Under the pieces are notes generated by a model, which worked only from the letters and a program-made list of their open reading frames with translations, had not been told where the DNA came from and did no database searches. A DNA stretch of 64,000 nucleotides from an uncultured Gammaproteobacteria bacterium (GTDB lineage Bacteria; Pseudomonadota; Gammaproteobacteria; HK1), in assembly GCA_958295465.1 (NCBI GenBank), contig OY282353.1, forward strand, positions 4,765,001-4,829,000, in the 5' to 3' direction. Positions 1-64,000 of this stretch are shown here, piece by piece. The translations under genes and the position numbers were made by a program. How positions within the stretch are numbered: the stretch's first letter is position 1; every line of letters starts with the position of its first letter.

Positions 1-1577
1 ACTTCTACACCCGCCAGTTCATCGACGCCCTCGCGCCGACCAATTTCGCGATGACGAACCCCGAGGTGGTCCGGCGCACCGTGGAGACCGGCGGCGAGAA
101 CCTCGTGCAGGGACTCGAGAACATGCTCGAAGACCTCGAGCGGGGCCAGGGCCGGCTGCGGATCAGGATGACCGACCAGGAGAAGTTCAGGCTGGGCGAG
201 AACGTCGCCGTCACCCCCGGCAAGGTCGTGTTCGAGAACGACCTGATGCAGCTCATCCAGTACGCACCCGCCACGGAGACGGTGCGCAGGCGGCCGCTGC
301 TCATCATCCCGCCATGGATCAACAAGTTCTACATCCTGGACCTCCGCCCGAAGAACTCGTTCATCAAGTGGGCGGTGGATCGGGGTCGCACCGTGTTCGT
401 GATCTCCTGGGTGAACCCGGACGAGCGGCTGGCCGAAAAAAGCATGGACGACTACATGCTGGAAGGCCCCATCGCCGCTCTGGATGCGATCGGGCAGGCG
501 ACCGGCGAGCCCCGCGTCAACGTGATCGGGTACTGCCTGGGCGGCACCCTGCTGGCCGCGACCCTCGCGTATCTGAAGGCCGCGGACGCGCCGGTGGCGG
601 CGAAGGCCGGGGCGGCCATTGGCGCCCCCGCCGGCGCGGTGGAGGGCGCGGAAGCGGCGAAGGCCGGAGAGGTTGCGGAGACCGGGGATGCCGAACCGGG
701 CACGCCGCCGGGGAACGCCGTCGAGGACACCGGGGATGCGGGGGATGTCGGGGATGCGGGGAACGCCGGGGATGCACGGAGTGCAGCGAACATACCGCTC
801 GCGGCGGCCGTCGCACGGGCTGCCCTCCGGCGTCCCGTCGTCGAATCCGCGACGTTCTTCACCACCATGGTCGACTTCGAGGAGCCCGGCGAGCTCGGGG
901 TGTTCATCGACGAGGAGCAGCTCTCGCTGGTAGAGGAGTCGATGCAGGAGAAGGGCTACTTCGATGGCACCAGCATGGCGGAGGCGTTCAACCTGCTGCG
1001 CGCCAACGACCTCATCTGGAGCTTCGTGATCAACAACTACCTCATGGGCAAGGACCCGTTCCCCTTCGATCTTCTGTACTGGAACTCCGATTCCACGCGC
1101 ATGCCCCGCGTGATGCACTCCGTCTATCTGCGCGACCTGTATCAGCACAACCGGCTGCGGGAACCCGGCGGCATCACCCTCGACAGGGTTCCGATCGACC
1201 TCACCACCATCGATGTACCCGTCTACATCCTCTCGACCCGCGAGGATCACATCGCCCCGTGGCGCTCCACCTACGCGGCGACCAGGCTCTACCGCGGTCC
1301 GATTCGTTTCGTCCTTGCGATGTCCGGACACATTGCCGGGGTCGTCAATCCGCCCGCCGCGAACAAGTACGGCTACTTCACCGGAGAGCTTGCCCCCACA
1401 CCGGATGCCTGGCTGGAGGCGGCCACCGCCCATGACGGCTCCTGGTGGCCGGACTGGGACGCCTGGGTGAGCGGGCACGACGGCGGCGAGACGGCGCCCC
1501 GCGAGCCGGGCACCGGCGCCCTGCCGGTCATCGAGGACGCCCCCGGACGCTACGTGAAGGTCCGCATCGACGAGTGA
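1..1577 (+). CDS. phaC: class I poly(3-hydroxyalkanoate) synthase, 5' truncated by window edge
   Basis: PHA synthase polymerises (R)-3-hydroxyacyl-CoA into storage polyester at the granule surface. The reading frame is open from base 3, so the true start lies outside the window; the visible part is 524 residues. The lipase-like box GYCLGG has its catalytic Cys codon at 534. The catalytic Asp (in REDHIAPW, codon near 1244) and His (in SGHIAG, codon near 1329) follow in the usual order. RQFIDALAPTNF and TNPEV near the N-terminal side are typical of class I PhaC. About 85 extra residues, rich in Ala, Gly, Asp and Glu, lie between the Cys box and the TFFTTMVDF motif (about 575-845), where family members normally have a few residues. 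The adjacent convergent gene is a thiolase, but not the usual phaAB arrangement. Confidence 0.95.
   Translation, partial: FYTRQFIDALAPTNFAMTNPEVVRRTVETGGENLVQGLENMLEDLERGQGRLRIRMTDQEKFRLGENVAVTPGKVVFENDLMQLIQYAPATETVRRRPLLIIPPWINKFYILDLRPKNSFIKWAVDRGRTVFVISWVNPDERLAEKSMDDYMLEGPIAALDAIGQATGEPRVNVIGYCLGGTLLAATLAYLKAADAPVAAKAGAAIGAPAGAVEGAEAAKAGEVAETGDAEPGTPPGNAVEDTGDAGDVGDAGNAGDARSAANIPLAAAVARAALRRPVVESATFFTTMVDFEEPGELGVFIDEEQLSLVEESMQEKGYFDGTSMAEAFNLLRANDLIWSFVINNYLMGKDPFPFDLLYWNSDSTRMPRVMHSVYLRDLYQHNRLREPGGITLDRVPIDLTTIDVPVYILSTREDHIAPWRSTYAATRLYRGPIRFVLAMSGHIAGVVNPPAANKYGYFTGELAPTPDAWLEAATAHDGSWWPDWDAWVSGHDGGETAPREPGTGALPVIEDAPGRYVKVRIDE
575..845 (+). repeat. low-complexity in-frame insertion inside phaC with 9-bp repeats
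   Basis: The insertion encodes Ala/Gly/Glu/Asp-rich sequence. Its core (about 730-778) is built of near-tandem 9-base units of the form GGGGATGNN or GGGGAACGC, encoding repeated GDA/GDV/GNA triplets. It interrupts the segment between the catalytic Cys box and the next conserved beta strand. The frame is preserved and both flanks are well conserved, so the gene is probably still functional with a disordered loop. Confidence 0.7.
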
Positions 1578-1775
1578 AGCGGAGCGGCACGCTCTCCGGC
1601 CCGAACCGCGGGCGGGCGGGGTTCGTCACCTCCGCGCCGGATGGATTCGCCGGTGCATCGAACGTCACCCGCAGACTGAGGAACCTGTCGGGGAAATCGG
1701 CCGACGGACGGCAATCACCGCCCGAAATCTCCAGCCCGCATTTCTCACCAGCGCGCGTCTCCGACCATTGCCGCG

Positions 1776-2942
1776 TCAGCGGAGGGGTTCGAGGATGCTG
1801 ACGTAGTTGGCGACCGCGACGCCGCCCATGTTGAAGGTGCCGGCGAGCTCGGCGCCTTCGATCTGCATGTCCCCCGCCTCGCCGCGAAGCTGCATCGACG
1901 CGGCGACGTGCATGGAGACGCCGGTCGCCCCGATCGGGTGGCCCTTCGACTTGAGGCCGCCGGACGGATTGACGGGCAGGCGGCCGTCCTTCTCCGTCCA
2001 TCCCTCCAGGATGGCCCGGGCGCCTTCCCCCGGCCTGGTGAGGCCCATGGCCTCGTACTCCATGAGCTCCGCCATCGTGAAGCAGTCGTGCGTCTCGACC
2101 AGGCTGAGGTCCTCGATCGACAGCCGTGCTTCGCCGAGGGCCTGCGACCAGGCACGCGCGCATCCGTCGAGGAAGGTCATGTCGCGCCGGCTCATCGGCA
2201 GAAAGTCGTTGACCTGGCTTCGCGCCCGGAACACCACCGCCTTGTCGAGGGCGAGGGCCGTCTCGACGTCGGCGAGCACCACCGCGGCCGCTCCATCGGA
2301 TACCGGGGAGCAGTCGGTACGCTTGAGGGGGCTCGCGACGATCGGGTTCTTGTCGGAGACCCCGCGGCAGAAGTCGTAGCCCAGGTCCTTGCGGATCTGC
2401 GCCCACGGGTTCGCGCAGCCGTTCCGGTGGTTCTTGGCCGCGATGCGGGCGAGCGCGTCGCCCTGGTCGCCGTACTTCTGGTAGTAGCGTTGCGCGATGG
2501 CCGCGAAGACGCCCGCGAAGCCGCCTTCGATCTCTCCATCCTCCTTGCGGTAGCTCGCGCCGAGCAGGATGTCGCCCACCTCCGGCCCCGGCGTGCCGGT
2601 CATCTTCTCGACGCCGACCACGAGCACGATGCGCCCGCGTTTCGCTTCGATGAGGTCGAGACCCTGGTGAATGGCGGCCGAGCCGGTCGCGCAGGCGTTC
2701 TCGACCCGGGTGGCGGGTTTGAAGCGCAAGCGGTCGTCCGCCTGGAGCACGAGCGACGAGGGGAAGTCCTGCGCGGAGAACCCGTGGTTGAAGAGACCGA
2801 CGTAGATGGCGTCCACGTCATCCGGCGCGACGCCCGTGTCCGCCACCGCCTCGGAGGCGACCCCGGTGATGAGCGACTCGATGTCCTCGCCTTCGAGCCG
2901 GCCGAACTTCGAATGCGCCCAGCCTGCGATGCAACCCGTCAT
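1776..2942 (-). CDS. thiolase family protein (acetyl-CoA acetyltransferase / SCP-x-like)
   Basis: A 388-residue thiolase, probably cleaving or condensing acyl-CoA esters. The nucleophilic Cys lies in NACATGSAA (about residue 84), HDCFT near residue 298 carries a conserved His, and GHPIGATG near 334-341 is the C-terminal catalytic loop. The HDCFT motif and overall length fit the SCP-x/thiolase-like branch rather than PhaA. An upstream in-frame Met gives a longer reading, but its extra 63 residues are not thiolase-like. The ATG at 2942 follows GGGAGAAGG and is preferred. The gene is convergent with phaC across about 200 bp. Substrate is not determinable from sequence. Confidence 0.9.
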   Translation of the reverse strand: MTGCIAGWAHSKFGRLEGEDIESLITGVASEAVADTGVAPDDVDAIYVGLFNHGFSAQDFPSSLVLQADDRLRFKPATRVENACATGSAAIHQGLDLIEAKRGRIVLVVGVEKMTGTPGPEVGDILLGASYRKEDGEIEGGFAGVFAAIAQRYYQKYGDQGDALARIAAKNHRNGCANPWAQIRKDLGYDFCRGVSDKNPIVASPLKRTDCSPVSDGAAAVVLADVETALALDKAVVFRARSQVNDFLPMSRRDMTFLDGCARAWSQALGEARLSIEDLSLVETHDCFTMAELMEYEAMGLTRPGEGARAILEGWTEKDGRLPVNPSGGLKSKGHPIGATGVSMHVAASMQLRGEAGDMQIEGAELAGTFNMGGVAVANYVSILEPLR

Positions 2943-3309
2943 GTCCTTCTCCCGTGTCGAGTGTCCGGCCAGGGCGTCCGCGCTTCGCGCGACCCCGGCT
3001 CCGGTTCGAACGAAGATGTACCACATCACGCATCGGTGATGCATTGAGCGAGGCCCGACCGGACCGCCCTCTACGGACGTTTTCCCGGACGCCGATAGCT
3101 CTGGCGGTTCGAGAGGTGTCCGCCGCCGCAAGTCTGGCGAATCGAACCTGGAACGCGAGGTACAGCAGAGAAATGAACACTGCGGTTCCGCTGACGATTT
3201 GCGAAATTGCCGATGCTGCGTCCCGGTTCATGAGCGCTCTCCTGTCCTTTGACGGTCAGCCAAGTGGCACATTGGGGACAAGACACAGGAATGGCGCCGT
3301 GCACCCGCT
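2943..3309. other. intergenic stretch with a decayed gene start
   Basis: This stretch lies between the thiolase start and the 3' end of the split OYE gene. The only recognisable content is a short N-terminal gene remnant on the minus strand (3142-3231). No RNA gene or convincing terminator was seen. Confidence 0.6.
3142..3231 (-). pseudogene. N-terminal remnant of a small membrane-anchored hypothetical protein
   Basis: Thirty residues starting at an ATG (3231), with a good ribosome site (AGGAGAG five bases upstream), resemble the N-terminus of a common uncharacterised proteobacterial family. That family starts Met-Asn-x-(Asp/Glu)-Ala-x-x-Ala-Ile and has one hydrophobic segment ending in (F/I)QVR. 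After the segment at ISLLYLAFQVR the frame becomes Arg/Gly-rich with no family character. I read it as a broken gene; it could also be a short membrane peptide. Confidence 0.4.
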
Positions 3310-4052
3310 TTATCTCAACCTTCGGTCCGACTCTGCCAGATGCGAAAACTTCTCTCGCCATTTGATGCAACGTTGTGCGTCGCGTTCTTCATAAGCACGC
3401 AAGGCAGACTGAGGATCCAGCGAGAATGTGTGCTCTCTGTCCTCTCCCAATGCGGTTAGTCGCATGGTGTACCAGGCCGTTACCCCGCCCCGAGGCGGGG
3501 CTTCGAATATCGGAAACTCAGGATCACCGCCGTCCTCGGTCAACCAGAACTTTGCAAGCTGCGGATTGAGGACCATGCCGCGAGCCAGACTCACCATGTC
3601 CACGGCGCCACTCGCCACTGCATCCACTGCCTGCTCGCGTCTTTCGAACCCGCCCGTCAACATGAGCGGTACATTTGTCGTCCCTTTGGCACGTCGCGCA
3701 AAATCCAGAAAATACGGACCGCTGTCCGACACTCCGTCAGAACTCGCCTTTGCTCCGGGGAAATAGGTTCCACCGCTGATGTCAATAAGATCGACCGATG
3801 TTTGGCCGATAAGACGCACCACCTCCAAAGCGTCGTCCTCCGTCAATCCACCTTCCAATTTGTCCGTTGAGTTGATCTTGATTCCGATGGGATACGATGG
3901 GCCGACTGCGCGACGCACTTCGTCTACTACCCTTAGTACTATTCGGCATCGTGCTTCAACTGAGCCGCCATATCCATCGTCGCGACGATTGAACAAGGGA
4001 GACAGGAATTGACTTAGCAGGAAGCCGTGGCCAGCGTGAACGTGAATGCCGC
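3310..4052 (-). CDS. old yellow enzyme family NADH:flavin oxidoreductase, exon 2 (C-terminal part)
   Basis: This is the 3' exon of a gene split by a group II intron. It encodes the FMN-barrel part of an old-yellow-enzyme/2,4-dienoyl-CoA-reductase-like oxidoreductase: GIHVHAGHGFLLSQFLSP, FNRRDDGYGGS, GIKIN, then LTGGF and SLARGMVLNP, which bind the FMN phosphate. Joined to exon 1 (6050-6557) the coding length is 1251 nt, giving one uninterrupted frame of 416 residues, normal for the family. The junction codon is A|GC (Ser), restoring AGF-S-GIHVHAGHG. The enzyme would reduce activated C=C bonds with NAD(P)H; its substrate is unknown. Function in vivo depends on intron splicing. Confidence 0.88.
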
Positions 4053-4172
4053 GTAGAGTCGGGGAGTGGCGCGCCTTGCCGTAGGCATGGAGAGTCGCTG
4101 TTTGCCGGCTGCTTTCGCCTTGTGCCGGTGCCTCAGTCTGTGCCATAGCCGCGTTTCCACACCCCCGCTCAT

Positions 4173-4206
4173 CGAACCGGACGTGCGGGTCTCCCGCATC
4201 CGGCTC
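4173..4206 (-). ncRNA. group II intron domain V
   Basis: A 34-nt hairpin beginning GAGCCGGATGCGGG and closing CCCGCACGTCCGGTTC, with a GAGA tetraloop. It carries the AGC catalytic triad near the 5' strand and the two-base bulge (CG at CACGT) of domain V. It lies just after the stop codon of the maturase gene, as expected. Domain VI follows, to the intron end at 4053. Confidence 0.9.
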
Positions 4207-4216
4207 TCGGACGAGA

Positions 4217-5557
4217 TCATGCCTTCGCCCACGGAAAGCTCGTCGTTCGCGGTGCAAGGCGAGTCAGCCCCAGGTCTTCCCATAGGCGCCGGTCCGGGAA
4301 ACGCACATATCCCCCGGCTCGAACCTTGTGCTTGCGACAAAGCCACCGGCGCAGCCGCCGGGTCGCGTGCCGGTCAATCGCGGCGTAAGCCGGGCTCACT
4401 TGTCCCAGGTGGAAGTAGTTCGCCCATCCGGTCATGAGCCGGTTCAGCCGCCCCACCACCACTTCCGGGTCCAGCCGCCCATATCGTCGCGCCGTCAGCT
4501 CGCTTACCCTGCGGCAGATGCTCTGCACGCTCGCCTGTGTGGGGCGCGTGCCGATGTAGGCCCGGCCCGTATCCCGGCGATAGTTGCGTCCCACCCGGTA
4601 GCCAAGGAAGTCGAACGATTCCTCCGGAACACGCACGCATCGGGTCTTCTCGGCGTTGAGCGGCAGTTTCAGACGCTTCAGCATGTCCTCGACCGCTTCT
4701 CGCATCGCCGCCGCCGACTCCTTGCCAAGGATGACGATGTCATCGGCGTAGTTGACGATGTCCGCCTTGAACCGTTGGGCATGCCCCAACACCTTCCAGC
4801 CCAATACGAAGCGACGCATGTACAGGTTGCTCAGCAGCGGAGAAATCGGCGCCCCTTGCGGGGTCCCCTTCCTCTCCCGACGCGCCCGGTTCGTGCGGCG
4901 GGTGCCGCCTCGCCCGTCGTCTTCCTCGACCGCCATCTCCAACCACGCCTTCACCCAGCCCAACATCCGCCCGTCACTGACCCGACGGGCGACGCAGTGG
5001 AGCAGTTCGGCGTGCGGTATCTGGCCGAAGTAGTCCGACAAATCCGCGTCCACTCCCTCGCAGTGGCCCGTATTGACCAGCCGATGCGCCTGATTGACCG
5101 CATCGTGTGCGCTTCTCCCTGGCCGATAGGCGTATTGCTCCGGGGCCAAGTCCGCTTCGACTATCGGCGACAACACCAGCAACGCCGCCGTCTGCGCCAC
5201 CCGGTCCCGTAGGCAGGGAATGCCCAGTGCCCGATACTTCCCGCGTTGTTTCTTCGCAATCCACACCCGCCGAACCGCCTTGGGCCGGTAGGTCCCTTCC
5301 TTCAACTCCCGCGCCAGTCCCCCAAGCCACCGCTCCACGCCTCGCGCCTCGATGTCCGCCACCGTCTCGCCATCCACCCCGGGCGCTCCGCCATTACGAC
5401 GGACCTCACCCCAGGCGACCAACAACACATCGTCGCGCCACACCTTGTCGCTCAGCGTATAGAACCGATAGCCCGCAGCTTCCTTCGCTTTCGCATGTAG
5501 CGCCGCCCGGAGTCTCCGAACTCGTTCCGGGGCTGTTAGGCTCTTGCCAGTCCCCAT
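4217..5557 (-). CDS. ltrA: group II intron reverse transcriptase/maturase
   Basis: An intron-encoded protein of 446 residues. RT motifs are in order: GVDG (about 60-63), YRPLGIP-type block (KYRALGIP, near 107), YRPGRSAHDA (near 143), the PQG motif GTPQGAPISPLLSNLY (near 231) and YADD (270-273) with the catalytic aspartates. The maturase X domain follows (TGWANYFHLG near 374). No HNH endonuclease domain follows, so it is an En-minus type. The ATG at 5557 follows GGAGGAAGGGAG and is preferred over an ATG 19 codons upstream. It promotes splicing of its host intron and, with the RNA, reverse splicing into DNA. Confidence 0.95.
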   Translation of the reverse strand: MGTGKSLTAPERVRRLRAALHAKAKEAAGYRFYTLSDKVWRDDVLLVAWGEVRRNGGAPGVDGETVADIEARGVERWLGGLARELKEGTYRPKAVRRVWIAKKQRGKYRALGIPCLRDRVAQTAALLVLSPIVEADLAPEQYAYRPGRSAHDAVNQAHRLVNTGHCEGVDADLSDYFGQIPHAELLHCVARRVSDGRMLGWVKAWLEMAVEEDDGRGGTRRTNRARRERKGTPQGAPISPLLSNLYMRRFVLGWKVLGHAQRFKADIVNYADDIVILGKESAAAMREAVEDMLKRLKLPLNAEKTRCVRVPEESFDFLGYRVGRNYRRDTGRAYIGTRPTQASVQSICRRVSELTARRYGRLDPEVVVGRLNRLMTGWANYFHLGQVSPAYAAIDRHATRRLRRWLCRKHKVRAGGYVRFPDRRLWEDLGLTRLAPRTTSFPWAKA

Positions 5558-6049
5558 CTCCCTTCCTCCTTCTTGCGCTCCTCTCGAACCAAGGCCCCTT
5601 CCCTCAGCCGGCATTACCCAGTTTCCACGGTACTACGGGCCTCTCCGCCACCCCGAACGGCCCGGCCTGTCCCTCGCAGGCCGCCGGTTGGCACGTGCCA
5701 TGCCACCGCCGGGGCTTCCCGTGTTGCGTCCATCCCCCTCCTCCATACGTGCCGCCGCCACTACCCCGGCGGAACCGGCCGGTGCGTCCGTCGCTCGCTT
5801 CCCGACCGATGCCAGCCTTCCCCGAGATTCAGGCGGGTCGGCTTCCGCATCATAAGTTTCGAGGCCTGCTCGGCGTTCACTCGCGTTGCGGCCCGCATGG
5901 TCGCTGAGTCGCCTGTCGCGACCCGTCTCATCGGAGTGCTTCAGTCCATGTCGTTACCTTCATCAACCGCTCCGACTGCTACCGGCTGGAGCGACAGTTG
6001 CCGGGCGGGATTCGCACCCGCTGAGGAATGGCGCCTTGGCACGGCGCAC

Positions 6050-6557
6050 TGAATCCTGCACTCTTGGCAAACCCTGCGGTTCTTGCGTACATGCCGGGCA
6101 GTTCCTGGACTTCTTCAACTGACATCCCGGCACATTGAAGACCTGGCATGTCTATTGCAGATGGCCCCTTCGGCCGGCTGATCGGCTGGTGCGAAAGAGC
6201 ACCGGCATGACCGAGTTGCGGCCAGAGGTGAGCATCCTCAATCACGGCTCTGTTGACCAATGTCTGTATTGCTCGCCGATCGCTGTCGGCTCCGAACACC
6301 AGATTTCCCGGTTTTTCCGGAAAGCGGGGGTCCCCTTGCACTTCACCCATGATGGAAACGGCCGTGCCGCCCTCCGCCCATCTTTCGTAAAGTCGGACTT
6401 GCGCCTCGGTGGGATCGCCTTCACCATTTCCGAGGGAATCCGACATTGCGGACTTTGCGAGGCGGTTCTTCAGGACCGCGCCACAGGGGAGATCCAGCGA
6501 GCTTCGAAGGACGTGATGGGAAGTTGAAGATTTTTTGCTCCGACGTTTTCCGTTCAT
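6050..6557 (-). CDS. old yellow enzyme family NADH:flavin oxidoreductase, exon 1 (N-terminal part)
   Basis: The 5' exon of the split gene. The ATG at 6557 has a strong ribosome site (GGGAGGAG, 7 bases upstream). The product begins with a Lys/Ser-rich segment, then L-NRLAKSAMSD, the usual start of the FMN domain. VSIMGEVQGDPR and WPQLGHAGALSH follow, where the family has the FMN-contacting HAG motif. The exon ends inside the codon after AGF; its open frame runs on into the intron and stops at 5979. Unspliced RNA would therefore give a truncated protein. 5' exon and 3' exon add to 417 codons. Confidence 0.88.
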
Positions 6558-6757
6558 TTCAGCTCCTCCCAACGAGACATTTCGATTTCTCGGTAGATCC
6601 GGTCGACCGCAACTCTTGTTTTTGCGTTCGCGTTCTGCCGTCCCGTACGGCTTCGGTCGGCTCCAGGCTCTGTCCAATCGGTGCGGCGCCGCTCGAAAAC
6701 GGGTACGGAGGCCACGGGTTGCTCAACGCCCGAACGCTCTATGGCGTTATCCGGTTC

Positions 6758-7136
6758 GAAGCTCGCAGGCCGGCTCCGTGCCTGCTCCAGCATCCTGGTG
6801 AACATGTCGGCGGGCGGCAGGCCCACATCTTGGGCGAACATGCAGAACACGAGGCGGTTCACGAAATGTGACACCGCCTGCGGGTCATTGCCCCGGTCCC
6901 GCAAGCCTTGCGCAAGCTCCGCGAAGCTCGCCGCCGGGCGCTCCCCTCCGTCACCGTCTGGCGCGTCTCGCCCGGACGCAGACACTCGGGGTCCGACATC
7001 GCCCACTTGAGCTTGTCGCGGGTCGCGCCGTCGGCCAGGGGGGCAACCGGCAGAGACCGTTGAAGTGCGACTGCGACGCCGCGCTCTCCTTCAACTCCGA
7101 GGCCCGCCACCTGGCGATGAATTCGCCCGGCGTCAT
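6758..7136 (-). pseudogene. decayed N-terminal fragment of an MmeI/PglX-like DNA methyltransferase
   Basis: Three short stretches in different minus-strand frames follow the order of one family. MTPGEFIARWRASELKE (start 7136) is the typical N-terminus of large class I SAM-dependent DNA methyltransferases of the MmeI type. Next comes TRDKLKWAMSDPE with LRPGETRQ, then FAELAQGLRDRGNDPQ and HFVNRLVFCMFAQDVGLPP...MFTRML. Frameshifts separate them, and the helicase/methylase core is missing. The remaining 200 bp up to the OYE start (6558-6757) show no recognisable homology. This is the relic of a restriction-modification or BREX-like gene directly downstream of a toxin-antitoxin pair. Confidence 0.75.
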
Positions 7137-7155
7137 CGCGGCGCTGGCAACCCCC

Positions 7156-7578
7156 TCATGCACTCGCCCACGGGTCGATCACTTCAACGCCCGTTTCGGA
7201 GAAGTCCCGCACGTTCCGTGTCGCCACGGCTGCGCCGCGCGAACGCGCGATGGCCGCGATCTGGCAGTCCGACTGCGAGATGGGCCGCCCGGCGACGCGG
7301 CTCGCGGCGGCAATGTCGGCGTAGGCGTAGGCCGCATCGCTGTCGAACGGCAGAACCCGACCGGCGAACAGGCCCCTGAGCGTTCGCTCAGCCGCGTCCG
7401 CGAGACCCCGGCGGCGCGCACCGGCTGGCAGAATGGCGATGCCGGTGCGGACCTCCGCTTCCGTGATCGCCGTCAGGAACAACTCGCGCGGCGGAAGCGC
7501 GTCCATCCAGACGACAACCTCCGCGCTCGGCGCGGCGCGCATCAGGTCGGATACGACGTTCGTGTCAAGCAGGACCAT
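7156..7578 (-). CDS. vapC: PIN-domain toxin, VapC family
   Basis: A 140-residue PIN ribonuclease. It starts MVLLDTNVVSDLM, with conserved acidic residues D5, E42 (in EAEVRTGI), D104 (in SQSDCQIAAIA) and D125 (in TRNVRDF). These bind the catalytic metal, so the active site looks intact. The start is the ATG at 7578, seven bases after the stop of the ribbon-helix-helix gene. Together they form a VapBC/FitAB-like operon in which the toxin cleaves RNA and is neutralised by the antitoxin. The operon probably represses itself through the antitoxin DNA-binding domain. A decayed methyltransferase gene follows. Confidence 0.92.
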   Translation of the reverse strand: MVLLDTNVVSDLMRAAPSAEVVVWMDALPPRELFLTAITEAEVRTGIAILPAGARRRGLADAAERTLRGLFAGRVLPFDSDAAYAYADIAAASRVAGRPISQSDCQIAAIARSRGAAVATRNVRDFSETGVEVIDPWASA

Positions 7579-7585
7579 GGCCGTC

Positions 7586-7831
7586 TCAATCGAAGCGCGG
7601 CGGCTCCCGCATCGGGCCGCGCGGCGGCAACTCCAACTCGACACCGCCGAAGGGTTTGAACAGTTCGTGGATCGCCGTCCCCAGGCCCTTGTCCGGCACG
7701 TTCTCCCGTCCGAGCGCCTCGCGCAAGATCACCCGCACTTCCTCTTCCATGGAACGGCCGTTGCCCGCCGCGCGTTTGCGAATCCCGATCTTCACGTCGT
7801 CGTCGAGATTACGGATGGTGATGCTCGCCAT
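7586..7831 (-). CDS. FitA-like ribbon-helix-helix antitoxin
   Basis: An 81-residue protein beginning MASITIRNLDDDVK, the beta-strand and first helix of a FitA-type ribbon-helix-helix domain. RKRAAGNGRSMEEEVRVILREAL is the second helix, typical of VapB/FitA antitoxins. The C-terminal part (ELFKPFGGVELELPPR) should wrap around the PIN toxin. It is encoded directly upstream of vapC. An earlier in-frame Met exists, but the family N-terminus supports the ATG at 7831. Likely roles: toxin neutralisation and operon autoregulation. Confidence 0.88.
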   Translation of the reverse strand: MASITIRNLDDDVKIGIRKRAAGNGRSMEEEVRVILREALGRENVPDKGLGTAIHELFKPFGGVELELPPRGPMREPPRFD

Positions 7832-8484
7832 GACCAATGTCTTCCGTCGGTGCAAGGAACGGAAGCCTACGCAGTGCTTGCGATGCAATCAAGGCATACG
7901 CCGCGATTCACTACCGCTTCGTCGGGTGCGTTGGCGCGTGCCATCCGATCCGTCATTGCTCGCCCCAGGTGCGGCCGCACATTGGCACAACACTCGTGCT
8001 CGCTGCGCTGCGGGAACATGTGCGGCGACCGTTCTGCGGATCGGGAACAAGTGATCGTGCTCCCGGTGCGCGGCGGTAACGAGTGAACTGTCGCGATCGC
8101 CGCCGCCATCGCCGGTGCGCGGTGTGTGCAGACCGCCGCCGCCGGTTGCGCGGTGCGCCGCGTTTTGTTACCTCCATCGTCGGGAAGACAACGCGGGACG
8201 CGCTCGGAGATCGCGGCTCGGTCGTCTCGCTCAATCGCCGCGACGGCTCCAACCCATTGCGGCGGCTGTTCCGGCCGATGACGGTGTGCAGGGCACAATC
8301 GCCCCTCCGACTCCATGCGGAGTTTTTCTCGTCACACCCCACGCATCGCGAGTCCCGGCCACCCGCGGCTCCGTGCCGTGGCGGGCACGTCCGGGGGATG
8401 ACGCGCCGCCGCGGACTCCCCGGCACCAATCGACCCCGGTATGATTCCCGCCCGCGGTCACCGCACGCCTTCGGAGTCCCCGCG
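7832..8484. other. intergenic region, no supported gene
   Basis: About 650 bp between the divergent toxin-antitoxin operon and the CoA-binding gene. Open frames here are short or compositionally random. A small hairpin (ACTCC/GGAGT, 8310-8323) followed by five T lies at 8310-8327 and could be a weak plus-strand terminator, though no plus-strand gene is seen just upstream. No RNA gene was recognised. Confidence 0.5.
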
Positions 8485-8958
8485 TTGAACGACGACATCC
8501 CCACCCTGCGCAGAATCCTCGCCGAGAACCGCGTCGTCGCGATGGTCGGCCTCTCCGCGAGCTGGTACCGGCCGAGCTACTTCGCCGCGAAGTACCTCGT
8601 CGATCACGGCTACCGGGTCGTTCCGGTCAACCCCCGCTACGAGGAGGTGCTCGGGCAGCGCTGCTATCCGGCGCTCAAGGACATTCCCGAACCGGTCGAC
8701 GTGGTCGACTGCTTCCGCCCCGCCAGGGACATTCCGCCGCTCGCGCGCGACGCGATCGACATCGGCGCCAAGGTTCTGTGGATGCAGCTCGGCATCGTCA
8801 ACGAGGAGGCGGCGGCACTCGCCCGCGGCGCCGGTCTGGAGGTGATCATGAACCGCTGCATGAAGATCGAGTACGCGCGGCTGTTCGGCGGCCTGGGATG
8901 GGTCGGCGTGGACACCAGGGTCATCTCCGGCAAGCGCTCGATGTACGTCACCCACTGA
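8485..8958 (+). CDS. CoA-binding domain protein (YccU-like)
   Basis: A 157-residue single Rossmann-fold CoA-binding domain. Visible family features are VAMVGLSASWYRPSY at the start, then GYRVVPVNPRY, LGQRCYPALKDIPEPVDVVD, WMQLGIVNEEAAALARGAGLEVIMNRCMKIE. The function of these stand-alone proteins is not established; ligand binding is predicted from the fold. The frame is open well upstream without family character, and homology starts at a TTG (8485) behind a GGAG-like site, so I place the start there. Thirty-nine bases separate it from metY, probably one transcription unit. Confidence 0.88.
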   Translation: MNDDIPTLRRILAENRVVAMVGLSASWYRPSYFAAKYLVDHGYRVVPVNPRYEEVLGQRCYPALKDIPEPVDVVDCFRPARDIPPLARDAIDIGAKVLWMQLGIVNEEAAALARGAGLEVIMNRCMKIEYARLFGGLGWVGVDTRVISGKRSMYVTH

Positions 8959-10379
<1,421 letters not shown>

Positions 10380-10605
10380 CGGGAGGATCACCAGAGTACG
10401 GGCGGGGGAGCTTGCGCTCGTCCGGCGCGCGGGACCATACTGCTTCCTGACGCATCCTGGCAGGCGGATCCCTTCGCCACCGGGGGCGTCGTGATCTCAT
10501 TGGAAGCGCAGGGACCGTCCAGTCGGGATGGTCAGGTTGCTTCCTGGAGGCTCGGACTTTCTGCGGCATCCGCGCACCCCTGTTCATCATGCACACCGAG
10601 CCGAC

Positions 10606-10848
10606 ATGAGCACTCTCGCATTCGACACCCACAAGGCCATCAAGGGGCTGAAGGACGCCGGGTTCGAGGAAGCGCAGGCGGAAGCCGTCGTGAGCGCGAT
10701 CGGCGAGGCGATGGGAGAGAACGTGGCGACAAAAGAACATGTCAGCGCCGAGATTGCCGCATTGGAAGCCCGGCTCTACCGCCACTTGTGGTTGATGGCC
10801 GCCGGCATCGTGGGCGTCACGGTGACGCTGGTGAAGCTGATTCCATGA
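10606..10848 (+). CDS. small coiled-coil membrane protein, DUF1640/CCDC90-like
   Basis: An 80-residue protein: helical N-terminal part (FDTHKAIKGLKDAGFEEAQAEAVVSAIGEA), a coiled-coil segment with ATKEHVSAEIAALEARLYRHL, and one C-terminal hydrophobic helix (WLMAAGIVGVTVTLVKLI). The organisation matches the DUF1640-like family, which is of uncertain function. A paralogue lies at 62211-62486 with the same FDT-AIxxL...GxE...AEAxxSAIG pattern. The ATG at 10606 begins the conserved part; an earlier start would add an unrelated segment. Confidence 0.7.
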   Translation: MSTLAFDTHKAIKGLKDAGFEEAQAEAVVSAIGEAMGENVATKEHVSAEIAALEARLYRHLWLMAAGIVGVTVTLVKLIP

Positions 10849-11227
10849 CCATGCCGGCGGCGTCCGCCGCGGTGTAGCCCGTGCCCGACTCCTTGCCCTT
10901 TGTTTCGACGTAGGCGCCAAGCGCCCAGGATCGCCGCCACCATCGGAACGACTTCATATTCGTTCAGGGAGACTCGGTGTTCGAAGCCCGGCAGGGCTCA
11001 CCGGGGTCGGGGGAGCATCATGGGTATCCGCTCAGCCCGGCGCAACGGGTGAGGGGGCTGCGATGAGCGTCCGTTTTCGCTTCGAGTGGATCGACGCCCC
11101 GCCGTCGCCGGATTGTCTCCCCTGCCACACCATGGCCGCGTTCGCCATCGATCGGGCATGGCGGCCGCCGTTGGTGCCGCGGTTGGGCCGGCGCAGGCTA
11201 TGGCCCTCCCTGCCCGAGTGACGACCG
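10849..11227. other. intergenic region, no supported gene
   Basis: About 380 bp between the small membrane protein and the acyl-CoA synthetase. Long overlapping frames here are out of register with the synthetase and have no recognisable motif. No terminator or RNA gene was seen. Confidence 0.5.
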
Positions 11228-12865
11228 ATGGCCCTGACCGTCAACCCCTACGAGCACGGGCTCGACAAGCGGCCCGCCAACTTCGTCCCCCTGTCCCCGA
11301 TCGGCTTCCTGGAACGATCGGCGATGGTCTACCCGGACAAGACGGCGGTCGTGCACGGCGACCGACGTTACACCTACGCCGAGCTTTACGCGCGCTGCCG
11401 CCGTCTCGCCGGGGCGCTCGCCGGACGCGGGGTCGGATCCGGCGACACCGTCTCGCTGATGGCGCCTAACGTCCCGGAGATGCTCGAAGCCCACTTCGGC
11501 GTCCCGATGAGCGGCGCGGTGCTCAACGCGCTCAACTACCGGCTCGACGCGGACACCATCCGGTTCATCCTCGGCCATGCCGGGACGAAGGTGCTGATCA
11601 CCGACCGCGAGTTCTCGCCGGTGGTCGCGCGCGCCCTCGACGGCATGGAATCCCCGCCGCTGGTGATCGACATCGACGACCCGATGTGCGAGAGCGCCGG
11701 CGAGCGGCTCGGCGAGAAGGACTACGAGCCGTTCATCGGCGAGGGTTCGTCAGAGTTCGAGTACCGCCTCCCGGACGACGAATGGCAGGCGATCAGCCTC
11801 GGCTACACGTCGGGAACGACGGGCGATCCGAAGGGCGTCGTCTGCCATCACCGCGGGGCGTACCTGAACGCCATCGGGCAGATGCTCGCGTTCGGCATCG
11901 GCGCGCGCTCGCGCTACCTGTGGACCCTGCCGATGTTCCACTGCAACGGCTGGACCTACACCTGGGGGGTGACCGCGGCGGGCGGGACGCACGTCTGCCT
12001 GCGGGCCGCGGACCCCGCGCTGATCTTCCCCCTCATCGAGGAGCACGGGGTGACCCACATGTGCGGCGCCCCGATCGTGCTCAACCTGCTGGTGCACGCG
12101 CCGGAGTCGGTCAAGCGCCGCTTCGGGCACGTGGTGGAGGTGGCCACCGGCGGGGCGGCGCCGCCGAGCGCGGTCATCGAGGCGATGTCGGAGATGGGGT
12201 TCAACGTCACCCATCTCTACGGGCTCACCGAGACCTACGGGCCGGCCACCGTCTGCGCATGGCAGGAGGCGTGGGACGCCCTCGACATGCAGGAGCGCGC
12301 GGCCCGGATGGCCCGCCAGGGGGTCCACTACCACACCATGCACGCGATGATGGTGGCGGACGCGCAGACGATGGCCGAGACCCCCCGGGACGGCGAGACC
12401 CTCGGCGAGCTGATGCTGCGCGGCAACACGGTGATGCGCGGCTACCTCAAGAACCCGAGGGCGACGGAGGAGGCGTTCCGCGGCGGCTGGTTCCATACCG
12501 GCGATCTCGCGGTACGCCATCCCGACGGTTACGTCGAGGTCAAGGACCGTGTCAAGGACATCATCATCAGCGGCGGCGAGAACGTCTCCAGCCTGGAAGT
12601 CGAGGAATGCCTCTTCCGGCATCCGAAGATCATGGAAGCGGCGGTGGTCGCCTGCCCCGACGAGCACTGGGGCGAGACGGTCTGTGCGTTCGTGACCCCG
12701 CGCGAAGGCGCCGGCGACCTCACGGAAGAAGAGGTGATGGCGTGGTGCCGCGAGCGCATCGCGCGCTACAAGACCCCGCGCACCGTGGTGTTCGGCCCGC
12801 TGCCGAAGACGTCGACGGGAAAGGTGCAGAAGTTCACGCTGCGCGAGCGGGCGAAGGTGCTTTGA
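11228..12865 (+). CDS. acyl-CoA synthetase (AMP-forming)
   Basis: A 545-residue ANL-superfamily ligase that activates a carboxylic acid through an acyl-adenylate and transfers it to CoA. The P-loop motif YTSGTTGDPKG starts near residue 193, YGLTETYGPATVC near 331 is the adenine-binding A5 motif, and WFHTGDLAVRHPDGYVEVKDRVKDIIISGGENVSS (about 420-455) holds A7/A8. The catalytic Lys is in TSTGKVQKF near the C-terminus. Sequence style is that of the medium/short-chain acyl-CoA synthetases that include methylmercaptopropionate-CoA ligase DmdB; the substrate is not certain. The start ATG is supported by the conserved HGLDKR N-terminus. Confidence 0.9.
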   Translation: MALTVNPYEHGLDKRPANFVPLSPIGFLERSAMVYPDKTAVVHGDRRYTYAELYARCRRLAGALAGRGVGSGDTVSLMAPNVPEMLEAHFGVPMSGAVLNALNYRLDADTIRFILGHAGTKVLITDREFSPVVARALDGMESPPLVIDIDDPMCESAGERLGEKDYEPFIGEGSSEFEYRLPDDEWQAISLGYTSGTTGDPKGVVCHHRGAYLNAIGQMLAFGIGARSRYLWTLPMFHCNGWTYTWGVTAAGGTHVCLRAADPALIFPLIEEHGVTHMCGAPIVLNLLVHAPESVKRRFGHVVEVATGGAAPPSAVIEAMSEMGFNVTHLYGLTETYGPATVCAWQEAWDALDMQERAARMARQGVHYHTMHAMMVADAQTMAETPRDGETLGELMLRGNTVMRGYLKNPRATEEAFRGGWFHTGDLAVRHPDGYVEVKDRVKDIIISGGENVSSLEVEECLFRHPKIMEAAVVACPDEHWGETVCAFVTPREGAGDLTEEEVMAWCRERIARYKTPRTVVFGPLPKTSTGKVQKFTLRERAKVL

Positions 12866-12869
12866 GACG

Positions 12870-13250
12870 TTGCAGCATGCGGTCGAAACGTTCATCGACT
12901 TCTTTCGCTCTCTGTCGGCAACCCTGGAGAAACTTCCCCCGGACGTTCATCTCGACCCCGACGACGATGCCGTGGCGTCCCTTCAACGGGCCGAAGACAG
13001 CGTTCGTGACTGGTATGCCGAACTCCGCCGGCGTCGTCAATCGGCGCTGGGCGATCCCGATCTTCGGGGAGATCACGAATCGAGCATCCTCGCCGAACAT
13101 GAGAAGTCGTGCGCTCTGCTCAAGGAGCTCCACATGCTCTGTCGTGACTGCCGCTGGCTGATCATGAACCACGATGCCCGGCTCGACGAATCGAACGGGG
13201 AGACGTTCTCCAACGCCGAAGAGTTGATTGCCGGACTCAACGCCGGGTAA
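12870..13250 (+). CDS. hypothetical protein, acidic helical
   Basis: A 126-residue protein starting at a TTG four bases after the synthetase stop. I do not recognise the family. It is predicted mainly helical (ETFIDFFRSLSATLEKL, SVRDWYAELRRRRQS, AEHEKSCALLKELHMLCRDCRWLIM) with two Cys close together (LCRDC). There is no signal peptide or membrane segment. Close spacing suggests co-transcription with the synthetase. Codon use and composition match the neighbours, so it is plausibly real. Confidence 0.5.
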   Translation: MQHAVETFIDFFRSLSATLEKLPPDVHLDPDDDAVASLQRAEDSVRDWYAELRRRRQSALGDPDLRGDHESSILAEHEKSCALLKELHMLCRDCRWLIMNHDARLDESNGETFSNAEELIAGLNAG

Positions 13251-13404
13251 GCGCGGTGATGCATGACGAGGCGAAGGACGCGCTCGTTCAACGCCGGTTC
13301 CGCGAGGCGGCGGCAAGGGTCCGTGGGCAGCGTCCGCGGCAGAGATCCGAACCGGGGACAGGAGGCACGCAGCCGGGTACAGGCCGAGTTGAAACGCAAG
13401 CACG

Positions 13405-13566
13405 CAGGCTGACGGGCTCATCGACACCGGCGCCATGTCGGCGCTCCCGGACGAGAGTGATCGATGGCACGAACGGTGTGCCGCGGTTTTCAGCGATCCG
13501 CGGTTGTCGCTCGGAATGAGCACGGCGGTTCTGGTTGAGATATTCCACCTGTTCGGCGACCATCCC
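13405..13566 (+). pseudogene. truncated PIN-domain protein fragment
   Basis: The frame reads LIDTGAMSALPDESDRWHERC, then a segment with STAVLVEIFHLFGD. This is the N-terminal third of a PIN-domain toxin: first catalytic Asp in IDTG, the second acidic residue in the VLVE helix. No start codon precedes IDTG in frame, and the rest of the domain is missing. A dead toxin gene. Confidence 0.55.
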
Positions 13567-13625
13567 CGTCACGAATACGGTACCGCCGGAAGGCCAAAGA
13601 ACGGGGAAGGAGATTGGAGAAAGAG

Positions 13626-14423
13626 ATGACCCACAAGAGTGCATTGTATTTCCGGGACGCATTTCGAGAAGCCCGGTTGAAAGTGCTCGCGAACGCAGAG
13701 CACTACCAGGAGCTTCTGTTCGTCCTTGAACGACTCGGAAAACACCTCACGGGAAAGGGTGGGGGACTCGGGGGATCCGAATTGGCGATCCTCGGACTGG
13801 TGGCAAAACATGGCACGCTGCAAGGGAAACCCGCAGACAACCTTCCCACACAGATGGGCACAGGAGAACTCGACGTCGTCGAACTCTACGACTTGGTGAG
13901 ACGGGCACGCAACGACGCGATGCACGAAGGGGCATTTGCCCGGAACCTCGCGGTCCATCTGGTACAGCTCAGTATCATCCTGGAGGACGCGCTCGTGAAC
14001 AAGGCACATTGCAAAACCGTCAAACATTACATGATGCGCCATCCAATCTGCGCACAACCTTGGGAACCGGTCGGGTTCATCCGGCAGACCATGCTGGAAC
14101 ACTCATTTTCGTTCTTGCCGGTTCAGATCAACGAAAAGTGGGAAATCGTCTCGGATCGCGCCGTCTCCGCGTATCTGTGGCAACAGTGCATGGGCGTAGG
14201 GGGAAGGCAGAAACTGGCACGCCCACTTAAAGAAGCCATCGCGAAGGGTGCGCTCAAAACGCAATGCGCGATCACTACGACGCCGGATACCTGTGTACAT
14301 ACGGTTCTGAAGGAATATCCAGCCGTCATCGATCAGGGGCACCCTGTTCTGGTGAAAAGCGGCAACGACGAGACACTCTTGGGAATCATCACAGCGTTCG
14401 ACCTGCTGTACGCGCCGAGTTGA
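13626..14423 (+). CDS. hypothetical protein with C-terminal CBS-like region
   Basis: A 265-residue protein. The N-terminal half is helical and contains LYDLVRRARNDAMHEGAFARNL, reminiscent of HEPN-like or abortive-infection-type helical domains. The C-terminal half has two CBS-like repeats: FIRQTMLEHSFSFLPVQI near 155 and HPVLVKSGNDETLLGIITAFDLL at the end. CBS pairs bind adenine nucleotides. The ATG at 13626 follows GGAGAA and is preferred over a TTG at 13614. Function is unknown; it could be a nucleotide-sensing stress or defence protein. It lies directly after a broken PIN gene. Confidence 0.65.
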   Translation: MTHKSALYFRDAFREARLKVLANAEHYQELLFVLERLGKHLTGKGGGLGGSELAILGLVAKHGTLQGKPADNLPTQMGTGELDVVELYDLVRRARNDAMHEGAFARNLAVHLVQLSIILEDALVNKAHCKTVKHYMMRHPICAQPWEPVGFIRQTMLEHSFSFLPVQINEKWEIVSDRAVSAYLWQQCMGVGGRQKLARPLKEAIAKGALKTQCAITTTPDTCVHTVLKEYPAVIDQGHPVLVKSGNDETLLGIITAFDLLYAPS

Positions 14424-14469
14424 GGCACGGGCTCGTCAAACCCCGCGGTCATGCAGAGATCGTCAACCC

Positions 14470-15504
14470 ATGAAATCGAAACGTGCCATTCAGGTCGTCA
14501 GCGCCCATGCCGAGGGGGAGGTCGGGCGGGTGATCGTGGGCGGGGTGCTGCCGCCGCCCGGCGATACGCTACCCGCGCAGCGGGCCTGGCTCGAACGCAA
14601 CGACGGGCTGCGCCGCTTCCTCATCCACGAGCCTCGCGGCGGCGTGTTCACCCACTACAACCTGATCGTCCCGCCGCGGGACCCGCGCGCCGCGGCCGGC
14701 TTCATCGTCATGGAGCCCACCGACTACCCCGCCATGTCCGGGTCGAACTCGATCTGTGTCGCGACGGTGCTGCTCGAAACCGGCATGGTGGAGATGCGCG
14801 AGCCCGTCACCCGCTTCGCGCTGGAAACGCCGGGAGGGCTCGTGGAGATCGCCGCCGAGTGCCGCGGCGGGGTCTGCGAGCGGGTGACCACCCGGAACGT
14901 CCCTTCGTTCGTCCACGCCCTCGACCGCACGGTCGAGGTCGCGGGAATCGGGACGGTGCGCCTCGACGTCGCCTGGGGCGGCGCCTTCTTCGCCCTCGTC
15001 GAGGCCGCCGACCTCGGCTTCGCGCTCGTGCCGGGCGAGGCGCGCGCCCTCGTCGAGGCCGGCGAGGCGATCAAGCGCGCGGTCCGGGCGGACGCGCCGG
15101 TCCGGCATCCCGAAGCGCCGGAGTTCGAAGGGGTGACGTTCGTGACCTTCCTCGGCCCCGTCACCCGCGAGAACGGCATCAGGACGGCGCGCAGCGCGAC
15201 CGTGATCTCGCCGGGCAAGATCGATCGATCCCCCTGCGGAACCGGATCGTCCGCCCGCGTGGCGGTGATGCACGCCCGCGGCGAGCTCGCGCCGGAGGAG
15301 CCCTTCCTGTCACGCTCGCTCCTCGGGACGGAGTTCCGCATGACCATCGCGGCCACCACCGAAGTCGCCGGGAGACCGGCCGTCGTCCCCGAGATCTCGG
15401 GACGCGCCTGGATCACCGGCGAGCATACCTTCCACCTCGACCCCGGCGATCCCTTCCCCGAAGGCTATCGGCTCTCCGACACCTGGTACCGCGCGGGCGG
15501 GTGA
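14470..15504 (+). CDS. proline racemase family protein, trans-3-hydroxy-L-proline dehydratase-like
   Basis: A 344-residue member of the proline racemase superfamily. The first catalytic position, Cys in true racemases and epimerases, is Ser (S90 in MSGSNSIC). The second Cys is kept (C256 in DRSPCGTGSSAR). A Ser or Thr at the first position with Cys at the second is typical of trans-3-hydroxy-L-proline dehydratases and related enzymes, so a dehydratase is more likely than a racemase. EISGRAWITGEHTFHLDPGDPFPEGY is a family C-terminus. It starts at the ATG, 46 bp after the CBS protein. Physiological substrate is inferred only. Confidence 0.85.
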   Translation: MKSKRAIQVVSAHAEGEVGRVIVGGVLPPPGDTLPAQRAWLERNDGLRRFLIHEPRGGVFTHYNLIVPPRDPRAAAGFIVMEPTDYPAMSGSNSICVATVLLETGMVEMREPVTRFALETPGGLVEIAAECRGGVCERVTTRNVPSFVHALDRTVEVAGIGTVRLDVAWGGAFFALVEAADLGFALVPGEARALVEAGEAIKRAVRADAPVRHPEAPEFEGVTFVTFLGPVTRENGIRTARSATVISPGKIDRSPCGTGSSARVAVMHARGELAPEEPFLSRSLLGTEFRMTIAATTEVAGRPAVVPEISGRAWITGEHTFHLDPGDPFPEGYRLSDTWYRAGG

Positions 15505-15846
15505 AGCGCGAACACGTTGCGCAACGCGTTATGTGCCTTCCATATGCCGTCACGCATGAAACATCCCGAGGCGCCCGTCGTACAGGGGGCGTGCCGGGTA
15601 TGAGGCCGGGTCGTTCCGTGGTGTCTTCGCACCCGAAACAAAGTGACGAGGAATTGTTCGCCGACCGGCTTTTGATTCCGTGATGCCGGTCCTCCGGGAG
15701 CGGCGTGCCCCGGGAGGATACGGGTGTCCCGGACGCCGCCGATGAGGCGGAGTGCTCCGATCCGCCGGCCCCGGGGAGCGCTTTGACCGGCGCGGGTCCG
15801 CGCGGTAGCTTCCTCCGCCTCGCCGGAGTGCCGACAGGAGCACGAC
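15505..15846. other. intergenic region with a 12-bp palindrome
   Basis: About 340 bp without a gene. A perfect palindrome CGTTGCGCAACG lies at 15515-15526, eleven bases after the racemase-family stop; it could be an operator or part of a terminator stem. The rest contains no recognisable motif. An AGGAG ribosome site ends the region, in front of the DUF3604 gene. Confidence 0.5.
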
Positions 15847-18102
15847 ATGCCCCATTCGACGTACCTGCCCGAGCGCATGGGCAGCGCCACCATCGACCCG
15901 CGCGGGCGCTTCGAGGCCGGGTCCTTCCAGTCCTTCACCCTGACCTACACCGCCGGCTACTTCGGCATCGACGACACCGGCAGCATCAAGATCGTCCACC
16001 GCTTCGCGAGCGACATGGGCAAGCCGCAGTTCGACGATCCGGGCGCACCCAACTACGTCACCGCCGAGGCGAGCAACGGCGCGGTGCTCAGCGTGCGCTA
16101 CGACGGGAAGATGAACATCCGCCCGTGGGACAAGACCCTCTACATCAAGGTGGTGCGCGGCTTCCTGCGCGAGGGGGACCGGATCGTGGTGCGCTTCGGG
16201 GACCCCCGGCAGGGGTCGCCGGGGATGCGGTTGCAGACGTTTTGCGAATCGACGTTCGAGTTCCGGGTGCTGGTCGATGCGATCGCCACCTGCGACTACG
16301 TCGAGCTGCCGGTGCAGCCGGAGATCGCGATCGTCCCCGCGCCGCCGGTGCGGTGGAAGGCGATCCTGCCCACCGGGCGGGCCGCCGGCGAGCGCTTCCG
16401 GCTGTGCCTGAAGGGCGAGGACGCCTGGGGCAACCCGAGCGACAAGTGCGACTTGCAGGCGAGCCTGCGCGCAAGCGTCTCGGTCGAGGGGCTGCCGGAG
16501 ACCGTGCGGTTCAAACCGGGGGCGTTCTCGGTGGTCGTCGACGATCTCTCGGTGGCCCGACCGGGCGATCTCCGGATCGAGATGCTCGGTCCTGGCGGCG
16601 CCGTGCTCGCGCGCTCGAACCCGTTGCGGATCTCGGGGTCGCCGGCCCTCAGACCCTGGTGGGGCGACCTGCACGGCCAGTCCGAGGAGACCATCGGGAC
16701 GAACTCCGCCCGCGGCTTCTTCGCTTTCGCACGCGACAAGGCGTTCCTCGACGTATGCAGCCACCAGGGCAACGACTTCCAGATCACCACCCCGTTCTGG
16801 AACCACCTGAACGACCTCACCGCGGAGTTCAACGCCGACGGGCGGTTCATCGCCTTCCCCGGCTACGAGTGGTCGGGCAACACCGGGCTCGGCGGCGACC
16901 GCAACGTGCTCTTCCTGGAGGAAGGGCGGCAGATCCACCGGTCCTCGCACGCGCTGGTCCATGACCTTTCCGACGTCGAGACCGACGCCAACTCCGCCGA
17001 GGACCTGTTCGAGGCGCTGAAGGACGAGGACTGCGTGGTGTTCGCCCACATCGGCGGACGGTACGCGGACATCAAGATGAGCCACGACGCCCGGCTCGAG
17101 CGCGCGGTGGAGGTGCATTCCGCCTGGGGCACCTTCGAGTGGCTGGTGCACGATGCGTTCGAGCAGGGCTACCGGGTCGGCATCTGCTCGAACAGCGACG
17201 GGCACAAGGGCCGGCCCGGCGCGAGCCATCCGGGCGCCACGTCGTTCGGCGCCTACGGCGGCCTCACCTGCATGTTGGCGAAGGACCTGACGCGGCGCTC
17301 GATCGCGGAGTGCCTGCGTGCGCGCCACTTCTACGGCACCACCGGCTGCCGGATGATCCTCGACACCCGCGCCCGCTTCGACCACGACGCCGAGCGTTTC
17401 GCCGACGACCCGAACCTCGGCCCGACCACCAGCGAGGCGGCGCGCGAGGCGATGATGGGCGACGTGGTCCGCTCGGACGACGCGCAGGCCACCTTCGCGA
17501 TCGACGCCGTCGCCTCCGCACCGATCGAGCGTATCGAGATCCGCAACGCCCTGGAGACCCTGGAGGTCTGGCGCTCCTTCGGGGAGGCGGGCCTCGGCCG
17601 CCGCATCCGCGTCATCTGGGAAGGCTCGGAGTACCGAGGCCGCGGTCGGCAGACGATCTGGGACGGCGGCGCGACCCTCGAAGGCAACGCCTTCGAGCGG
17701 CTCGCCGCGATCAACCACCACAACCTCGACAAGCGTTTCGAGCAGACCGCGCCGGGGGCCGTCGAGTGGACCTCGCTCACCACCGGGGGCTTCGGCGGGT
17801 TCGACGCCTGGCTTGCCGATGCGCGCGCCGGCGTCCTCACCATCGACACCGCGCTGGTCAAGGCCGCGATCCCGGTCGCGGACATCGGCCGCGAGGACGT
17901 CGTCCACGACGCCGGCGGCATCGGGCGGCGGATCCGGGTGTTCCGCCTGCCCGACGAGAACCCATGCACGGCGGTGAAGATGGAGCGCCGCGTCGCGCTC
18001 GGGAAGGGCGCCGACAACGCGCTCTACGTGAAGATCGTCCAGGAGGACGGGCACCAGATCTGGTCGAGCCCGATCTATGTCTTCGACGGGACGACTCCAT
18101 GA
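15847..18102 (+). CDS. DUF3604 domain protein (PHP-like metal-dependent)
   Basis: A 751-residue DUF3604 protein. The N-terminal half is beta-rich. From about 275 come WWGDLHGQSEETIGT, CSHQGNDFQ, FIAFPGYEWSGNTGLGGDRNVLFL, VVFAHIGGRYADI, EVHSAWGTFEW and NSDGHKGRPG. These His- and Asp-containing motifs resemble PHP phosphoesterases and would bind metal ions. No signal peptide is seen. Biochemical function is unproven. An AGGAG site precedes the ATG. Neighbours are an amino-acid dehydratase-like enzyme and carbamate kinase. Confidence 0.88.
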   Translation: MPHSTYLPERMGSATIDPRGRFEAGSFQSFTLTYTAGYFGIDDTGSIKIVHRFASDMGKPQFDDPGAPNYVTAEASNGAVLSVRYDGKMNIRPWDKTLYIKVVRGFLREGDRIVVRFGDPRQGSPGMRLQTFCESTFEFRVLVDAIATCDYVELPVQPEIAIVPAPPVRWKAILPTGRAAGERFRLCLKGEDAWGNPSDKCDLQASLRASVSVEGLPETVRFKPGAFSVVVDDLSVARPGDLRIEMLGPGGAVLARSNPLRISGSPALRPWWGDLHGQSEETIGTNSARGFFAFARDKAFLDVCSHQGNDFQITTPFWNHLNDLTAEFNADGRFIAFPGYEWSGNTGLGGDRNVLFLEEGRQIHRSSHALVHDLSDVETDANSAEDLFEALKDEDCVVFAHIGGRYADIKMSHDARLERAVEVHSAWGTFEWLVHDAFEQGYRVGICSNSDGHKGRPGASHPGATSFGAYGGLTCMLAKDLTRRSIAECLRARHFYGTTGCRMILDTRARFDHDAERFADDPNLGPTTSEAAREAMMGDVVRSDDAQATFAIDAVASAPIERIEIRNALETLEVWRSFGEAGLGRRIRVIWEGSEYRGRGRQTIWDGGATLEGNAFERLAAINHHNLDKRFEQTAPGAVEWTSLTTGGFGGFDAWLADARAGVLTIDTALVKAAIPVADIGREDVVHDAGGIGRRIRVFRLPDENPCTAVKMERRVALGKGADNALYVKIVQEDGHQIWSSPIYVFDGTTP

Positions 18103-18326
18103 ACCGGCCGTGGCCACGGACCCGCGCCGCGACGGGCGTCCGGTCGGCGGGAGCGCAGTCCTGGGAGTTCGCGACCCGCGCGTTCGAGTCGCACTCGGCG
18201 GCCCAGCCCGGCACCTCGGCATTGCCGGCGTTTCGGACGGGACGGGCCGGCCGCGGCATCGGGATATGTACCGGCCATCCCTCGGGGATATGATGCAGCC
18301 TCCCGGACGATGAATTCGGCCCGCTC

Positions 18327-19301
18327 ATGCCGCCAGCCGCATCGCGCACGGTGCGCAACGACAGACCCCGACTTCTGATCGCGGTCGGCGGCAACGCGAT
18401 CCACCCCGGACGCGGGCCCGGCACCGTCGAGGAGCAGCTCGCCTACGCGGCGCGCACCGGCCGGGCACTGCTGCCCATCATGCGCGCCGACAACGAGCTC
18501 GTCATCACCCACGGCAACGGGCCGGTGGTGGGGAAGATCCTGATGCGCCAGGTGCTGAGCCGCCACCGGGTGCCGCCGATGAGCATGGACGTCTGCGTCG
18601 CCCACAGCCAGGGCGGGATCGCGTACCTGCTGATGCAGAGCCTGGAGAACACCCTGCGCGAGGCCGGGGACGACCGCCACGTGGTCTGCCTGCTGACGCA
18701 GGTGGAGGTGGACCCCGGCGACCCGGCGTTCGGGAACCCGACCAAGCCGGTCGGGTTCTTCTACGACGAATCGGAGGCGGCGGCGATCTCGAAGAGCCTC
18801 GGCTGGACGATGCGTGACGACGCGGGAAGGGGCTGGCGCTACGTGGTGCCCTCGCCGCGGCCGAAGCACATCGTGGACATCTCGCTCATCGAGACCGTCG
18901 CGAAGAGCGGAGCGGTGGTCATCGCGGGAGGCGGCGGCGGGATCCCCGTGGTGCGGGACGCCAACGGGGCGCGGCGCGGCGTCGAGGGGGTCATCGACAA
19001 GGACCTGAGCTCCGCACACATGGCGAACGTCCTCGGGATCGAGGACTTCATGATCCTCACCTCGATCGAGGGGGTGCAGACCGGGTTCGGAACGCCACAC
19101 GCGAAGTGTCTTGGCGAGGTACGGGCCGATGCGCTACGCCGCCGCTTCGAGTCCGGCGAGTTCGCCGACGGAAGCATGGGACCCAAGGTCGAGGCCGCGA
19201 TCCGCTTTATCGACGGTGGGGGCCGGCGCGCGGTCATCGCCCACCTCGACGCGGCCGAGGCCGCGCTCGCGGGCGAGGCGGGGACACGGATCTTCCCCTG
19301 A
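18327..19301 (+). CDS. arcC: carbamate kinase
   Basis: A 324-residue amino-acid-kinase-fold enzyme. It makes ATP from carbamoyl phosphate and ADP or runs in reverse. Features: LLIAVGGNAIHPG near residue 14, ITHGNGPVVGKI, SQGGIAYLLMQ, YVVPSPRPKHIVDI, VVIAGGGGGIPVV, GVEGVIDKDLSSA and a C-terminal GSMGPKVEAAIRFI. No arcA or arcB is visible nearby, so it may serve another carbamoyl-yielding pathway. The ATG gives a 12-residue leader before the conserved core. Confidence 0.92.
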   Translation: MPPAASRTVRNDRPRLLIAVGGNAIHPGRGPGTVEEQLAYAARTGRALLPIMRADNELVITHGNGPVVGKILMRQVLSRHRVPPMSMDVCVAHSQGGIAYLLMQSLENTLREAGDDRHVVCLLTQVEVDPGDPAFGNPTKPVGFFYDESEAAAISKSLGWTMRDDAGRGWRYVVPSPRPKHIVDISLIETVAKSGAVVIAGGGGGIPVVRDANGARRGVEGVIDKDLSSAHMANVLGIEDFMILTSIEGVQTGFGTPHAKCLGEVRADALRRRFESGEFADGSMGPKVEAAIRFIDGGGRRAVIAHLDAAEAALAGEAGTRIFP

Positions 19302-19913
19302 CGCGCTTCCGAGGGCGAACCTTCCCCCGATGCGCTTCCCGAGCGGAACGGCGACGTTCCCTGAAGCCGTCATCGGGCGATCTGCCGGATTTGTGTAATG
19401 ACATCGGCGAATCACGCCGAATACCCCTCGTAAAATCGAGCTCTCCGTGGAGAACTTCGAGTCGATCAAGGACGAGACCCGCATCAGCCTCGTCGCCGGC
19501 TCCGGAAAGGAGCACCGCGAAACCAACGTCGTGGCGCCGGCACCGCCGGTATCGAGCGCCTCGTTGCGCATCTGTTCCCGGTACGGAAGGAGACGCGATG
19601 AAATGCGCAGGGAGAAGGCCGGAGGAATCGCATTGCCGGGGATGACGGCACTGTACTTCCTGCCCGTGCTGGCGGGAGGAGGATTCGCGTTCGACGACGC
19701 GGAGTACGTGAGGGGAGACCCGTTGCCGGCCGACCGGGAAGGACTCCGGCGGATCTGGTGGCCCGAGCGGGTGTTGGTAGGGATGGGAGGGATGGGACCG
19801 GGACCCATGGGGATGCACGGTGGTGACGGCGCTGGCGCGGATGGAGCAGACGGTGGGTCGCATGGAGAGGGCGGAGGCGTTCAAAAGGGGAGGCCGCGCG
19901 TCCCGGCGCCCCA
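19302..19913. other. intergenic region, possible small secreted ORF
   Basis: About 610 bp. A plus-strand frame with ATG at 19603 encodes a hydrophobic N-terminal segment (GMTALYFLPVLAGGGFAFDD) like a signal peptide, then Gly/Met-rich low complexity running into the 3' end of the opposite DUF599 gene. A ribosome-like GGAAGGAGA precedes the area. I could not recognise a family and do not call it a gene. No RNA gene was seen. Confidence 0.4.
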
Positions 19914-20606
19914 TCAGGCCTGCCGATCGGGGCCGGACGCGAGGATCCCATGGGCCCGGGAGCGGAACTCCCGGCGAATCAGCACCACCGTCACCCATGC
20001 GGTGGAGGCCATGAACAGGGCCGGGTGCAGGAACCACGCGGCCGCGGCCAGCGCGTAGTAGTACGCCCGCACCCCCCGGTCGAAGTGGCGGGCGCCGAGG
20101 CCGACGAGCCCTCCGGCGCGCTTGGCGAACTCCGCGCTCCCGGATCCGTCCGCCATCGGGGCCGAGCCGATCACCACGATGCAGTAGGTGTAGACGCGGT
20201 ACGCCCATGCGAACTTGAAGAAGGCGTAGATGAGCACCATCACGATCGCGAGCACCTTGACTTCCCAGAGCGCCCGCGTCGTCTCCACCGCGAACGGCAG
20301 GTCGCGGACGATCGTGATCGCCCGATCGGTGGCGCCGAGCAGCGCCAGCAGTCCCCCCACGAGGAGGATTGCGGTCGAGGCGAAGAAGGTGCAGCCGTGC
20401 AGCACCGCGCTCTGGATGATGGTGTCCACCATCCGCATGTCGCGCTGCGTCATGACGCGCATCCAGCCGTAGCGGTAGCGGTCCATGAGGTGGCTGAGGC
20501 TGGCCCACTTCCCGCCGCGAGACCGGTTGGCGAGCGTGTCGAAGACGAGCCAGCACGCGAGCGCCAGTGCGAGCGCGAGGTAGTCGAGAGGGGTGAGATC
20601 GGCCAT
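19914..20606 (-). CDS. DUF599 integral membrane protein
   Basis: A 230-residue inner-membrane protein with about four hydrophobic helices: near residues 8-24 (YLALALALACWLVFDTL), 68-92 (GCTFFASTAILLVGGLLALLGA), 112-135 (VLAIVMVLIYAFFKFAW) and 185-212 (YYYALAAAAWFLHPALFMAST). It matches the DUF599 family, including RMVDTIIQSAVLHGCTFFASTAILL and a C-terminal WFLHP. Function is unknown. It stands alone, convergent with the plus-strand gene group. Confidence 0.85.
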   Translation of the reverse strand: MADLTPLDYLALALALACWLVFDTLANRSRGGKWASLSHLMDRYRYGWMRVMTQRDMRMVDTIIQSAVLHGCTFFASTAILLVGGLLALLGATDRAITIVRDLPFAVETTRALWEVKVLAIVMVLIYAFFKFAWAYRVYTYCIVVIGSAPMADGSGSAEFAKRAGGLVGLGARHFDRGVRAYYYALAAAAWFLHPALFMASTAWVTVVLIRREFRSRAHGILASGPDRQA

Positions 20607-21163
20607 GGGCGGTTGCAGGCTGCGCCGGGGTCAAGCGTCCCGGGAAGGAACGCGGCGGCGGTCCGCCGGGGCCACCGGGCCGGTGGTGTTGAAGGAGTGC
20701 ATGACCACAGTATGGCACGCGCCGGCCGGGGACTGCCGCCGGTCGGTCCATCCGGCGCGCATGGGGAGGCTCCTGCCTGCCAGCTCCCGAGCCGTCCCCC
20801 GACGGTCCCCCTATGCTGCCGGCAACGAATCGGCAGCCGGCGGCTCTTCCCGGGAACAGAGGCTTTCTTGGCAGTCCTCCCCGTCACAGTCGGAGGCCGC
20901 TCCGAGCTCATGTCCTGATGACGACCGGGGGACAGAGGTGAAACAACCCGCCACTCCATATGGGTGGGATACTGTCACGGTGGCAGGGTGAGGATGCCGG
21001 TGTCAGGATCGCTCCCCTTGGAATACAGCTCCTCGCACACTACGGCGCCGGCCCGGCCGCGAGAGCCCGCTCCGGTGCGGGCAGGCCCGATGAACGCCAT
21101 CGGATCCGCCCTGCGCCTGCCCCCCGCCTCCGGACACCGGAGACGACGAAGGAAGATGACTCC
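20607..21163. other. intergenic region between divergent genes
   Basis: About 560 bp between the divergent DUF599 and MoxR-like genes. Promoters for both must lie here, but no clear -35/-10 pair or operator stood out in the GC-rich sequence. No gene or RNA is supported. Confidence 0.5.
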
Positions 21164-22015
21164 ATGAACGACGCCAGGTTCAACGGCACGGACCGCTACG
21201 TGGCCACCGGCGATCTCGCCGTCGCGGTCAACGCCGCGGTAATCCTGGGACGGCCGCTGCTCGTCAAGGGCGAGCCCGGGACCGGGAAGACCATGCTCGC
21301 GGTCGAGGTCGCGCGGGCGCTGGGCCGGCCGCTGATCGAGTGGCACGTCAAGTCCACCACCAAGGCGCAGCAGGGCCTGTACGAGTACGACGCGGTGGCC
21401 CGCCTGCGGGACTCGCAGCTCGGTGACGCCCGCGTCCACGACGTCGCCAACTACATCGTGCGCGGCAAGCTGTGGGAGGCGTTCACGTCCGACACCCGGC
21501 CGGTGCTGCTCATCGACGAGATCGACAAGGCGGACATCGAGTTTCCCAACGACCTGCTGCTGGAGCTCGACCGGATGGAGTTCTTCGTCTACGAGACGAA
21601 GGAGACGGTGCGCGCCGCCACCCGCCCCATCGTGATCATCACCAGCAACAACGAGAAGGAGCTGCCCGATGCATTCCTCCGGCGCTGCTTCTTCCACTAC
21701 ATCCGCTTCCCCGACGCCGACACCATGCGCGAGATCGTCGGCGTCCACCATCCGGGCCTGAAGAAGCACCTCCTCGCCCGGGCGCTGGAGGTGTTCTTCG
21801 ATCTCCGCGACGTCCCGGGGCTCAAGAAGAAGCCCTCGACCTCCGAGCTGCTCGACTGGATCAAGCTGCTCGTGGCCGAGGACATCCCTCCCGAGGCCCT
21901 GCGCAGCGACGACCGGAAGACGGCGATCCCGCCGCTCTACGGCGCCCTGCTGAAGAACGAGCAGGACGTCCACCTGCTGGAACAGCTCCTGTTCCTCGAC
22001 CGGCGCCAGGGCTGA
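21164..22015 (+). CDS. MoxR-family AAA+ ATPase
   Basis: A 283-residue AAA+ ATPase. Walker A is GEPGTGKT (about residues 37-44), Walker B is VLLIDEIDKAD (near 112), sensor 1 is IVIITSNNEKELPDAFLRRC with the arginine finger. WHVKSTTKAQQGLYEYD is characteristic of the CoxD-like MoxR subgroup. These ATPases pair with VWA proteins as chaperones that insert metal cofactors or remodel enzyme complexes. The next gene encodes exactly such a VWA partner. The ATG at 21164 sits behind GGAAGA. Its client enzyme is not evident in the window. Confidence 0.92.
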   Translation: MNDARFNGTDRYVATGDLAVAVNAAVILGRPLLVKGEPGTGKTMLAVEVARALGRPLIEWHVKSTTKAQQGLYEYDAVARLRDSQLGDARVHDVANYIVRGKLWEAFTSDTRPVLLIDEIDKADIEFPNDLLLELDRMEFFVYETKETVRAATRPIVIITSNNEKELPDAFLRRCFFHYIRFPDADTMREIVGVHHPGLKKHLLARALEVFFDLRDVPGLKKKPSTSELLDWIKLLVAEDIPPEALRSDDRKTAIPPLYGALLKNEQDVHLLEQLLFLDRRQG

Positions 22016-22085
22016 CGCGGGCCGGCGCCCCGGACGTCCCGTCGGTTCCGGAGCGCATCCCACCGGTTCACGAAGCGAGGGCGCG

Positions 22086-23264
22086 ATGCTCGTCGATTTC
22101 TTCCTCAAGCTGCGCGACGCGGGCGTCCCCGTCTCCATCACCGAGTACCTCGCCCTGCTCGACGCCCTCGACCACGACGTCTGCGGGTTCGAGGTCGAGG
22201 ACTTCTACTTCCTCGTGCGCGCCGCCCTGGTCAAGGACGAGCGCCACTTCGACCGCTTCGACCTCGTGTTCGGCGCGCACTTCAAGGGCATGGAGTCGCG
22301 TTTCGACGCGATGGCCGGAGAGGTGCCGCTCGAATGGCTGCGCAAGCTCGCCGAGCGGAACTTCTCGGAGGAGGAGAAGGCCCTGGTGGAATCCCTCGGC
22401 GGCTGGGACAGGCTGATGGAGACGTTGCGCCGGCGGCTCGAAGAGCAACGCAAACGCCATCAGGGGGGCAGCAAGTGGATCGGCACCGCCGGCACCTCGC
22501 CCTTCGGCGCATACGGCTACAACCCCGAGGGCGTGCGCATCGGCCAGGACGGCTCGCGCCACCGCCGCGCGGTCAAGGTCTGGGACCGGCGCGAGTACCG
22601 CGATTTCGACGACACGCGCACGCTGGGCACCCGGAACCTCAAGGTGGCGCTCCGCCGCCTGCGGCGCTTCGCGCGCGAGGGCGCAGCCGAGGAGCTCGAC
22701 CTGGACGGCACCATCCGATCCACCGCGCGCAACGCGGGGCTGCTGGACGTGCGCATGGTCCCCGAGCGGCGCAACGCGGTGAAGGTGCTGCTCTTCCTCG
22801 ACGCCGGCGGCTCCATGGACGACCACGTCCGAAGGTGCGAGGAACTGTTCTCGGCGGCTCGCGGCGAGTTCAGGCACCTGGAACCCTTCTACTTCCACAA
22901 CTGCCTCTACGAATCGGTGTGGCGGGACAACCGCCGCCGCCATACGCAACGCATTCCGACCGTCGACGTGCTCCGTACTTACGGTCCCGATCACAAGGTC
23001 ATCTTCGTCGGGGACGCGACGATGAGCCCGTACGAGATCGTCTACCCCGGCGGCAGCGTGGAGCACTGGAACGAGGAGCCCGGCGCGGTGTGGATGGGGC
23101 GGGCGCTCGCACGGTACGCGCACGCCATCTGGCTCAACCCGGAACCGGTCCGGCGCTGGGAGACCACCCCGTCGATCGACATCCTGCGCAAGCTCATGGA
23201 CGGCAGGATGTTTCCCCTCACGGTGGAGGGGATCGATCGCGGGGTCCGGGCGCTCGGACGCTGA
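22086..23264 (+). CDS. VWA-domain protein, CoxE-like
   Basis: A 392-residue partner of the MoxR ATPase. The N-terminal helical region (FFLKLRDAGVPVSITEYLALLDAL) and RREYRDFDDTRTLGTRNLKVALRRLRRF are standard for this family. The von Willebrand A domain starts near 235 with LLFLDAGGSMDDH, a DxGxS metal site with Ala in the second position. A conserved KVIFVGDATMSPYEI segment follows. The pair probably acts as a chaperone for a metalloenzyme. The gene starts 70 bp after the MoxR stop, consistent with one operon. Confidence 0.88.
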   Translation: MLVDFFLKLRDAGVPVSITEYLALLDALDHDVCGFEVEDFYFLVRAALVKDERHFDRFDLVFGAHFKGMESRFDAMAGEVPLEWLRKLAERNFSEEEKALVESLGGWDRLMETLRRRLEEQRKRHQGGSKWIGTAGTSPFGAYGYNPEGVRIGQDGSRHRRAVKVWDRREYRDFDDTRTLGTRNLKVALRRLRRFAREGAAEELDLDGTIRSTARNAGLLDVRMVPERRNAVKVLLFLDAGGSMDDHVRRCEELFSAARGEFRHLEPFYFHNCLYESVWRDNRRRHTQRIPTVDVLRTYGPDHKVIFVGDATMSPYEIVYPGGSVEHWNEEPGAVWMGRALARYAHAIWLNPEPVRRWETTPSIDILRKLMDGRMFPLTVEGIDRGVRALGR

Positions 23265-23383
23265 CGCTGATGCGCTCCGGACGCCGATGCCCGGATGCGC
23301 CTGATCCACATCGGCGTTGATCCGTCACGGGAGCCACGAAGCGCATTCCTCATGTCCCGGGAGCCGGCCGGCCCGAGAGGGTG

Positions 23384-25057
23384 TCAGAACAAACCTTCGA
23401 TCCGGCCGTCCTCGTCGATGTGGATGCCCTCGGCCGCCGGAACCTTCGGCAGGCCGGGCATCGTCATCATGTCCCCGCAGACGGCCACCACGAACTCCGC
23501 CCCGGCGGAGAGCCGCAGCTCCCGCACCGGCACCTCGTGGCCCTCCGGGGCGCCCTTGAGCGACGGATCCGTGGAGAAGCTGTACTGGGTCTTCGCCATG
23601 CACACCGGGAAGTGGCCGTACCCGCCGGCCTGCAACGCCCTGAACCGGTTGCGCACCATCGCGGGCGCAGTGATGCCGGAGGCGCCGTAGATCCGCTGCG
23701 CCACCGTCTCCACCTTCTCCCACAGCGGCATCTCGTCGGGATACAGGGTCCGGAACGCGCCCTCTCCCGCCTCGATCATCTCCACCACGTGGCGCGCGAG
23801 TGCCTCGGTTCCCGCCCCGCCGTCCGCCCAATGGGAGCAGACGATCGCACTCGCGCCCTGCGCGGCGGCGGCATCGACGACGGCCTGAAGCTCCGCTTGC
23901 GTGTCGGCCGAGAACCGGTTCACCGCGACGACCACCGGCACCCCGAACTGCCCGAGGTTGGAGAGGTGGCGCGCGAGGTTCGCGCACCCCGCCCTGACCG
24001 CGGCAACGTCCTCCCGCCCGAGGTCCGCGAGAGCCACGCCGCCGTGCATCTTCAGCGCGCGCAACGTCGCCACCAGCACCACCGCGTCCGGCGCGATGCC
24101 GGCCTTGCGGCACTTGATGTCGAAGAACTTCTCGGCCCCGAGGTCCGCCCCGAAGCCGGCCTCGGTGACGACGTAGTCCGAGAGCTTGAGCGACGCCCGG
24201 GTCGCGATGACCGAATTGCAGCCGTGGGCGATGTTCGCGAACGGCCCTCCGTGGATGATGGCGGGGTTGTTTTCCAGGGTCTGCACCAAGTTAGGGGCGA
24301 GGGCGTCCTTGAGCAGCACGGTCATCGCGCCGTCGGCCTTGAGATCCCGCGCGGTGACCGGCGCGCGCGCGCGGGTCTGTCCGACCACGACGTTGCCGAG
24401 ACGGCGCCGGAGGTCCTTCAGGTCCGTAGCGAGGCAGAAGATCGCCATCACTTCGGAGGCCACGGTGATGTCGAAGCCGTCGCCGCGCGGGAAGCCGTTG
24501 CCGATGCCGCCGAGCGAGCAGACGATCTCGCGCAACGCGCGGTCGTTCATGTCCACCACGCGCCGCCACGATATGCGCCGGGCGTCCAGCCCGAGGGCGT
24601 TGCCCTGGTGGATGTGGTTGTCGAGGAGCGCCGCCAGCAGGTTGTTGGCCGCGCCGATGGCGTGGAAGTCGCCGGTGAAGTGCAGGTTGATGTCCTCCAT
24701 CGGCACCACCTGCGCATGGCCGCCGCCCGCCGCTCCGCCCTTCACTCCGAAGCACGGACCGAGGCTCGGCTCGCGCAGGCAGACCAGGGTCTCCCTGCCG
24801 ATCCGGTTCAGTCCGTCGGCGAGCCCGACCGACGTGGTCGTCTTGCCTTCGCCGGCCGGGGTCGGGGTAATCGCGGTGACCAGCACGAGCTTCCCGTCCT
24901 CGCGGCCGGAGAGCGACTCGAGGTAGTCGAGGTCGATCTTCGCCTTCGTGTGTCCGTACGGCAGCAGGGCTTCGCGGGGGATCCCCAGCCGGTCGCCGAT
25001 CTCCGCGATCGGTCTCTGCCTCGCCTCCCGGGCGATCTCGATGTCACTCTTTGCCAA
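23384..25057 (-). CDS. fhs: formate--tetrahydrofolate ligase
   Basis: A 557-residue enzyme of standard length. It makes 10-formyl-THF from formate, THF and ATP. The ATP loop is [16 protein letters not shown] near residue 64. [41 protein letters not shown] and [20 protein letters not shown] are highly characteristic. The start is a TTG (25057) behind GGAGGATGAG, since the conserved MAKSDIEIA begins there. It supplies or drains one-carbon units and fits biologically with the THF-dependent dimethylglycine-type dehydrogenase at 58 kb. Confidence 0.97.
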
Positions 25058-25119
25058 CGTCTCATCCTCCGGACTGGCTCATGGTCGGTGGGGCCGGACG
25101 CGAGCGGGCGCAAGGCCGT

Positions 25120-25138
25120 CGATCCGGATCGTTTTTTT
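25120..25138 (+). terminator. palindrome with T-run
   Basis: CGATCCGGATCG (25120-25131) is a perfect palindrome followed by seven T. It resembles a factor-independent terminator on the plus strand, but the stem is short and no plus-strand gene reads into it. It sits upstream of fhs and may instead be a regulatory site. Confidence 0.25.
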
Positions 25139-25253
25139 CGGCCGCGCGAGGATAACGGATACGTGGGAAACTCGTGTTTCTTCAGCGGATGACATATCGC
25201 GGGTACGTTCACCGGTCCCTGCTCCGGCTGCCTGCGCCGGAATCCGCCCCGGC

Positions 25254-25730
25254 ATGCACCAGCCAACCGGGGCCAGCCGGCCGGTGAAGGACAGGTTATC
25301 ATATTTCACATTAGAAAAATACGACAATAGATTGATATTCAACAGATTACATCTTCAACACAGAGGCGGAATCTTCGCGTGGTGGTTCGATCCGCGGCGC
25401 GAGGCGGGCCGGCTCGACCGGGATGCGGTCTCGATCATCGAGGCGGCGAGAGCCGTTTCCTCGAGCGGGCGGATGCGCGACGTCGCGCTGCGGATCAAGG
25501 ACGAGCTCGGGACCGCGCACGAGCGCGGCGGCGGCGATCCATCACGCTATGCCCCACTGATCGATCACTTCAAGACCCGGCACCGGGAAGCCCGGCGGCA
25601 GAGAGACGACGGCACCCTCACCGCCCTGACCCTGATCATCATCTACTTGCGCGCAGAGCAGCTCGGAGCGGACGCGGCTCCGGCCCGGGATCACATCGAC
25701 ACCTTCATCTCGGAGTGGACGCAGGTCTGA
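25254..25730 (+). CDS. hypothetical protein with AT-rich 5' part
   Basis: A frame of 158 residues whose first third lies in an unusually AT-rich patch (about 25290-25370: SYFTLEKYDNRLIFNRLHL). The remainder has normal codon composition and is helical (DAVSIIEAARAVSSSGRMRDVALRIKDEL, TALTLIIIYLRAEQLGADA). I do not recognise it. The start is uncertain: ATG at 25254 or a TTG near 25334. The AT-rich patch could be a promoter in front of a shorter gene, or imported sequence. Confidence 0.4.
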   Translation: MHQPTGASRPVKDRLSYFTLEKYDNRLIFNRLHLQHRGGIFAWWFDPRREAGRLDRDAVSIIEAARAVSSSGRMRDVALRIKDELGTAHERGGGDPSRYAPLIDHFKTRHREARRQRDDGTLTALTLIIIYLRAEQLGADAAPARDHIDTFISEWTQV

Positions 25731-25903
25731 TCCGGAAGATCGTTGCCTGAACCGCCGGGCGAAACGCTACCCGTCGCCTGGTGGACATGCCGTCCCGCCT
25801 ACCGCCACGGTGCATCGCGCGAGCCACGAAGGAGGCGGATGCGCGGCCCTTGTCCGTCCCATGTCCGCCCATGCACCATCCCGTGGCGGGCACCCCGCAC
25901 CGC

Positions 25904-26107
25904 TCAGGGGTCGATCTTCGACAGCACCTGCGTCGGGGTGTCGCCACTGCGGTAGTAGTCCGGGTGGCGCTGCATCGCCTCGAATGCGTCGTCGCGCGCC
26001 TCGCGCGACTCGTACCACCGAAACGCCTCGAAGTCCGGGCCCAGCAGTTGGGGCGCGGACATCGTGTCTCCGGGCGGGAGGGTGATCCGGATCCCGTATC
26101 TGTCCAT
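25904..26107 (-). CDS. small conserved hypothetical protein
   Basis: A 67-residue protein beginning MDRYGIRITLPPGD. The sequence (LLGPDFEAFRWYESREARDDAFEAM, HPDYYRSGDTPTQVLSKIDP) looks like a small conserved family with a single alpha/beta fold, function unknown. A longer version starting at 26167 would overlap the DUF1330 stop by ATGA, but its 20 extra residues are Gly/Ala-rich without family character. Either start couples it with the DUF1330 gene. Confidence 0.6.
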   Translation of the reverse strand: MDRYGIRITLPPGDTMSAPQLLGPDFEAFRWYESREARDDAFEAMQRHPDYYRSGDTPTQVLSKIDP

Positions 26108-26163
26108 GGCCGTTTCCCCGGCGCCTTTCCCGTCCTGCCGCCCGACGCCCGCCGGTGGGCCGC

Positions 26164-26451
26164 TCATACTCCGCCGACCACGATCATCCGGGTGTTGGTG
26201 GATGCCTCGCGCAACGCCCTGGCCGGCGCATAGAGCTCGGAGTCATGCCACGCCTTCGCACGCTCCGCATCGCCGAACTCGATGACCACCATCCGCTTCG
26301 GCTGCCAGCCGCCCTCCAGGCTGCCGATGGCGCCTCCCCGCACGACGTAGCGGCCCCCGAACGCCTCGATCGTCGGGGGGACGAGCTTTCGATACTCCTC
26401 GAACTTCCCGGGGTCGGTGACCTCGACCTCCGCGATGACGTATGCACTCAT
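26164..26451 (-). CDS. DUF1330 domain protein
   Basis: A 95-residue ferredoxin-like (dimeric alpha-beta barrel) protein. It starts MSAYVIAEVEVTDPGKFEEY and continues PPTIEAFGGRYVVRGG, WQPKRMVVIEFGDAERAKAWHDSELY, all typical of DUF1330. Members are often encoded beside catabolic enzymes; no reaction is established. It lies between a DUF1989 gene and a small hypothetical gene on the same strand, probably one operon. Confidence 0.9.
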   Translation of the reverse strand: MSAYVIAEVEVTDPGKFEEYRKLVPPTIEAFGGRYVVRGGAIGSLEGGWQPKRMVVIEFGDAERAKAWHDSELYAPARALREASTNTRMIVVGGV

Positions 26452-26527
26452 GGCACGGCTCCTTTGTTCATGCGGTCGAGACGCCCGCGCTCCCGGGCGT
26501 GGTCCCGCTTCATGCCTCGCCGGACGT

Positions 26528-27145
26528 TCAGCATGGCCGAGGTTCCGGGTCGAAGATCCGGAAATGGGCTTCGGTGGGCTGTCCCGCCGTTCCGTTGATG
26601 GGCAGGATGTCCTGCGGGCAGGCCGAGAAGGCCATGACCGCGTCGAGCTGCGCTTCGAACGTGATGGAGTCGCCGGGCCGGGTCACGGGCGGGTCGAACG
26701 AGAGCGTCCCGTCGCGCTGCCATGGGATGTTCATGAACAGATTGAGGGGACTCGGCGTCTCCGGCGGCGTCAGTCCGAGGCCGTGCATCGCGGCCCACAG
26801 GTTGTCGGTACAGTTGTCGTGATACCCGGTGCAGCCGAGGAGCCCGTATCGATGGCTGTCGCAAGCCGCCATCAGGGTGTCGTGGACCCCCGGCGACGTA
26901 TCCTCCACGATCTTCAGGATCGGCCGGCGCCGCGTCGTGTACAGGCGGTCGCCGACGCCCGGCATGATCTTGACGAGGGTCGCGCGCGTGTGCTCCATGG
27001 ACATGAACTCCCGCAGGTCGTGCCGTACGAACGCCCACGTGTCCACGACCTGCTCGCCGTGGGTGTTGATGACCTTCACCATCTGTCCCCGCCGCATGAA
27101 GGCGGCGCTGCCCCTGCGCGCGGGTATGGTTCGAACGTCTTCCAT
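26528..27145 (-). CDS. DUF1989 / urea carboxylase-associated family protein
   Basis: A 205-residue DUF1989 protein. Conserved stretches are HGEQVVDTWAFV, FMSMEHTRATLVKIMPGVGDRLYTTRRRPI, DTLMAACDSHRYGLLGC, HDNCTDNL and NLFMNIPW, with His and Cys residues suited to metal binding. Relatives accompany urea carboxylase/allophanate hydrolase systems or act in guanidine and pyrrolizidine metabolism; no such partner is visible here. The ATG at 27145 follows AGGAGG; an upstream in-frame Met is less likely. Divergent from mfd. Confidence 0.88.
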   Translation of the reverse strand: MEDVRTIPARRGSAAFMRRGQMVKVINTHGEQVVDTWAFVRHDLREFMSMEHTRATLVKIMPGVGDRLYTTRRRPILKIVEDTSPGVHDTLMAACDSHRYGLLGCTGYHDNCTDNLWAAMHGLGLTPPETPSPLNLFMNIPWQRDGTLSFDPPVTRPGDSITFEAQLDAVMAFSACPQDILPINGTAGQPTEAHFRIFDPEPRPC

Positions 27146-27287
27146 CGAAAGCCCCTCCTGCGGTTGTCGAGCCGAATCGTGAGCGTTGCGCGAATTCTCC
27201 ACAACCCCACGGCGGCGGTCGAGCCGACGATGATCTCGATACCTCGGCGCGACCGTCCGGTCGTGCGTCCCACCTGCCGGAGATGAA

Positions 27288-30200
27288 ATGACGAGACCTT
27301 GCCGCGAACGTCCCGCTGAAGCACGCACCACCATGCAATCCGTGTCTCCGCTCGCTCCCGGCCTGCCCCGCCCCGGCTCGCGGGTCCGGTGGACGTCGCT
27401 TCACGGCAGCGCCCGCGCGCTTGCCATCGCAAGCCTCGCGCGGCAGGCCGGGGCGCCGGTGGTGGTCATCACCGCGGACAGCCGGACCGCGCACCGTCTC
27501 GAAGCCGAGCTGGAATTCTATCTGGACGGCGCAACCGGACTGCTGCGGTTCCCGGACTGGGAGACCCTGCCCTACGACCTGTTCTCCCCCCACCAGGACA
27601 TCGTCTCGGAACGGCTGGACACCGTCGCCAGGCTGCCGTCCCTCGCATCCGGGGTGCTGGTGACCGCGGTCACCACCACGATGGGGCGGATTGCGCCCCG
27701 CGGCTTCGTCGACGGCCACCGGTTCCGGATCCAGCGCGGGGACCGCCTCGATGTCGAGACGTTCCGCCGGCGCCTGGACCGGGCCGGGTACGCCTGCGTG
27801 AGCCAGGTGATGGAGCACGGCGAGTACGCGGTGCGCGGCTCGCTGCTCGATCTCTTCCCGATGGGCGCCGACGCGCCGCTTCGCATCGACCTGTTCGACG
27901 ACGAGATCGAGAGCCTCCGCGCCTTCGACCCCGAAAGCCAGCGCTCCGCGAGCCGGGTCGAGCGCATCGACCTGCTCCCGGCTCGCGAGTTTCCGACCTC
28001 ACCGGATGCGATGTCGGGGTTCAGGCGGGCATGGCGGCGGCGTTTCGAGGGCGACGCCTCGCGATGCCCGGTGTATCGCGAGGTCAGCCAGGGGGGGTGG
28101 CCGGCGGGCATCGAGTACTACCTGCCCCTGTTCTTCGAGGAGACCGCGACCCTGACGGACTATCTCCCGTCCGGCGCCGTCGTGGTCCTCACCGAGGACG
28201 TCCACGATGCGGCGAAGGCGTTCTGGGCGGACACCCGGGAGCGGTACGAGAACCGGCGCCACGACCGCGAACGCCCGGTGCTCTCTCCGGGCGAGCTCTT
28301 CGTCCCGGTCGAGGAGCTCTTCTCGGCGCTGGCGCCCCATCCCCAGGCGCGCCTGCAACGCGGCGACGGGCACGGGGGCGGCGCCACCGTCACGTTCGCG
28401 ACGCAAACCCCGCCGGCGTTGCCGGTGGACGGGCGGGCGTCCCGGCCGATCGGCTTTCTGCAGGACTTCCTCGCCGCGCACGACGGCCGCTGCCTTCTCG
28501 TGGCGGAGACGCCGGGGCGGCGGGAGATCCTGCTCGAGACCCTGGGCGCGCACGGGCTGAATCCGGAGCTCGTCGAGTCCTGGGGCGCGTTCGTCGAGGG
28601 CGGCGCCGGGCTCGCCATGACCGTGGCCGCGCTCGAGGACGGCGCCTGCATCGATGCCCCGCCGGCCGCGGTGATCACGGAATCCCAGCTCTTCGGGGCG
28701 CGCGCCGCCCAACGCCGCCGGCGGCGCGGGAGCGGGCGCGATCCCGAGGGGCTGGTGCGCGACCTGAACGAGCTCCGGATCGGGGCGCCGGTGGTGCACG
28801 AAGCGCATGGCGTCGGGCGCTACGCGGGCCTGGAAGTCCTGACCGTCGGCGGCGTGCACGGGGAGTTCCTCCGGATCGACTACGCGGACGGCGACAAGCT
28901 CTACGTGCCGGTGGGCTCGCTGCAACTCGTTTCCCGCTACACCGGGGTCGATCCCGAAGCCGCGCCGCTGCACAAGCTCGGCAGCCGCCAATGGCAACGG
29001 GCACGGCGGCGGGCGGCCGAGAGGGTCGCCGACGTGGCGGCGGAGCTGCTGGAGGTGCAGGCGCGGCGGGCGAGCCGGCCGGGGGTCGCGTTCGACGTCG
29101 AACCCGAGTACCTCCACGGCTTCGAGGCGGCCTTCCCTTTCGAGGAAACGCCGGATCAGGCCAGCACGATCGAGCAGGTCGCCGCCGACATGCGCAAGGC
29201 GGCGCCGATGGATCGCCTGGTATGCGGCGACGTCGGCTTCGGCAAGACCGAGGTCGCGATGCGGGCCGCGTTCATCGCGGTGCAGTCCGGGAAGCAGGTC
29301 GCGGTGCTCGTCCCGACCACGCTGCTCGCGCAGCAGCATCACCAGACGTTCGGCGACCGGTTCGCGGACTGGCCGGTACGGATCGAGCAGCTCTCGCGCT
29401 TTCGCGCCCGCGATGCCCAGGACGAGGTCGTGCGCGGTCTCGCCGGCGGCGCCGTCGACGTCGTCATCGGCACCCACAAGCTGCTCGACGGCAGGATCCG
29501 GTTCAAGCGCCTGGGGCTGGTGGTCATCGACGAGGAGCATCGCTTCGGCGTGCGCCAGAAGGAACGGTTCAAGGCGTTGCGGGCCGAGGTCGACGTCCTC
29601 ACCCTGACCGCGACCCCGATCCCCCGCACCCTCGACATGGCGCTCTCCGGGCTGCGCGATCTCTCCCTCATCGCCACCCCACCCGCGAAGCGGTTGTCGA
29701 TCCAGACCTTCGTGCGCCGCTGGGATCCGGGAATGCTCCGCGAGGCGCTGCAGCGCGAGATCCGGCGCGGGGGGCAAATCTTCTTCGTGCACAACAGGGT
29801 CGAGGACATCGAGCGCATCGCCGGCGACGTGCGCAAGCTCGCCCCCGACGCCCAGGTGAGGGTCGCGCACGGACAGATGCGGGAGCGCGATCTGGAACGC
29901 ACGATGCTCGACTTCTACCACCGCCGGTTCCAGGTGCTCGTGTGCACGACCATCATCGAGACCGGGATCGACATCCCGAACGCCAATACGATCGTGGTCA
30001 ACCGCGCCGACCGGTTCGGACTGGCCCAGTTGCACCAGTTGCGCGGGCGGGTGGGCCGGTCGCACCACCGCGCCTACGCCTACCTCATCGTGCCGGACCG
30101 GCGGGCGATGACCGCCGATGCCATCAAGCGGCTCGAAGCGATCGAATCGTTGGGGGATCTCGGAGTGGGCTTCAACCTCGCCACCCATGACCTGGAGATC

Positions 30201-30791
30201 CGCGGCGCGGGGGAGATCCTCGGCGACGAGCAGAGCGGGCAGATCCAGGAGGTCGGCTATTCCCTCTACACGCGCCTGCTCGAGCGCGCGGTGGCGGCGC
30301 TACGCGCCGGCAAGGCCCCGGTGCTGGATCGTCCGCTCGACACCGGCGCCGAGATCGACGTGCGCGAGCCCGCCCTGATCCCCGAGGACTACCTGCCCGA
30401 CGTGCACACCCGCCTCATCATGTACAAGCGGATCGCGGGCGCGCGCAGCGAGGAGGCGCTGGAGGAGATCATGGTGGAGACGATCGACCGGTTCGGACCC
30501 GTCCCCCCGCCCACGCGACTGCTGTTCGACCTCGCCCGGCTCAAGCTCCGGGCCACGCCGCTCGGGGTGCGGAAGATCGAAGCAGGGGCCACCGGCGGCC
30601 GTATCGTGTTCCATCCCGAGCCGGACGTCGATCCGGGCAGCGTGATCCGGCTCGTCCAGGGTGAGCCCGGCCGGTTCCGGCTCGACGGCGCGGAGCGGCT
30701 GAGGTTCGCGGGCGACTTGCCGGATGCGGCGAGCCGGGTGGAGGCGGTGCGGCGGCTGCTCGACTCCCTCGACGTCCGGGCCGCGGCATGA
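27288..30791 (+). CDS. mfd: transcription-repair coupling factor
   Basis: A 1167-residue Mfd. It removes RNA polymerase stalled at lesions and recruits UvrA. The order is: UvrB-like N-terminal region (RFPDWETLPYDLFSPHQDIVSERL), RNA-polymerase-interacting domain (about 500-580, GVGRYAGLEVLTVGGVHGEFLRIDYADGDKLYVP), and translocase with Walker A GDVGFGKTE (K653) and DEEH box (748-751). TATPIPRTLDMAL and the C-terminal TRCF domain follow. The ATG at 27288 has GGAG five bases upstream; a second ATG at 27333 lacks a good site. csiV and DUF1249 genes follow, as in gammaproteobacteria. Confidence 0.97.
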   Translation: MTRPCRERPAEARTTMQSVSPLAPGLPRPGSRVRWTSLHGSARALAIASLARQAGAPVVVITADSRTAHRLEAELEFYLDGATGLLRFPDWETLPYDLFSPHQDIVSERLDTVARLPSLASGVLVTAVTTTMGRIAPRGFVDGHRFRIQRGDRLDVETFRRRLDRAGYACVSQVMEHGEYAVRGSLLDLFPMGADAPLRIDLFDDEIESLRAFDPESQRSASRVERIDLLPAREFPTSPDAMSGFRRAWRRRFEGDASRCPVYREVSQGGWPAGIEYYLPLFFEETATLTDYLPSGAVVVLTEDVHDAAKAFWADTRERYENRRHDRERPVLSPGELFVPVEELFSALAPHPQARLQRGDGHGGGATVTFATQTPPALPVDGRASRPIGFLQDFLAAHDGRCLLVAETPGRREILLETLGAHGLNPELVESWGAFVEGGAGLAMTVAALEDGACIDAPPAAVITESQLFGARAAQRRRRRGSGRDPEGLVRDLNELRIGAPVVHEAHGVGRYAGLEVLTVGGVHGEFLRIDYADGDKLYVPVGSLQLVSRYTGVDPEAAPLHKLGSRQWQRARRRAAERVADVAAELLEVQARRASRPGVAFDVEPEYLHGFEAAFPFEETPDQASTIEQVAADMRKAAPMDRLVCGDVGFGKTEVAMRAAFIAVQSGKQVAVLVPTTLLAQQHHQTFGDRFADWPVRIEQLSRFRARDAQDEVVRGLAGGAVDVVIGTHKLLDGRIRFKRLGLVVIDEEHRFGVRQKERFKALRAEVDVLTLTATPIPRTLDMALSGLRDLSLIATPPAKRLSIQTFVRRWDPGMLREALQREIRRGGQIFFVHNRVEDIERIAGDVRKLAPDAQVRVAHGQMRERDLERTMLDFYHRRFQVLVCTTIIETGIDIPNANTIVVNRADRFGLAQLHQLRGRVGRSHHRAYAYLIVPDRRAMTADAIKRLEAIESLGDLGVGFNLATHDLEIRGAGEILGDEQSGQIQEVGYSLYTRLLERAVAALRAGKAPVLDRPLDTGAEIDVREPALIPEDYLPDVHTRLIMYKRIAGARSEEALEEIMVETIDRFGPVPPPTRLLFDLARLKLRATPLGVRKIEAGATGGRIVFHPEPDVDPGSVIRLVQGEPGRFRLDGAERLRFAGDLPDAASRVEAVRRLLDSLDVRAAA

Positions 30792-30849
30792 GCGCTTCGA
30801 CGGCGTGTAATACACTTCCCTGCCCCCAGGACACCGGACGCACGACGAG

Positions 30850-31632
30850 ATGAGACCGGCCCGCACGTCCGAGCCGCGGTCTGCCGCAGCCGCCGGCGGA
30901 TGCCGGCCGGCATCCGCCGGCGTACACCCTCTCACCGTGCTTGCACTCGCGGTCGCGGTTGCCGCGATGCTCGCGGCTCCCGCCGGCGCCTCCGCGCGGT
31001 GGTTCACGGTCGAGATCATCGTGTTCGACGATCTGGGCGGCGAGGGCCTTCACGCCGAGCACTGGCCCGCGGACCCGGGGGAACCGTCCCTGCGGGATGC
31101 GATCGAACTCACGCCCCTGCACGAGGGCGAGCCGGACGAAGCCGTCCACGCGTACCGGCTCTTGAACCGCTCCACTCTCGCGCTCGACGACGTCCGGCGC
31201 TCGCTCCGGCGCTCGGCGCGTTACCGTCCCTTCCTGCACGTGGGGTGGCGCCTGCCGGGACTTCCGCATGGCGCGGCGAGGCCGGCGCACGTCAGCCCAC
31301 GTCTCGTCGACCGCAGGGCCGGCGGCACCGGGCCTGACGGCGTGGGGCGTCCGGCGGTGCAGGGCACTGTGAAGGTGTCCGTGGCGCGCTACCTTCGCAT
31401 CGATCTCGATCTGGTCTACAGCCGGCCCGGAAATGGCGAAACGGAGACGCCGGAAGCGGCCCCGGCCAAGTTCCGCCTCGTATCGGAACGCCGGATGCGC
31501 TCGGGCGAGCTGCACTACATCGACCATCCCCTGTTCGGGGTACTGGTGCTGATCAGGCCGCTCCCGGACCCCGCCCCGGAGCGCACCGGAGGCTTGACTA
31601 ATCACGCCCATACAGTAGCTTTCGGCGCCTGA
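30850..31632 (+). CDS. csiV: CsiV-family protein
   Basis: A 260-residue protein with a hydrophobic export signal near residues 26-48 (VLALAVAVAAMLAAPAGASA), so probably periplasmic. WFTVEIIVFDDL after the signal, FLHVGWRLPGLP, VARYLRIDLDLVY, FRLVSERRMRSGELHYIDHPLFGVLVLI are the conserved CsiV blocks. CsiV was described in Alcanivorax as a peptidoglycan-binding, cell-shape-related protein. It follows mfd by 58 bp. The family is essentially gammaproteobacterial, which is the main taxonomic clue in the window. Confidence 0.85.
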   Translation: MRPARTSEPRSAAAAGGCRPASAGVHPLTVLALAVAVAAMLAAPAGASARWFTVEIIVFDDLGGEGLHAEHWPADPGEPSLRDAIELTPLHEGEPDEAVHAYRLLNRSTLALDDVRRSLRRSARYRPFLHVGWRLPGLPHGAARPAHVSPRLVDRRAGGTGPDGVGRPAVQGTVKVSVARYLRIDLDLVYSRPGNGETETPEAAPAKFRLVSERRMRSGELHYIDHPLFGVLVLIRPLPDPAPERTGGLTNHAHTVAFGA

Positions 31633-31721
31633 ACCTCATGCGAGGCGGCATCGATCTTCACGGGCGGCTCCCCGATGCCCCTTGCGGCGGGCTTGGCTCG
31701 ATCCGATTGGACGGGACCTCG

Positions 31722-32243
31722 ATGACGGTAGGAATCGACAAAGCGGGACGGACACGATTCAGGATGCGGGACCTCGCGGGCCTGATCCGGATCTACGAGG
31801 CGAACTACGTGCGCCTCGCGAAACTCGTCCCCGATCCGGCGGCCTGCGACCGGGCGATGATCTCGCGGGTCGCGGGAGCCCTGGACCTTCATCTCGTGAT
31901 CATCGAGCGCCAACCGCACACGACGTCGCTGGTGTTGACGTACCGGTTCACCGACCACGGCGGCTGCGTGTTCGAGCCGAACGCGCGGATCAACGTCTAC
32001 CACGACGTGCGGGCGGCGGAAGTCGTCTCCCACTGCCGTCGGCGCAGGAGCCGCACGACCCGCCCCTGGACACCCGGACGCATGCCGGAGCTCGACCGCA
32101 AATGGCGAATGAACCGCTTTCTCCTGAAGTGGCTCAGGTTCTGCACGTTCCAGGGACATATCTTCATCCCCGGCATCACTCCGACCGTGGAAGGATTCTC
32201 GCTGGCCGACGGCCCGTCTCTCCAAGACCGCCCGTCTCTCTGA
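31722..32243 (+). CDS. DUF1249 protein, YqiB-like
   Basis: A 173-residue DUF1249 protein. LIRIYEANYVRLAKLVPD, LHLVIIERQPHTTSLVLTYRF, PNARINVYHDVRAAEV and the basic C-terminus ending in RKWRMNRFLLKWL are typical of YqiB-like proteins. Function is unknown. I start it at the ATG at 31722; an ATG at 31638 adds 28 unconserved residues and almost abuts csiV. The C-terminal 30 residues after WLRF are longer than usual. Confidence 0.82.
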   Translation: MTVGIDKAGRTRFRMRDLAGLIRIYEANYVRLAKLVPDPAACDRAMISRVAGALDLHLVIIERQPHTTSLVLTYRFTDHGGCVFEPNARINVYHDVRAAEVVSHCRRRRSRTTRPWTPGRMPELDRKWRMNRFLLKWLRFCTFQGHIFIPGITPTVEGFSLADGPSLQDRPSL

Positions 32244-32342
32244 GACGGGGGCGGGCGCGTTCGCGCACCGGCATGACCGCACCGGCAGAACGTGGTGTAG
32301 CATCGCCCTTCCCTCCCGGATCACGCTGCTCGACCTTGGACC

Positions 32343-33587
32343 TTGCGCGGGGCCCTCGTCATCGCGGTCGTCTTCTCGTCCACGGCCGTCGCGGTGGGCG
32401 TGTCGCAGTACGCATTCGGGCTGTTCATCGCACCGCTCGAGGAGTCCTTCGGGTGGACGCGGACCGAGATCAGCGCGTCGCTGTCCTTCGCGGCGGTGGG
32501 GGGCCTTTCGGCGCCGCTCCTCGGGCGCGCGATGGATCGATTCGGGGCGCGTCCGATCCTCGTACTCTCGCTCGTGGTGTTCGGGCTCAGCTTCTGTCTC
32601 CGGCCCCTGATGACGGAGCTGTGGCACTGGTATGCGCTGAGCTTCATGCAATTCGTCACCTTCTCGGGCTTGACGGTGTTGCCTACGGGCCGACTGGTGG
32701 CGGCCTGGTTCCCCCATGTCCGGGGTCGAATGACGGGGATCGCGGCGACGGGCAACAACGTCGGCGGTCTCGTCATGCCGGTGTTCATCGCCGCCCTCCT
32801 GGTCGCGATGCCGTGGAGCGAGGCATGCGTGGTCATCGGAATCGCGTCGTTCGCGGTCGCGGGGGCGGCGGTCCTGGTGATCCGGGAGGCGCCCCCGGCC
32901 GCCCCTGCACAGGCACGCGGCCCCGGTGCGGCCGGCGAGCGCGCCGCCCGGGCCGCACCGGCGCTCCCCGATCGGAATCTCCGCGAGACGGTACGCACCC
33001 GTACGTTCTACGCGGTGCTCGCCGCGATCACTCTGGGGACGTTCACCTACAGCGCCATTCTCCCGCACGTGCTCGTGCATCTGGTGAACAAGGGGATGGC
33101 GAACGCCTCCGCCCTGACCGCGCTCGGCACCCTGGCGACCGCCGGCATCTGCGGCAAGCTCCTGTTCGGTTGGATGTCGGAACGCTTCGGCGCGCGGCGC
33201 ATGATGATGTCGAATCTGATCGGGCAGGCGGCGTTCGCCGCCCTCCTCGCCGGCGCCGGCCATACCGGGATGCTGGCGGTCGCTGCACCGCTGTTCGGCC
33301 TGTTCATGGGTGGATTCGGGGCGCTCTACATCCTGGTGGTGCAGGAGTCGTTCGGTCTGCGCCACTACGGGAGCGTCATGGGCCTCGTGAACCTCGGCAC
33401 CGCCGTCTCGTTCGGCCTCGGCCCGCTCATCGCCGGCGCCTCGTACGACGTCACCGGCGGCTACGGCGCCGCCTTTCTCGTCGTATGCGGCCTGTTCGTC
33501 GCCGGTGCCGTCTCGCTTACCTTCGCGCGCCCTCGCATCCGGGAGACGGATACGGCGCCGCAGCGGCCGTCACCGGCAGGGACTTGA
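32343..33587 (+). CDS. MFS transporter
   Basis: A 414-residue 12-helix major facilitator transporter. Evidence: GLFIAPLEESFGWTRTEISASLSF in helix 1-2, GRAMDRFGARPIL (motif A), a central basic/Ala-rich loop near 190-210, WMSERFGARRMMM (motif A repeat) and GLFMGGFGALYILVVQESFGLRHYGSVMG. The style is that of monocarboxylate/oxalate-formate antiporter-like proteins; the substrate is unknown. The start is a TTG at 32343, the only start near the first helix. Confidence 0.9.
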   Translation: MRGALVIAVVFSSTAVAVGVSQYAFGLFIAPLEESFGWTRTEISASLSFAAVGGLSAPLLGRAMDRFGARPILVLSLVVFGLSFCLRPLMTELWHWYALSFMQFVTFSGLTVLPTGRLVAAWFPHVRGRMTGIAATGNNVGGLVMPVFIAALLVAMPWSEACVVIGIASFAVAGAAVLVIREAPPAAPAQARGPGAAGERAARAAPALPDRNLRETVRTRTFYAVLAAITLGTFTYSAILPHVLVHLVNKGMANASALTALGTLATAGICGKLLFGWMSERFGARRMMMSNLIGQAAFAALLAGAGHTGMLAVAAPLFGLFMGGFGALYILVVQESFGLRHYGSVMGLVNLGTAVSFGLGPLIAGASYDVTGGYGAAFLVVCGLFVAGAVSLTFARPRIRETDTAPQRPSPAGT

Positions 33588-33688
33588 GAGGCTTCCTCCT
33601 CATACCGTTCCAGTGCAAGCGTTCCGGCACTCCCCCGATCAACCCGCCATCCGCGAACCGGCGTTCAATTCTTCGTGGTGATTCAATG

Positions 33689-33850
33689 GACGTTTTCGGG
33701 CTTGGCGGAAATTGCCGCCCCTGTGGCAGCAATTCCCGCTAACGTCCCGATACGCGATGTCACGATGCGATATCAAGCGATTTCCGATGGCCGGAGCACC
33801 TGATCATGACGGATCTTCGGACGTTCTCGCGCTTAGCGGGAATTGCTGCC
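33689..33850. repeat. three-copy 20-bp motif forming inverted and direct repeats
   Basis: GGCAGCAATTCCCGCTAA (33725-33742) has an exact inverse complement at 33833-33850. A third, near-identical copy (GGCGGAAATTGCCGCC, 33704-33719) pairs with the first as a hairpin five bases away. The outer copies also form a 31-bp direct repeat (33689-33719 and 33820-33850, about 26 of 31 identical). Read as peptides, both direct copies give Asp-Val-x-x-Leu-x-Gly-Asn-Cys. It may be a mobile palindromic unit. Confidence 0.7.
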
Positions 33851-34257
33851 AGACGAGCTTGCTGTTGGACGAGAACGACCGACTCGGTGTAGATTTCTTA
33901 GCCTGCTACGAGCATCTGCAAGCCGACTTTTCCCATATCTGCCGAACAGTGGGCTTGGCCGATCGGAAGAAGCTGCCTGTGGTGAACGCAAACGAGCAAA
34001 AACCGGCCGTGGAATGCCTCGACGCCGAGCTGATCCTCCGGGCGTGGGCGCGCTGGGGCCGGCAATGTCCTTCGCATCTGCTGGGTGACTACGCCTTCGC
34101 CGTATGGGACGCAGGAAGGCATACGCTGTACTGCGTTCGGGATCACGCCGGCGTCGGTATCCACAGATGGCGCAGGGGCAAGCGGTTCCGGCGGGACCGG
34201 CTCATGGACCCGACGTTCGCGCGTCGCGCCAAGCCCGGGTCCATGCGTCGAGCATGA
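33787..34257 (+). pseudogene. chimeric remnant: sulfotransferase C-terminus joined to asparagine-synthase N-domain
   Basis: One open frame joins two unrelated relics. The first, LGVDFLACYEHLQADFSHICRTVGL and KLPVVNAN, looks like the C-terminal end of a sulfotransferase-2-type protein. The second, CLDAELILRAWARWGRQCPSHLLGDYAFAVWDAGRHTLYCVRDHAGV, is a piece of the glutaminase-like N-domain of asparagine synthetases, the fold also used by lasso-peptide cyclases. Nothing else of either enzyme is present. After VRDHAGV the frame turns into Arg-rich sequence. Both relics sit directly upstream of intact tailoring-type genes. Confidence 0.6.
34203..34245. repeat. inverted repeat with 10-bp arms before the hydroxylase gene
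   Basis: CATGGACCCG (34203-34212) and CGGGTCCATG (34236-34245) are exact inverse complements around a 23-base loop. The hairpin ends eight bases before the ATG of the hydroxylase-like gene. It could act as a translation-control hairpin or be a palindromic repeat unit. Confidence 0.55.
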
Positions 34258-34919
34258 AGCAGGACATCAACCCGCGGGAAGAGGCCGGGAGCGATTCCTC
34301 CGCCTCCGGGACCGCTCCGGCGCTGCCGCGGGTCGAGAAGCCGGCCCTGGTGCGCTGTCTCGGTCCCGTCGACGTCGAGGCGTTGCGGGCGCCGGTCGGG
34401 CGGCTGTCGGAGAAGGTGTGGCGGCAGGAGGACGCCGCCAAGGAGAACGGCTACTTCTGCTTCACCCACACCCGCCACATCGTGTTCCGGTTCATCGAAG
34501 GCAACCGGACGCCGCTGCGCTACTACTCGAAGCCGATATGGACGGTCTGGCAGCGGCTGCTGCTGCCGGTGATGGTGCAGGCCGCGGCGCCCTGCGGCTG
34601 CGCCGAGCCGGTCTACCCCAAGGCGATGCTGGCGAGGCTCGCGGCCGGGCACGGGATCGACCGGCACGTGGACGGCGAGGGCTCGCACCCGTTGACGCAT
34701 CGCATCCACGTGCCGTTGCAGACCAATCCGCGGGCGACGCTGACGGTGGAGGACGCCGAATTCCATCTGGAGGCCGGCTACGCCTTCGAGGTCAACAACC
34801 TCGTGCCGCACAGTGCGTTCAACGGCGGCGAGGAGGATCGGATCCACTTCGTCTTCGAGGTGTTCGAGGGCGCCGGCCACCGGAGAGGCCCGGGGTCCGC
34901 TGCGAGCGGCGGCCGCTGA
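34254..34919 (+). CDS. aspartyl/asparaginyl beta-hydroxylase-like 2-oxoglutarate dioxygenase
   Basis: A 221-residue protein of the Asp/Asn beta-hydroxylase type. HVDGEGSHPLTHRIHVPLQTN supplies the HxD iron ligands and a conserved His. GYAFEVNNLVPHSAFNGGEEDRIHFVFEV supplies the distal His and the Arg that binds 2-oxoglutarate. The preceding RHIVFRF and the LP-MVQAAAP stretch fit the family core. It would hydroxylate Asp or Asn in a protein or peptide. The GTG of the sulfotransferase fusion begins 19 bp after its stop, so the two are probably co-expressed. The ATG at 34254 lies just after a hairpin. Confidence 0.8.
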   Translation: MKQDINPREEAGSDSSASGTAPALPRVEKPALVRCLGPVDVEALRAPVGRLSEKVWRQEDAAKENGYFCFTHTRHIVFRFIEGNRTPLRYYSKPIWTVWQRLLLPVMVQAAAPCGCAEPVYPKAMLARLAAGHGIDRHVDGEGSHPLTHRIHVPLQTNPRATLTVEDAEFHLEAGYAFEVNNLVPHSAFNGGEEDRIHFVFEVFEGAGHRRGPGSAASGGR

Positions 34920-34938
34920 AGCCGAGGGAGCGCCCGCG

Positions 34939-37020
34939 GTGTCCATCGTCTGGCTCGCCTCCTATCCGAAGTCCGGCAACACCTGGCTGCGGGCGGTGCT
35001 CACCAACTACCTGCGAGACGACGGCGAGCCGGCCTCGATCAACGCCCTGGTCGGCGGGTCCGTGGCCAGCGACCGCGAGACGTTCAGCGAGATCGTCGGG
35101 CTGGATTCCTCGGACCTGACCCCGGATGAGATCTTGCGCCACCGGCCGCTGTTCCACGAGTTGCTGGCCCGGGAGCTGGCCGGGCACCCGACCGGGGGGG
35201 GCGGACGCCCGACGCAATCGGCAGGGGCTCCGTCCCGCGAGCGCGCGCCGGCCTTCGTCAAGGTCCATGACGCCTACCTCTACGCCGGGGACGGCGCGGC
35301 GCTGTTCCCGAAGGTCGCGACGAGCGCAGTGGTGTACCTGGTGCGCAACCCCCTGGACGTGGTGGTGTCCTACGCGCACCATCGGCAGAAGTCCATCGAC
35401 GCCACGATGCAGTGGATGAACGAGCCGGCGGCGGCCGAAGGGGAGGTGGCCCGCGGCATTCACACCCAGTTGCCACAGCTACTCACGACGTGGAGCGGCC
35501 ACGTGACGAGCTGGCTGGACCAGGAGGAGTTGCCGATACACGTCGCGCGCTACGAGGACCTGCTGGCGGACCCGATGGCCGGGTTCGGCGCGATCGTGCG
35601 CTTCGCCGGCCTCGACCGGGACGAGACGCACCCGGAAGGGCCCGGGCGACCGGGCGCAACCGAGCGCCTCGCGCGGGCCGTCGGCCAGGCCGCCTTTTCC
35701 CGCCTGCGGGCCCAGGAGGAAGACTCCGGATTCTCGGAGAAGCAGCCGACCGCGCCGTCGTTCTTCCGCGCCGGGGTGGCGGGGTCGTGGCGGACCGCGC
35801 TGGCCCCCCGGCAGGTGCAAGCGCTGGTGGACGCGCACGGGCCGGCGATGGCGCGGCTCGGCTACCTGCGCGAAGCCGAGGCGTTCCTCGCGGGCGACGC
35901 TCTCGTTCCACCCCCCGACGGCCAGGCGGAGCCGGCCCGTGGGGCCCCTGCTGCACGCGGCGCCGGACTGTCTTGCACCGGAACACTCGGAAAGAGCCCC
36001 GGCGGGCGGGACGGTGAATTCCGCGCGAGCCGCCCGCTACGCGATTACCGGGCGTACGGGCTGTGGGTGCGCTCGCCCATTCGCTTGCCGTTCGTCCCCG
36101 TTCCCGTGCCTCCGGCCGGTGAGCCGGACGTGACGCTTCGCATCGGTGCGACGCCGGAAGCGCTCCCCACCCCCGCCGGCAAACGCGGCCAGTGGGAGAC
36201 TACGCCGGGCACCTTCCTGATGGACGTGCCCGGCGTCGCCCGATACCTGGTGACGGCCGGCCGCGACATCCTCGTCGAACCGCGCGGCGGCAGCGACCAC
36301 GACGTGAGGATATTTCTCACCGGTTCGATATTCGCCGCGCTGTTGCAGCAGCGCGGTGTGGTCACCTTTCATTCCAGTGCTGTCAAGACCAATTCGGGTG
36401 CGGTGCTGTTTGCGGGCGGTTCAGGCAGCGGCAAGTCGTCGCTGCTCGCGGCGCTCATCGAGCGTGGGTACACGATGCTGGCCGACGACGTGACGGGGGT
36501 GGTGCTGGACGCGGACGGTCATGCGGTGGCGCTGCCTGCCTTCCCCTCGATGCGGCTGTGGGTGGACACGCTGGACAAGTTGGAGGAGCGGCCGCAGACA
36601 CAGGGGAAGGTACGGGAAGATATGAAGAAGTATCAGGTGCCGGTGGAGCGGTTCCGGGCCGAGCCGCTGGCGGTGCACGCCGTCTGCGTGCTGACGTCCC
36701 ATCAACGAGAGGACGTCGAGGTCGAGACGGTGCCGCCCAGCCACGCCTTCGGGTGGCTGTGGAAGTACACCTACCGCAAGCGGTACCTGCACGGGCTCGG
36801 TCAGCACCCGGCGCACTTCCGCACCATCACCGCGATGGCGAAGCGCTTGCCGGTCGTGCGTGTGGCGAGGCCCGCGCATCCCTTTCTGCTCAACGCCCTG
36901 GCGGACCGGGTCGAGGAATATTTTCGGCGCTGTCCTCGCAAGATTATCCTGGACCGCGGTCCAGCGGCGAACAATCTCCGCCGTGGGAACGTCATGGCCG
37001 GTTCGATGCCTGACGCGTAA
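34939..37020 (+). CDS. sulfotransferase fused to HPr-kinase-like domain
   Basis: A 693-residue fusion. Residues 1-330 are a PAPS-dependent sulfotransferase: YPKSGNTW (9-16) is the 5'-phosphosulfate loop and LVRNPLDVVVSYAHHR the 3'-phosphate motif. A Pro/Gly-rich linker (about 325-365) leads to an HPr-kinase/phosphorylase-like domain. Its Walker A is GGSGSGKSS (K499), followed by MLADDVTGVVLDADGHAVALPAFPSMRLW. HPr-kinase-like and sulfotransferase enzymes both occur separately as tailoring enzymes in peptide (lasso-type) clusters. The last 31 residues (from base 36925) are encoded by a copy of antisense toxin-gene DNA found at 60.9 kb, so the original C-terminus was replaced. The start is GTG. 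Confidence 0.85.
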   Translation: MSIVWLASYPKSGNTWLRAVLTNYLRDDGEPASINALVGGSVASDRETFSEIVGLDSSDLTPDEILRHRPLFHELLARELAGHPTGGGGRPTQSAGAPSRERAPAFVKVHDAYLYAGDGAALFPKVATSAVVYLVRNPLDVVVSYAHHRQKSIDATMQWMNEPAAAEGEVARGIHTQLPQLLTTWSGHVTSWLDQEELPIHVARYEDLLADPMAGFGAIVRFAGLDRDETHPEGPGRPGATERLARAVGQAAFSRLRAQEEDSGFSEKQPTAPSFFRAGVAGSWRTALAPRQVQALVDAHGPAMARLGYLREAEAFLAGDALVPPPDGQAEPARGAPAARGAGLSCTGTLGKSPGGRDGEFRASRPLRDYRAYGLWVRSPIRLPFVPVPVPPAGEPDVTLRIGATPEALPTPAGKRGQWETTPGTFLMDVPGVARYLVTAGRDILVEPRGGSDHDVRIFLTGSIFAALLQQRGVVTFHSSAVKTNSGAVLFAGGSGSGKSSLLAALIERGYTMLADDVTGVVLDADGHAVALPAFPSMRLWVDTLDKLEERPQTQGKVREDMKKYQVPVERFRAEPLAVHAVCVLTSHQREDVEVETVPPSHAFGWLWKYTYRKRYLHGLGQHPAHFRTITAMAKRLPVVRVARPAHPFLLNALADRVEEYFRRCPRKIILDRGPAANNLRRGNVMAGSMPDA

Positions 37021-37186
37021 AGCCACCCGATCGATGTTGATCTCGGGGGATTGCGTGCCGACGAGAACGGCATCGATGTCATAACCATGCCGCCCTGCCC
37101 GCGCCTGCGTTCCTGATACCCCCCTACCCTGCCGCCGTAATACTTATGGGGAAATGGTGCTGGACGATGCCGGATCTCCCAGTCGG
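36925..37186. repeat. duplicated segments A+B (contiguous copy)
   Basis: Segment A (36925-37085) matches 60918-61078, and segment B (37085-37186) matches 61812-61913, both in the same orientation at about 95 percent or more by eye. Here they abut, sharing one C, while at 61 kb 733 bp separate them. This copy is therefore a deletion derivative, or the 61-kb copy has an insertion. Segment A overwrites the 3' end of the sulfotransferase-kinase gene. Confidence 0.85.
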
Positions 37187-37429
37187 GGCGAGATCCACGC
37201 CGTCAACACCGTCATCGACGAGCGGCGCAGGCTGTGCTTCGTGAACTTCGGCGAGATCGTCGAGAGCCGTCTCGACGCGATCCGGTTCGTGCGCGACTCC
37301 TGCATGGTGCCGGAACGATGTCGGATTTACGATATCACGGTCGATAAAGCTGAACTCGAAACCCCTGATTGCATCGATGATCGACAGGCCGTGAGACGCA
37401 CTGCGAACGGATCTCGGGGTTGTCCATGA
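37154..37429 (+). pseudogene. unrecognised ORF fused to repeat segment B
   Basis: An open frame of 91 residues begins inside repeat segment B (MVLDDAGSP) and continues into unique sequence (HAVNTVIDERRRLCFVNFGE, SCMVPERCRIYDITVDKAEL). The unique part has a plausible alpha/beta pattern, but I cannot name a family. It overlaps the next start by four bases. Possibly the tail of a deleted gene. Confidence 0.3.
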
Positions 37430-38463
37430 AGTTTCAGTTGGCCATCAACATGGAGCGAACAGCCGCGCATCCGGACATGCGCGAGGTCGCACGCCACACG
37501 CTCGAGATGGTGCAGATGGCCGACGAGGGCGGGTTCGCAATCGCCTGGGCGGCGGAGCACCATGCGCTGGAGATGACCATCGCGCCCAATCCCTTCCAGA
37601 TCCTGACCTGGTGGGCCGCGCATACGTCCCGGATCCGGCTCGGCTCGGCAGTGGTCGTCGCACCGTACTGGCATCCGATCAAGGCCGCAGGCGAGGCCGC
37701 CCTGCTGGATCTCTACAGCGGCGGGCGGCTCGAGTTCGGAATCGGCTCCGGCGCCTACCAGCGCGAGTTCGACCGCATGCGCCCCGGCCTGAAACAGTCC
37801 GACGGGCACAGGTACGTACAGGAGATGCTGCCGGCGGTGAAGGCCCTGTGGCAGGGCGACTACGAGCACGACGGCGAGCTCTGGTCCTTCCCGGCCGCGA
37901 CCTCGGTGCCGAAGCCCCTTCAGCAGCCACACCCCCCGATCTGGATCGCGGCGCGCTCGCCGGCCACGTACGACTTCGCCGTGAAGCACGGTTGCAACAT
38001 CCTCTCCTGGCCGCTCACCCGCCCCATGTCGGAGGTCGAGCTGTACAAGGGGCGCCTGGAGACCGCCCTGGCCGACAACCCGGGCAAGGCGCGGCCGACC
38101 TTCGCCACGATGCGCCACACGGTGGTCTACGATCGCACCGAGGACTGGGAGGTGCCGGTGAAAGCCGCAATGCGCCAGCTCGGCCAGTTCGAGAACCTGT
38201 TCAAGAACCTGGGAGGCGTCACCAACGGCTTTCCGGGGGAGATCGACCTGTCGGCGCTCTCGAACCGGGACGAGTACGACCCGCGCATGCTGCACCGCAA
38301 TCTCCTGTTCGGCACGCCGGACGAGGTGGTCGCGAAGCTCAGGATCTACGAGGAGATCGGCGTCGACCACTTCACCTACTACGCGAGTCTGGGCCTCGGC
38401 CCGAAGGAGCAGAAACGCTCGCTCGCGCTGTTCATCGAGGAGGTGATGACGGCGTTCGCATGA
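37426..38463 (+). CDS. LLM-class flavin-dependent oxidoreductase
   Basis: A 345-residue luciferase-like flavin monooxygenase. MKFQLAINMER at the start, GFAIAWAAEHHA, IRLGSAVVVAPYWHPIKAAGEAALLDLYSGGRLEFGIGSGAY, WIAARSPATYDFAVKHGCN and the C-terminal FGTPDEVVAKLRIYEEIGVDHFTYY are the FMN/F420 barrel signatures. It would hydroxylate or oxidise a small substrate with reduced flavin and oxygen. As first gene of the carnitine locus it may attack a C-N or quaternary-amine intermediate, but this is inference. ATG at 37426 rather than the TTG two codons earlier. Confidence 0.88.
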   Translation: MKFQLAINMERTAAHPDMREVARHTLEMVQMADEGGFAIAWAAEHHALEMTIAPNPFQILTWWAAHTSRIRLGSAVVVAPYWHPIKAAGEAALLDLYSGGRLEFGIGSGAYQREFDRMRPGLKQSDGHRYVQEMLPAVKALWQGDYEHDGELWSFPAATSVPKPLQQPHPPIWIAARSPATYDFAVKHGCNILSWPLTRPMSEVELYKGRLETALADNPGKARPTFATMRHTVVYDRTEDWEVPVKAAMRQLGQFENLFKNLGGVTNGFPGEIDLSALSNRDEYDPRMLHRNLLFGTPDEVVAKLRIYEEIGVDHFTYYASLGLGPKEQKRSLALFIEEVMTAFA

Positions 38464-38538
38464 GCAGGAGGCGCCGTCGAACCTGTACGGCCCGGCCCGG
38501 GAGCAGCAGGCGGGGGAGATGGAACGGAGGGAGATCAC

Positions 38539-39342
38539 GTGGCACGACACGTAGAGGTCGCGCGCGACGGACCGGTGCTCGAAGTCAGGCTGAACAAACC
38601 CAGGGTCAACGCCATCGACCACGCGATGAGCCGGGAGCTGGGCGAGGCGTTCAGGACGTTGCGCGACGACCCGGAGCTGCGGGTCGGAATTCTCACCGGC
38701 GAAGGAGATCGGATCTTCTCGGCCGGCTGGGATCTGAAGGCGCTCGATGCCGGGGAGGCGCAGCTCGACGAGTGGTGGGACGACGGCGACTACGGCGAGG
38801 GCGGCTTCGCCGGGCTGACCGAGAACTGGACCCTGAACGAGCCCGTGGTGGTCGCGCTGAACGGGCTCGTCATCGGCGGCGGCTTCGAGCTGGCCCTGGC
38901 CGGGGACCTGATCATCGCGGCCGAGCACGTGGAGTTCGCCCTTCCCGAGATGCCGCTGGGCATGGTTCCGGATGCCGGCGCCATCCAGCGGCTGCCGCGC
39001 CGGCTCCCGTACAACATCGCGATGGAGATGCTGCTGATGGGGCGGCGGATGGGAGCGGAGGAAGCAGCCCGGTACGGGCTCGTCAACAAGGTGGTGGCGA
39101 AGCAGGATCTGATGCCCGCCGCTCGCGCCTGGGCGAAGCAGCTTGCCGAAGCCGCTCCCCTCGCCCTGCAAACCGTCAAGGAAGTCCTGCGCGCCATCGA
39201 GTGCCGGCCGCTCGAGGAGGCGTTCCGCATCATGCGCACCGGAGATCTCCCCGCCTACCGGGCCATGCTGAAGTCGGAGGATGCGGCCGAGGGCGTGCGC
39301 GCCTTCGTGGAGAAGCGCAAGCCCGTGTTCAAGGGGCGCTGA
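38539..39342 (+). CDS. caiD: carnitinyl-CoA dehydratase / crotonobetainyl-CoA hydratase
   Basis: A 267-residue crotonase-fold enzyme closely resembling enteric CaiD. FSAGWDLKA, GEGGFAGLTENW, GGGFELALAGDLIIAA and ALPEMPLGMVPDAG align along its length, with both active-site glutamates present (E117, E137), and MGRRMGAEEAARYGLVN, LHSEDA-like LKSEDAAEGVRAFVEKR and the final KGR. It interconverts crotonobetainyl-CoA and L-carnitinyl-CoA. The start is GTG. Nine bases separate it from the carnitine-dehydrogenase-like gene, so the two are co-transcribed. Confidence 0.82.
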   Translation: MARHVEVARDGPVLEVRLNKPRVNAIDHAMSRELGEAFRTLRDDPELRVGILTGEGDRIFSAGWDLKALDAGEAQLDEWWDDGDYGEGGFAGLTENWTLNEPVVVALNGLVIGGGFELALAGDLIIAAEHVEFALPEMPLGMVPDAGAIQRLPRRLPYNIAMEMLLMGRRMGAEEAARYGLVNKVVAKQDLMPAARAWAKQLAEAAPLALQTVKEVLRAIECRPLEEAFRIMRTGDLPAYRAMLKSEDAAEGVRAFVEKRKPVFKGR

Positions 39343-39351
39343 AGGGGCGGC

Positions 39352-40305
39352 GTGGCCAGGCTCCGCCCCGAAGAGGTCCGGCGCGTCGCCAGCATCGGCG
39401 GCGGCCCCATCGGCGGCGGATGGACCGCACACTTCCTCGCCCGCGGATTCGACGTGTGCAGCTACCTGCACGACGCCTCGGAGGAACGATCCTTTCGCTG
39501 CGTGGTCGAGACCGCATGGCGCAGCCTCGAGGCGCTCGGCCTCCGCGAGCGCGCCTCCCTGGAACGCCTGCGCATCACCTTCGATCTGGCCGAGGCGGTG
39601 AGCGGGGCGGAGTTCGTCCAGGAGAGCGCCCCGGAGGATCTGACCGTCAAGCGATCGCTCTTCGCCACCCTGGGCACCCTGACACCACCTCGGGTGGTCA
39701 TCGCGTCGAGCACCTCGGGTCTGACCATGACGGACATCCAGGCCCACTGCCCGACGCCCGGGCGCACGGTCGTCGGGCATCCGTTCAACCCTCCCTACCT
39801 TCTGCCGCTGGTGGAGGTCACGGGCGGACGCGAAACCGCGCCGGATGCGGTGGCGTGGGCGCGGGACTTCTACCATGCGGCCGGCAAGGCCCCCCTGGTG
39901 CTGGAGCGCGAGATCCCGGGATTCATCGCCACACGGCTGCAGGAGGCGCTGTGGCGCGAGGCGCTGCATATGGTCGCCAGTCGCGAGGCCACGCCCGAGC
40001 AGATCGACTTCGCCCTGATGCACGGCCCCGGCCCGAGGCTCGCGCTGATGGGCCAGTGCATGGCGTTTCACGTGGCGTGCGGCGAGGGCGGCATGGCCAC
40101 CAACCTCGACCAGTTCGGCCCCGCGCTCGAGCTGCCGTGGACCCGGCTGGCCGCCCCGCCCCTCACCCCGGAGCTGCGCGATCGCATGGTCGACGGCTGC
40201 AACGAGATGGCGGCGGGCCGCAGCTTCGAGGCGCTGGCGGCGGAGCGCGACCGCGGGCTCGTCGCGATCCTGAAGGCGCTCAGGGCCGCTCGGGGCGATC
40301 CGTGA
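39352..40305 (+). CDS. L-carnitine dehydrogenase-like 3-hydroxyacyl-CoA dehydrogenase family protein
   Basis: A 317-residue NAD-dependent dehydrogenase. The Rossmann motif is GGGPIGGGWTAHFLARG (16-32). VVGHPFNPPYLLPLVEV holds the catalytic His (143). IPGFIATRLQEALWREALHMV, GPGPRLALMGQCMAFHVACGEGGM and PWTRLAAPPLTPELR resemble L-carnitine 3-dehydrogenases (CdhA/LcdH) more than fatty-acid enzymes. It would oxidise carnitine to 3-dehydrocarnitine, the substrate of the BKACE enzyme encoded 1.3 kb away. GTG start. Its 3' end overlaps the convergent regulator by 26 bp. Confidence 0.82.
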   Translation: MARLRPEEVRRVASIGGGPIGGGWTAHFLARGFDVCSYLHDASEERSFRCVVETAWRSLEALGLRERASLERLRITFDLAEAVSGAEFVQESAPEDLTVKRSLFATLGTLTPPRVVIASSTSGLTMTDIQAHCPTPGRTVVGHPFNPPYLLPLVEVTGGRETAPDAVAWARDFYHAAGKAPLVLEREIPGFIATRLQEALWREALHMVASREATPEQIDFALMHGPGPRLALMGQCMAFHVACGEGGMATNLDQFGPALELPWTRLAAPPLTPELRDRMVDGCNEMAAGRSFEALAAERDRGLVAILKALRAARGDP

Positions 40306-41380
40306 ACGTGCGTCCCGCGCCGGGCGGAGGTTCGCTTCGGCCGCGCCGCGCCTCCTCGACGAACGAGAACAGGGTGCCCGGCCAGGACGGTGCGGGATCG
40401 GTCTCCGGCCATGCCTGGCGGTACTCGCTGGGCTTGCGCGCGAAGCACCGGGCAAACGCCTGCGAGAAGTAGGACAGGGAGTTGAAGCCGCAGGCGACCG
40501 ACACCTCGCGGATGGACATGCGGGTGCTGGTCAGCAGGACCCGGGCGTATTGCAGCCTGAGAAGCTGACTGAACTGCACCACCGAACATCCCAGGTGGCG
40601 CTGGAACAGCCGCTCGATCTGGCGCTGCGAGATGCGCAGCCGGGCCGCGATCTTCGGAACCGGCCACGGCTCGTCGATGTGCTCCTCGATCAGTGCGATC
40701 GCGGCCTTGACGTTCGGGTGGAGCTCATCGGTGGCGGTGCCCATGGTACGGCGCTGGGGCAGCTCGCCGGCCTTGACGGGGTGGTGCAGCACCTGATCCG
40801 CGATCTCCGATACGAGCTGGTGGCCGTAACGCTCGGCAATGAGATGCAGCATCAGGTCCAGGCCCGCGGTGCCGCCGGCGCAAGTCATCACCGGGCCGTC
40901 GACGGTGAAGAGCTGCTCGCGCAGGCGGGTGTCGGGGAACTGCTCGGCAAGCCCGGCCATGATGGACCAGTGCGTGGTGGCGAGCCGATCGGCCAGCAGC
41001 CCCGCGCGGGCCAGAAGGTAGGCGCCGGATTCCAGCGCCATCATCGTCGCTCCGTCCCGCGCCTGGCGGCGCAGCCAGCGGAACAGGGCCGGATGGGTGT
41101 AGTGCTCGCAGCCCCAGCTCCCGCACACCGCCACGATGTCGAACGGCCACCCGGCGGCCGCCCCAATCGGCGCCGCCGAAACGCTCATGCCGTTGCTGGC
41201 GACGATCTCGCCGCCTTCGGGCGCCCGGTACTCCCACTCGAACAGCGTCTCCGGGGCCAGATAGTTGGCGACGCGCATCGGTTCGATGGTCGCCGTCAGC
41301 ATCATCATGTTGAAGCGGGGGACCAGCACGAACGCCACCCTGGCCGGCCCGGCCGTGGATGTTCCGGCGGGATTCTTCAT
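40280..41380 (-). CDS. GlxA-family AraC-type transcriptional regulator (CdhR-like)
   Basis: A 366-residue regulator. The N-terminal DJ-1/PfpI-like domain (VAFVLVPRFNMMMLTATIEPMRVAN, VCGSWGCEHYTHPALFRWLRRQ, TCAGGTAGLDLMLHLI) is followed by two AraC helix-turn-helix motifs (WPVPKIAARLRISQRQIERLFQRHLG; SIREVSVACGFNSLSYFSQAFARCF). This architecture is that of CdhR and GbdR, activators of carnitine and glycine-betaine catabolism in pseudomonads. Start at ATG 41380 behind AAGGAGG. It is divergent from the BKACE gene and likely controls the flanking genes through the shared 222-bp region. Confidence 0.88.
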   Translation of the reverse strand: MKNPAGTSTAGPARVAFVLVPRFNMMMLTATIEPMRVANYLAPETLFEWEYRAPEGGEIVASNGMSVSAAPIGAAAGWPFDIVAVCGSWGCEHYTHPALFRWLRRQARDGATMMALESGAYLLARAGLLADRLATTHWSIMAGLAEQFPDTRLREQLFTVDGPVMTCAGGTAGLDLMLHLIAERYGHQLVSEIADQVLHHPVKAGELPQRRTMGTATDELHPNVKAAIALIEEHIDEPWPVPKIAARLRISQRQIERLFQRHLGCSVVQFSQLLRLQYARVLLTSTRMSIREVSVACGFNSLSYFSQAFARCFARKPSEYRQAWPETDPAPSWPGTLFSFVEEARRGRSEPPPGAGRTFTDRPERP

Positions 41381-41456
41381 GGTGGGGACCTCCTTCGTGT
41401 CGAATGATTCGAGCGGCGACCGCGGGTGCACTTCGGCCGGCGCCGTAGACGGGTGA

Positions 41457-41472
41457 GGAACAGTCTTGTTCC
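41457..41472. promoter_or_regulatory. candidate operator in the divergent regulator/BKACE region
   Basis: GGAACA-GTCT-TGTTCC is a perfect 6-bp-arm inverted repeat in the AT-richer middle of the region between the regulator and BKACE starts. A half-site-like AAGTTCC follows at 41481. AraC-family activators usually bind such spaced sites; assignment to the neighbouring regulator is inference. Confidence 0.4.
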
Positions 41473-41602
41473 ATACAAGCAAGTTCCATGTCGAAAAACA
41501 AACACAAGTGGCGAGATTTCTACAGATCGGGCGCTGGTCGAAACGCACAATGAACGTCGGACGCCGCTTGCGGCGCGATCGTCACCCGAGGAGGGCCCGG
41601 CC

Positions 41603-42487
41603 ATGAACTTCGAGGTGGTGGTGACCTGCGCGGTCACCGGGGCGGGAGATACGGTGGGCCGGCATCCCGGGGTTCCTGTCACCCCCGGACAGATCGCCGA
41701 TGCGGCCGTCGAGGCGGCCCGGGCCGGCGCGGCGATCGTCCACATCCACGTGCGCGACCCGGAGACCGGAAAGGGCTCCCGGGAGATCGGGCTGTTCAGG
41801 GAGGCGGTGGAGTGGATCCGGGCGAGCGACACGGACGTGGTGATCAACCTGACCAGCGGCATGGGCGGAGACTGGACGCCGAGCCCGGACGATCCGGCGA
41901 TGCCCGGTCCGGGCACCGACATGGTGGGTCCGGCCGAACGCCTGGCGCACGTGGCGGCGCTGCGCCCGGAGATCTGCAGCATCGACTGCGGCACCATGAA
42001 CTTCGGCAACGGCGACGAGATCTACATCTCGACGCCGGCCTGCCTGCGCGCGATGGCCGAGTGCGTCGGGGACTGGGGCGTCAAGCCGGAGCTGGAGGTG
42101 TTCGAGCTGGGCCACATCCGCTTCGCCAGACAGATGATCGCGGAAGGGCTGATCAGGGAGCCGCCGATGTTCCAGATCTGCCTCGGCATCCCCTGGGGCG
42201 CGGATCAGAGCGTCGACACCATGAAGGCGATGAAGGACGAGCTGCCGCCAGGGGCCGTGTGGGCCGGCTTCGGCATCTCGCGCATGCAGATGCCGATGGC
42301 TGCCGCCGCCGTCGCGATGGGCGGGCACGTGCGGGTGGGACTGGAGGACAACCTCTACCTCGAGCGCGGGGTGCTGGCCACCAACGCCCAACTGGTCGAG
42401 CGGGTGGTCGGGATCATCGAACGGATGGGGGCGAGGGCGGTGTCTCCCGCCGAGGCGCGCGAGAAGCTTGGCCTGCGCGGGCATTGA
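41603..42487 (+). CDS. BKACE (beta-keto acid cleavage enzyme), 3-dehydrocarnitine cleavage
   Basis: A 294-residue DUF849/BKACE enzyme. It condenses a beta-keto acid with acetyl-CoA to give acetoacetyl-CoA and a shortened CoA ester or acid. The zinc site HIHVRD (H47, H49) is present, as are [43 protein letters not shown] and [14 protein letters not shown] with the C-terminal metal/substrate Glu. With a carnitine-dehydrogenase-like gene and a CdhR-like regulator adjacent, 3-dehydrocarnitine is the best substrate guess (glycine-betaine route). The ATG at 41603 follows GAGGAGGG. Confidence 0.88.
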
Positions 42488-42536
42488 GACCGGCGCTCGC
42501 GGGGGAACCGGGATCGATCGGCGTGGTTGCGGCCTC

Positions 42537-42735
42537 CGATCGCCATGACCCGAACACCGCCGCCGGTTGCGGGCGGGATGCCTGCGCTCCCGGGGCAGGC
42601 GCCGCGTCATTCGATACATCCGATCACGAGGGTCCGCACACCGCCGTCCGCCGCGGGCGGGGCATCCATGCTCCCGGGAAAGGCGCGCCGCCGTCCGGAT
42701 CGTCCGGGCACGAGGCTCCGAGCGCTGCCGGCTTG
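42537..42735. repeat. 84-bp tandem repeat (about 2.3 units)
   Basis: Imperfect tandem repetition with an exact 84-base period. ACACCGCCG-type words recur at 42554 and 42638, GGGCGGG at 42571 and 42655, and ACGAGG at 42626 and 42710. The array fills the space between BKACE and the ABC ATPase and ends at the TTG start. The period is a multiple of three, and the frame of the ATPase stays open through it. Confidence 0.7.
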
Positions 42736-43851
42736 CGGATCGAGCGGCTGAGCAAGCGTTTCGGAGACTTCACCGCCGTCTCGGAGGTCGACCTGCACGT
42801 CCGGCGCGGGGAGTTCCTGACCCTGCTCGGGCCGTCAGGCTCGGGCAAGACGACGCTGCTGATGATGATCGCCGGCTTCGTGGAACCCACCTCGGGCGAT
42901 CTTCGGCTCGACGGACGCTCGATCCGCTCCCTCCTGCCCGAGAAGCGGGAGTTCGGGATGGTGTTCCAGGGCTATGCCCTGTTTCCGCACATGACCGTGC
43001 GCCGCAACGTCGCCTACCCGCTGGAGATCCGCAAGCGCCCGCGACATGCGGTGCGCGAGCGGGTCGACGAGATGCTGGCGCTCGTGCAGCTCGAAGACTT
43101 CGCGGATCGGCTGCCCCATCAGCTCTCCGGGGGCCAGCAGCAGCGGGTCGCGCTGGCGAGGGCGCTCAGCTTCGGTCCCCGGGTCCTCCTGCTCGACGAG
43201 CCCCTGGGCGCGCTCGACAAGAAGCTGCGCGGGGAGATGCAGGTGCAGTTGAAGCACCTGCACCGCAGGATCGGCACGACCTTCGTGTACGTGACCCACG
43301 ATCAGGAGGAGGCGCTGTCGATGTCGGACCGGGTGGCGATCATGAACCACGGCGCCAAGGTGCAGGTGGGCTCGCCCGAGGCGCTCTACGAACGCCCCGC
43401 GACCACGTTCGCCGCGGGCTTTCTCGGCAGGAGCAACTTCCTGCGGGGCATCGTCACGGGCCGTCGCGGCGGATGCGCGACGTACGCGGTCGCCGGGCGG
43501 GAGTACCGCCAGGAGGATCCGGAGCGACGGCTTCAGCCGGGAGCCGGCGTCACCCTCGCGCTCCGCCCCGAGAAGCTCGAAGTGGCTCCCGCCCGACCGG
43601 ACGGTGTGGACGGCGCCGGATCGGTCGGCGCGGGCAATGCCGGGCCGAACCGCCTGGCCGGTGTGGTCGGCGACGTCACCTATCTCGGCTCGACCCTCTC
43701 CGTCTCGGTGACGACGGACGGCGCCGGGACGCTGATCGCCGAGGTCCGGCCACGGGACGGCCCGGGGGTGGCAGAGCCGGGCCACAACGTCTGCCTGGAG
43801 TGGATGCCGGATGCCGCGGTCATCGTCGATGACATGCAGTCTCCGGCATGA
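42733..43851 (+). CDS. ABC transporter ATP-binding protein, polyamine/betaine type
   Basis: A 372-residue PotA-like ATPase. Walker A GPSGSGKTT near 38-46, Q-loop FQGYALFPH, signature LSGGQQQRVALARAL, Walker B VLLLDEPLGALD and the H-loop YVTHDQEEALSMSD are all intact. The C-terminal TOBE region contains LRPEKLEVAP. With the following binding protein and two permeases it forms a spermidine/putrescine-type importer; in this locus a quaternary amine such as carnitine or butyrobetaine is a likely cargo. The start is probably the TTG at 42733. An upstream extension through the tandem repeats would be low complexity. Confidence 0.93.
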   Translation: MRIERLSKRFGDFTAVSEVDLHVRRGEFLTLLGPSGSGKTTLLMMIAGFVEPTSGDLRLDGRSIRSLLPEKREFGMVFQGYALFPHMTVRRNVAYPLEIRKRPRHAVRERVDEMLALVQLEDFADRLPHQLSGGQQQRVALARALSFGPRVLLLDEPLGALDKKLRGEMQVQLKHLHRRIGTTFVYVTHDQEEALSMSDRVAIMNHGAKVQVGSPEALYERPATTFAAGFLGRSNFLRGIVTGRRGGCATYAVAGREYRQEDPERRLQPGAGVTLALRPEKLEVAPARPDGVDGAGSVGAGNAGPNRLAGVVGDVTYLGSTLSVSVTTDGAGTLIAEVRPRDGPGVAEPGHNVCLEWMPDAAVIVDDMQSPA

Positions 43852-43971
43852 ATGGCAACATGGCATGGCCACCGCGCCGGCGCCGGCATGAGCGGCAGCG
43901 TGGGGGCGCCTTCTCCCCTTGCCGGGGGAGAGGACGGGCAGGGGATGGCATGGACGGCACGAAGCACACCT

Positions 43972-44040
43972 GGTCCCGGGCCTTGATCGGTCCCGGGTCC
44001 TGACCTGATCCCGGGCCATGACCTGGCCTCGGGCCTTATC
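43972..44040. repeat. four-copy 17-18-bp tandem repeat
   Basis: Units starting GGTCCCGGG (43972, 43989), GATCCCGGG (44007) and GGCCTCGGG (44025) repeat with 17- or 18-base spacing immediately before the ribosome site (AGGAGGA) of the binding-protein gene. Each unit centres on a CCCGGG palindrome. It may affect translation or simply be a minisatellite. Confidence 0.65.
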
Positions 44041-44064
44041 GACGGAGACAGGAGGAGACTGACG

Positions 44065-45174
44065 ATGCAAGACGGAACGTTCTTCAAGGAGCTGGCCGAG
44101 CAAGGGGTGCGCGACTACCGGTCCGGCCGGCTGGACCGCCGGAGCTTCCTCGCGCTGTGCGCGGTGGCCGGGGCGGCGCCGCTGGCGGTATCCATGGGCG
44201 ACGCGGAGGCCGCGGCGAACGAGATCGTGATGTGGAACTGGGGCGGCGACGCCGTCAAGTGCCATACCGATGCGTTCGGCGGACCCTTCGCCGGGGACAC
44301 CGGGATGAAGTTCAAGGTGGACACCTCCGGCCCGCTCCAGGGCAAGGTGAAGGAGATGGTGGATTCGGGCAACGTGACCGCGGACGTGGCCGACGCCGAC
44401 GCCTTCGACGCGATAGCGCTCGGCAAGTCCGGCCACCTCGAAGCCATCGACTACTCGATCGTCGACAAGAGCCAGGTGCTGGAAGGCTTCGCCTGGGAGC
44501 ACGGAGTGTCGATCATCTTCTACGGCTACGCGTTCATGTACGACACCGGGAAGTTCAAGGACGACCCGCCGAGCACCTGGGCCGACTTCTTCGACACTGC
44601 GAAGTACCCCGGCAAGCGCTCGTTGTACAAGTGGGCGAACGGCGCCATCGAGGCCGCCCTGCTCGCCGACGGCGTGGCCGGAGACGCGGTCTATCCCATC
44701 GATCTCGACCGGGCGCTCGCGAAGATACGGTCGATCAAGCCCGATACCTACTATTGGGGGTCCGGGGCCGAGGCCCAGCAGATGATCATCGACGCCGAGG
44801 TCTCGATGGGCATGGTCTGGCTCAACCGGGCCAAGAACGTGGAGGCGGACACTGGCGGGCGCTTCAGGCTCAACATGAACGAGGCCATCGCCATGCCGGG
44901 CGCGTACATCGTGCCCAAGGGCAATCCGGCAGGGCGGGAGAACGTCATGAAGTTCATCGCCTCCTGCCAGACGCCGGAGCGCCAGATCGCCCTGCTGGAG
45001 TGCCACGGGATGACGCCCTCGAACCCGAAGGCGTTCGGCATGATCCCCGATGCGCTGCAACGGTTTGCGGTGACCTCCGAGGAGAACCTGTCGCGCGTCG
45101 TTCTGAACGACCCCGTCTGGTGGGCCGAGAACGGTGGGGAGACCGTGAACCGTTACCTCGAGGCGATCGGCTGA
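44065..45174 (+). CDS. ABC transporter substrate-binding protein (spermidine/putrescine type)
   Basis: A 369-residue periplasmic binding protein. The N-terminus has a twin-arginine-like export signal (LDRRSFLALCAVAGAAPLAV, about residues 23-42). The mature part starts near NEIVMWNWGG and contains FAWEHGVSIIFYGYAFMYDTGKF, WADFFDTAKYPGKRSLYKW, MGMVWLNRAKN, AYIVPKGNP, all typical of PotD/PotF-like proteins. A strong AGGAGGA precedes the ATG. It would capture the imported amine; Trp residues (MWNWGG, VWLN) could form a quaternary-ammonium cage. Confidence 0.92.
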   Translation: MQDGTFFKELAEQGVRDYRSGRLDRRSFLALCAVAGAAPLAVSMGDAEAAANEIVMWNWGGDAVKCHTDAFGGPFAGDTGMKFKVDTSGPLQGKVKEMVDSGNVTADVADADAFDAIALGKSGHLEAIDYSIVDKSQVLEGFAWEHGVSIIFYGYAFMYDTGKFKDDPPSTWADFFDTAKYPGKRSLYKWANGAIEAALLADGVAGDAVYPIDLDRALAKIRSIKPDTYYWGSGAEAQQMIIDAEVSMGMVWLNRAKNVEADTGGRFRLNMNEAIAMPGAYIVPKGNPAGRENVMKFIASCQTPERQIALLECHGMTPSNPKAFGMIPDALQRFAVTSEENLSRVVLNDPVWWAENGGETVNRYLEAIG

Positions 45175-45211
45175 TCGCAGGGGATGCGGAGGGCATGGCG
45201 GGCGCCCGGCG

Positions 45212-46066
45212 GTGCGGCTTGCGGGGATCCATCATGGCGCCGGTGGCGCCTGCTGGCTGCTCGTCGCTCCGCTGCTGGGGCTCGTCATCGCCCTCTACGC
45301 CTGGCCGGTGGCCGAGATCCTCTGGCTCGGCTTCTCCGACCCGGAGCCGGGCCTGCAGAACTACGAGAAGCTCTTCACCCGGACCGCGCTTGCGAAGATC
45401 CTCTGGACCACGTTGCGCATCTGCACGATCACGACGCTCCTGAGCGTCACCATCGGCTACCTGATCGCGTACACGATGGTGCATCTCGGCGCCCGGGAGC
45501 GGTCCTGGATGCTGACCCTGGTGCTGATCTCGTTCTGGGTCTCCGTGCTCGTCAGGGCGTTCGCTTGGCTCACCCTGCTCGGCCGGAACGGGCCGGTCAA
45601 CGCGGCACTCGCGGCGGGTGGCCTGATCGACGAGCCGGTGGCGTTCGTGCGCAACGAGCTCGGGGTCCTCATCGGCATGACGCACTACATGATCCCCTAT
45701 GCGGTGCTGCCGCTGCTCGCCAACATGCAGGGGATCGACCGGCGCATCATGGACGCCTCCCACAACCTGGGCGCGGGCGCGGCGACCACCTTCACGCGGA
45801 TCTACCTGCCGCTGACGACGCCGGGAGTGGTGGCGGCCTCGCTGCTCGTGTTCGTGATCAGCCTGGGCTTCTACGTCACTCCGGCGCTTCTCGGCGGCGG
45901 GCGCGTGCTGATGGTCGCCGAGTACGTCAGCGTGCAGGTCCTGGTCACCGTGCAGTGGGGCGTCGCGTCGATGCTCGCGACCCTGCTGCTCGCCGGCGTG
46001 TTCGGGTTGATGTACGTGCTGTCGCGGTTCATGCGGCTGGGCGACGTCTTCGGAGCGCGGGCATGA
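45212..46066 (+). CDS. ABC transporter permease (PotB-like)
   Basis: A 284-residue inner-membrane permease with about six helices, including LLVAPLLGLVIALYAWPVAEILWLGF, MLTLVLISFWVSVLVRAFAWLTLL and SLLVFVISLGFYVTPALLGG. The EAA loop reads MDASHNLGAGAATTFTRIYLPLTTPG. It starts at a GTG 38 bp after the binding-protein stop and overlaps the second permease by ATGA, indicating translational coupling. Confidence 0.92.
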   Translation: MRLAGIHHGAGGACWLLVAPLLGLVIALYAWPVAEILWLGFSDPEPGLQNYEKLFTRTALAKILWTTLRICTITTLLSVTIGYLIAYTMVHLGARERSWMLTLVLISFWVSVLVRAFAWLTLLGRNGPVNAALAAGGLIDEPVAFVRNELGVLIGMTHYMIPYAVLPLLANMQGIDRRIMDASHNLGAGAATTFTRIYLPLTTPGVVAASLLVFVISLGFYVTPALLGGGRVLMVAEYVSVQVLVTVQWGVASMLATLLLAGVFGLMYVLSRFMRLGDVFGARA

Positions 46067-46881
46067 GGGCGGGGCCGGGACGCCGCGGAGGCCGGCGATG
46101 GCTGCGCCTCCTCGCCTGGAGCGGGCTCGGGTTCCTGACCCTGCCGATGCTCGTGGCGCTGCCGGTCTCGCTCACCCCCAAACGCTATCTGTCGATGCCG
46201 GAAGGGGAGATCTCCCTTCGCCATTACGCGAACCTGTTCGGCAACGAGGCGTGGCTCGCAAGCATCTGGCAGAGCGCAGTCATCGCGGTGGCGGCCGCGA
46301 CGATCGCGACGGGGCTCGGCACCCTGTGCGCGATCGGGCTGTGGCGGATGTCGTCGAAGGCGTCGGAGCTTGTCCGGGGCTTTCTCCTGCTGCCCCTGAT
46401 CATCCCCCCGATCATCTCGGCCATGGCCTTCTACCGGGCCTGGGTCCGCTTCGGCCTCCTCGACAGCTACGCGGGCATGATCATCGCCCACGCCATCCTC
46501 GCGGCGCCGGTCGTCCTGATCACGGTGTCCGCCTCACTCGCCAACTTCGATCTCCGGCTGGAGCAGGCGTCGCGCAGCCTCGGGGCGTCCGCCGGCACGA
46601 CGCTGTGGCGGGTGGTCCTGCCCTCGATCCGGCCGGGCGTACTCGGCGGCGCGGTATTCGCCTTCATCCTCTCCTGGGACGAGATCGTCGTCGCCCTGTT
46701 CATCGCCAAGTTCCGGATCTCCACGCTGCCGCGCCGCATGTGGGACGGGATCCGGGAGAACACGGACCCGACCGTCGCCGCCGCGGCGGTGGTGCTGATC
46801 GTCGTCACCCTCGCCGCCCTCGCTCTCTCGTCGGTGCTCGCGCGCCGCGTGCGGCCGGCCGCGGCGCCGGAGGCGGCCTGA
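46063..46881 (+). CDS. ABC transporter permease (PotC-like)
   Basis: A 272-residue permease and second half of the membrane channel. Helices include LGFLTLPMLVALPVSLTP, FLLLPLIIPPIISAMAFYRAWVRFGLL and VVLIVVTLAALALSSVLA. The EAA loop is LEQASRSLGASAGTTLWRVVLPSIRPG, and FILSWDEIVVALFIA is a PotC hallmark. The ATG overlaps the previous stop by four bases. A 165-bp gap with no gene follows before the acyl-CoA dehydrogenase. Confidence 0.92.
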   Translation: MRAGPGRRGGRRWLRLLAWSGLGFLTLPMLVALPVSLTPKRYLSMPEGEISLRHYANLFGNEAWLASIWQSAVIAVAAATIATGLGTLCAIGLWRMSSKASELVRGFLLLPLIIPPIISAMAFYRAWVRFGLLDSYAGMIIAHAILAAPVVLITVSASLANFDLRLEQASRSLGASAGTTLWRVVLPSIRPGVLGGAVFAFILSWDEIVVALFIAKFRISTLPRRMWDGIRENTDPTVAAAAVVLIVVTLAALALSSVLARRVRPAAAPEAA

Positions 46882-47047
46882 ATGCACCGGGGTCGGTCGA
46901 TGCTGGCCGGGGGAGACGGATGGATGCCGTGACGATCGCCGCCCAGGCGCTCTCCCCGGTGCTTTCGCGCCGTGTGCGGGCGGCCACGCCGCGGCGGCGG
47001 GACTGGCCTGACGGCGCCGGGATCGAGGCCGGGCCGGGAGACCGCGG

Positions 47048-48208
47048 ATGGACATCGATCTGAGCCACGAGCAGCGGATGCTGCTCGATACGGTCCGGTC
47101 CTTCATGGAGAAGGAGCTCTACCCGCACGAGGAGGAGGTCGATCGTCGCGGCCGGGTGCCCCCGGAGCTGGGCCGCCAGATCGAGGAGCGCGCCATCGCG
47201 GCCGGCCTGTATGCCGCGAACTTGCCGGAGTCGGTGGGCGGGGGCGGGCTGGACTACCGGAGCATGGCCGTCGTCGAGCGCGAGTACGGCAAGACCAGCC
47301 ACGCGCTGCATGCGTGGATCGGCCGGCCGACCGAGATCCTGCTCGCGTGCGAGGGCGAGCAGAGGGAGCGTTACCTGCTGCCCTGCGTGCGGGCCGAGAA
47401 GCGCGAGCTCTTCGCCCTCACCGAGCCCGAGGCGGGGTCCGACATCATGTCCATGAAGACCGCCGCGCGGCGCGACGGCGACGACTGGATCCTCAACGGC
47501 GCCAAGCACTTCGCCTCCGGGCCGGTGATGCCGGACTTCGCCATCGTATTCGCCGCAACGGGAGTGGATGACACGCCGCGCGGCCCGCGCAAGCGCATCA
47601 CCGCATTCCTGGTGGACGTGGGGGAGCCGGGCTTCGAGATCGCGGAAGGAAGCCGCTGCGTCAGCTACCGCGGCCACCACACGTTCCGGCTCCACTTCTC
47701 CGACGTGAGGCTCGGGCCGGGGCAGATCCTGGGGGAGGAAGGACTGGGGCTGGAGCTGTCCGGAAAGTGGCTGGGGATGGGCCGCGTGTGGGTCGGGGCG
47801 ACCTGCTGCGGCAAGGCGGAGCGGCTGCTCGGCCTCGCCACCGAATGGGCCGCCATGCGCCGGCAGTTCGGCCGGCCCATCGGACAGTTCCAGGCGACCG
47901 GATTCAAGCTCGCGGACACGGCGGTCGAGCTCAGGGCGGCCGATCTGCTGGTGATGCATACGGTGGACAAGGCGGACCGCGGCAGGATGACGGATGCGGA
48001 CGCGGCGATGGTCAAGCTCTACTGCTCGGAGATGCTGGGCCGGGCCGCCGACCACGCGGTGCAGATCCACGGCGGCATGGGACTCATGGAGGAGCTCCCG
48101 GTGCAGCGCCTGTGGCGTGACGCCCGGCTGGAGCGGATCTGGGACGGCACCTCCGAGATCCAGCGCCACATCATCACGCGCTCCATCCTCCGGCCCTTCG
48201 GCGCATGA
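47048..48208 (+). CDS. acyl-CoA dehydrogenase (probable butyrobetainyl-CoA dehydrogenase)
   Basis: A 386-residue FAD flavoprotein of standard length. FALTEPEAGSDIMSMKTAARRDGDDWILNGAKHFASG binds FAD and substrate; RRQFGRPIGQFQATGFKLAD and the C-terminal QIHGGMGLMEELPVQRLWRDARLERIWDGTSEIQRHII are family signatures. No Glu is evident at the classic catalytic loop position by eye. In this locus it most likely oxidises gamma-butyrobetainyl-CoA to crotonobetainyl-CoA, the substrate of the CaiD-like hydratase. Its stop overlaps a short duplicated start of the next gene. Confidence 0.88.
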   Translation: MDIDLSHEQRMLLDTVRSFMEKELYPHEEEVDRRGRVPPELGRQIEERAIAAGLYAANLPESVGGGGLDYRSMAVVEREYGKTSHALHAWIGRPTEILLACEGEQRERYLLPCVRAEKRELFALTEPEAGSDIMSMKTAARRDGDDWILNGAKHFASGPVMPDFAIVFAATGVDDTPRGPRKRITAFLVDVGEPGFEIAEGSRCVSYRGHHTFRLHFSDVRLGPGQILGEEGLGLELSGKWLGMGRVWVGATCCGKAERLLGLATEWAAMRRQFGRPIGQFQATGFKLADTAVELRAADLLVMHTVDKADRGRMTDADAAMVKLYCSEMLGRAADHAVQIHGGMGLMEELPVQRLWRDARLERIWDGTSEIQRHIITRSILRPFGA

Positions 48209-48304
48209 CCTCCGCCCGGCGCCGCAACCTGGCAATGGCGGCACGTCGGTCCCGGGAAAGGGAACCCCTCGGCGCATGAATCCGGCGCGGCGCCGCAACC
48301 TGGA
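48199..48304 (+). repeat. 72-bp duplication of the ligase start region
   Basis: The stretch from 48198 (CGGCGCATGA... ending GGCGCCGCAACCTGG) recurs at 48270. Both copies have an ATG: the first (48206) overlaps the dehydrogenase stop and opens a 24-codon frame whose TGA overlaps the second ATG (48276), the ligase start. The original gene probably began at 48206. The duplication inserted a small upstream ORF linked by ATGA at both ends. Confidence 0.7.
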
Positions 48305-50474
48305 GCGGCTGCTGAACCCGCGCCACGTGGCGGTCATCGGCGGGCGGGAGGCGGAGGTGGTCGCGGGGGAGTGCGCACGGATCGGTTACCGGGGGCCGGT
48401 CTGGCCGGTCAATCCGCGCCGGGAGACGATCGGCGGGCACCAGTGCTTCAGGACCGTCGAGGATCTCCCGCAGCCGCCCGACGCCGCCTTCATCGCGGTC
48501 CCGCGCGAGGCGGCCGTCGACACGGTGGCGCGGCTGGCCGGGATGGGGGCCGGCGGGGCCGTCTGCCATACCGCGGGGTTCGGGGAGACGGGGGCGGAGG
48601 GCGCCAGGCTGGAGGCGGCGCTCGTGGAGGCGGCGGGCGACCTCGCCCTCGTCGGGCCGAACTGCTACGGGATCATCAACTACCTCGGCCGGGCCGCCCT
48701 GTGGCCTTTCGCCCACGGCGGCTCGTGCCCGGGCTACGGGGCCGCGATCCTCACCCAGAGCGGCATGCTCTCCTCCGACCTCACCATGAGCCGGCGCTCC
48801 ATGCCCTTCGCGTTCATGGGGTCGGTGGGGAACCAGGCGGCGGTGACCCTGGCGGACTTCGTCGACGTCCTGGCCGGATACCGCGGGGTGCGCGCCATCG
48901 GACTCCACGTCGAGGAGATCCCGGACGTCGCGCGTTTCTGCGAGGCGGTCCGCAAGGCCGTGGCCGCGGACGTGCCGGTGGTCGCGATGAAGACCGGCGT
49001 GTCGGAGGTCGGGGCACGCCTGGCCGCCAGCCACACGGGCGCGCTGTCGGGCACCGACGACCTCTACCGAGCCCTGTTCGACCGCCTCGGGATCATCCGC
49101 GTGACCACACCGGCGCAGATGCTGGAGACGCTGAAGTTCCTGTGCGTCGCGGGCGTGCCGGAGGGAGATCGGATCGCCGGCATCACCTGCTCGGGCGGTG
49201 CGGCGGCGATGCTCGCCGACTACGCCGAGGCTCTCGGATTGCGGTTTCCCCCGCCCTCCGGGGAGGCGGCCGGACGCCTCGCACGGCGCCTACCCCATAC
49301 CGCCACGGTGTCGAACCCGCTCGACTACACCACCCCGATCTGGGGGGAGCCGGAGAAGGTCCGGCCTGTGTTCGAGGCCATGTTCGAAGACCCGTACGAC
49401 GCGGCCGTGATCGTGCAGGACTATCCCCTGGACGGCCTCGACGAAAGCAGGCCCAGCTACCTCGCCGACGCGAGGGCGTTCGTCGCCGCGACCCGGGCGG
49501 CGGGGGTCCCGGCGGCGGTGTGCAGCACGTTGCCGGAGAACATCGATCGGGGGACCAGGGAGATGCTGATCGCCGACCATGTCGCGCCGATGCAGGGAAT
49601 TCGCGAGGCCCTGGAGGCCATCGCCGGCGCGGTATGGCACGGGAGGCGCCGGGCGCGGGTCCGGCGTGACGAACGCAGGATCGGTCCCGCGACGACGGGT
49701 GCATCCCCCTCGACCAGTGGGTGGGTCCCGCGTGACGAACGCGGGGGCGGCCCCGTGCCGGCCCTTCCCGGACCAGCGTGTGCCATCGACGAGGGGGAGG
49801 CCAAGGCGTGGCTGCGCCATGCCGGGATGCCGGTACCCGCCGGCCGTGTCGCCGGCGGGCGGGAAGCGCCGGATGCCGCCGCGGAGATCGGCTTTCCGGT
49901 CGCGGTGAAGATGCTGAGCGATCGCCTGCCCCACAAGACCGAGGCCGGCGCCGTGGCCCTGGGGCTTTCGAGCCGCGAGGAGGTGGAGGATGCCGTCGCC
50001 CGGATCCGCGCCGCGGTTCGACGCCACGATGCCGGGGCGCTGTCCGATCGCTTTCTGGTCGAGAAGATGATCGAGCCGCCGCTGACGGAGCTTCTGGTCG
50101 GCATCCGGGCCGACCCGCGGTTCGGGCTCGCGATGACCCTCGGGAGCGGTGGCATCCTGACCGAGCTGGTCGCCGATGCGGTCACCATCCTGCTGCCGGC
50201 GGACGCAGACGACGTCGAGGAGGCCTTGGGACGTCTGCGGGTCTCCCGCCTGCTGGATGGATTCCGGGGCGGGCCGCCGGCGGATCGGGCCATGCTCGTC
50301 GAAGCGCTGTGCGTCTTCGCCGATCACCTCTGCCGGTACGCGGGCGAGGTCGTCGAAGTGGAGATCAACCCGCTGTTCGTCCTGCCGGATCGCGTCTGCG
50401 CGGTCGATGCCCTGATGCAGATGAGGAGCGAACCCGGATTTCTCACCAGCCCCCGGCTGCGGACGCGGATCTGA
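48276..50474 (+). CDS. acyl-CoA ligase, ADP-forming (acetate--CoA ligase family)
   Basis: A 732-residue enzyme. The N-terminal CoA-binding domain reads LLNPRHVAVIGGREAE and VWPVNPRRETIGG. The CoA-ligase domains contain LVGPNCYGIINYLG, ILTQSGMLSSDL, SVGNQAAVTLADFVD and AASHTGALSGTDD with the likely phospho-His. The C-terminal ATP-grasp domain contains GFPVAVKMLSDRLPHKTEAGAVALGL and EVEINPLFVLPD. It forms acyl-CoA with NDP release. In this operon it is the best candidate to activate butyrobetaine or carnitine. A 66-bp-period repeat lies in the linker between the ligase and ATP-grasp parts. Confidence 0.88.
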   Translation: MNPARRRNLERLLNPRHVAVIGGREAEVVAGECARIGYRGPVWPVNPRRETIGGHQCFRTVEDLPQPPDAAFIAVPREAAVDTVARLAGMGAGGAVCHTAGFGETGAEGARLEAALVEAAGDLALVGPNCYGIINYLGRAALWPFAHGGSCPGYGAAILTQSGMLSSDLTMSRRSMPFAFMGSVGNQAAVTLADFVDVLAGYRGVRAIGLHVEEIPDVARFCEAVRKAVAADVPVVAMKTGVSEVGARLAASHTGALSGTDDLYRALFDRLGIIRVTTPAQMLETLKFLCVAGVPEGDRIAGITCSGGAAAMLADYAEALGLRFPPPSGEAAGRLARRLPHTATVSNPLDYTTPIWGEPEKVRPVFEAMFEDPYDAAVIVQDYPLDGLDESRPSYLADARAFVAATRAAGVPAAVCSTLPENIDRGTREMLIADHVAPMQGIREALEAIAGAVWHGRRRARVRRDERRIGPATTGASPSTSGWVPRDERGGGPVPALPGPACAIDEGEAKAWLRHAGMPVPAGRVAGGREAPDAAAEIGFPVAVKMLSDRLPHKTEAGAVALGLSSREEVEDAVARIRAAVRRHDAGALSDRFLVEKMIEPPLTELLVGIRADPRFGLAMTLGSGGILTELVADAVTILLPADADDVEEALGRLRVSRLLDGFRGGPPADRAMLVEALCVFADHLCRYAGEVVEVEINPLFVLPDRVCAVDALMQMRSEPGFLTSPRLRTRI
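49657..49755 (+). repeat. 33-bp direct repeat inside the ligase linker
   Basis: GGGTCCGGCGTGACGAACGC-type units start at 49657 and 49723 (33 bases each, about 28 identical, 66-base period). They keep the frame and encode an Arg/Gly/Pro-rich linker (RRDERRIGP, PRDERGGGP). It is an in-frame palindrome-bearing insertion at a domain boundary, where it can be tolerated. Confidence 0.65.
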
Positions 50475-50729
50475 CGGCATCGACCGCGCTGTGACGCGCC
50501 GTCCCTGGCACGCTCCCTTCGGGCGCACTGCGTGCGACCGCATCCGCTCCCGGCGGATTCGTGAACGCGGTCAAGGTGCTCGACGTACCGTCAAGTACGC
50601 CCCCGCGCCCCGTTTACACGGGTGCAGGCCTTGACTCGGGTTCGCTCTTGCCGCTGCCGCCATCTCCGCGCCACCCAGTCAAGACCCCGGGCGCAGGCCT
50701 CGCTTCGCCGCCTTGATGAGAAATTCGGG

Positions 50730-52214
50730 CTAGCGCATCACGAAAGGGTTCGCCATCGGCACGCTGGAAAGGTTCATCCAGATCGTCTTGGGGCGGGTGT
50801 AGTCGTAGATGGCCTGGAAGCCGCTCTCGCGCCCGTAACCGGAGCCCTTGAAGCCGCCGAACTCGGCGATGGGGGAGACGGCGCGATAGGTGTTGACCCA
50901 GACGATGCCGGCGCGCGTGGCCTTCGCGACCCGTAGCGAGCGGGCGCTGTCCCGGGTGAAGATGCCCGCAGCGAGGCCGTGCCGGGTGTCGTTGGCGAGG
51001 CGAACGACCTCCTCCTCGGTCTTGAACCGCAGCACGCTCAGCACCGGGCCGAACAGCTCGGTGTCGACGATGCGCATCTCCTGCCGCGGACAGGCGATGA
51101 TCGTGGGCTCGTAGTACCAGCCACGGTTGAGCCGAGCCGGCCGCTGCCCGCCGTGCAGGAGCGTGCCGCCCTCCTCCACCGCGGCCGCGACCTCCCGCTC
51201 GATCCGTTCGAGCTGGGCGGTGGTCGCGAGCGGCCCCATCTGTGTCGCCTCGTCCAGGGGATCGCCGATCACGATCTCCTTCGCCCGGCCCACCATCTCG
51301 TCCAGGAAGCGATCGGCGACGTCCTCTTGCAGGTACAGGCGCGATCCGGCCACGCAGCTCTGCCCGCTCGCCCCGAAGATCCCGGCGATGGAGCCGTTGA
51401 CCGCGCTCTCGATGTCCGCGTCCTCGAACACCATGAACGGAGACTTGCCCCCGAGCTCCAGCGAGACTTCCGCGAAGTTCTCGGCCGAGTTCCGCACGAC
51501 GTGGCGCGCGGACTCCGGCCCACCGGTGAAGCTCACCCTGGCCACCAGGGGGTGCGAGGTCAGGACCCGGCCGCAAGGATCGCCGTGGCCGGTCACGACG
51601 TTGACGACCCCCGGTGGGAAGCCCGCCTCCTCGATCAGCCGGCCGAACTCCAGCATCGCGGCCGAGGCATGCTCCGACGCCTTGAGCACCACCGTGTTGC
51701 CGGCGGCCAGCGCCGGCCCGAGCTTGACGGCGACGAGGAAGAGCTGCGAATTCCACGGCACCACCGCGGCCACCACCCCCAACGGCTCCCGCGTGGTGAA
51801 GACGCAGAGGTCGGGCTTGTCGATCGGCAGGGTGTCGCCATGCACCTTGTCCGCGCAGCCGGCGTAGAAGTGGAAGAACTCCGCGATGTACTTCGCCTGC
51901 CAGCGGGTTTCCTTGAGCATCTTGCCGGTGTCGACGGTCTCGGTGCGGCCGAGCTGCTCGGAGCGCTCGGCCAGCATATCGGCGAGCCGGCGCAAGATGC
52001 GCCCGCGCTCGGAGGGGGTCATGCGCGCCCACGGGCCTTGCGAGAAGGCGCGGTGCGCCGCCGCCACGGCGCGGTCCACGTCACCGGCGGTGGCCTCGGG
52101 GATCACTGCCCAGGCTTCACCGGTGGCCGGGTTCATGCTCTCGAAGGTGTGCCCGTCTCCGGCGTCCACCCAGGCGCCGTCGATCAGCATTTGGTAGTGG
52201 ACGAGTCGGGTCAT
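50730..52214 (-). CDS. aldehyde dehydrogenase (betaine/trimethylaminobutyraldehyde type)
   Basis: A 494-residue NAD(P)-dependent aldehyde dehydrogenase. VVPWNSQLFLVAVKLGPALAAGNTVVLKASE forms the nucleotide site. The general-base Glu is in LELGGKS and the nucleophilic Cys in GASGQSCVAGSRL. FGPVLSVLRF and PIAEFGGFKGSGYGRE close the active site. In carnitine loci such enzymes oxidise 4-trimethylaminobutyraldehyde or betaine aldehyde; substrate choice here is inferred from neighbours. It is divergent from RidA. Confidence 0.92.
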   Translation of the reverse strand: MTRLVHYQMLIDGAWVDAGDGHTFESMNPATGEAWAVIPEATAGDVDRAVAAAHRAFSQGPWARMTPSERGRILRRLADMLAERSEQLGRTETVDTGKMLKETRWQAKYIAEFFHFYAGCADKVHGDTLPIDKPDLCVFTTREPLGVVAAVVPWNSQLFLVAVKLGPALAAGNTVVLKASEHASAAMLEFGRLIEEAGFPPGVVNVVTGHGDPCGRVLTSHPLVARVSFTGGPESARHVVRNSAENFAEVSLELGGKSPFMVFEDADIESAVNGSIAGIFGASGQSCVAGSRLYLQEDVADRFLDEMVGRAKEIVIGDPLDEATQMGPLATTAQLERIEREVAAAVEEGGTLLHGGQRPARLNRGWYYEPTIIACPRQEMRIVDTELFGPVLSVLRFKTEEEVVRLANDTRHGLAAGIFTRDSARSLRVAKATRAGIVWVNTYRAVSPIAEFGGFKGSGYGRESGFQAIYDYTRPKTIWMNLSSVPMANPFVMR

Positions 52215-52374
52215 CGTTGCCTGCCCTCCGTGCCGGTCGATTCATTGCAGGTTCATTGTCGTTCCCCGCGCGGTCTCCACGACGGAATTTTCGACACTCA
52301 TTGGCGAATTATCTCGACTCCCTGCACGTCCGCATGGATAGCCTCAAGATGATCCGGAAGGAGCGATGACGCCG

Positions 52375-52767
52375 ATGACGAAGCGCAGGAAGCAGGTGAT
52401 CGGGGAGCCGTTGGTGATCGGCGGGCGGCGGCTCTCCCTGTCGCGCGCGGTGCGCGCCGGTGACTTCGTGTTCCTCACCGGGCAGATCCCGTTGCGGGAC
52501 GGAGCGCCGATGACCGAAGGGACGATCGAGGAGCAGACCCACGCCGTCCTTGGCGAGATCAGGAAGACGCTCGCCGCGGCCGGCTGCGAGCCGGGGGACG
52601 TGGTGAAGGCCATGGTCTGGCTGACGGATCGGGCCGATTTCCCGGGCTTCAACGCCGTATACGCCGAGTACTTTCCGGACGATCCCCCTGCCCGCTCGGC
52701 GGTGGTGAACGATCTGCTCGTGGATGTGCGCGTGGAGGTCGAAGTGGTGGCCTTCAAGCCGCAATGA
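52375..52767 (+). CDS. RidA family protein
   Basis: A 130-residue YjgF/YER057c/RidA protein (deaminase of reactive enamine/imine intermediates). GDFVFLTGQIPLRDG, TIEEQTHAVLGEIRKTLAAAGCEPGDVVKAMVWLTDRADFPGFNAVYAEYFPDDPPARSAVV and VDVRVEVEVVAF follow the family. The usual R-P before S-V near the active site is present as ARSAVV. Two ATGs are possible (52366, 52375). It closes the catabolic locus and would protect against reactive amine products. Confidence 0.88.
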   Translation: MTKRRKQVIGEPLVIGGRRLSLSRAVRAGDFVFLTGQIPLRDGAPMTEGTIEEQTHAVLGEIRKTLAAAGCEPGDVVKAMVWLTDRADFPGFNAVYAEYFPDDPPARSAVVNDLLVDVRVEVEVVAFKPQ

Positions 52768-52804
52768 GGCGATGGTCTCGAACCCCTGACCACTCAGCCT
52801 GAGG

Positions 52805-53030
52805 TGGACCGCCGGCGACAGCCATCCGGGCAAGCTGTTCCGCAGCCCCGGAATGGCCGTCTACCGGGAAAGGATCGATGCACGCCTGTGCACGGCCTGC
52901 CATATCGAGCACCGTCCCGAAATCACGCGCGCGGGCGCGGTCACCGTGGCGGCGGATTTCTGTGTGGCGTGCCACGCCGAGGGCGAGCAGGACGTGCGGG
53001 CGGTCCGGCCGATGCCGCGAAACAGGTAGA
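52805..53030 (+). pseudogene. fragment of a multiheme c-type cytochrome
   Basis: The frame encodes AGDSHPGKLFRSPGM, then CTACH and CVACH heme-binding motifs 30 residues apart (LCTACHIEHRPEI, DFCVACHAEGEQD). It has no start codon and runs into a stop shortly after RPMPRN. It is a piece of a cytochrome c3-like domain, broken at both ends. Its 3' side abuts an inverted transporter fragment. Confidence 0.6.
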
Positions 53031-53301
53031 AGTAGCCAATCTCCGCGAATCCGACGCACAGGCCCGCTCCCGCCGCCCAAGCGTACGCGGTCGGTGAGAG
53101 CTTCAGCACCTGGCCGCCGCGAGCAAGAAGTACGAGTACGAACGTACTGGATGCGGCGAGCGCGGCGAGTTGAAGGCAGATCGTGGCGAGCACCGTCGAC
53201 GTGGCGGATTCCGGAACGCAGGTGCTCGACACCTTCACGAGCAGGTTGTAGCCGGCGTAGAGCGCCGTGATCGCGATCAACAGGAAGGTGCCGGTCCACA
53301 T
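53012..53301 (-). pseudogene. N-terminal fragment of a DMT/EamA-family transporter
   Basis: About 97 residues from an ATG at 53301 form three hydrophobic helices (GTFLLIAITALYAGYNLLVKV, STVLATICLQLAALAASSTFVLVLL, YAWAAGAGLCVGFAEIGYFYLFRGIG), typical of an EamA-type permease. The frame then enters the antisense of the cytochrome fragment. The remaining helices are gone, so this is a rearrangement breakpoint near 53015. Confidence 0.6.
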
Positions 53302-53359
53302 CTCGAAGTCTCCGTAACGATACCGACGGCTCTCCGACCCTGCGCCTCGCCAAGCGCCG

Positions 53360-53752
53360 TCAACCCGGACCGTTCCCGGCTTGCCCGCCGTACATGCTGA
53401 TTTCGATGAGGTTCCCGTCCGGATCGGTGAAGTAGACCGACGTCATCGCACCGGCTGCGCCGGTCTTGGCGACCGGTCCTTCGATGATCTCGATTCCCTC
53501 GCCGCGGAGATGCGCGATGACATCGGACAACGGCCACGTCGTCACGAGGCACAGGTCCCCCGATCCGACCGCAGCGTGATTTCTCGTTTCCTGGCCGAGG
53601 GCCTGCAAATTGATCTTCTGGTTTCCGAAGTGCAGCGCCCGGCGTCCGTTCGCGAACGTGGAGTCCGTGACCAGCAACGCCCGCTTGTAGAAGGCGACCG
53701 ATGCCTCGACGTCGCCGACGGTCAGAACCAGATGGTCGATGTGGCTGATCAT
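53360..53752 (-). CDS. VOC/glyoxalase-family protein
   Basis: A 130-residue vicinal-oxygen-chelate protein. It starts MISHIDHLVLTVGDVEASVAFY (first metal His in HIDH) and contains ALHFGNQKINLQ, SGDLCLVTT and VYFTDPDGNLIEISMY with the distal Glu. It is like the STM3117-type glyoxalase-related proteins. Metal ligands look complete; substrate unknown. It survives intact between two rearranged zones. Confidence 0.88.
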   Translation of the reverse strand: MISHIDHLVLTVGDVEASVAFYKRALLVTDSTFANGRRALHFGNQKINLQALGQETRNHAAVGSGDLCLVTTWPLSDVIAHLRGEGIEIIEGPVAKTGAAGAMTSVYFTDPDGNLIEISMYGGQAGNGPG

Positions 53753-54019
53753 GCAATCGCTCCCCGCCGGTCCGACACACCGGCTTCGATGAGGCCGTCA
53801 CGGGACCCTCCATATGCAGCCATCCAGCGTCCATCCGGATCTCAGGCGTTGACTTCTTCGGCCGGCGGAAGTCTCTGCGACGGAACGGCCCGATGGCTCC
53901 TGCGCGGAAGACCTGGACGGCGACCAGCCAAGCCCGATAGTCCAGACTTGGCTTTCGGTGAATCTCGCAACGGCCGAGCCTGTTGTCGCCCTCGGTCCAG
54001 CCCGGCCCACTCGCCCAGC
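53753..54019. other. intergenic, no supported feature
   Basis: About 270 bp between the VOC gene start and the deleted dehydrogenase copy. Frames present are short and lack motifs. Confidence 0.5.
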
Positions 54020-54745
54020 TTACGCCCGCAGCCGCTCGTTCCCGGGGTCGTACGCGGGCTCGGCCAGCACCGTCGCCGCGCGCGGCTCGCCGAGGACGTC
54101 GATGGCGAACGTCGTGCCCGGCGCGGCCAGACGAGGCTCGACGTAGGCGAAGCCCAAGCTCCTGCCGGTGTAGTGGCCGTAAGCGCCGGAGGTGGTGACC
54201 CCGACCGCCTTCCCGTTCGCGATCACCGGCTCCCCGCCGTGCACGTCGCAATCTCCCGGCTCGACCTCGACGTAGACGAGCTGCGTCGCGATACCCGCCT
54301 GCTTCACCCGCTGCGTCGCCGTCTTGCCGATGAAGTCGTCCTTGCCGAAGGCGGCGAAGCGCTCCATGTCCGCCTCGACCAGGGTGATCTCGTTGGTGAG
54401 TTCCGCCCCCCAGCCCCGGTACGCCTTCTCCATGCGCAGCGAATTCACCGCGTAGGTCCCGAAGTCCGCGATGCCGAACGCCTCCCCGGCCGACCACACC
54501 GCGTCGTACAGATCGGCGAGACGCTCCATCGGACAGTGCAGCTCCCAGCCCAGCTCGCCCACGTAGTTCACCCGCAGTGCGCGAACCGGGATCCCAGCCA
54601 CACCACCATCACCTCGTCGTGCTCCAGGAACTCCCGGATCGGCTCGGTGACGAGATAGGTGTGCTCCATGTTGGTGATCGGCACGTCGGTGCCCGCCATC
54701 CGGCTCACTTGGCGCGCGTAGCACCCGGCCGCGTTCACCACTATT
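54020..54745 (-). pseudogene. deleted copy of the dimethylglycine-dehydrogenase-like gene
   Basis: Bases 54020-54600 match the 3' end of the intact gene (58067-58645) with only scattered differences. This part encodes VRALRVNYVGELGWELHCPM through the C-terminal NERLRA. At 54601 the match jumps to the part equivalent to 59757-59903 (GcvT-proximal half of the flavin domain), with a frame change at the junction, and then ends. About 1.1 kb is missing internally and the 5' end is absent. No functional enzyme can be made, though a GcvT-domain peptide is conceivable. Confidence 0.88.
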
Positions 54746-54973
54746 GATGTTCATCGGCACGACGCCGTGCGCGTGTGTGCGTGGACGATGCGCAGATGTG
54801 CCTGCTCGATTGCCATATCCTCGTTCTTCTATCCACGTTCCTGGGTAAGATCCTGTCCTGTGGTGGCCGAAGCCATCGGCGAACGGCGTCACGAGCCGGA
54901 GGAAGCGCTCGCTACGGCTCCGGTTTTCCGGCAATTGACCGCCCGAGCCTGGAATCGACGAGCGAGCTTCGCT

Positions 54974-56599
54974 TTACCCAAGCTCCGGATTCAAAGCATC
55001 CGTCAAAGCGCCCGCAATGATTTCCGCTCGCCTTCGCACAAATGTCTTGTAGTTGTCGTCCCAGATGCCCATCTCCTTTGGTGACTCGATATAGTGAGTC
55101 GCCAATGCCTTCCGCAGGTTACGGTTTTTCTTGAATTCAGCTACATACTCGCTTGGAGCTCTGGCCCGGATGATTCGCTTGTTCAGATAGTCGTCCACCA
55201 GGACGATGTTCATCAGTGAATTCGAATCTTCGCGCTTATATCCTTGTTTTTCCAAAAAAGAACGTGGGAAAAAGTGATGATAATTCTTGCTTGTCGAAAT
55301 TCTGAGCCAATCGTTGCCAAGGATAACGTCCCCGTTGGTATTTAGACGCTGCGGTCCTTTTTCGGCCAAAAGGCAGATTATTGCTTTACAGAAGGCGTCG
55401 CCTACGCTGAACGGTTGCCATTCTAAATCATCGACCTCAGTCTTCAGCTCCTGCGTGTCGTATCGCGGTTGTCTTCCTTTCAAGATCTTTTTCATTTTTC
55501 TTAGATCGTCGGCAACTTTTGTCGCTACGGCAGACTGGAAACGATAATTGAGGGATGCCCAATAGAAGTATTGTCTCAGAAGCGCGTGCTGATCAGTAGA
55601 TATATCATGGCCATCTTTTTGGACGAAGAACCACGAAAAAGGTATGAGAAGAGCATTGTAAGGTAGAATACGGGAAACACTAATTCTCAAGTGGGTACGG
55701 AGATAATCTATGGCTGCAAACAAGCCTTTTATCGTTGGTTCCCACGAGTCGATGAACAGATTCCTGTCTATTTTGAGGACATCTCTCCGGTTAATGGAGC
55801 CGGATGCATTAGCTGCCACACATTGAAGAATCGTTTCTGCAGGAAGCCCATCATAGCCTGCCGATTCAAGATCCTTGTCATCGCCATCTGTAGAAATCAA
55901 TTCATCGTAATATTTAGCCAAATCAAAGTCACGTTCTTGATCAAATGTCTTCGCCACCATGATTTCGAAGAGTGTAAGTTCCTTGCCACCAGTGTTGATC
56001 CGCGTAAATACTTCACAGGCAACATCTATAGGATATTCGTCAATTACGACTGTGGAAAAAGCATAACCTTCCAAACTGGTTTTATATTCCGAAATCCGAT
56101 CAAGATATTGGGCTCCATGATCGTCGAATAGTTCTTTCAGGGTAGCATTCAGCAATCGAAATACCGAAATATACTCGTGTCCGTTGGGTGCCTGCTCGAA
56201 TACTACTTCATCCTCATCACCGGGATCGATAGTCAGATCGATGGCGATGTCTTTGTAATCAATCTTTTTACCATCGCGCGTAATTCTGATACCTTTCCGG
56301 ACAGCATACAGAGATGTTATCCGTTGCTGACCATCCAGAACATACTGGACCGGATCACCGGAGCGAGGTTCTTTGAGTTCGATGTTCCCGATGTTGCGCA
56401 TGTGCCGCAAGCGATCATTCGTTTTCCACAAAATGAATGTGCCTATTGGAAAGCCTTTCAAAATGCTATCAATCAGGGCCGCCGTCTGCGCCTTCGTCCA
56501 CACAAAGTCCCTCTGAAACTGAGGGATCTTGATCCTCCCCTTATCAATGTCGGTAAACAGTACGCTGTACTTCTCGTTCTGATTCTTGGGTTGTTTCAT
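54974..56599 (-). CDS. DUF262 protein with C-terminal HNH-like nuclease motif
   Basis: A 541-residue protein. The N-terminal DUF262 (ParB/Srx-like NTPase) domain has IPQFQRDFVWTKAQ near 25-38 and the key DGQQR motif (89-93, VLDGQQRITSLYAV). The C-terminal part has NYHHFFPRSFLEKQGY (His 441/442) followed by NSLMNIVLVDDYLNKRI, a DUF1524-like HNH nuclease pattern. DUF262-DUF1524 proteins include GmrSD and SspE, which restrict modified or unmodified phage DNA. The ATG overlaps the upstream gene by ATGA. Coding is strikingly AT-rich relative to the window, suggesting recent transfer. Confidence 0.85.
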   Translation of the reverse strand: MKQPKNQNEKYSVLFTDIDKGRIKIPQFQRDFVWTKAQTAALIDSILKGFPIGTFILWKTNDRLRHMRNIGNIELKEPRSGDPVQYVLDGQQRITSLYAVRKGIRITRDGKKIDYKDIAIDLTIDPGDEDEVVFEQAPNGHEYISVFRLLNATLKELFDDHGAQYLDRISEYKTSLEGYAFSTVVIDEYPIDVACEVFTRINTGGKELTLFEIMVAKTFDQERDFDLAKYYDELISTDGDDKDLESAGYDGLPAETILQCVAANASGSINRRDVLKIDRNLFIDSWEPTIKGLFAAIDYLRTHLRISVSRILPYNALLIPFSWFFVQKDGHDISTDQHALLRQYFYWASLNYRFQSAVATKVADDLRKMKKILKGRQPRYDTQELKTEVDDLEWQPFSVGDAFCKAIICLLAEKGPQRLNTNGDVILGNDWLRISTSKNYHHFFPRSFLEKQGYKREDSNSLMNIVLVDDYLNKRIIRARAPSEYVAEFKKNRNLRKALATHYIESPKEMGIWDDNYKTFVRRRAEIIAGALTDALNPELG

Positions 56600-57045
56600 G
56601 TTGAAATTCCCGTTGAGGTCATATTTGGCGCCGATCCCTGAATACCGACCGCGACAGCTACTTTTTGACGCAGTCGGGACGAAATCCGGCGAACGAGTTC
56701 ATCCTTGGGAGGTAATTTGGTGTTCGTCATGCCCAGTTCCCTGGCCAGAGCACATAGCTCACCTTTGACGGACATTTGTATAAGCTCACGTTCGACTGGT
56801 TCGCCGTTTTTAGCGTGTTCTGTTAACTGTTCTATGATACGGCGCGCAGCATTTCCGTCCATATGCCGGCGAGGACTTGACGCCTGTTTCGGTTGACTTG
56901 AAGGAGGTAGCGCAGCTTTGGCACGTCTTTCGATACGCAATATCTGCTGCGACAATTCACGGAGAACTCCCTTGACTTCTGACAGCTCGAGGACAAGCAT
57001 CTCCAACTCATCTTGTTGCTCGGTACGTCCGCTGCCGGTTGTCAT
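56596..57045 (-). CDS. small coiled-coil protein with SAP-like DNA-binding motif
   Basis: A 149-residue protein. The N-terminal part is a predicted coiled coil (ELEMLVLELSEVKGVLRELSQQILRIERR). A Pro/Ser-rich linker follows, then MSVKGELCALARELGMTNTKLPPKDELVRRISSRLR. That pattern resembles a SAP or helix-extended-helix nucleic-acid-binding motif. I do not know a named family. It starts with an ATG overlapping the ParA stop (ATGA) and ends overlapping the DUF262 start (ATGA), so it is the middle gene of a tightly coupled operon. Likely an adaptor linking the ATPase and the nuclease. Confidence 0.75.
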   Translation of the reverse strand: MTTGSGRTEQQDELEMLVLELSEVKGVLRELSQQILRIERRAKAALPPSSQPKQASSPRRHMDGNAARRIIEQLTEHAKNGEPVERELIQMSVKGELCALARELGMTNTKLPPKDELVRRISSRLRQKVAVAVGIQGSAPNMTSTGIST

Positions 57046-57908
57046 TTGAGAATCCTCGAAATTTCTTTCCATAGTGATCTGAAATTGACGACGAGCTCAT
57101 CCGGTGTAGCTCTGTTTGTGATGGCATCACGTAAAGATGCTCGATCTGGAATCCACGTGCCCATGAATCGGACATCGATATTGTTTTGACGGCTGGTCTG
57201 TTCACACGCCATCCGGACATCACCAATCCAGCCTGCCGCCGCTTTGGTCGGTTGTTTGGCATACGTTCGTGCTCGATTAGCAAATACACCCAATGCGGGT
57301 AACGGATGCGGCTGTATTCGGTGGCGCAGACCGGTGATCAGCATGCCTACACCACGAGCGGCGAAGAAATCCGGATTGAATGGAACAAGAATCAGATCAC
57401 AACAGGTAAGAACGCTATAGGACAGCATGGTAAATGACGGGGGACAATCAAAGAGAATGTAGTCGTATTTTGGCAGATTTGGAGAATTCTGGATTCTGCC
57501 AAGAAGATTCTTCACGAAAAATTTGCCTTTTCCAGGATCCGGGCTCTCAAGTTCCAACCAGTAGAGATGTTCGATCGATGGAACGAAATGGTAGTTCTTC
57601 TTGAGTCGATAGATGAAATCGTTGTCCGGCTGGAAATTCGACAGATCACTGTCCAGATGTTGACGGAGGACAGAGAAGATATCTCGTTTGTTCTTCCTGG
57701 TTTTGTCCAGCCACTTGTCGAATTTCCCCGATGAATTGCCGTCGGCATCCAACGCGATGGCCTGAGTCATGGACATCTGCGCGTCGAGATCGAAAAGCAA
57801 CACGCTGGAATCGGCAAAATTCGAAAGGATGTCTCCCAGGCACCAAGTGACCGTTGTCTTTCCGACGCCACCCTTGAAGTTGATTGTTGCGACGGTTTTG
57901 ATGGACAT
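57042..57908 (-). CDS. ParA/MinD-type AAA ATPase
   Basis: A 288-residue deviant-Walker ATPase. Walker A is KGGVGKTT (12-19), the A' motif reads LFDLDAQMSMTQ, and Walker B YILFDCPPSF; DLILVPFNPDFFAARGV follows. This is a ParA/Soj fold that dimerises on ATP and usually binds DNA. There is no ParB partner; the next genes encode a coiled-coil protein and a DUF262-HNH protein. A role as a positioning or sensing ATPase in a defence-like operon is proposed. A ribosome-like AGAGG lies upstream of the ATG. Confidence 0.9.
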   Translation of the reverse strand: MSIKTVATINFKGGVGKTTVTWCLGDILSNFADSSVLLFDLDAQMSMTQAIALDADGNSSGKFDKWLDKTRKNKRDIFSVLRQHLDSDLSNFQPDNDFIYRLKKNYHFVPSIEHLYWLELESPDPGKGKFFVKNLLGRIQNSPNLPKYDYILFDCPPSFTMLSYSVLTCCDLILVPFNPDFFAARGVGMLITGLRHRIQPHPLPALGVFANRARTYAKQPTKAAAGWIGDVRMACEQTSRQNNIDVRFMGTWIPDRASLRDAITNRATPDELVVNFRSLWKEISRILK

Positions 57909-57931
57909 TGATTTGGGACCTCTTTCTTGGC

Positions 57932-57959
57932 GTTACACTCGGATCGTGGACCAGTTCAA
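57932..57959 (-). promoter_or_regulatory. candidate promoter of the ParA-DUF262 operon
   Basis: On the minus strand, TTGAAC (57959-57954) and TGTAAC (57937-57932) are spaced 16 bases, a fair match to a sigma-70 promoter. It lies 24 bases upstream of the ParA start codon, in AT-richer DNA. Confidence 0.35.
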
Positions 57960-58066
57960 TACTCTGAAATCCGATCTGCGTACACTGGCGCGGGCATGTT
58001 CCGCGAATATGGTAGCGCTTTGTACGCTCAAGCGACACCCGGCACCGCTCCGCCGCGGCCGCACGC

Positions 58067-60493
58067 TCACGCGCGCAGCCGCTCGTTGCGGGGATCGTAA
58101 GCAGGCTCGGCCAGCACCGTCGCCGCGCGCGGCTCGCCGAGGACGTCGATGCTGAACATCGTGCCCGGCACGGCCAGACGAGGCTCGACGTAGGCGAAGC
58201 CCAGGCTCCTGCCGGTGTAGTGGCCGTAAGCGCCGGAGGTGGTGACCCCGACCGCCTTCCCGCCCGCGATCACCGGCTCCCCGCCGTGCACGTCGCAATC
58301 TCCCGGCTCGACCTCGACGTAGACGAGCTGCGTCGCGATACCCGCCTGCTTCACCCGCTGCGTCGCCGTCTTGCCGATGAAGTCGTCCTTGCCGAAGGCG
58401 GCGAAACGCTCCATGTCCGCCTCCACCAGGGTGATCTCGTTGGTGAGCTCCGCCCCCCAACCCCGGTACGCCTTCTCCATGCGCAACGAATTCACCGCGT
58501 AGGTCCCGAAGTCCGCGATGCCCAACGCCTCCCCGGCCGACCACACCGCGTCGTACAGATCGGCGAGACGCTCCATCGGACAGTGCAGCTCCCAGCCGAG
58601 CTCGCCCACGTAGTTCACCCGCAGTGCGCGAACCGGGACTCCGGCCACCTCGATCTCCTTGCCGGTCAGCCAGCGGAAGTGCCCGTTGCCGAGCTCGGCA
58701 TCGGTGAGCTTCGCGAGCACCTCGCGCGAGCGCGGCCCGGCGAGCACCAGCACCCCCCAATCCCCGGTGACGTTGGCCACGGTGACGTCGTGCCCGTCGC
58801 GCGGTCCCTGCACGAGGCTGTCCATGTCGCGGTCCTCGGCGCCGGCGCCCGACAGCACGTAGAAACGATCCGGGGCGAGCCGGGTGATCGTGGACTCGCC
58901 GGCGATGCGGCCCTCGTCCGAGAGGTAGTGCGCGAGCACGATGCCGCCGAGTCGCCTCGGCATGCGGTTCGCGGTGATCGTGTTCAGGTACGCCTCGGCT
59001 CCCGGCCCGGTCACGTCGTACTTCGCGAAGCTCGACAGATCCAGCACCCCCACCCGCTCGCGCACCGCCCGGCACTCCGCCGCGACCACCTCGAAGACGT
59101 TGTTGTGGCGGAATCCGACCTCCTCCTCCCGCCCGTCGAGCGAGAACCACTTCGGGCGCTCCCAGCCGTTCGCCTCCGTGTACACGCAGCCCTTCGCGGC
59201 GAGCTTGCCGAACAGCGGCGTGACCCGCTCGCCGCGCGAGGCGGGGCGCTCTTCGCCGGGCAGGTGCAGGACGTACATGTGCTCGTAGTCCTGGTGGGAC
59301 TTGGCCTTCGTGTACTCCCCGGGGGCATGGCCGCCGAACCGGCGCGGGTCGACGCCCGCCATGTTGATCTCGCTGTCCCCGTGCACCATCCACTGCGCGA
59401 GGTACTTGCCACAGCCCGCGCCGGACGCGATGCCGATGGACGCGCCGCAGCATTGCCAGAAATTCTTCAACCCCGCGGCCGGGCCGAGCAGGGGGTTCGC
59501 ATCGGGGGTGTGCGGGATCGCGCCGCATACGATGCGCTTGATGCCGGCGTCGCGCCAGATCGGCATCCGCTCCAGCACCCGCTCGACATAGGGGGCAAGC
59601 CGGTCGAGGTCCGCCTCGAACAGCTCGTTCTCCGCATCCCACTCCGGCCAGCCGCCGCGGTGGCTCCAGCACTCGGCGGACCCCACCGGCTCGTAGATGC
59701 CGATGAGCCCCGCCTTCTGCTCCTGGCGGTAGTACGCCGACGCGTACGGATCACGCATCACCACCATCTCCTCGTCGCGCTCCAGGAACTCCCGGATCGG
59801 CTCGGTGACGAGGTAGGTGTGCTCCATGTTGGTGATCGGCACGTCGGTGCCCGCCATTCGGCTCACCTGGCGCGCGTAGCACCCGGCCGCGTTCACCACC
59901 ATCTCGCACACGACGTTGCCTTGATCGGTGACCACCTCCCACTCGCCGCCCGGACGCTGCTTCACGTCCGTTACCCGCGTACGGCGGGCGATCGTCGCGC
60001 CCATGTCGCGCGCGCCTTTCGCGAGCGCGTTACAGCAGCCGGCGGGGTCCACATGGCCGTCCCCGGTGGTCCAGGCGCCCGCGAGCACGCCCTCCACGTT
60101 CACGAACGGATTGATCTGCTTGATCTTCTCCGGATCGATGATCTCGCAGTGGAAGCCGATGAGCTTGCCCACGCTCGCGACGTGATGGAACCACTCCACC
60201 TCGGCCGGCTTGAGCGCAAAACGGATGCCGCCGCATCCGTGCCAGCTCACGTACTGCCCGGTCTTCTCCTCGAGCTTCGGGTAGAGCCTGACCCCGTAGT
60301 CGTGGATCTTCGCCATGTTGTAGTCGGCGATGAAGCTCGGGCACTGGCCCGCCGCGTGCCACGTCGAGCCCGACGTGAGCTCCCCCTTCTCCACGAGCAG
60401 GATGTCGGTCCACCCTTCCTCGGCGAGGTGGTAGAGCAGCCCCGCTCCCATCATTCCGCCGCCGATGACGACGACTCTCGCATGACTCTGCAT
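58067..60493 (-). CDS. dimethylglycine/sarcosine dehydrogenase-like FAD protein with GcvT domain
   Basis: An 808-residue two-domain enzyme. Residues 1-400 are a DAO-type FAD domain (VVVIGGGMMGAGLLYHLAE; STWHAAGQ with H46, which corresponds to the histidine that covalently binds FAD in dimethylglycine dehydrogenase). Residues about 425-808 are a GcvT-like THF-binding domain (RVGVLDLSSFAKYDVTGPGAEAYLN, ANVTGDWGVLVLAGPRSREVL, RVNYVGELGWELHCP, TTSGAYGHYTGRSLGFAYVEP). It would oxidatively demethylate dimethylglycine or sarcosine and load the carbon on THF. The ATG at 60493 follows GGAGG. Two partial copies flank it at 54.0 and 61.9 kb. Confidence 0.92.
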   Translation of the reverse strand: MQSHARVVVIGGGMMGAGLLYHLAEEGWTDILLVEKGELTSGSTWHAAGQCPSFIADYNMAKIHDYGVRLYPKLEEKTGQYVSWHGCGGIRFALKPAEVEWFHHVASVGKLIGFHCEIIDPEKIKQINPFVNVEGVLAGAWTTGDGHVDPAGCCNALAKGARDMGATIARRTRVTDVKQRPGGEWEVVTDQGNVVCEMVVNAAGCYARQVSRMAGTDVPITNMEHTYLVTEPIREFLERDEEMVVMRDPYASAYYRQEQKAGLIGIYEPVGSAECWSHRGGWPEWDAENELFEADLDRLAPYVERVLERMPIWRDAGIKRIVCGAIPHTPDANPLLGPAAGLKNFWQCCGASIGIASGAGCGKYLAQWMVHGDSEINMAGVDPRRFGGHAPGEYTKAKSHQDYEHMYVLHLPGEERPASRGERVTPLFGKLAAKGCVYTEANGWERPKWFSLDGREEEVGFRHNNVFEVVAAECRAVRERVGVLDLSSFAKYDVTGPGAEAYLNTITANRMPRRLGGIVLAHYLSDEGRIAGESTITRLAPDRFYVLSGAGAEDRDMDSLVQGPRDGHDVTVANVTGDWGVLVLAGPRSREVLAKLTDAELGNGHFRWLTGKEIEVAGVPVRALRVNYVGELGWELHCPMERLADLYDAVWSAGEALGIADFGTYAVNSLRMEKAYRGWGAELTNEITLVEADMERFAAFGKDDFIGKTATQRVKQAGIATQLVYVEVEPGDCDVHGGEPVIAGGKAVGVTTSGAYGHYTGRSLGFAYVEPRLAVPGTMFSIDVLGEPRAATVLAEPAYDPRNERLRA

Positions 60494-60508
60494 GGCATCC
60501 TCCGACAA

Positions 60509-60764
60509 TGTGTTCCGGGTGTTCAGGTGGTCCCGGCGACTGCAGCGATTTCAAAACACCTGGGGCCGTCGTGCAACATCTCTCGGAAGTCGCTTGAACT
60601 CTCCTTCGAGACTCGCACTTTCCCTCGCCGAGCTGCGCGCTGATCTGCCGGCCGAAACGTAGATTGCTTGAATCCCTACAGGGTCCTTGAAACAAGGGAT
60701 TATTCCTTGTCCGGCAGGCACGGTACGCCGATCGACGGTTCATCTGGGCGAAAAGGCGTCCGCT
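60509..60764. other. intergenic region with a small inverted repeat
   Basis: About 255 bp upstream of the dehydrogenase start. ACAAGG (60692-60697) and CCTTGT (60705-60710) form a small hairpin, and CTTGTCCGGCAG occurs twice (near 60706 and 60844). No gene is supported. Confidence 0.4.
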
Positions 60765-61352
60765 TCAACGTACGCGGGCACCCTCGATCCTGGCGACGAG
60801 ATCAGCGGCCCACCGCGGTAAGGGTGCAACGTAGCGGACAACTTCTTGTCCGGCAGCTTGGGCGACCACCCGCGCGTGTACACCGGAGTTGTCCAACAGC
60901 AAAATGTTGGCGAACAACGGCGCTGTCCTCGCAAGATTATCCTGGACCGCGGTCCAGCGGCGAACAATCTCCGCCGCGGGAACGTCATGGCCGGTTCGAT
61001 GCCTTACGCGCAAAGCCACCCGATCAATGTTGATCTCGGGGGATTGCGTGCCGACGAGAACGGCGTCGATGTCGTAACAGAGCGTGCGGGCGCGACGCAC
61101 GATGTCGGGCCGCGACATGCCCGAGTAGGTGCTCTCGAAGCCGAAAGATTCACCGCGTTCCAGGTGGTCTTCAATGCGGCGATCCACCCACTCCCGCGCC
61201 TGCCGTTGCAGCGCCGGATCGTCGTAGCTTCCCAGACCTTCGGCGATGCTGTCGGCGTCGTAGAAATCCGCAGGCAGTTCTCGACGATTGTTGCGGCTCC
61301 AAGTGCTTTTGCCGGCGCCGTTGGCGCCGACCACGATGGTCAACCGCGCCAC
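60765..61352 (-). CDS. zeta-toxin-like P-loop kinase
   Basis: A 195-residue P-loop protein. Walker A is GANGAGKST (9-17), with FYDADSIAEGL near 35, FGFESTYSGMSRPDIVRRA near 80 and VALRVRHRTGHDVPAAEIVRRWTAVQDNL near 125. This is the pattern of zeta/PezT-like toxins that phosphorylate UDP-sugars or other small molecules. The start is a GTG eight bases after the stop of the small upstream gene. Its 3' half is duplicated in antisense at 36.9 kb. Probably the toxin of a two-gene module. Confidence 0.82.
   Translation of the reverse strand: MARLTIVVGANGAGKSTWSRNNRRELPADFYDADSIAEGLGSYDDPALQRQAREWVDRRIEDHLERGESFGFESTYSGMSRPDIVRRARTLCYDIDAVLVGTQSPEINIDRVALRVRHRTGHDVPAAEIVRRWTAVQDNLARTAPLFANILLLDNSGVHARVVAQAAGQEVVRYVAPLPRWAADLVARIEGARVR
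60918..61078. repeat. segment A, copy in toxin gene
   Basis: This is the 161-bp match to 36925-37085. Here it is an internal, in-frame part of the zeta-toxin-like gene (minus strand), so this is the parental location. Confidence 0.85.
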
Positions 61353-61360
61353 GGTGGAAG

Positions 61361-61627
61361 CTACTTGGCGATTGGCGGGATGTATGGAAATTCGAGATCT
61401 TGCGGATCGCCCCGGCGGAAGTGGTCTACCCGCCCGTCCGGCCAAGTGCGGGTGATCATGCCATCCGAGATTCGGCGGTGCTCGACCACGCCGTTGGGTT
61501 CCTCCGCGATGATGACGTCGCTGTCTTCATCCGGCATGTAGACGAACGCCTTGCCTTGTTCGAAGCATATTCGCCGGGAATCCATGTCGCTGTCCAGAAT
61601 CCAGTCGAGGGAGGCATTCGTCTTCAT
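61361..61627 (-). CDS. small hypothetical protein, probable antitoxin partner
   Basis: An 88-residue acidic protein starting MKTNASLDWILDSDMDSRR. VYMPDEDSDVIIAEEPNGVVEHRRI and TRTWPDGRVDHF follow. It sits directly upstream of, and is nearly coupled to, the zeta-toxin-like kinase, as antitoxins usually are, but its sequence does not match epsilon or PezA. The ATG at 61627 follows GGAGTT. Antitoxin function is inferred from position only. Confidence 0.6.
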   Translation of the reverse strand: MKTNASLDWILDSDMDSRRICFEQGKAFVYMPDEDSDVIIAEEPNGVVEHRRISDGMITRTWPDGRVDHFRRGDPQDLEFPYIPPIAK

Positions 61628-61811
61628 GGGTAGCAACTCCAAGTACCGTGCCGCTTGGCGATCGATGCTGCCACGGTCGGAGCGTCTCCTTCAAGTTGCG
61701 AATGTCGCATGCAGGCAATCCGCAGGCGAAGGGGTGAGTGGATCGGGCGATGGCGGAGCAGGCGGTTTACCGCTCGCTTGCGCCGGGGACAACACCTGCG
61801 CCCCGGTGAGT

Positions 61812-61913
61812 CCATGCCGCCCTGCCCGCGCCTGCGTTCCTGATACAACCCTACCCTGCCGCCGTAATACTTATGGGGAAATGGTGCTGGACGATGCCGG
61901 ATCTCCCGGTCGG
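61812..61913. repeat. segment B, second copy
   Basis: A 102-bp match to 37085-37186 with a few substitutions and no length change. Here it is followed directly by a fragment of the dimethylglycine-dehydrogenase-like gene. No coding role is evident. Confidence 0.85.
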
Positions 61914-62059
61914 TCAGCCAGCGGAAGCGCCCGTTGCCGAGCTCGGCATCGGTGAGCTTCGCGAGCACCTCGCGCGAACGCGGCCCCGCCAGCGCCAGCA
62001 CCCCCCAATCCCCGGTGACGTTGGCCACCGCCACGTCGAGCCCGTCGCGCGAGCCCTGC
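61911..62059 (-). pseudogene. 149-bp fragment of the dehydrogenase GcvT domain
   Basis: The stretch matches about 58665-58813 of the intact gene. Its frame encodes VTGDWGVLALAGPRSREVL, AKLTDAELGNGRFRWLT, then leaves the gene at the junction with segment B. Both ends are cut. It is the third copy of this gene in 8 kb. Confidence 0.85.
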
Positions 62060-62210
62060 GTCTACTGCGCTGCAGGTCGAGGCGAAGCCACCATCCCCCC
62101 ATGCAGCTCTCGACACTGTTTCGGGCCGGGCTTTTCCGGACTTCCCCGGATTCCACCCGGCGAAGTACACTCATCCCGCCTCCGGGATCGGCCGCCACGG
62201 AGCGCGCGCC

Positions 62211-62486
62211 ATGACCTCCACTCCCTTCGACACCTTCAGCGCCGCCCGCGCTCTCGAAACAGCCGGGGTCGAACGCCCGCAAGCCGAAGCCATCGCATCG
62301 GCCATCGGCCAGACCGGCGGATACGCCACGAAAACCGATGTCTCCATGCTGAAAGCCGACCTTTCCACCCTGGAATCGCGAATGGAAGCACGCTTTTCCA
62401 GTCTTGAAGCGCGCATGTACCGCGCCCTCTGGATTCAGGGCGGGGCCATCGTCGCCATCCTTGCCGCCTTGAAGCTGCTGGCGTAG
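62211..62486 (+). CDS. small coiled-coil membrane protein, DUF1640/CCDC90-like
   Basis: A 91-residue paralogue of the protein at 10606-10848. It has the helical N-terminus (FDTFSAARALETAGVERPQAEAIASAIGQ), a coiled coil (SMLKADLSTLESRMEARFSSLEARMYRAL) and a C-terminal hydrophobic helix (GGAIVAILAALKLL). Function unknown; one membrane anchor at the C-terminus is predicted. It starts at the first ATG after the rearranged zone. Confidence 0.7.
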   Translation: MTSTPFDTFSAARALETAGVERPQAEAIASAIGQTGGYATKTDVSMLKADLSTLESRMEARFSSLEARMYRALWIQGGAIVAILAALKLLA

Positions 62487-62549
62487 CGGTCCCGGCGGTG
62501 TCCACCCCGATCCGAAGCTCGAAGCGAGGGCGTGCACCGGGAGGAAGAC

Positions 62550-62882
62550 ATGAAGAAGTTCATCTGGCTATCGTATGACCTGGGTATCAACGGCGACTAT
62601 GAAGGCTTGTATTCCTGGCTTGACGATCGTGACGCGCAAGAGTGCGGCGACAGCGTAGCGTATCTCCCGTTTTCGTATGACGGAGATCTGGTCGAATCAC
62701 TCAAGGCGGAGCTGCGTAGTGCGGTCTCGATGAATAAACGCACGCGAATCTATGCTGTTTACAAGGACGATGGAAGATTGAAGGGCCGCTTCATGTTCGG
62801 TGGACGCAGGCGAGCGCCCTGGGAGGGCTACGGAGCGCACGAGGAGCAGGACGAGGACGAAGCCGATGTCCATGCGTCCTGA
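62550..62882 (+). CDS. hypothetical protein, possible antitoxin-like partner of a PIN gene
   Basis: A 110-residue protein beginning MKKFIWLSYDLGINGDYEGLYSWLDDRDAQECGDSVAYL. The family name is unknown to me, but this N-terminus looks conserved, and the C-terminus is acidic (HEEQDEDEADVHAS). GGGAGGAAGAC precedes the ATG. The next start codons (62866, 62872) lie inside its 3' end and begin a PIN-domain frame, so the two genes were coupled. It may be a toxin-antitoxin module whose toxin half is now broken. Confidence 0.65.
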   Translation: MKKFIWLSYDLGINGDYEGLYSWLDDRDAQECGDSVAYLPFSYDGDLVESLKAELRSAVSMNKRTRIYAVYKDDGRLKGRFMFGGRRRAPWEGYGAHEEQDEDEADVHAS

Positions 62883-62958
62883 AGTTCTTCTGGTAGATTC
62901 CGGATTCTTCTTCGTGCTTTTCGACCCGAGAGACTCCCAATCGAAAGACGCCGCCCGG
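62872..62958 (+). pseudogene. truncated PIN-domain gene
   Basis: The frame begins MRPEVLLVDSGFFFVLFDPRD, the first strand and catalytic Asp of a PIN domain, and continues about ten residues. It then runs into the antisense of larB. The rest of the domain is deleted at the junction near 62958. Confidence 0.65.
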
Positions 62959-62963
62959 TGGAC

Positions 62964-63620
62964 TCATCCGGCGAGGCGCAGTGCCCGCAACGCCACACAG
63001 GCCGCGCCGTAACCATTGTCGATGTTGACGACGGCGAGTCCGGGCGCGCAGCTCGACAGCGACGCATCGAGCGCGACCCGGCCGCCGGCCGATACCCCGT
63101 ATCCGTTCGAGGTCGGGACCGCGACCACGAGCCCGGGGACCTGCCCCCCCACCACGCTCGGCAGCGAAGCCTCCATGCCCGCGACCGCGAGCACCACCGG
63201 CATCGCGCGGATCTCCTCGATTCGATCGAGCAGGCGCCACAGGCCGGCGACGCCCACGTCGTAGACCTCCAGGGCCGTCTCGCCGTAGTACGCCAACGTG
63301 CGCACCGCCTCCTTGGCGACCGGCACGTCCGAGGTGCCCGCGGTCACCACCGCGACCCGCGGCGTTCCGGACCCGGCCGGCCCCCCCAGCATCGCGGTAC
63401 GGGACACCGGGTCGTAGTCGAGCGCGGTGCGATGCGCGGGGACGAGCGCATCGAACATGCCGGCGTCGAGCCGGGTGAGGAGCAGGGGGCGGCTCGCCTC
63501 GATGCTTCGAGCGAGGATGGTGTCGAGCTGGCTTGGAGACTTCCCCGCGCAATAGATCGACTCGTCGAAGCCGATCCTCCCGTGACGCGCGTCGTCCGGC
63601 ACCACCTCCCGTTCAGGCAT
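62964..63620 (-). CDS. larB: LarB, nickel-pincer cofactor biosynthesis (AIR-carboxylase-like)
   Basis: A 218-residue LarB. It carboxylates and hydrolyses nicotinic-acid adenine dinucleotide in making the nickel-pincer cofactor of lactate racemase-type enzymes. RVAVVTAGTSDVPVAKEAVRTLAYYGETALEVYDVGVAGLWRLL, VLAVAGMEASLPSVVGGQVPGLVVAVPTSNGYG and VVNIDNGYGAACVALRAL are the conserved blocks. The ATG overlaps the larE stop by eight bases, indicating an operon. Confidence 0.93.
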   Translation of the reverse strand: MPEREVVPDDARHGRIGFDESIYCAGKSPSQLDTILARSIEASRPLLLTRLDAGMFDALVPAHRTALDYDPVSRTAMLGGPAGSGTPRVAVVTAGTSDVPVAKEAVRTLAYYGETALEVYDVGVAGLWRLLDRIEEIRAMPVVLAVAGMEASLPSVVGGQVPGLVVAVPTSNGYGVSAGGRVALDASLSSCAPGLAVVNIDNGYGAACVALRALRLAG

Positions 63621-64000
63621 GGCCGGAAGGTCTCAGAAACGCGCTGCCCATGCGGTAGGGCTCGAACCGGACCGTGCGCGACACCCCGGCCGCGGCCATG
63701 CGCTGGTCCAGCTCTCCGGCGAGTACGGCGCGGGCGGGCGCATCGAGAGCGGAGAGCGCAACGTCGTCGAGCTCGACCACCACGGCGGCGCGGCGCACCC
63801 GGCATCGCACCGTGGCCGCTCCCGTCGCGTTCCGCACCATCCGTTCGCACGCATCGATGGCCTTCAACACCGCGGGGTCGATGGCGATGCCGGTTTCCAC
63901 CCGGCTCGACAGGCATGGCGCGGCCGGAAGCTCGGCGAGGTCGTCGAGCCCGAGCCGGGCCGCGATGGCCCGGACCGTGGACTTGCCGATGCCGCACTCG
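63613..64000 (-). CDS. larE: LarE, ATP-dependent sulfur transferase, C-terminal part
   Basis: A 5'-truncated gene; the frame is open to the window end. GIGKSTVRAIAARLGL, then PAAPCLSSRVETG fits LarE, whose Cys in the PAxxCLSSR motif is the sacrificial sulfur donor. The C-terminal domain (AIDACERMVRNATG, VSRTVRFEPYRMGSAF) completes it. LarE, LarB and LarC together build the nickel cofactor; larC and larA lie outside the window. Confidence 0.9.
   Translation of the reverse strand, partial: ECGIGKSTVRAIAARLGLDDLAELPAAPCLSSRVETGIAIDPAVLKAIDACERMVRNATGAATVRCRVRRAAVVVELDDVALSALDAPARAVLAGELDQRMAAAGVSRTVRFEPYRMGSAFLRPSGHA

Follow-up and report, generated by a model that had tools for sequence, protein, structure and literature searches.

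A recently acquired AT-rich operon combining a ParA-type ATPase, a small coiled-coil protein and a DUF262-DUF1524 nuclease

The window, a stretch of 64,000 nucleotides from an uncultured gammaproteobacterium, carries on its minus strand three genes with intact frames, in the order ParA, coiled-coil, DUF262. The first encodes a ParA-type (deviant Walker A) ATPase of 288 aa (P0001; 57042..57908), recognized by Pfam and PHROG matches, by its motifs and by a homolog (P0004) in genome G538. The second encodes a small basic coiled-coil protein of 149 aa with a predicted C-terminal helix-loop-helix (P0002; 56596..57045), described on basis of its heptads, a structure model and the homolog P0005. The third encodes a protein of 541 aa (P0003; 54974..56599), which was assigned to the DUF262-DUF1524 (GmrSD-family) NTPase-nucleases by its GmrSD_N domain, motifs and AF2 fold. 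Both joints consist of an ATGA stop/start overlap (57042..57045, reading TCTCAA-ATGA-CAA, and 56596..56599, reading TTCAAC-ATGA-AAC), which would imply translational coupling of the three genes, and a plausible Shine-Dalgarno sequence precedes the ParA gene. The GC content of the genes is 48.6, 51.8 and 45.5%, respectively, against ~68% in the surroundings, and their GC3 is 0.47-0.55 versus 0.82-0.93 in four flanking metabolic genes. The genes, order, coordinates and overlaps given in an earlier, sequence-only reading of this DNA were thus all recovered, as was the AT-richness that it had pointed out (46-52% GC in the operon).

The operon is located directly downstream of an intact gene for an FAD-dependent oxidoreductase/GCV_T-type dehydrogenase (58067..60508, minus strand; Pfam DAO, FAO_M, GCV_T and GCV_T_C), which bounds the insert upstream. 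The downstream boundary is a truncated second copy of that gene (about 53971..54744, minus strand), delimited by repeats D1 and D3 and by the alignment to the congener G005. The truncated copy is a remnant that misses ~1.1 kb internally. The direct repeats of a metabolic gene that had been proposed to flank the module are indeed there, with 95% identity between 54018-54317 and 58065-58364 and 96% between 54601-54744 and 59759-59902. In G005, which over a continuous match is 97.6% identical to the window from 58065 to 64000, intact dehydrogenase gene included, this gene is followed without interruption by its own 3' flank and a glyoxalase gene, and the same unbroken order is found in G003 and G004. 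In the window the ancestral 3' flank is joined to the truncated copy and not to the intact one. Considering that the three-gene block and the truncated copy are absent from all three congeners, the block was recently acquired, and it entered together with the second gene copy or via recombination between gene copies, so that the earlier suggestion of a gain as one unit is supported. The pattern at the site is the one expected from a single-crossover (Campbell-type) event, the divergence between the copies being no proof of it. Neither an integrase gene nor a tRNA or terminal repeat was found at the site and, given that the window holds no tRNA, integration at a tRNA site did not take place there. 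The block itself contains no replication, relaxase or integrase gene.

The same dehydrogenase gene has been copied and broken repeatedly in this region, as a third fragment of 160 bp (61900-62059; 91%) is present inside a stretch that also occurs in G005. Moreover, a rearrangement relative to G005 adjoins the insert: the aldehyde dehydrogenase region at 50700-53000 matches G005 at 98%, where it lies >20 kb from the glyoxalase gene. A zeta-toxin-like P-loop kinase is encoded nearby (60765-61445, minus strand; Pfam AAA_33 and Zeta_toxin over cut-off; GC3 0.68), preceded upstream by an open frame of 93 aa (61361-61642, minus strand), and from their sequences the two possibly form a toxin-antitoxin pair. 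Since the kinase gene belongs to a stretch shared with G005, no defence island is visible at the locus.

P0003 matches Pfam GmrSD_N at 1.3e-32, whereas its GmrSD_C match is under the cut-off (14.2 vs 23 bits). The QR, DGQQR, FxRIN and HH..P motifs and the residues N460, N464, N473 and R524 are invariant across nine sequences, and the residues of the C-terminal His-Me (HNH) site (H441, H442, P445, N464 and N473) are invariant among the relatives of P0003. The AF2 model (pLDDT 83) has BrxU as its top structural match (Foldseek 2.8e-13), followed by SspE and DndI. Superposition on BrxU gave a Z of about 19 over 467-480 residues (VIA-align) with an rmsd of 17-18 A, so that the domains must be placed differently. 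Residues 1-213 (about) align with the CTPase domains of ParB, Noc and KorB at a modest Z of 5.2-5.7, and residues 402-515 with the HNH domain of Cas9 at a modest Z of 4.9. A ParB/Srx fold has already been assigned to GmrS in the literature (PMC4619093), and this fold, which would favour cooperation with the ParA, is general to the whole DUF262 family. By motifs and fold P0003 is apparently an intact GmrSD-family enzyme, in agreement with the earlier identification of the third gene as one for a DUF262-HNH nuclease, and the closest known kind is anti-phage. By analogy P0003 is probably an anti-phage restriction enzyme, and judged by its sequence it is a further, previously undescribed and mobile member of the GmrSD family.

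The ATPase shows the motifs KGGVGKTT, DLDAQ and FDCPPS on direct reading and matches Pfam AAA_31 (2.5e-27) and the ParA-like PHROG (1.8e-30). Its similarity to ParA_partition (2.2e-17) is well below the cut-off of that model, and the PDB match to McdA is weak (9e-8). In P0002, residues 11-38 carry a hydrophobic residue at every a and d position of the heptads, a result obtained in 7 of 2000 shuffles, and an AF2 model from the single sequence, of low confidence, places helices at 9-45, 66-79, 86-103 and 114-132. The coiled coil proposed for the middle protein therefore stands. The SAP-like label is unproven, as residues 86-132 form only a predicted helix-loop-helix of low pLDDT that has no Pfam or PDB match. 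P0002 had no match in plasmids, PHROGs or the PDB and matches no ParB or RHH family. A parS-like repeat array was not found upstream of the operon, in a search that a lone parS site could escape. ParA ATPases have diverse activators, which make use of a positively charged N-terminus (PMC7993993). The known ones are rich in such charges, while P0002 and its homolog P0005 share a single N-terminal Arg (R7 and R6, respectively) and thus lend weak support to this role. P0002 may be considered a candidate ParA activator or adaptor by analogy.

The ParA family to which P0001 belongs was sampled in about 770 genomes of one phylum, together with plasmids, phages and viral contigs, which is a small sample. 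Within the same-phylum genomes, P0004 of G538 was the one close relative (53% identity in a global alignment). It is directly followed, with an identical ATGA overlap, by P0005, which is homologous to P0002 (E 4e-8, about 30% identity over the alignment) and in which the coiled coil and the two C-terminal helices are retained. This pair is chromosomal and lies between unrelated genes, with a convergent ABC-transporter gene after P0005. No GmrSD_N protein is encoded anywhere in the G538 genome (98% complete), from which it follows that the ParA/coiled-coil pair can exist without the nuclease. Among 72,556 plasmids no close relative of P0001 was found, the viral contigs yielded no close ParA relative but one weak match of 73 residues, and a contig search with the two-member ParA alignment returned, among the matches listed, ordinary ParA genes only (about 25-31% identity).

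The nuclease has its own distribution. Relatives of P0003 at 40-43% identity were found on the chromosomes of G283 and G267, on plasmids of Rhodobacterales (Roseinatronobacter and Pseudosulfitobacter) and of Pannonibacter, and on viral contigs from IMG/VR, of which one also carries portal and major-head (capsid) genes and another is with genes for a DnaB-like phage-type helicase, an HNH protein and a methyltransferase. None of these relatives has a ParA of the P0001 family nearby, nor has any of the 88 DUF262 open frames outside the locus, a redundant set in which many frames have only 1.5 kb flanks. The G267 relative (43%; L005:1492-3612) is 706 aa long, with an extension that by eye is apparently an AlbA_2-like domain and with an open frame of 281 aa following it, and a viral contig (L162:3224-5635) encodes a DUF262 nuclease of 803 aa with an additional C-terminal extension. 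Any ParA within 5 kb of a DUF262 frame was encountered only at the window locus and on two related Sulfitobacter plasmids (L022:1165-3766 and L130:5062-7554), where repA, parA, an RHH-like gene and DUF262 follow each other in sequence, so that ParA, small partner and nuclease are ordered as in the window. There, the nuclease (42% identity to P0003) lies directly behind a ParA of 217 aa and a partner of 82 aa, which constitute the plasmid's own partition pair and are unrelated to P0001 and P0002. This layout indicates that a GmrSD gene can sit behind a partition pair without belonging to it.

The sequence-only reading had proposed a candidate defence system with a conserved gene triplet, to be abandoned if the genes did not co-occur elsewhere. 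We found the ParA, coiled-coil and DUF262 genes together in no second genome that could be searched, within limited sampling; what recurs is one ParA/coiled-coil pair, without DUF262, and nuclease relatives without a P0001-family ParA. Given that each half is seen elsewhere without the other, the operon is an unusual one-off combination and not a proven defence system. The combination is absent as a PADLOC system, and a literature search, with subscription journals mostly outside its coverage, yielded no paper on a ParA with DUF262 defence operon. Relative to PADLOC and the literature searched the combination is new, and it was seen once.

Several known systems share part of the arrangement. 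With GmrSD and BrxU, P0003 has in common a DUF262 domain with QR, DGQQR and FxxxN, a helical linker and a DUF1524 His-Me nuclease, but it is only about 16-17% identical to BrxU, and its gene shares an operon with those for a ParA ATPase and a coiled-coil protein, an arrangement not reported for GmrSD in the literature consulted. PADLOC system PDC-M55 (AAA ATPase, PDC-M55B and DUF262) is likewise a single operon in which a middle gene accompanies those for an ATPase and a DUF262 protein, and P0003 matches PDC-M55C at 1.8e-52. The window ATPase, however, is of the ParA type and not of the PDC-M55A type, and membership was rejected since P0001 and P0002 match neither PDC-M55A nor PDC-M55B. A complete PDC-M55 is present elsewhere in the same genome (L047:6920-10877; G000:C1 about 2109.9-2113.9 kb), with scores of 6.8e-74, 3.9e-35 and 1.1e-130 for A, B and C, the last being a DUF262 protein that shares 29% identity with P0003. 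GrwAB and TgvAB of Vibrio cholerae also couple a DUF262-DUF1524 nuclease to a partner from the adjacent gene (PMC12137116), but GrwB and TgvA carry DUF262 themselves, unlike the ParA and coiled-coil partners in the window, and Menshen is a DUF262 system paired with an OLD nuclease (PMC10952713). On the ParA side, McdA/McdB, PomZ/PomX and ParA/ParB likewise have a ParA-type ATPase followed by a small protein with a coiled coil, in pairs that can stand alone, and P0001 shares the deviant Walker ATPase with ParABS, yet no carboxysome, division or parS context was found for the window pair.

We favour, at about an even chance, a reading of the operon as a recent acquisition made up of two separable modules, with the ParA pair as the accessory. 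The first module would be a self-contained ParA-type ATPase with its small coiled-coil partner, in which P0002 probably stimulates the ATPase and tethers it to cargo or DNA, like the activators in ParA/ParB, McdA/McdB and PomZ/PomX. In the second, the ParB/Srx-fold DUF262 domain would sense modified or foreign DNA and hydrolyse NTP, which would free the C-terminal His-Me (HNH) domain of P0003 for cutting. Restriction of phage or plasmid DNA is the most likely role of P0003, and presumably also that of its stand-alone relatives, whereas the ParA pair would be a co-transcribed cassette for positioning or maintenance and not a required subunit, the modules being, as we infer, functionally independent. 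Against this, the two ATGA overlaps and the common foreign composition fit a single co-selected unit, and the G538 pair could have been left behind after loss of its effector, considering that only one other pair was found.

The two overlaps and the matching composition argue for an integrated three-part defence system, in which the ParA, via the coiled-coil adaptor, would load, position or restrain the ParB-fold nuclease on DNA with a ParABS-like logic. We regard this as a serious possibility, though with a probability clearly short of even. The alignment of the DUF262 domain with ParB, Noc and KorB and the dedicated partners in GrwAB, PDC-M55 and Menshen are consistent with it, but the pair occurs in a genome without a GmrSD protein, near relatives of the nuclease occur on their own, the ParB fold is family-wide and the triplet was seen once. 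A further step, in which a ParABS-like cycle brings the nuclease onto DNA or concentrates it there and the ParA/coiled-coil pair perhaps acts as a general carrier with different effectors per host, seems unlikely to us. More doubtful still is that the block is a stranded piece of some plasmid or integrative element, now chromosomal, with the first two genes as partition cassette and the nuclease as passenger. The low GC relative to the host, the absence of the insert from congeners, the Sulfitobacter gene order and the sub-threshold ParA_partition similarity would fit such an origin, but the plasmids searched hold no close ParA relative, the block has neither a replication, relaxase or integrase gene nor an upstream parS-like array, and the G538 pair is chromosomal. 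A functionally meaningless juxtaposition through recombination among the duplicated dehydrogenase-gene copies, suggested by the gene fragments at the site and its rearrangement relative to G005, is hardly credible, since the three genes overlap exactly, have undamaged frames and are uniform in their foreign composition.

The preferred reading of two separable modules leaves real room for cooperation between pair and nuclease, because of the tight gene overlaps, and the modelled ParB-type fold of DUF262 beside a ParA is suggestive of it. GmrSD enzymes have a ParB-type NTPase fold, yet no tie to a ParA ATPase appeared in the literature found. Control of the nuclease by the ParA pair would make the operon a mechanical link between DNA partition and DNA restriction; without such control, the locus still defines one more mobile GmrSD nuclease and a ParA/coiled-coil pair that is rare and uncharacterised.
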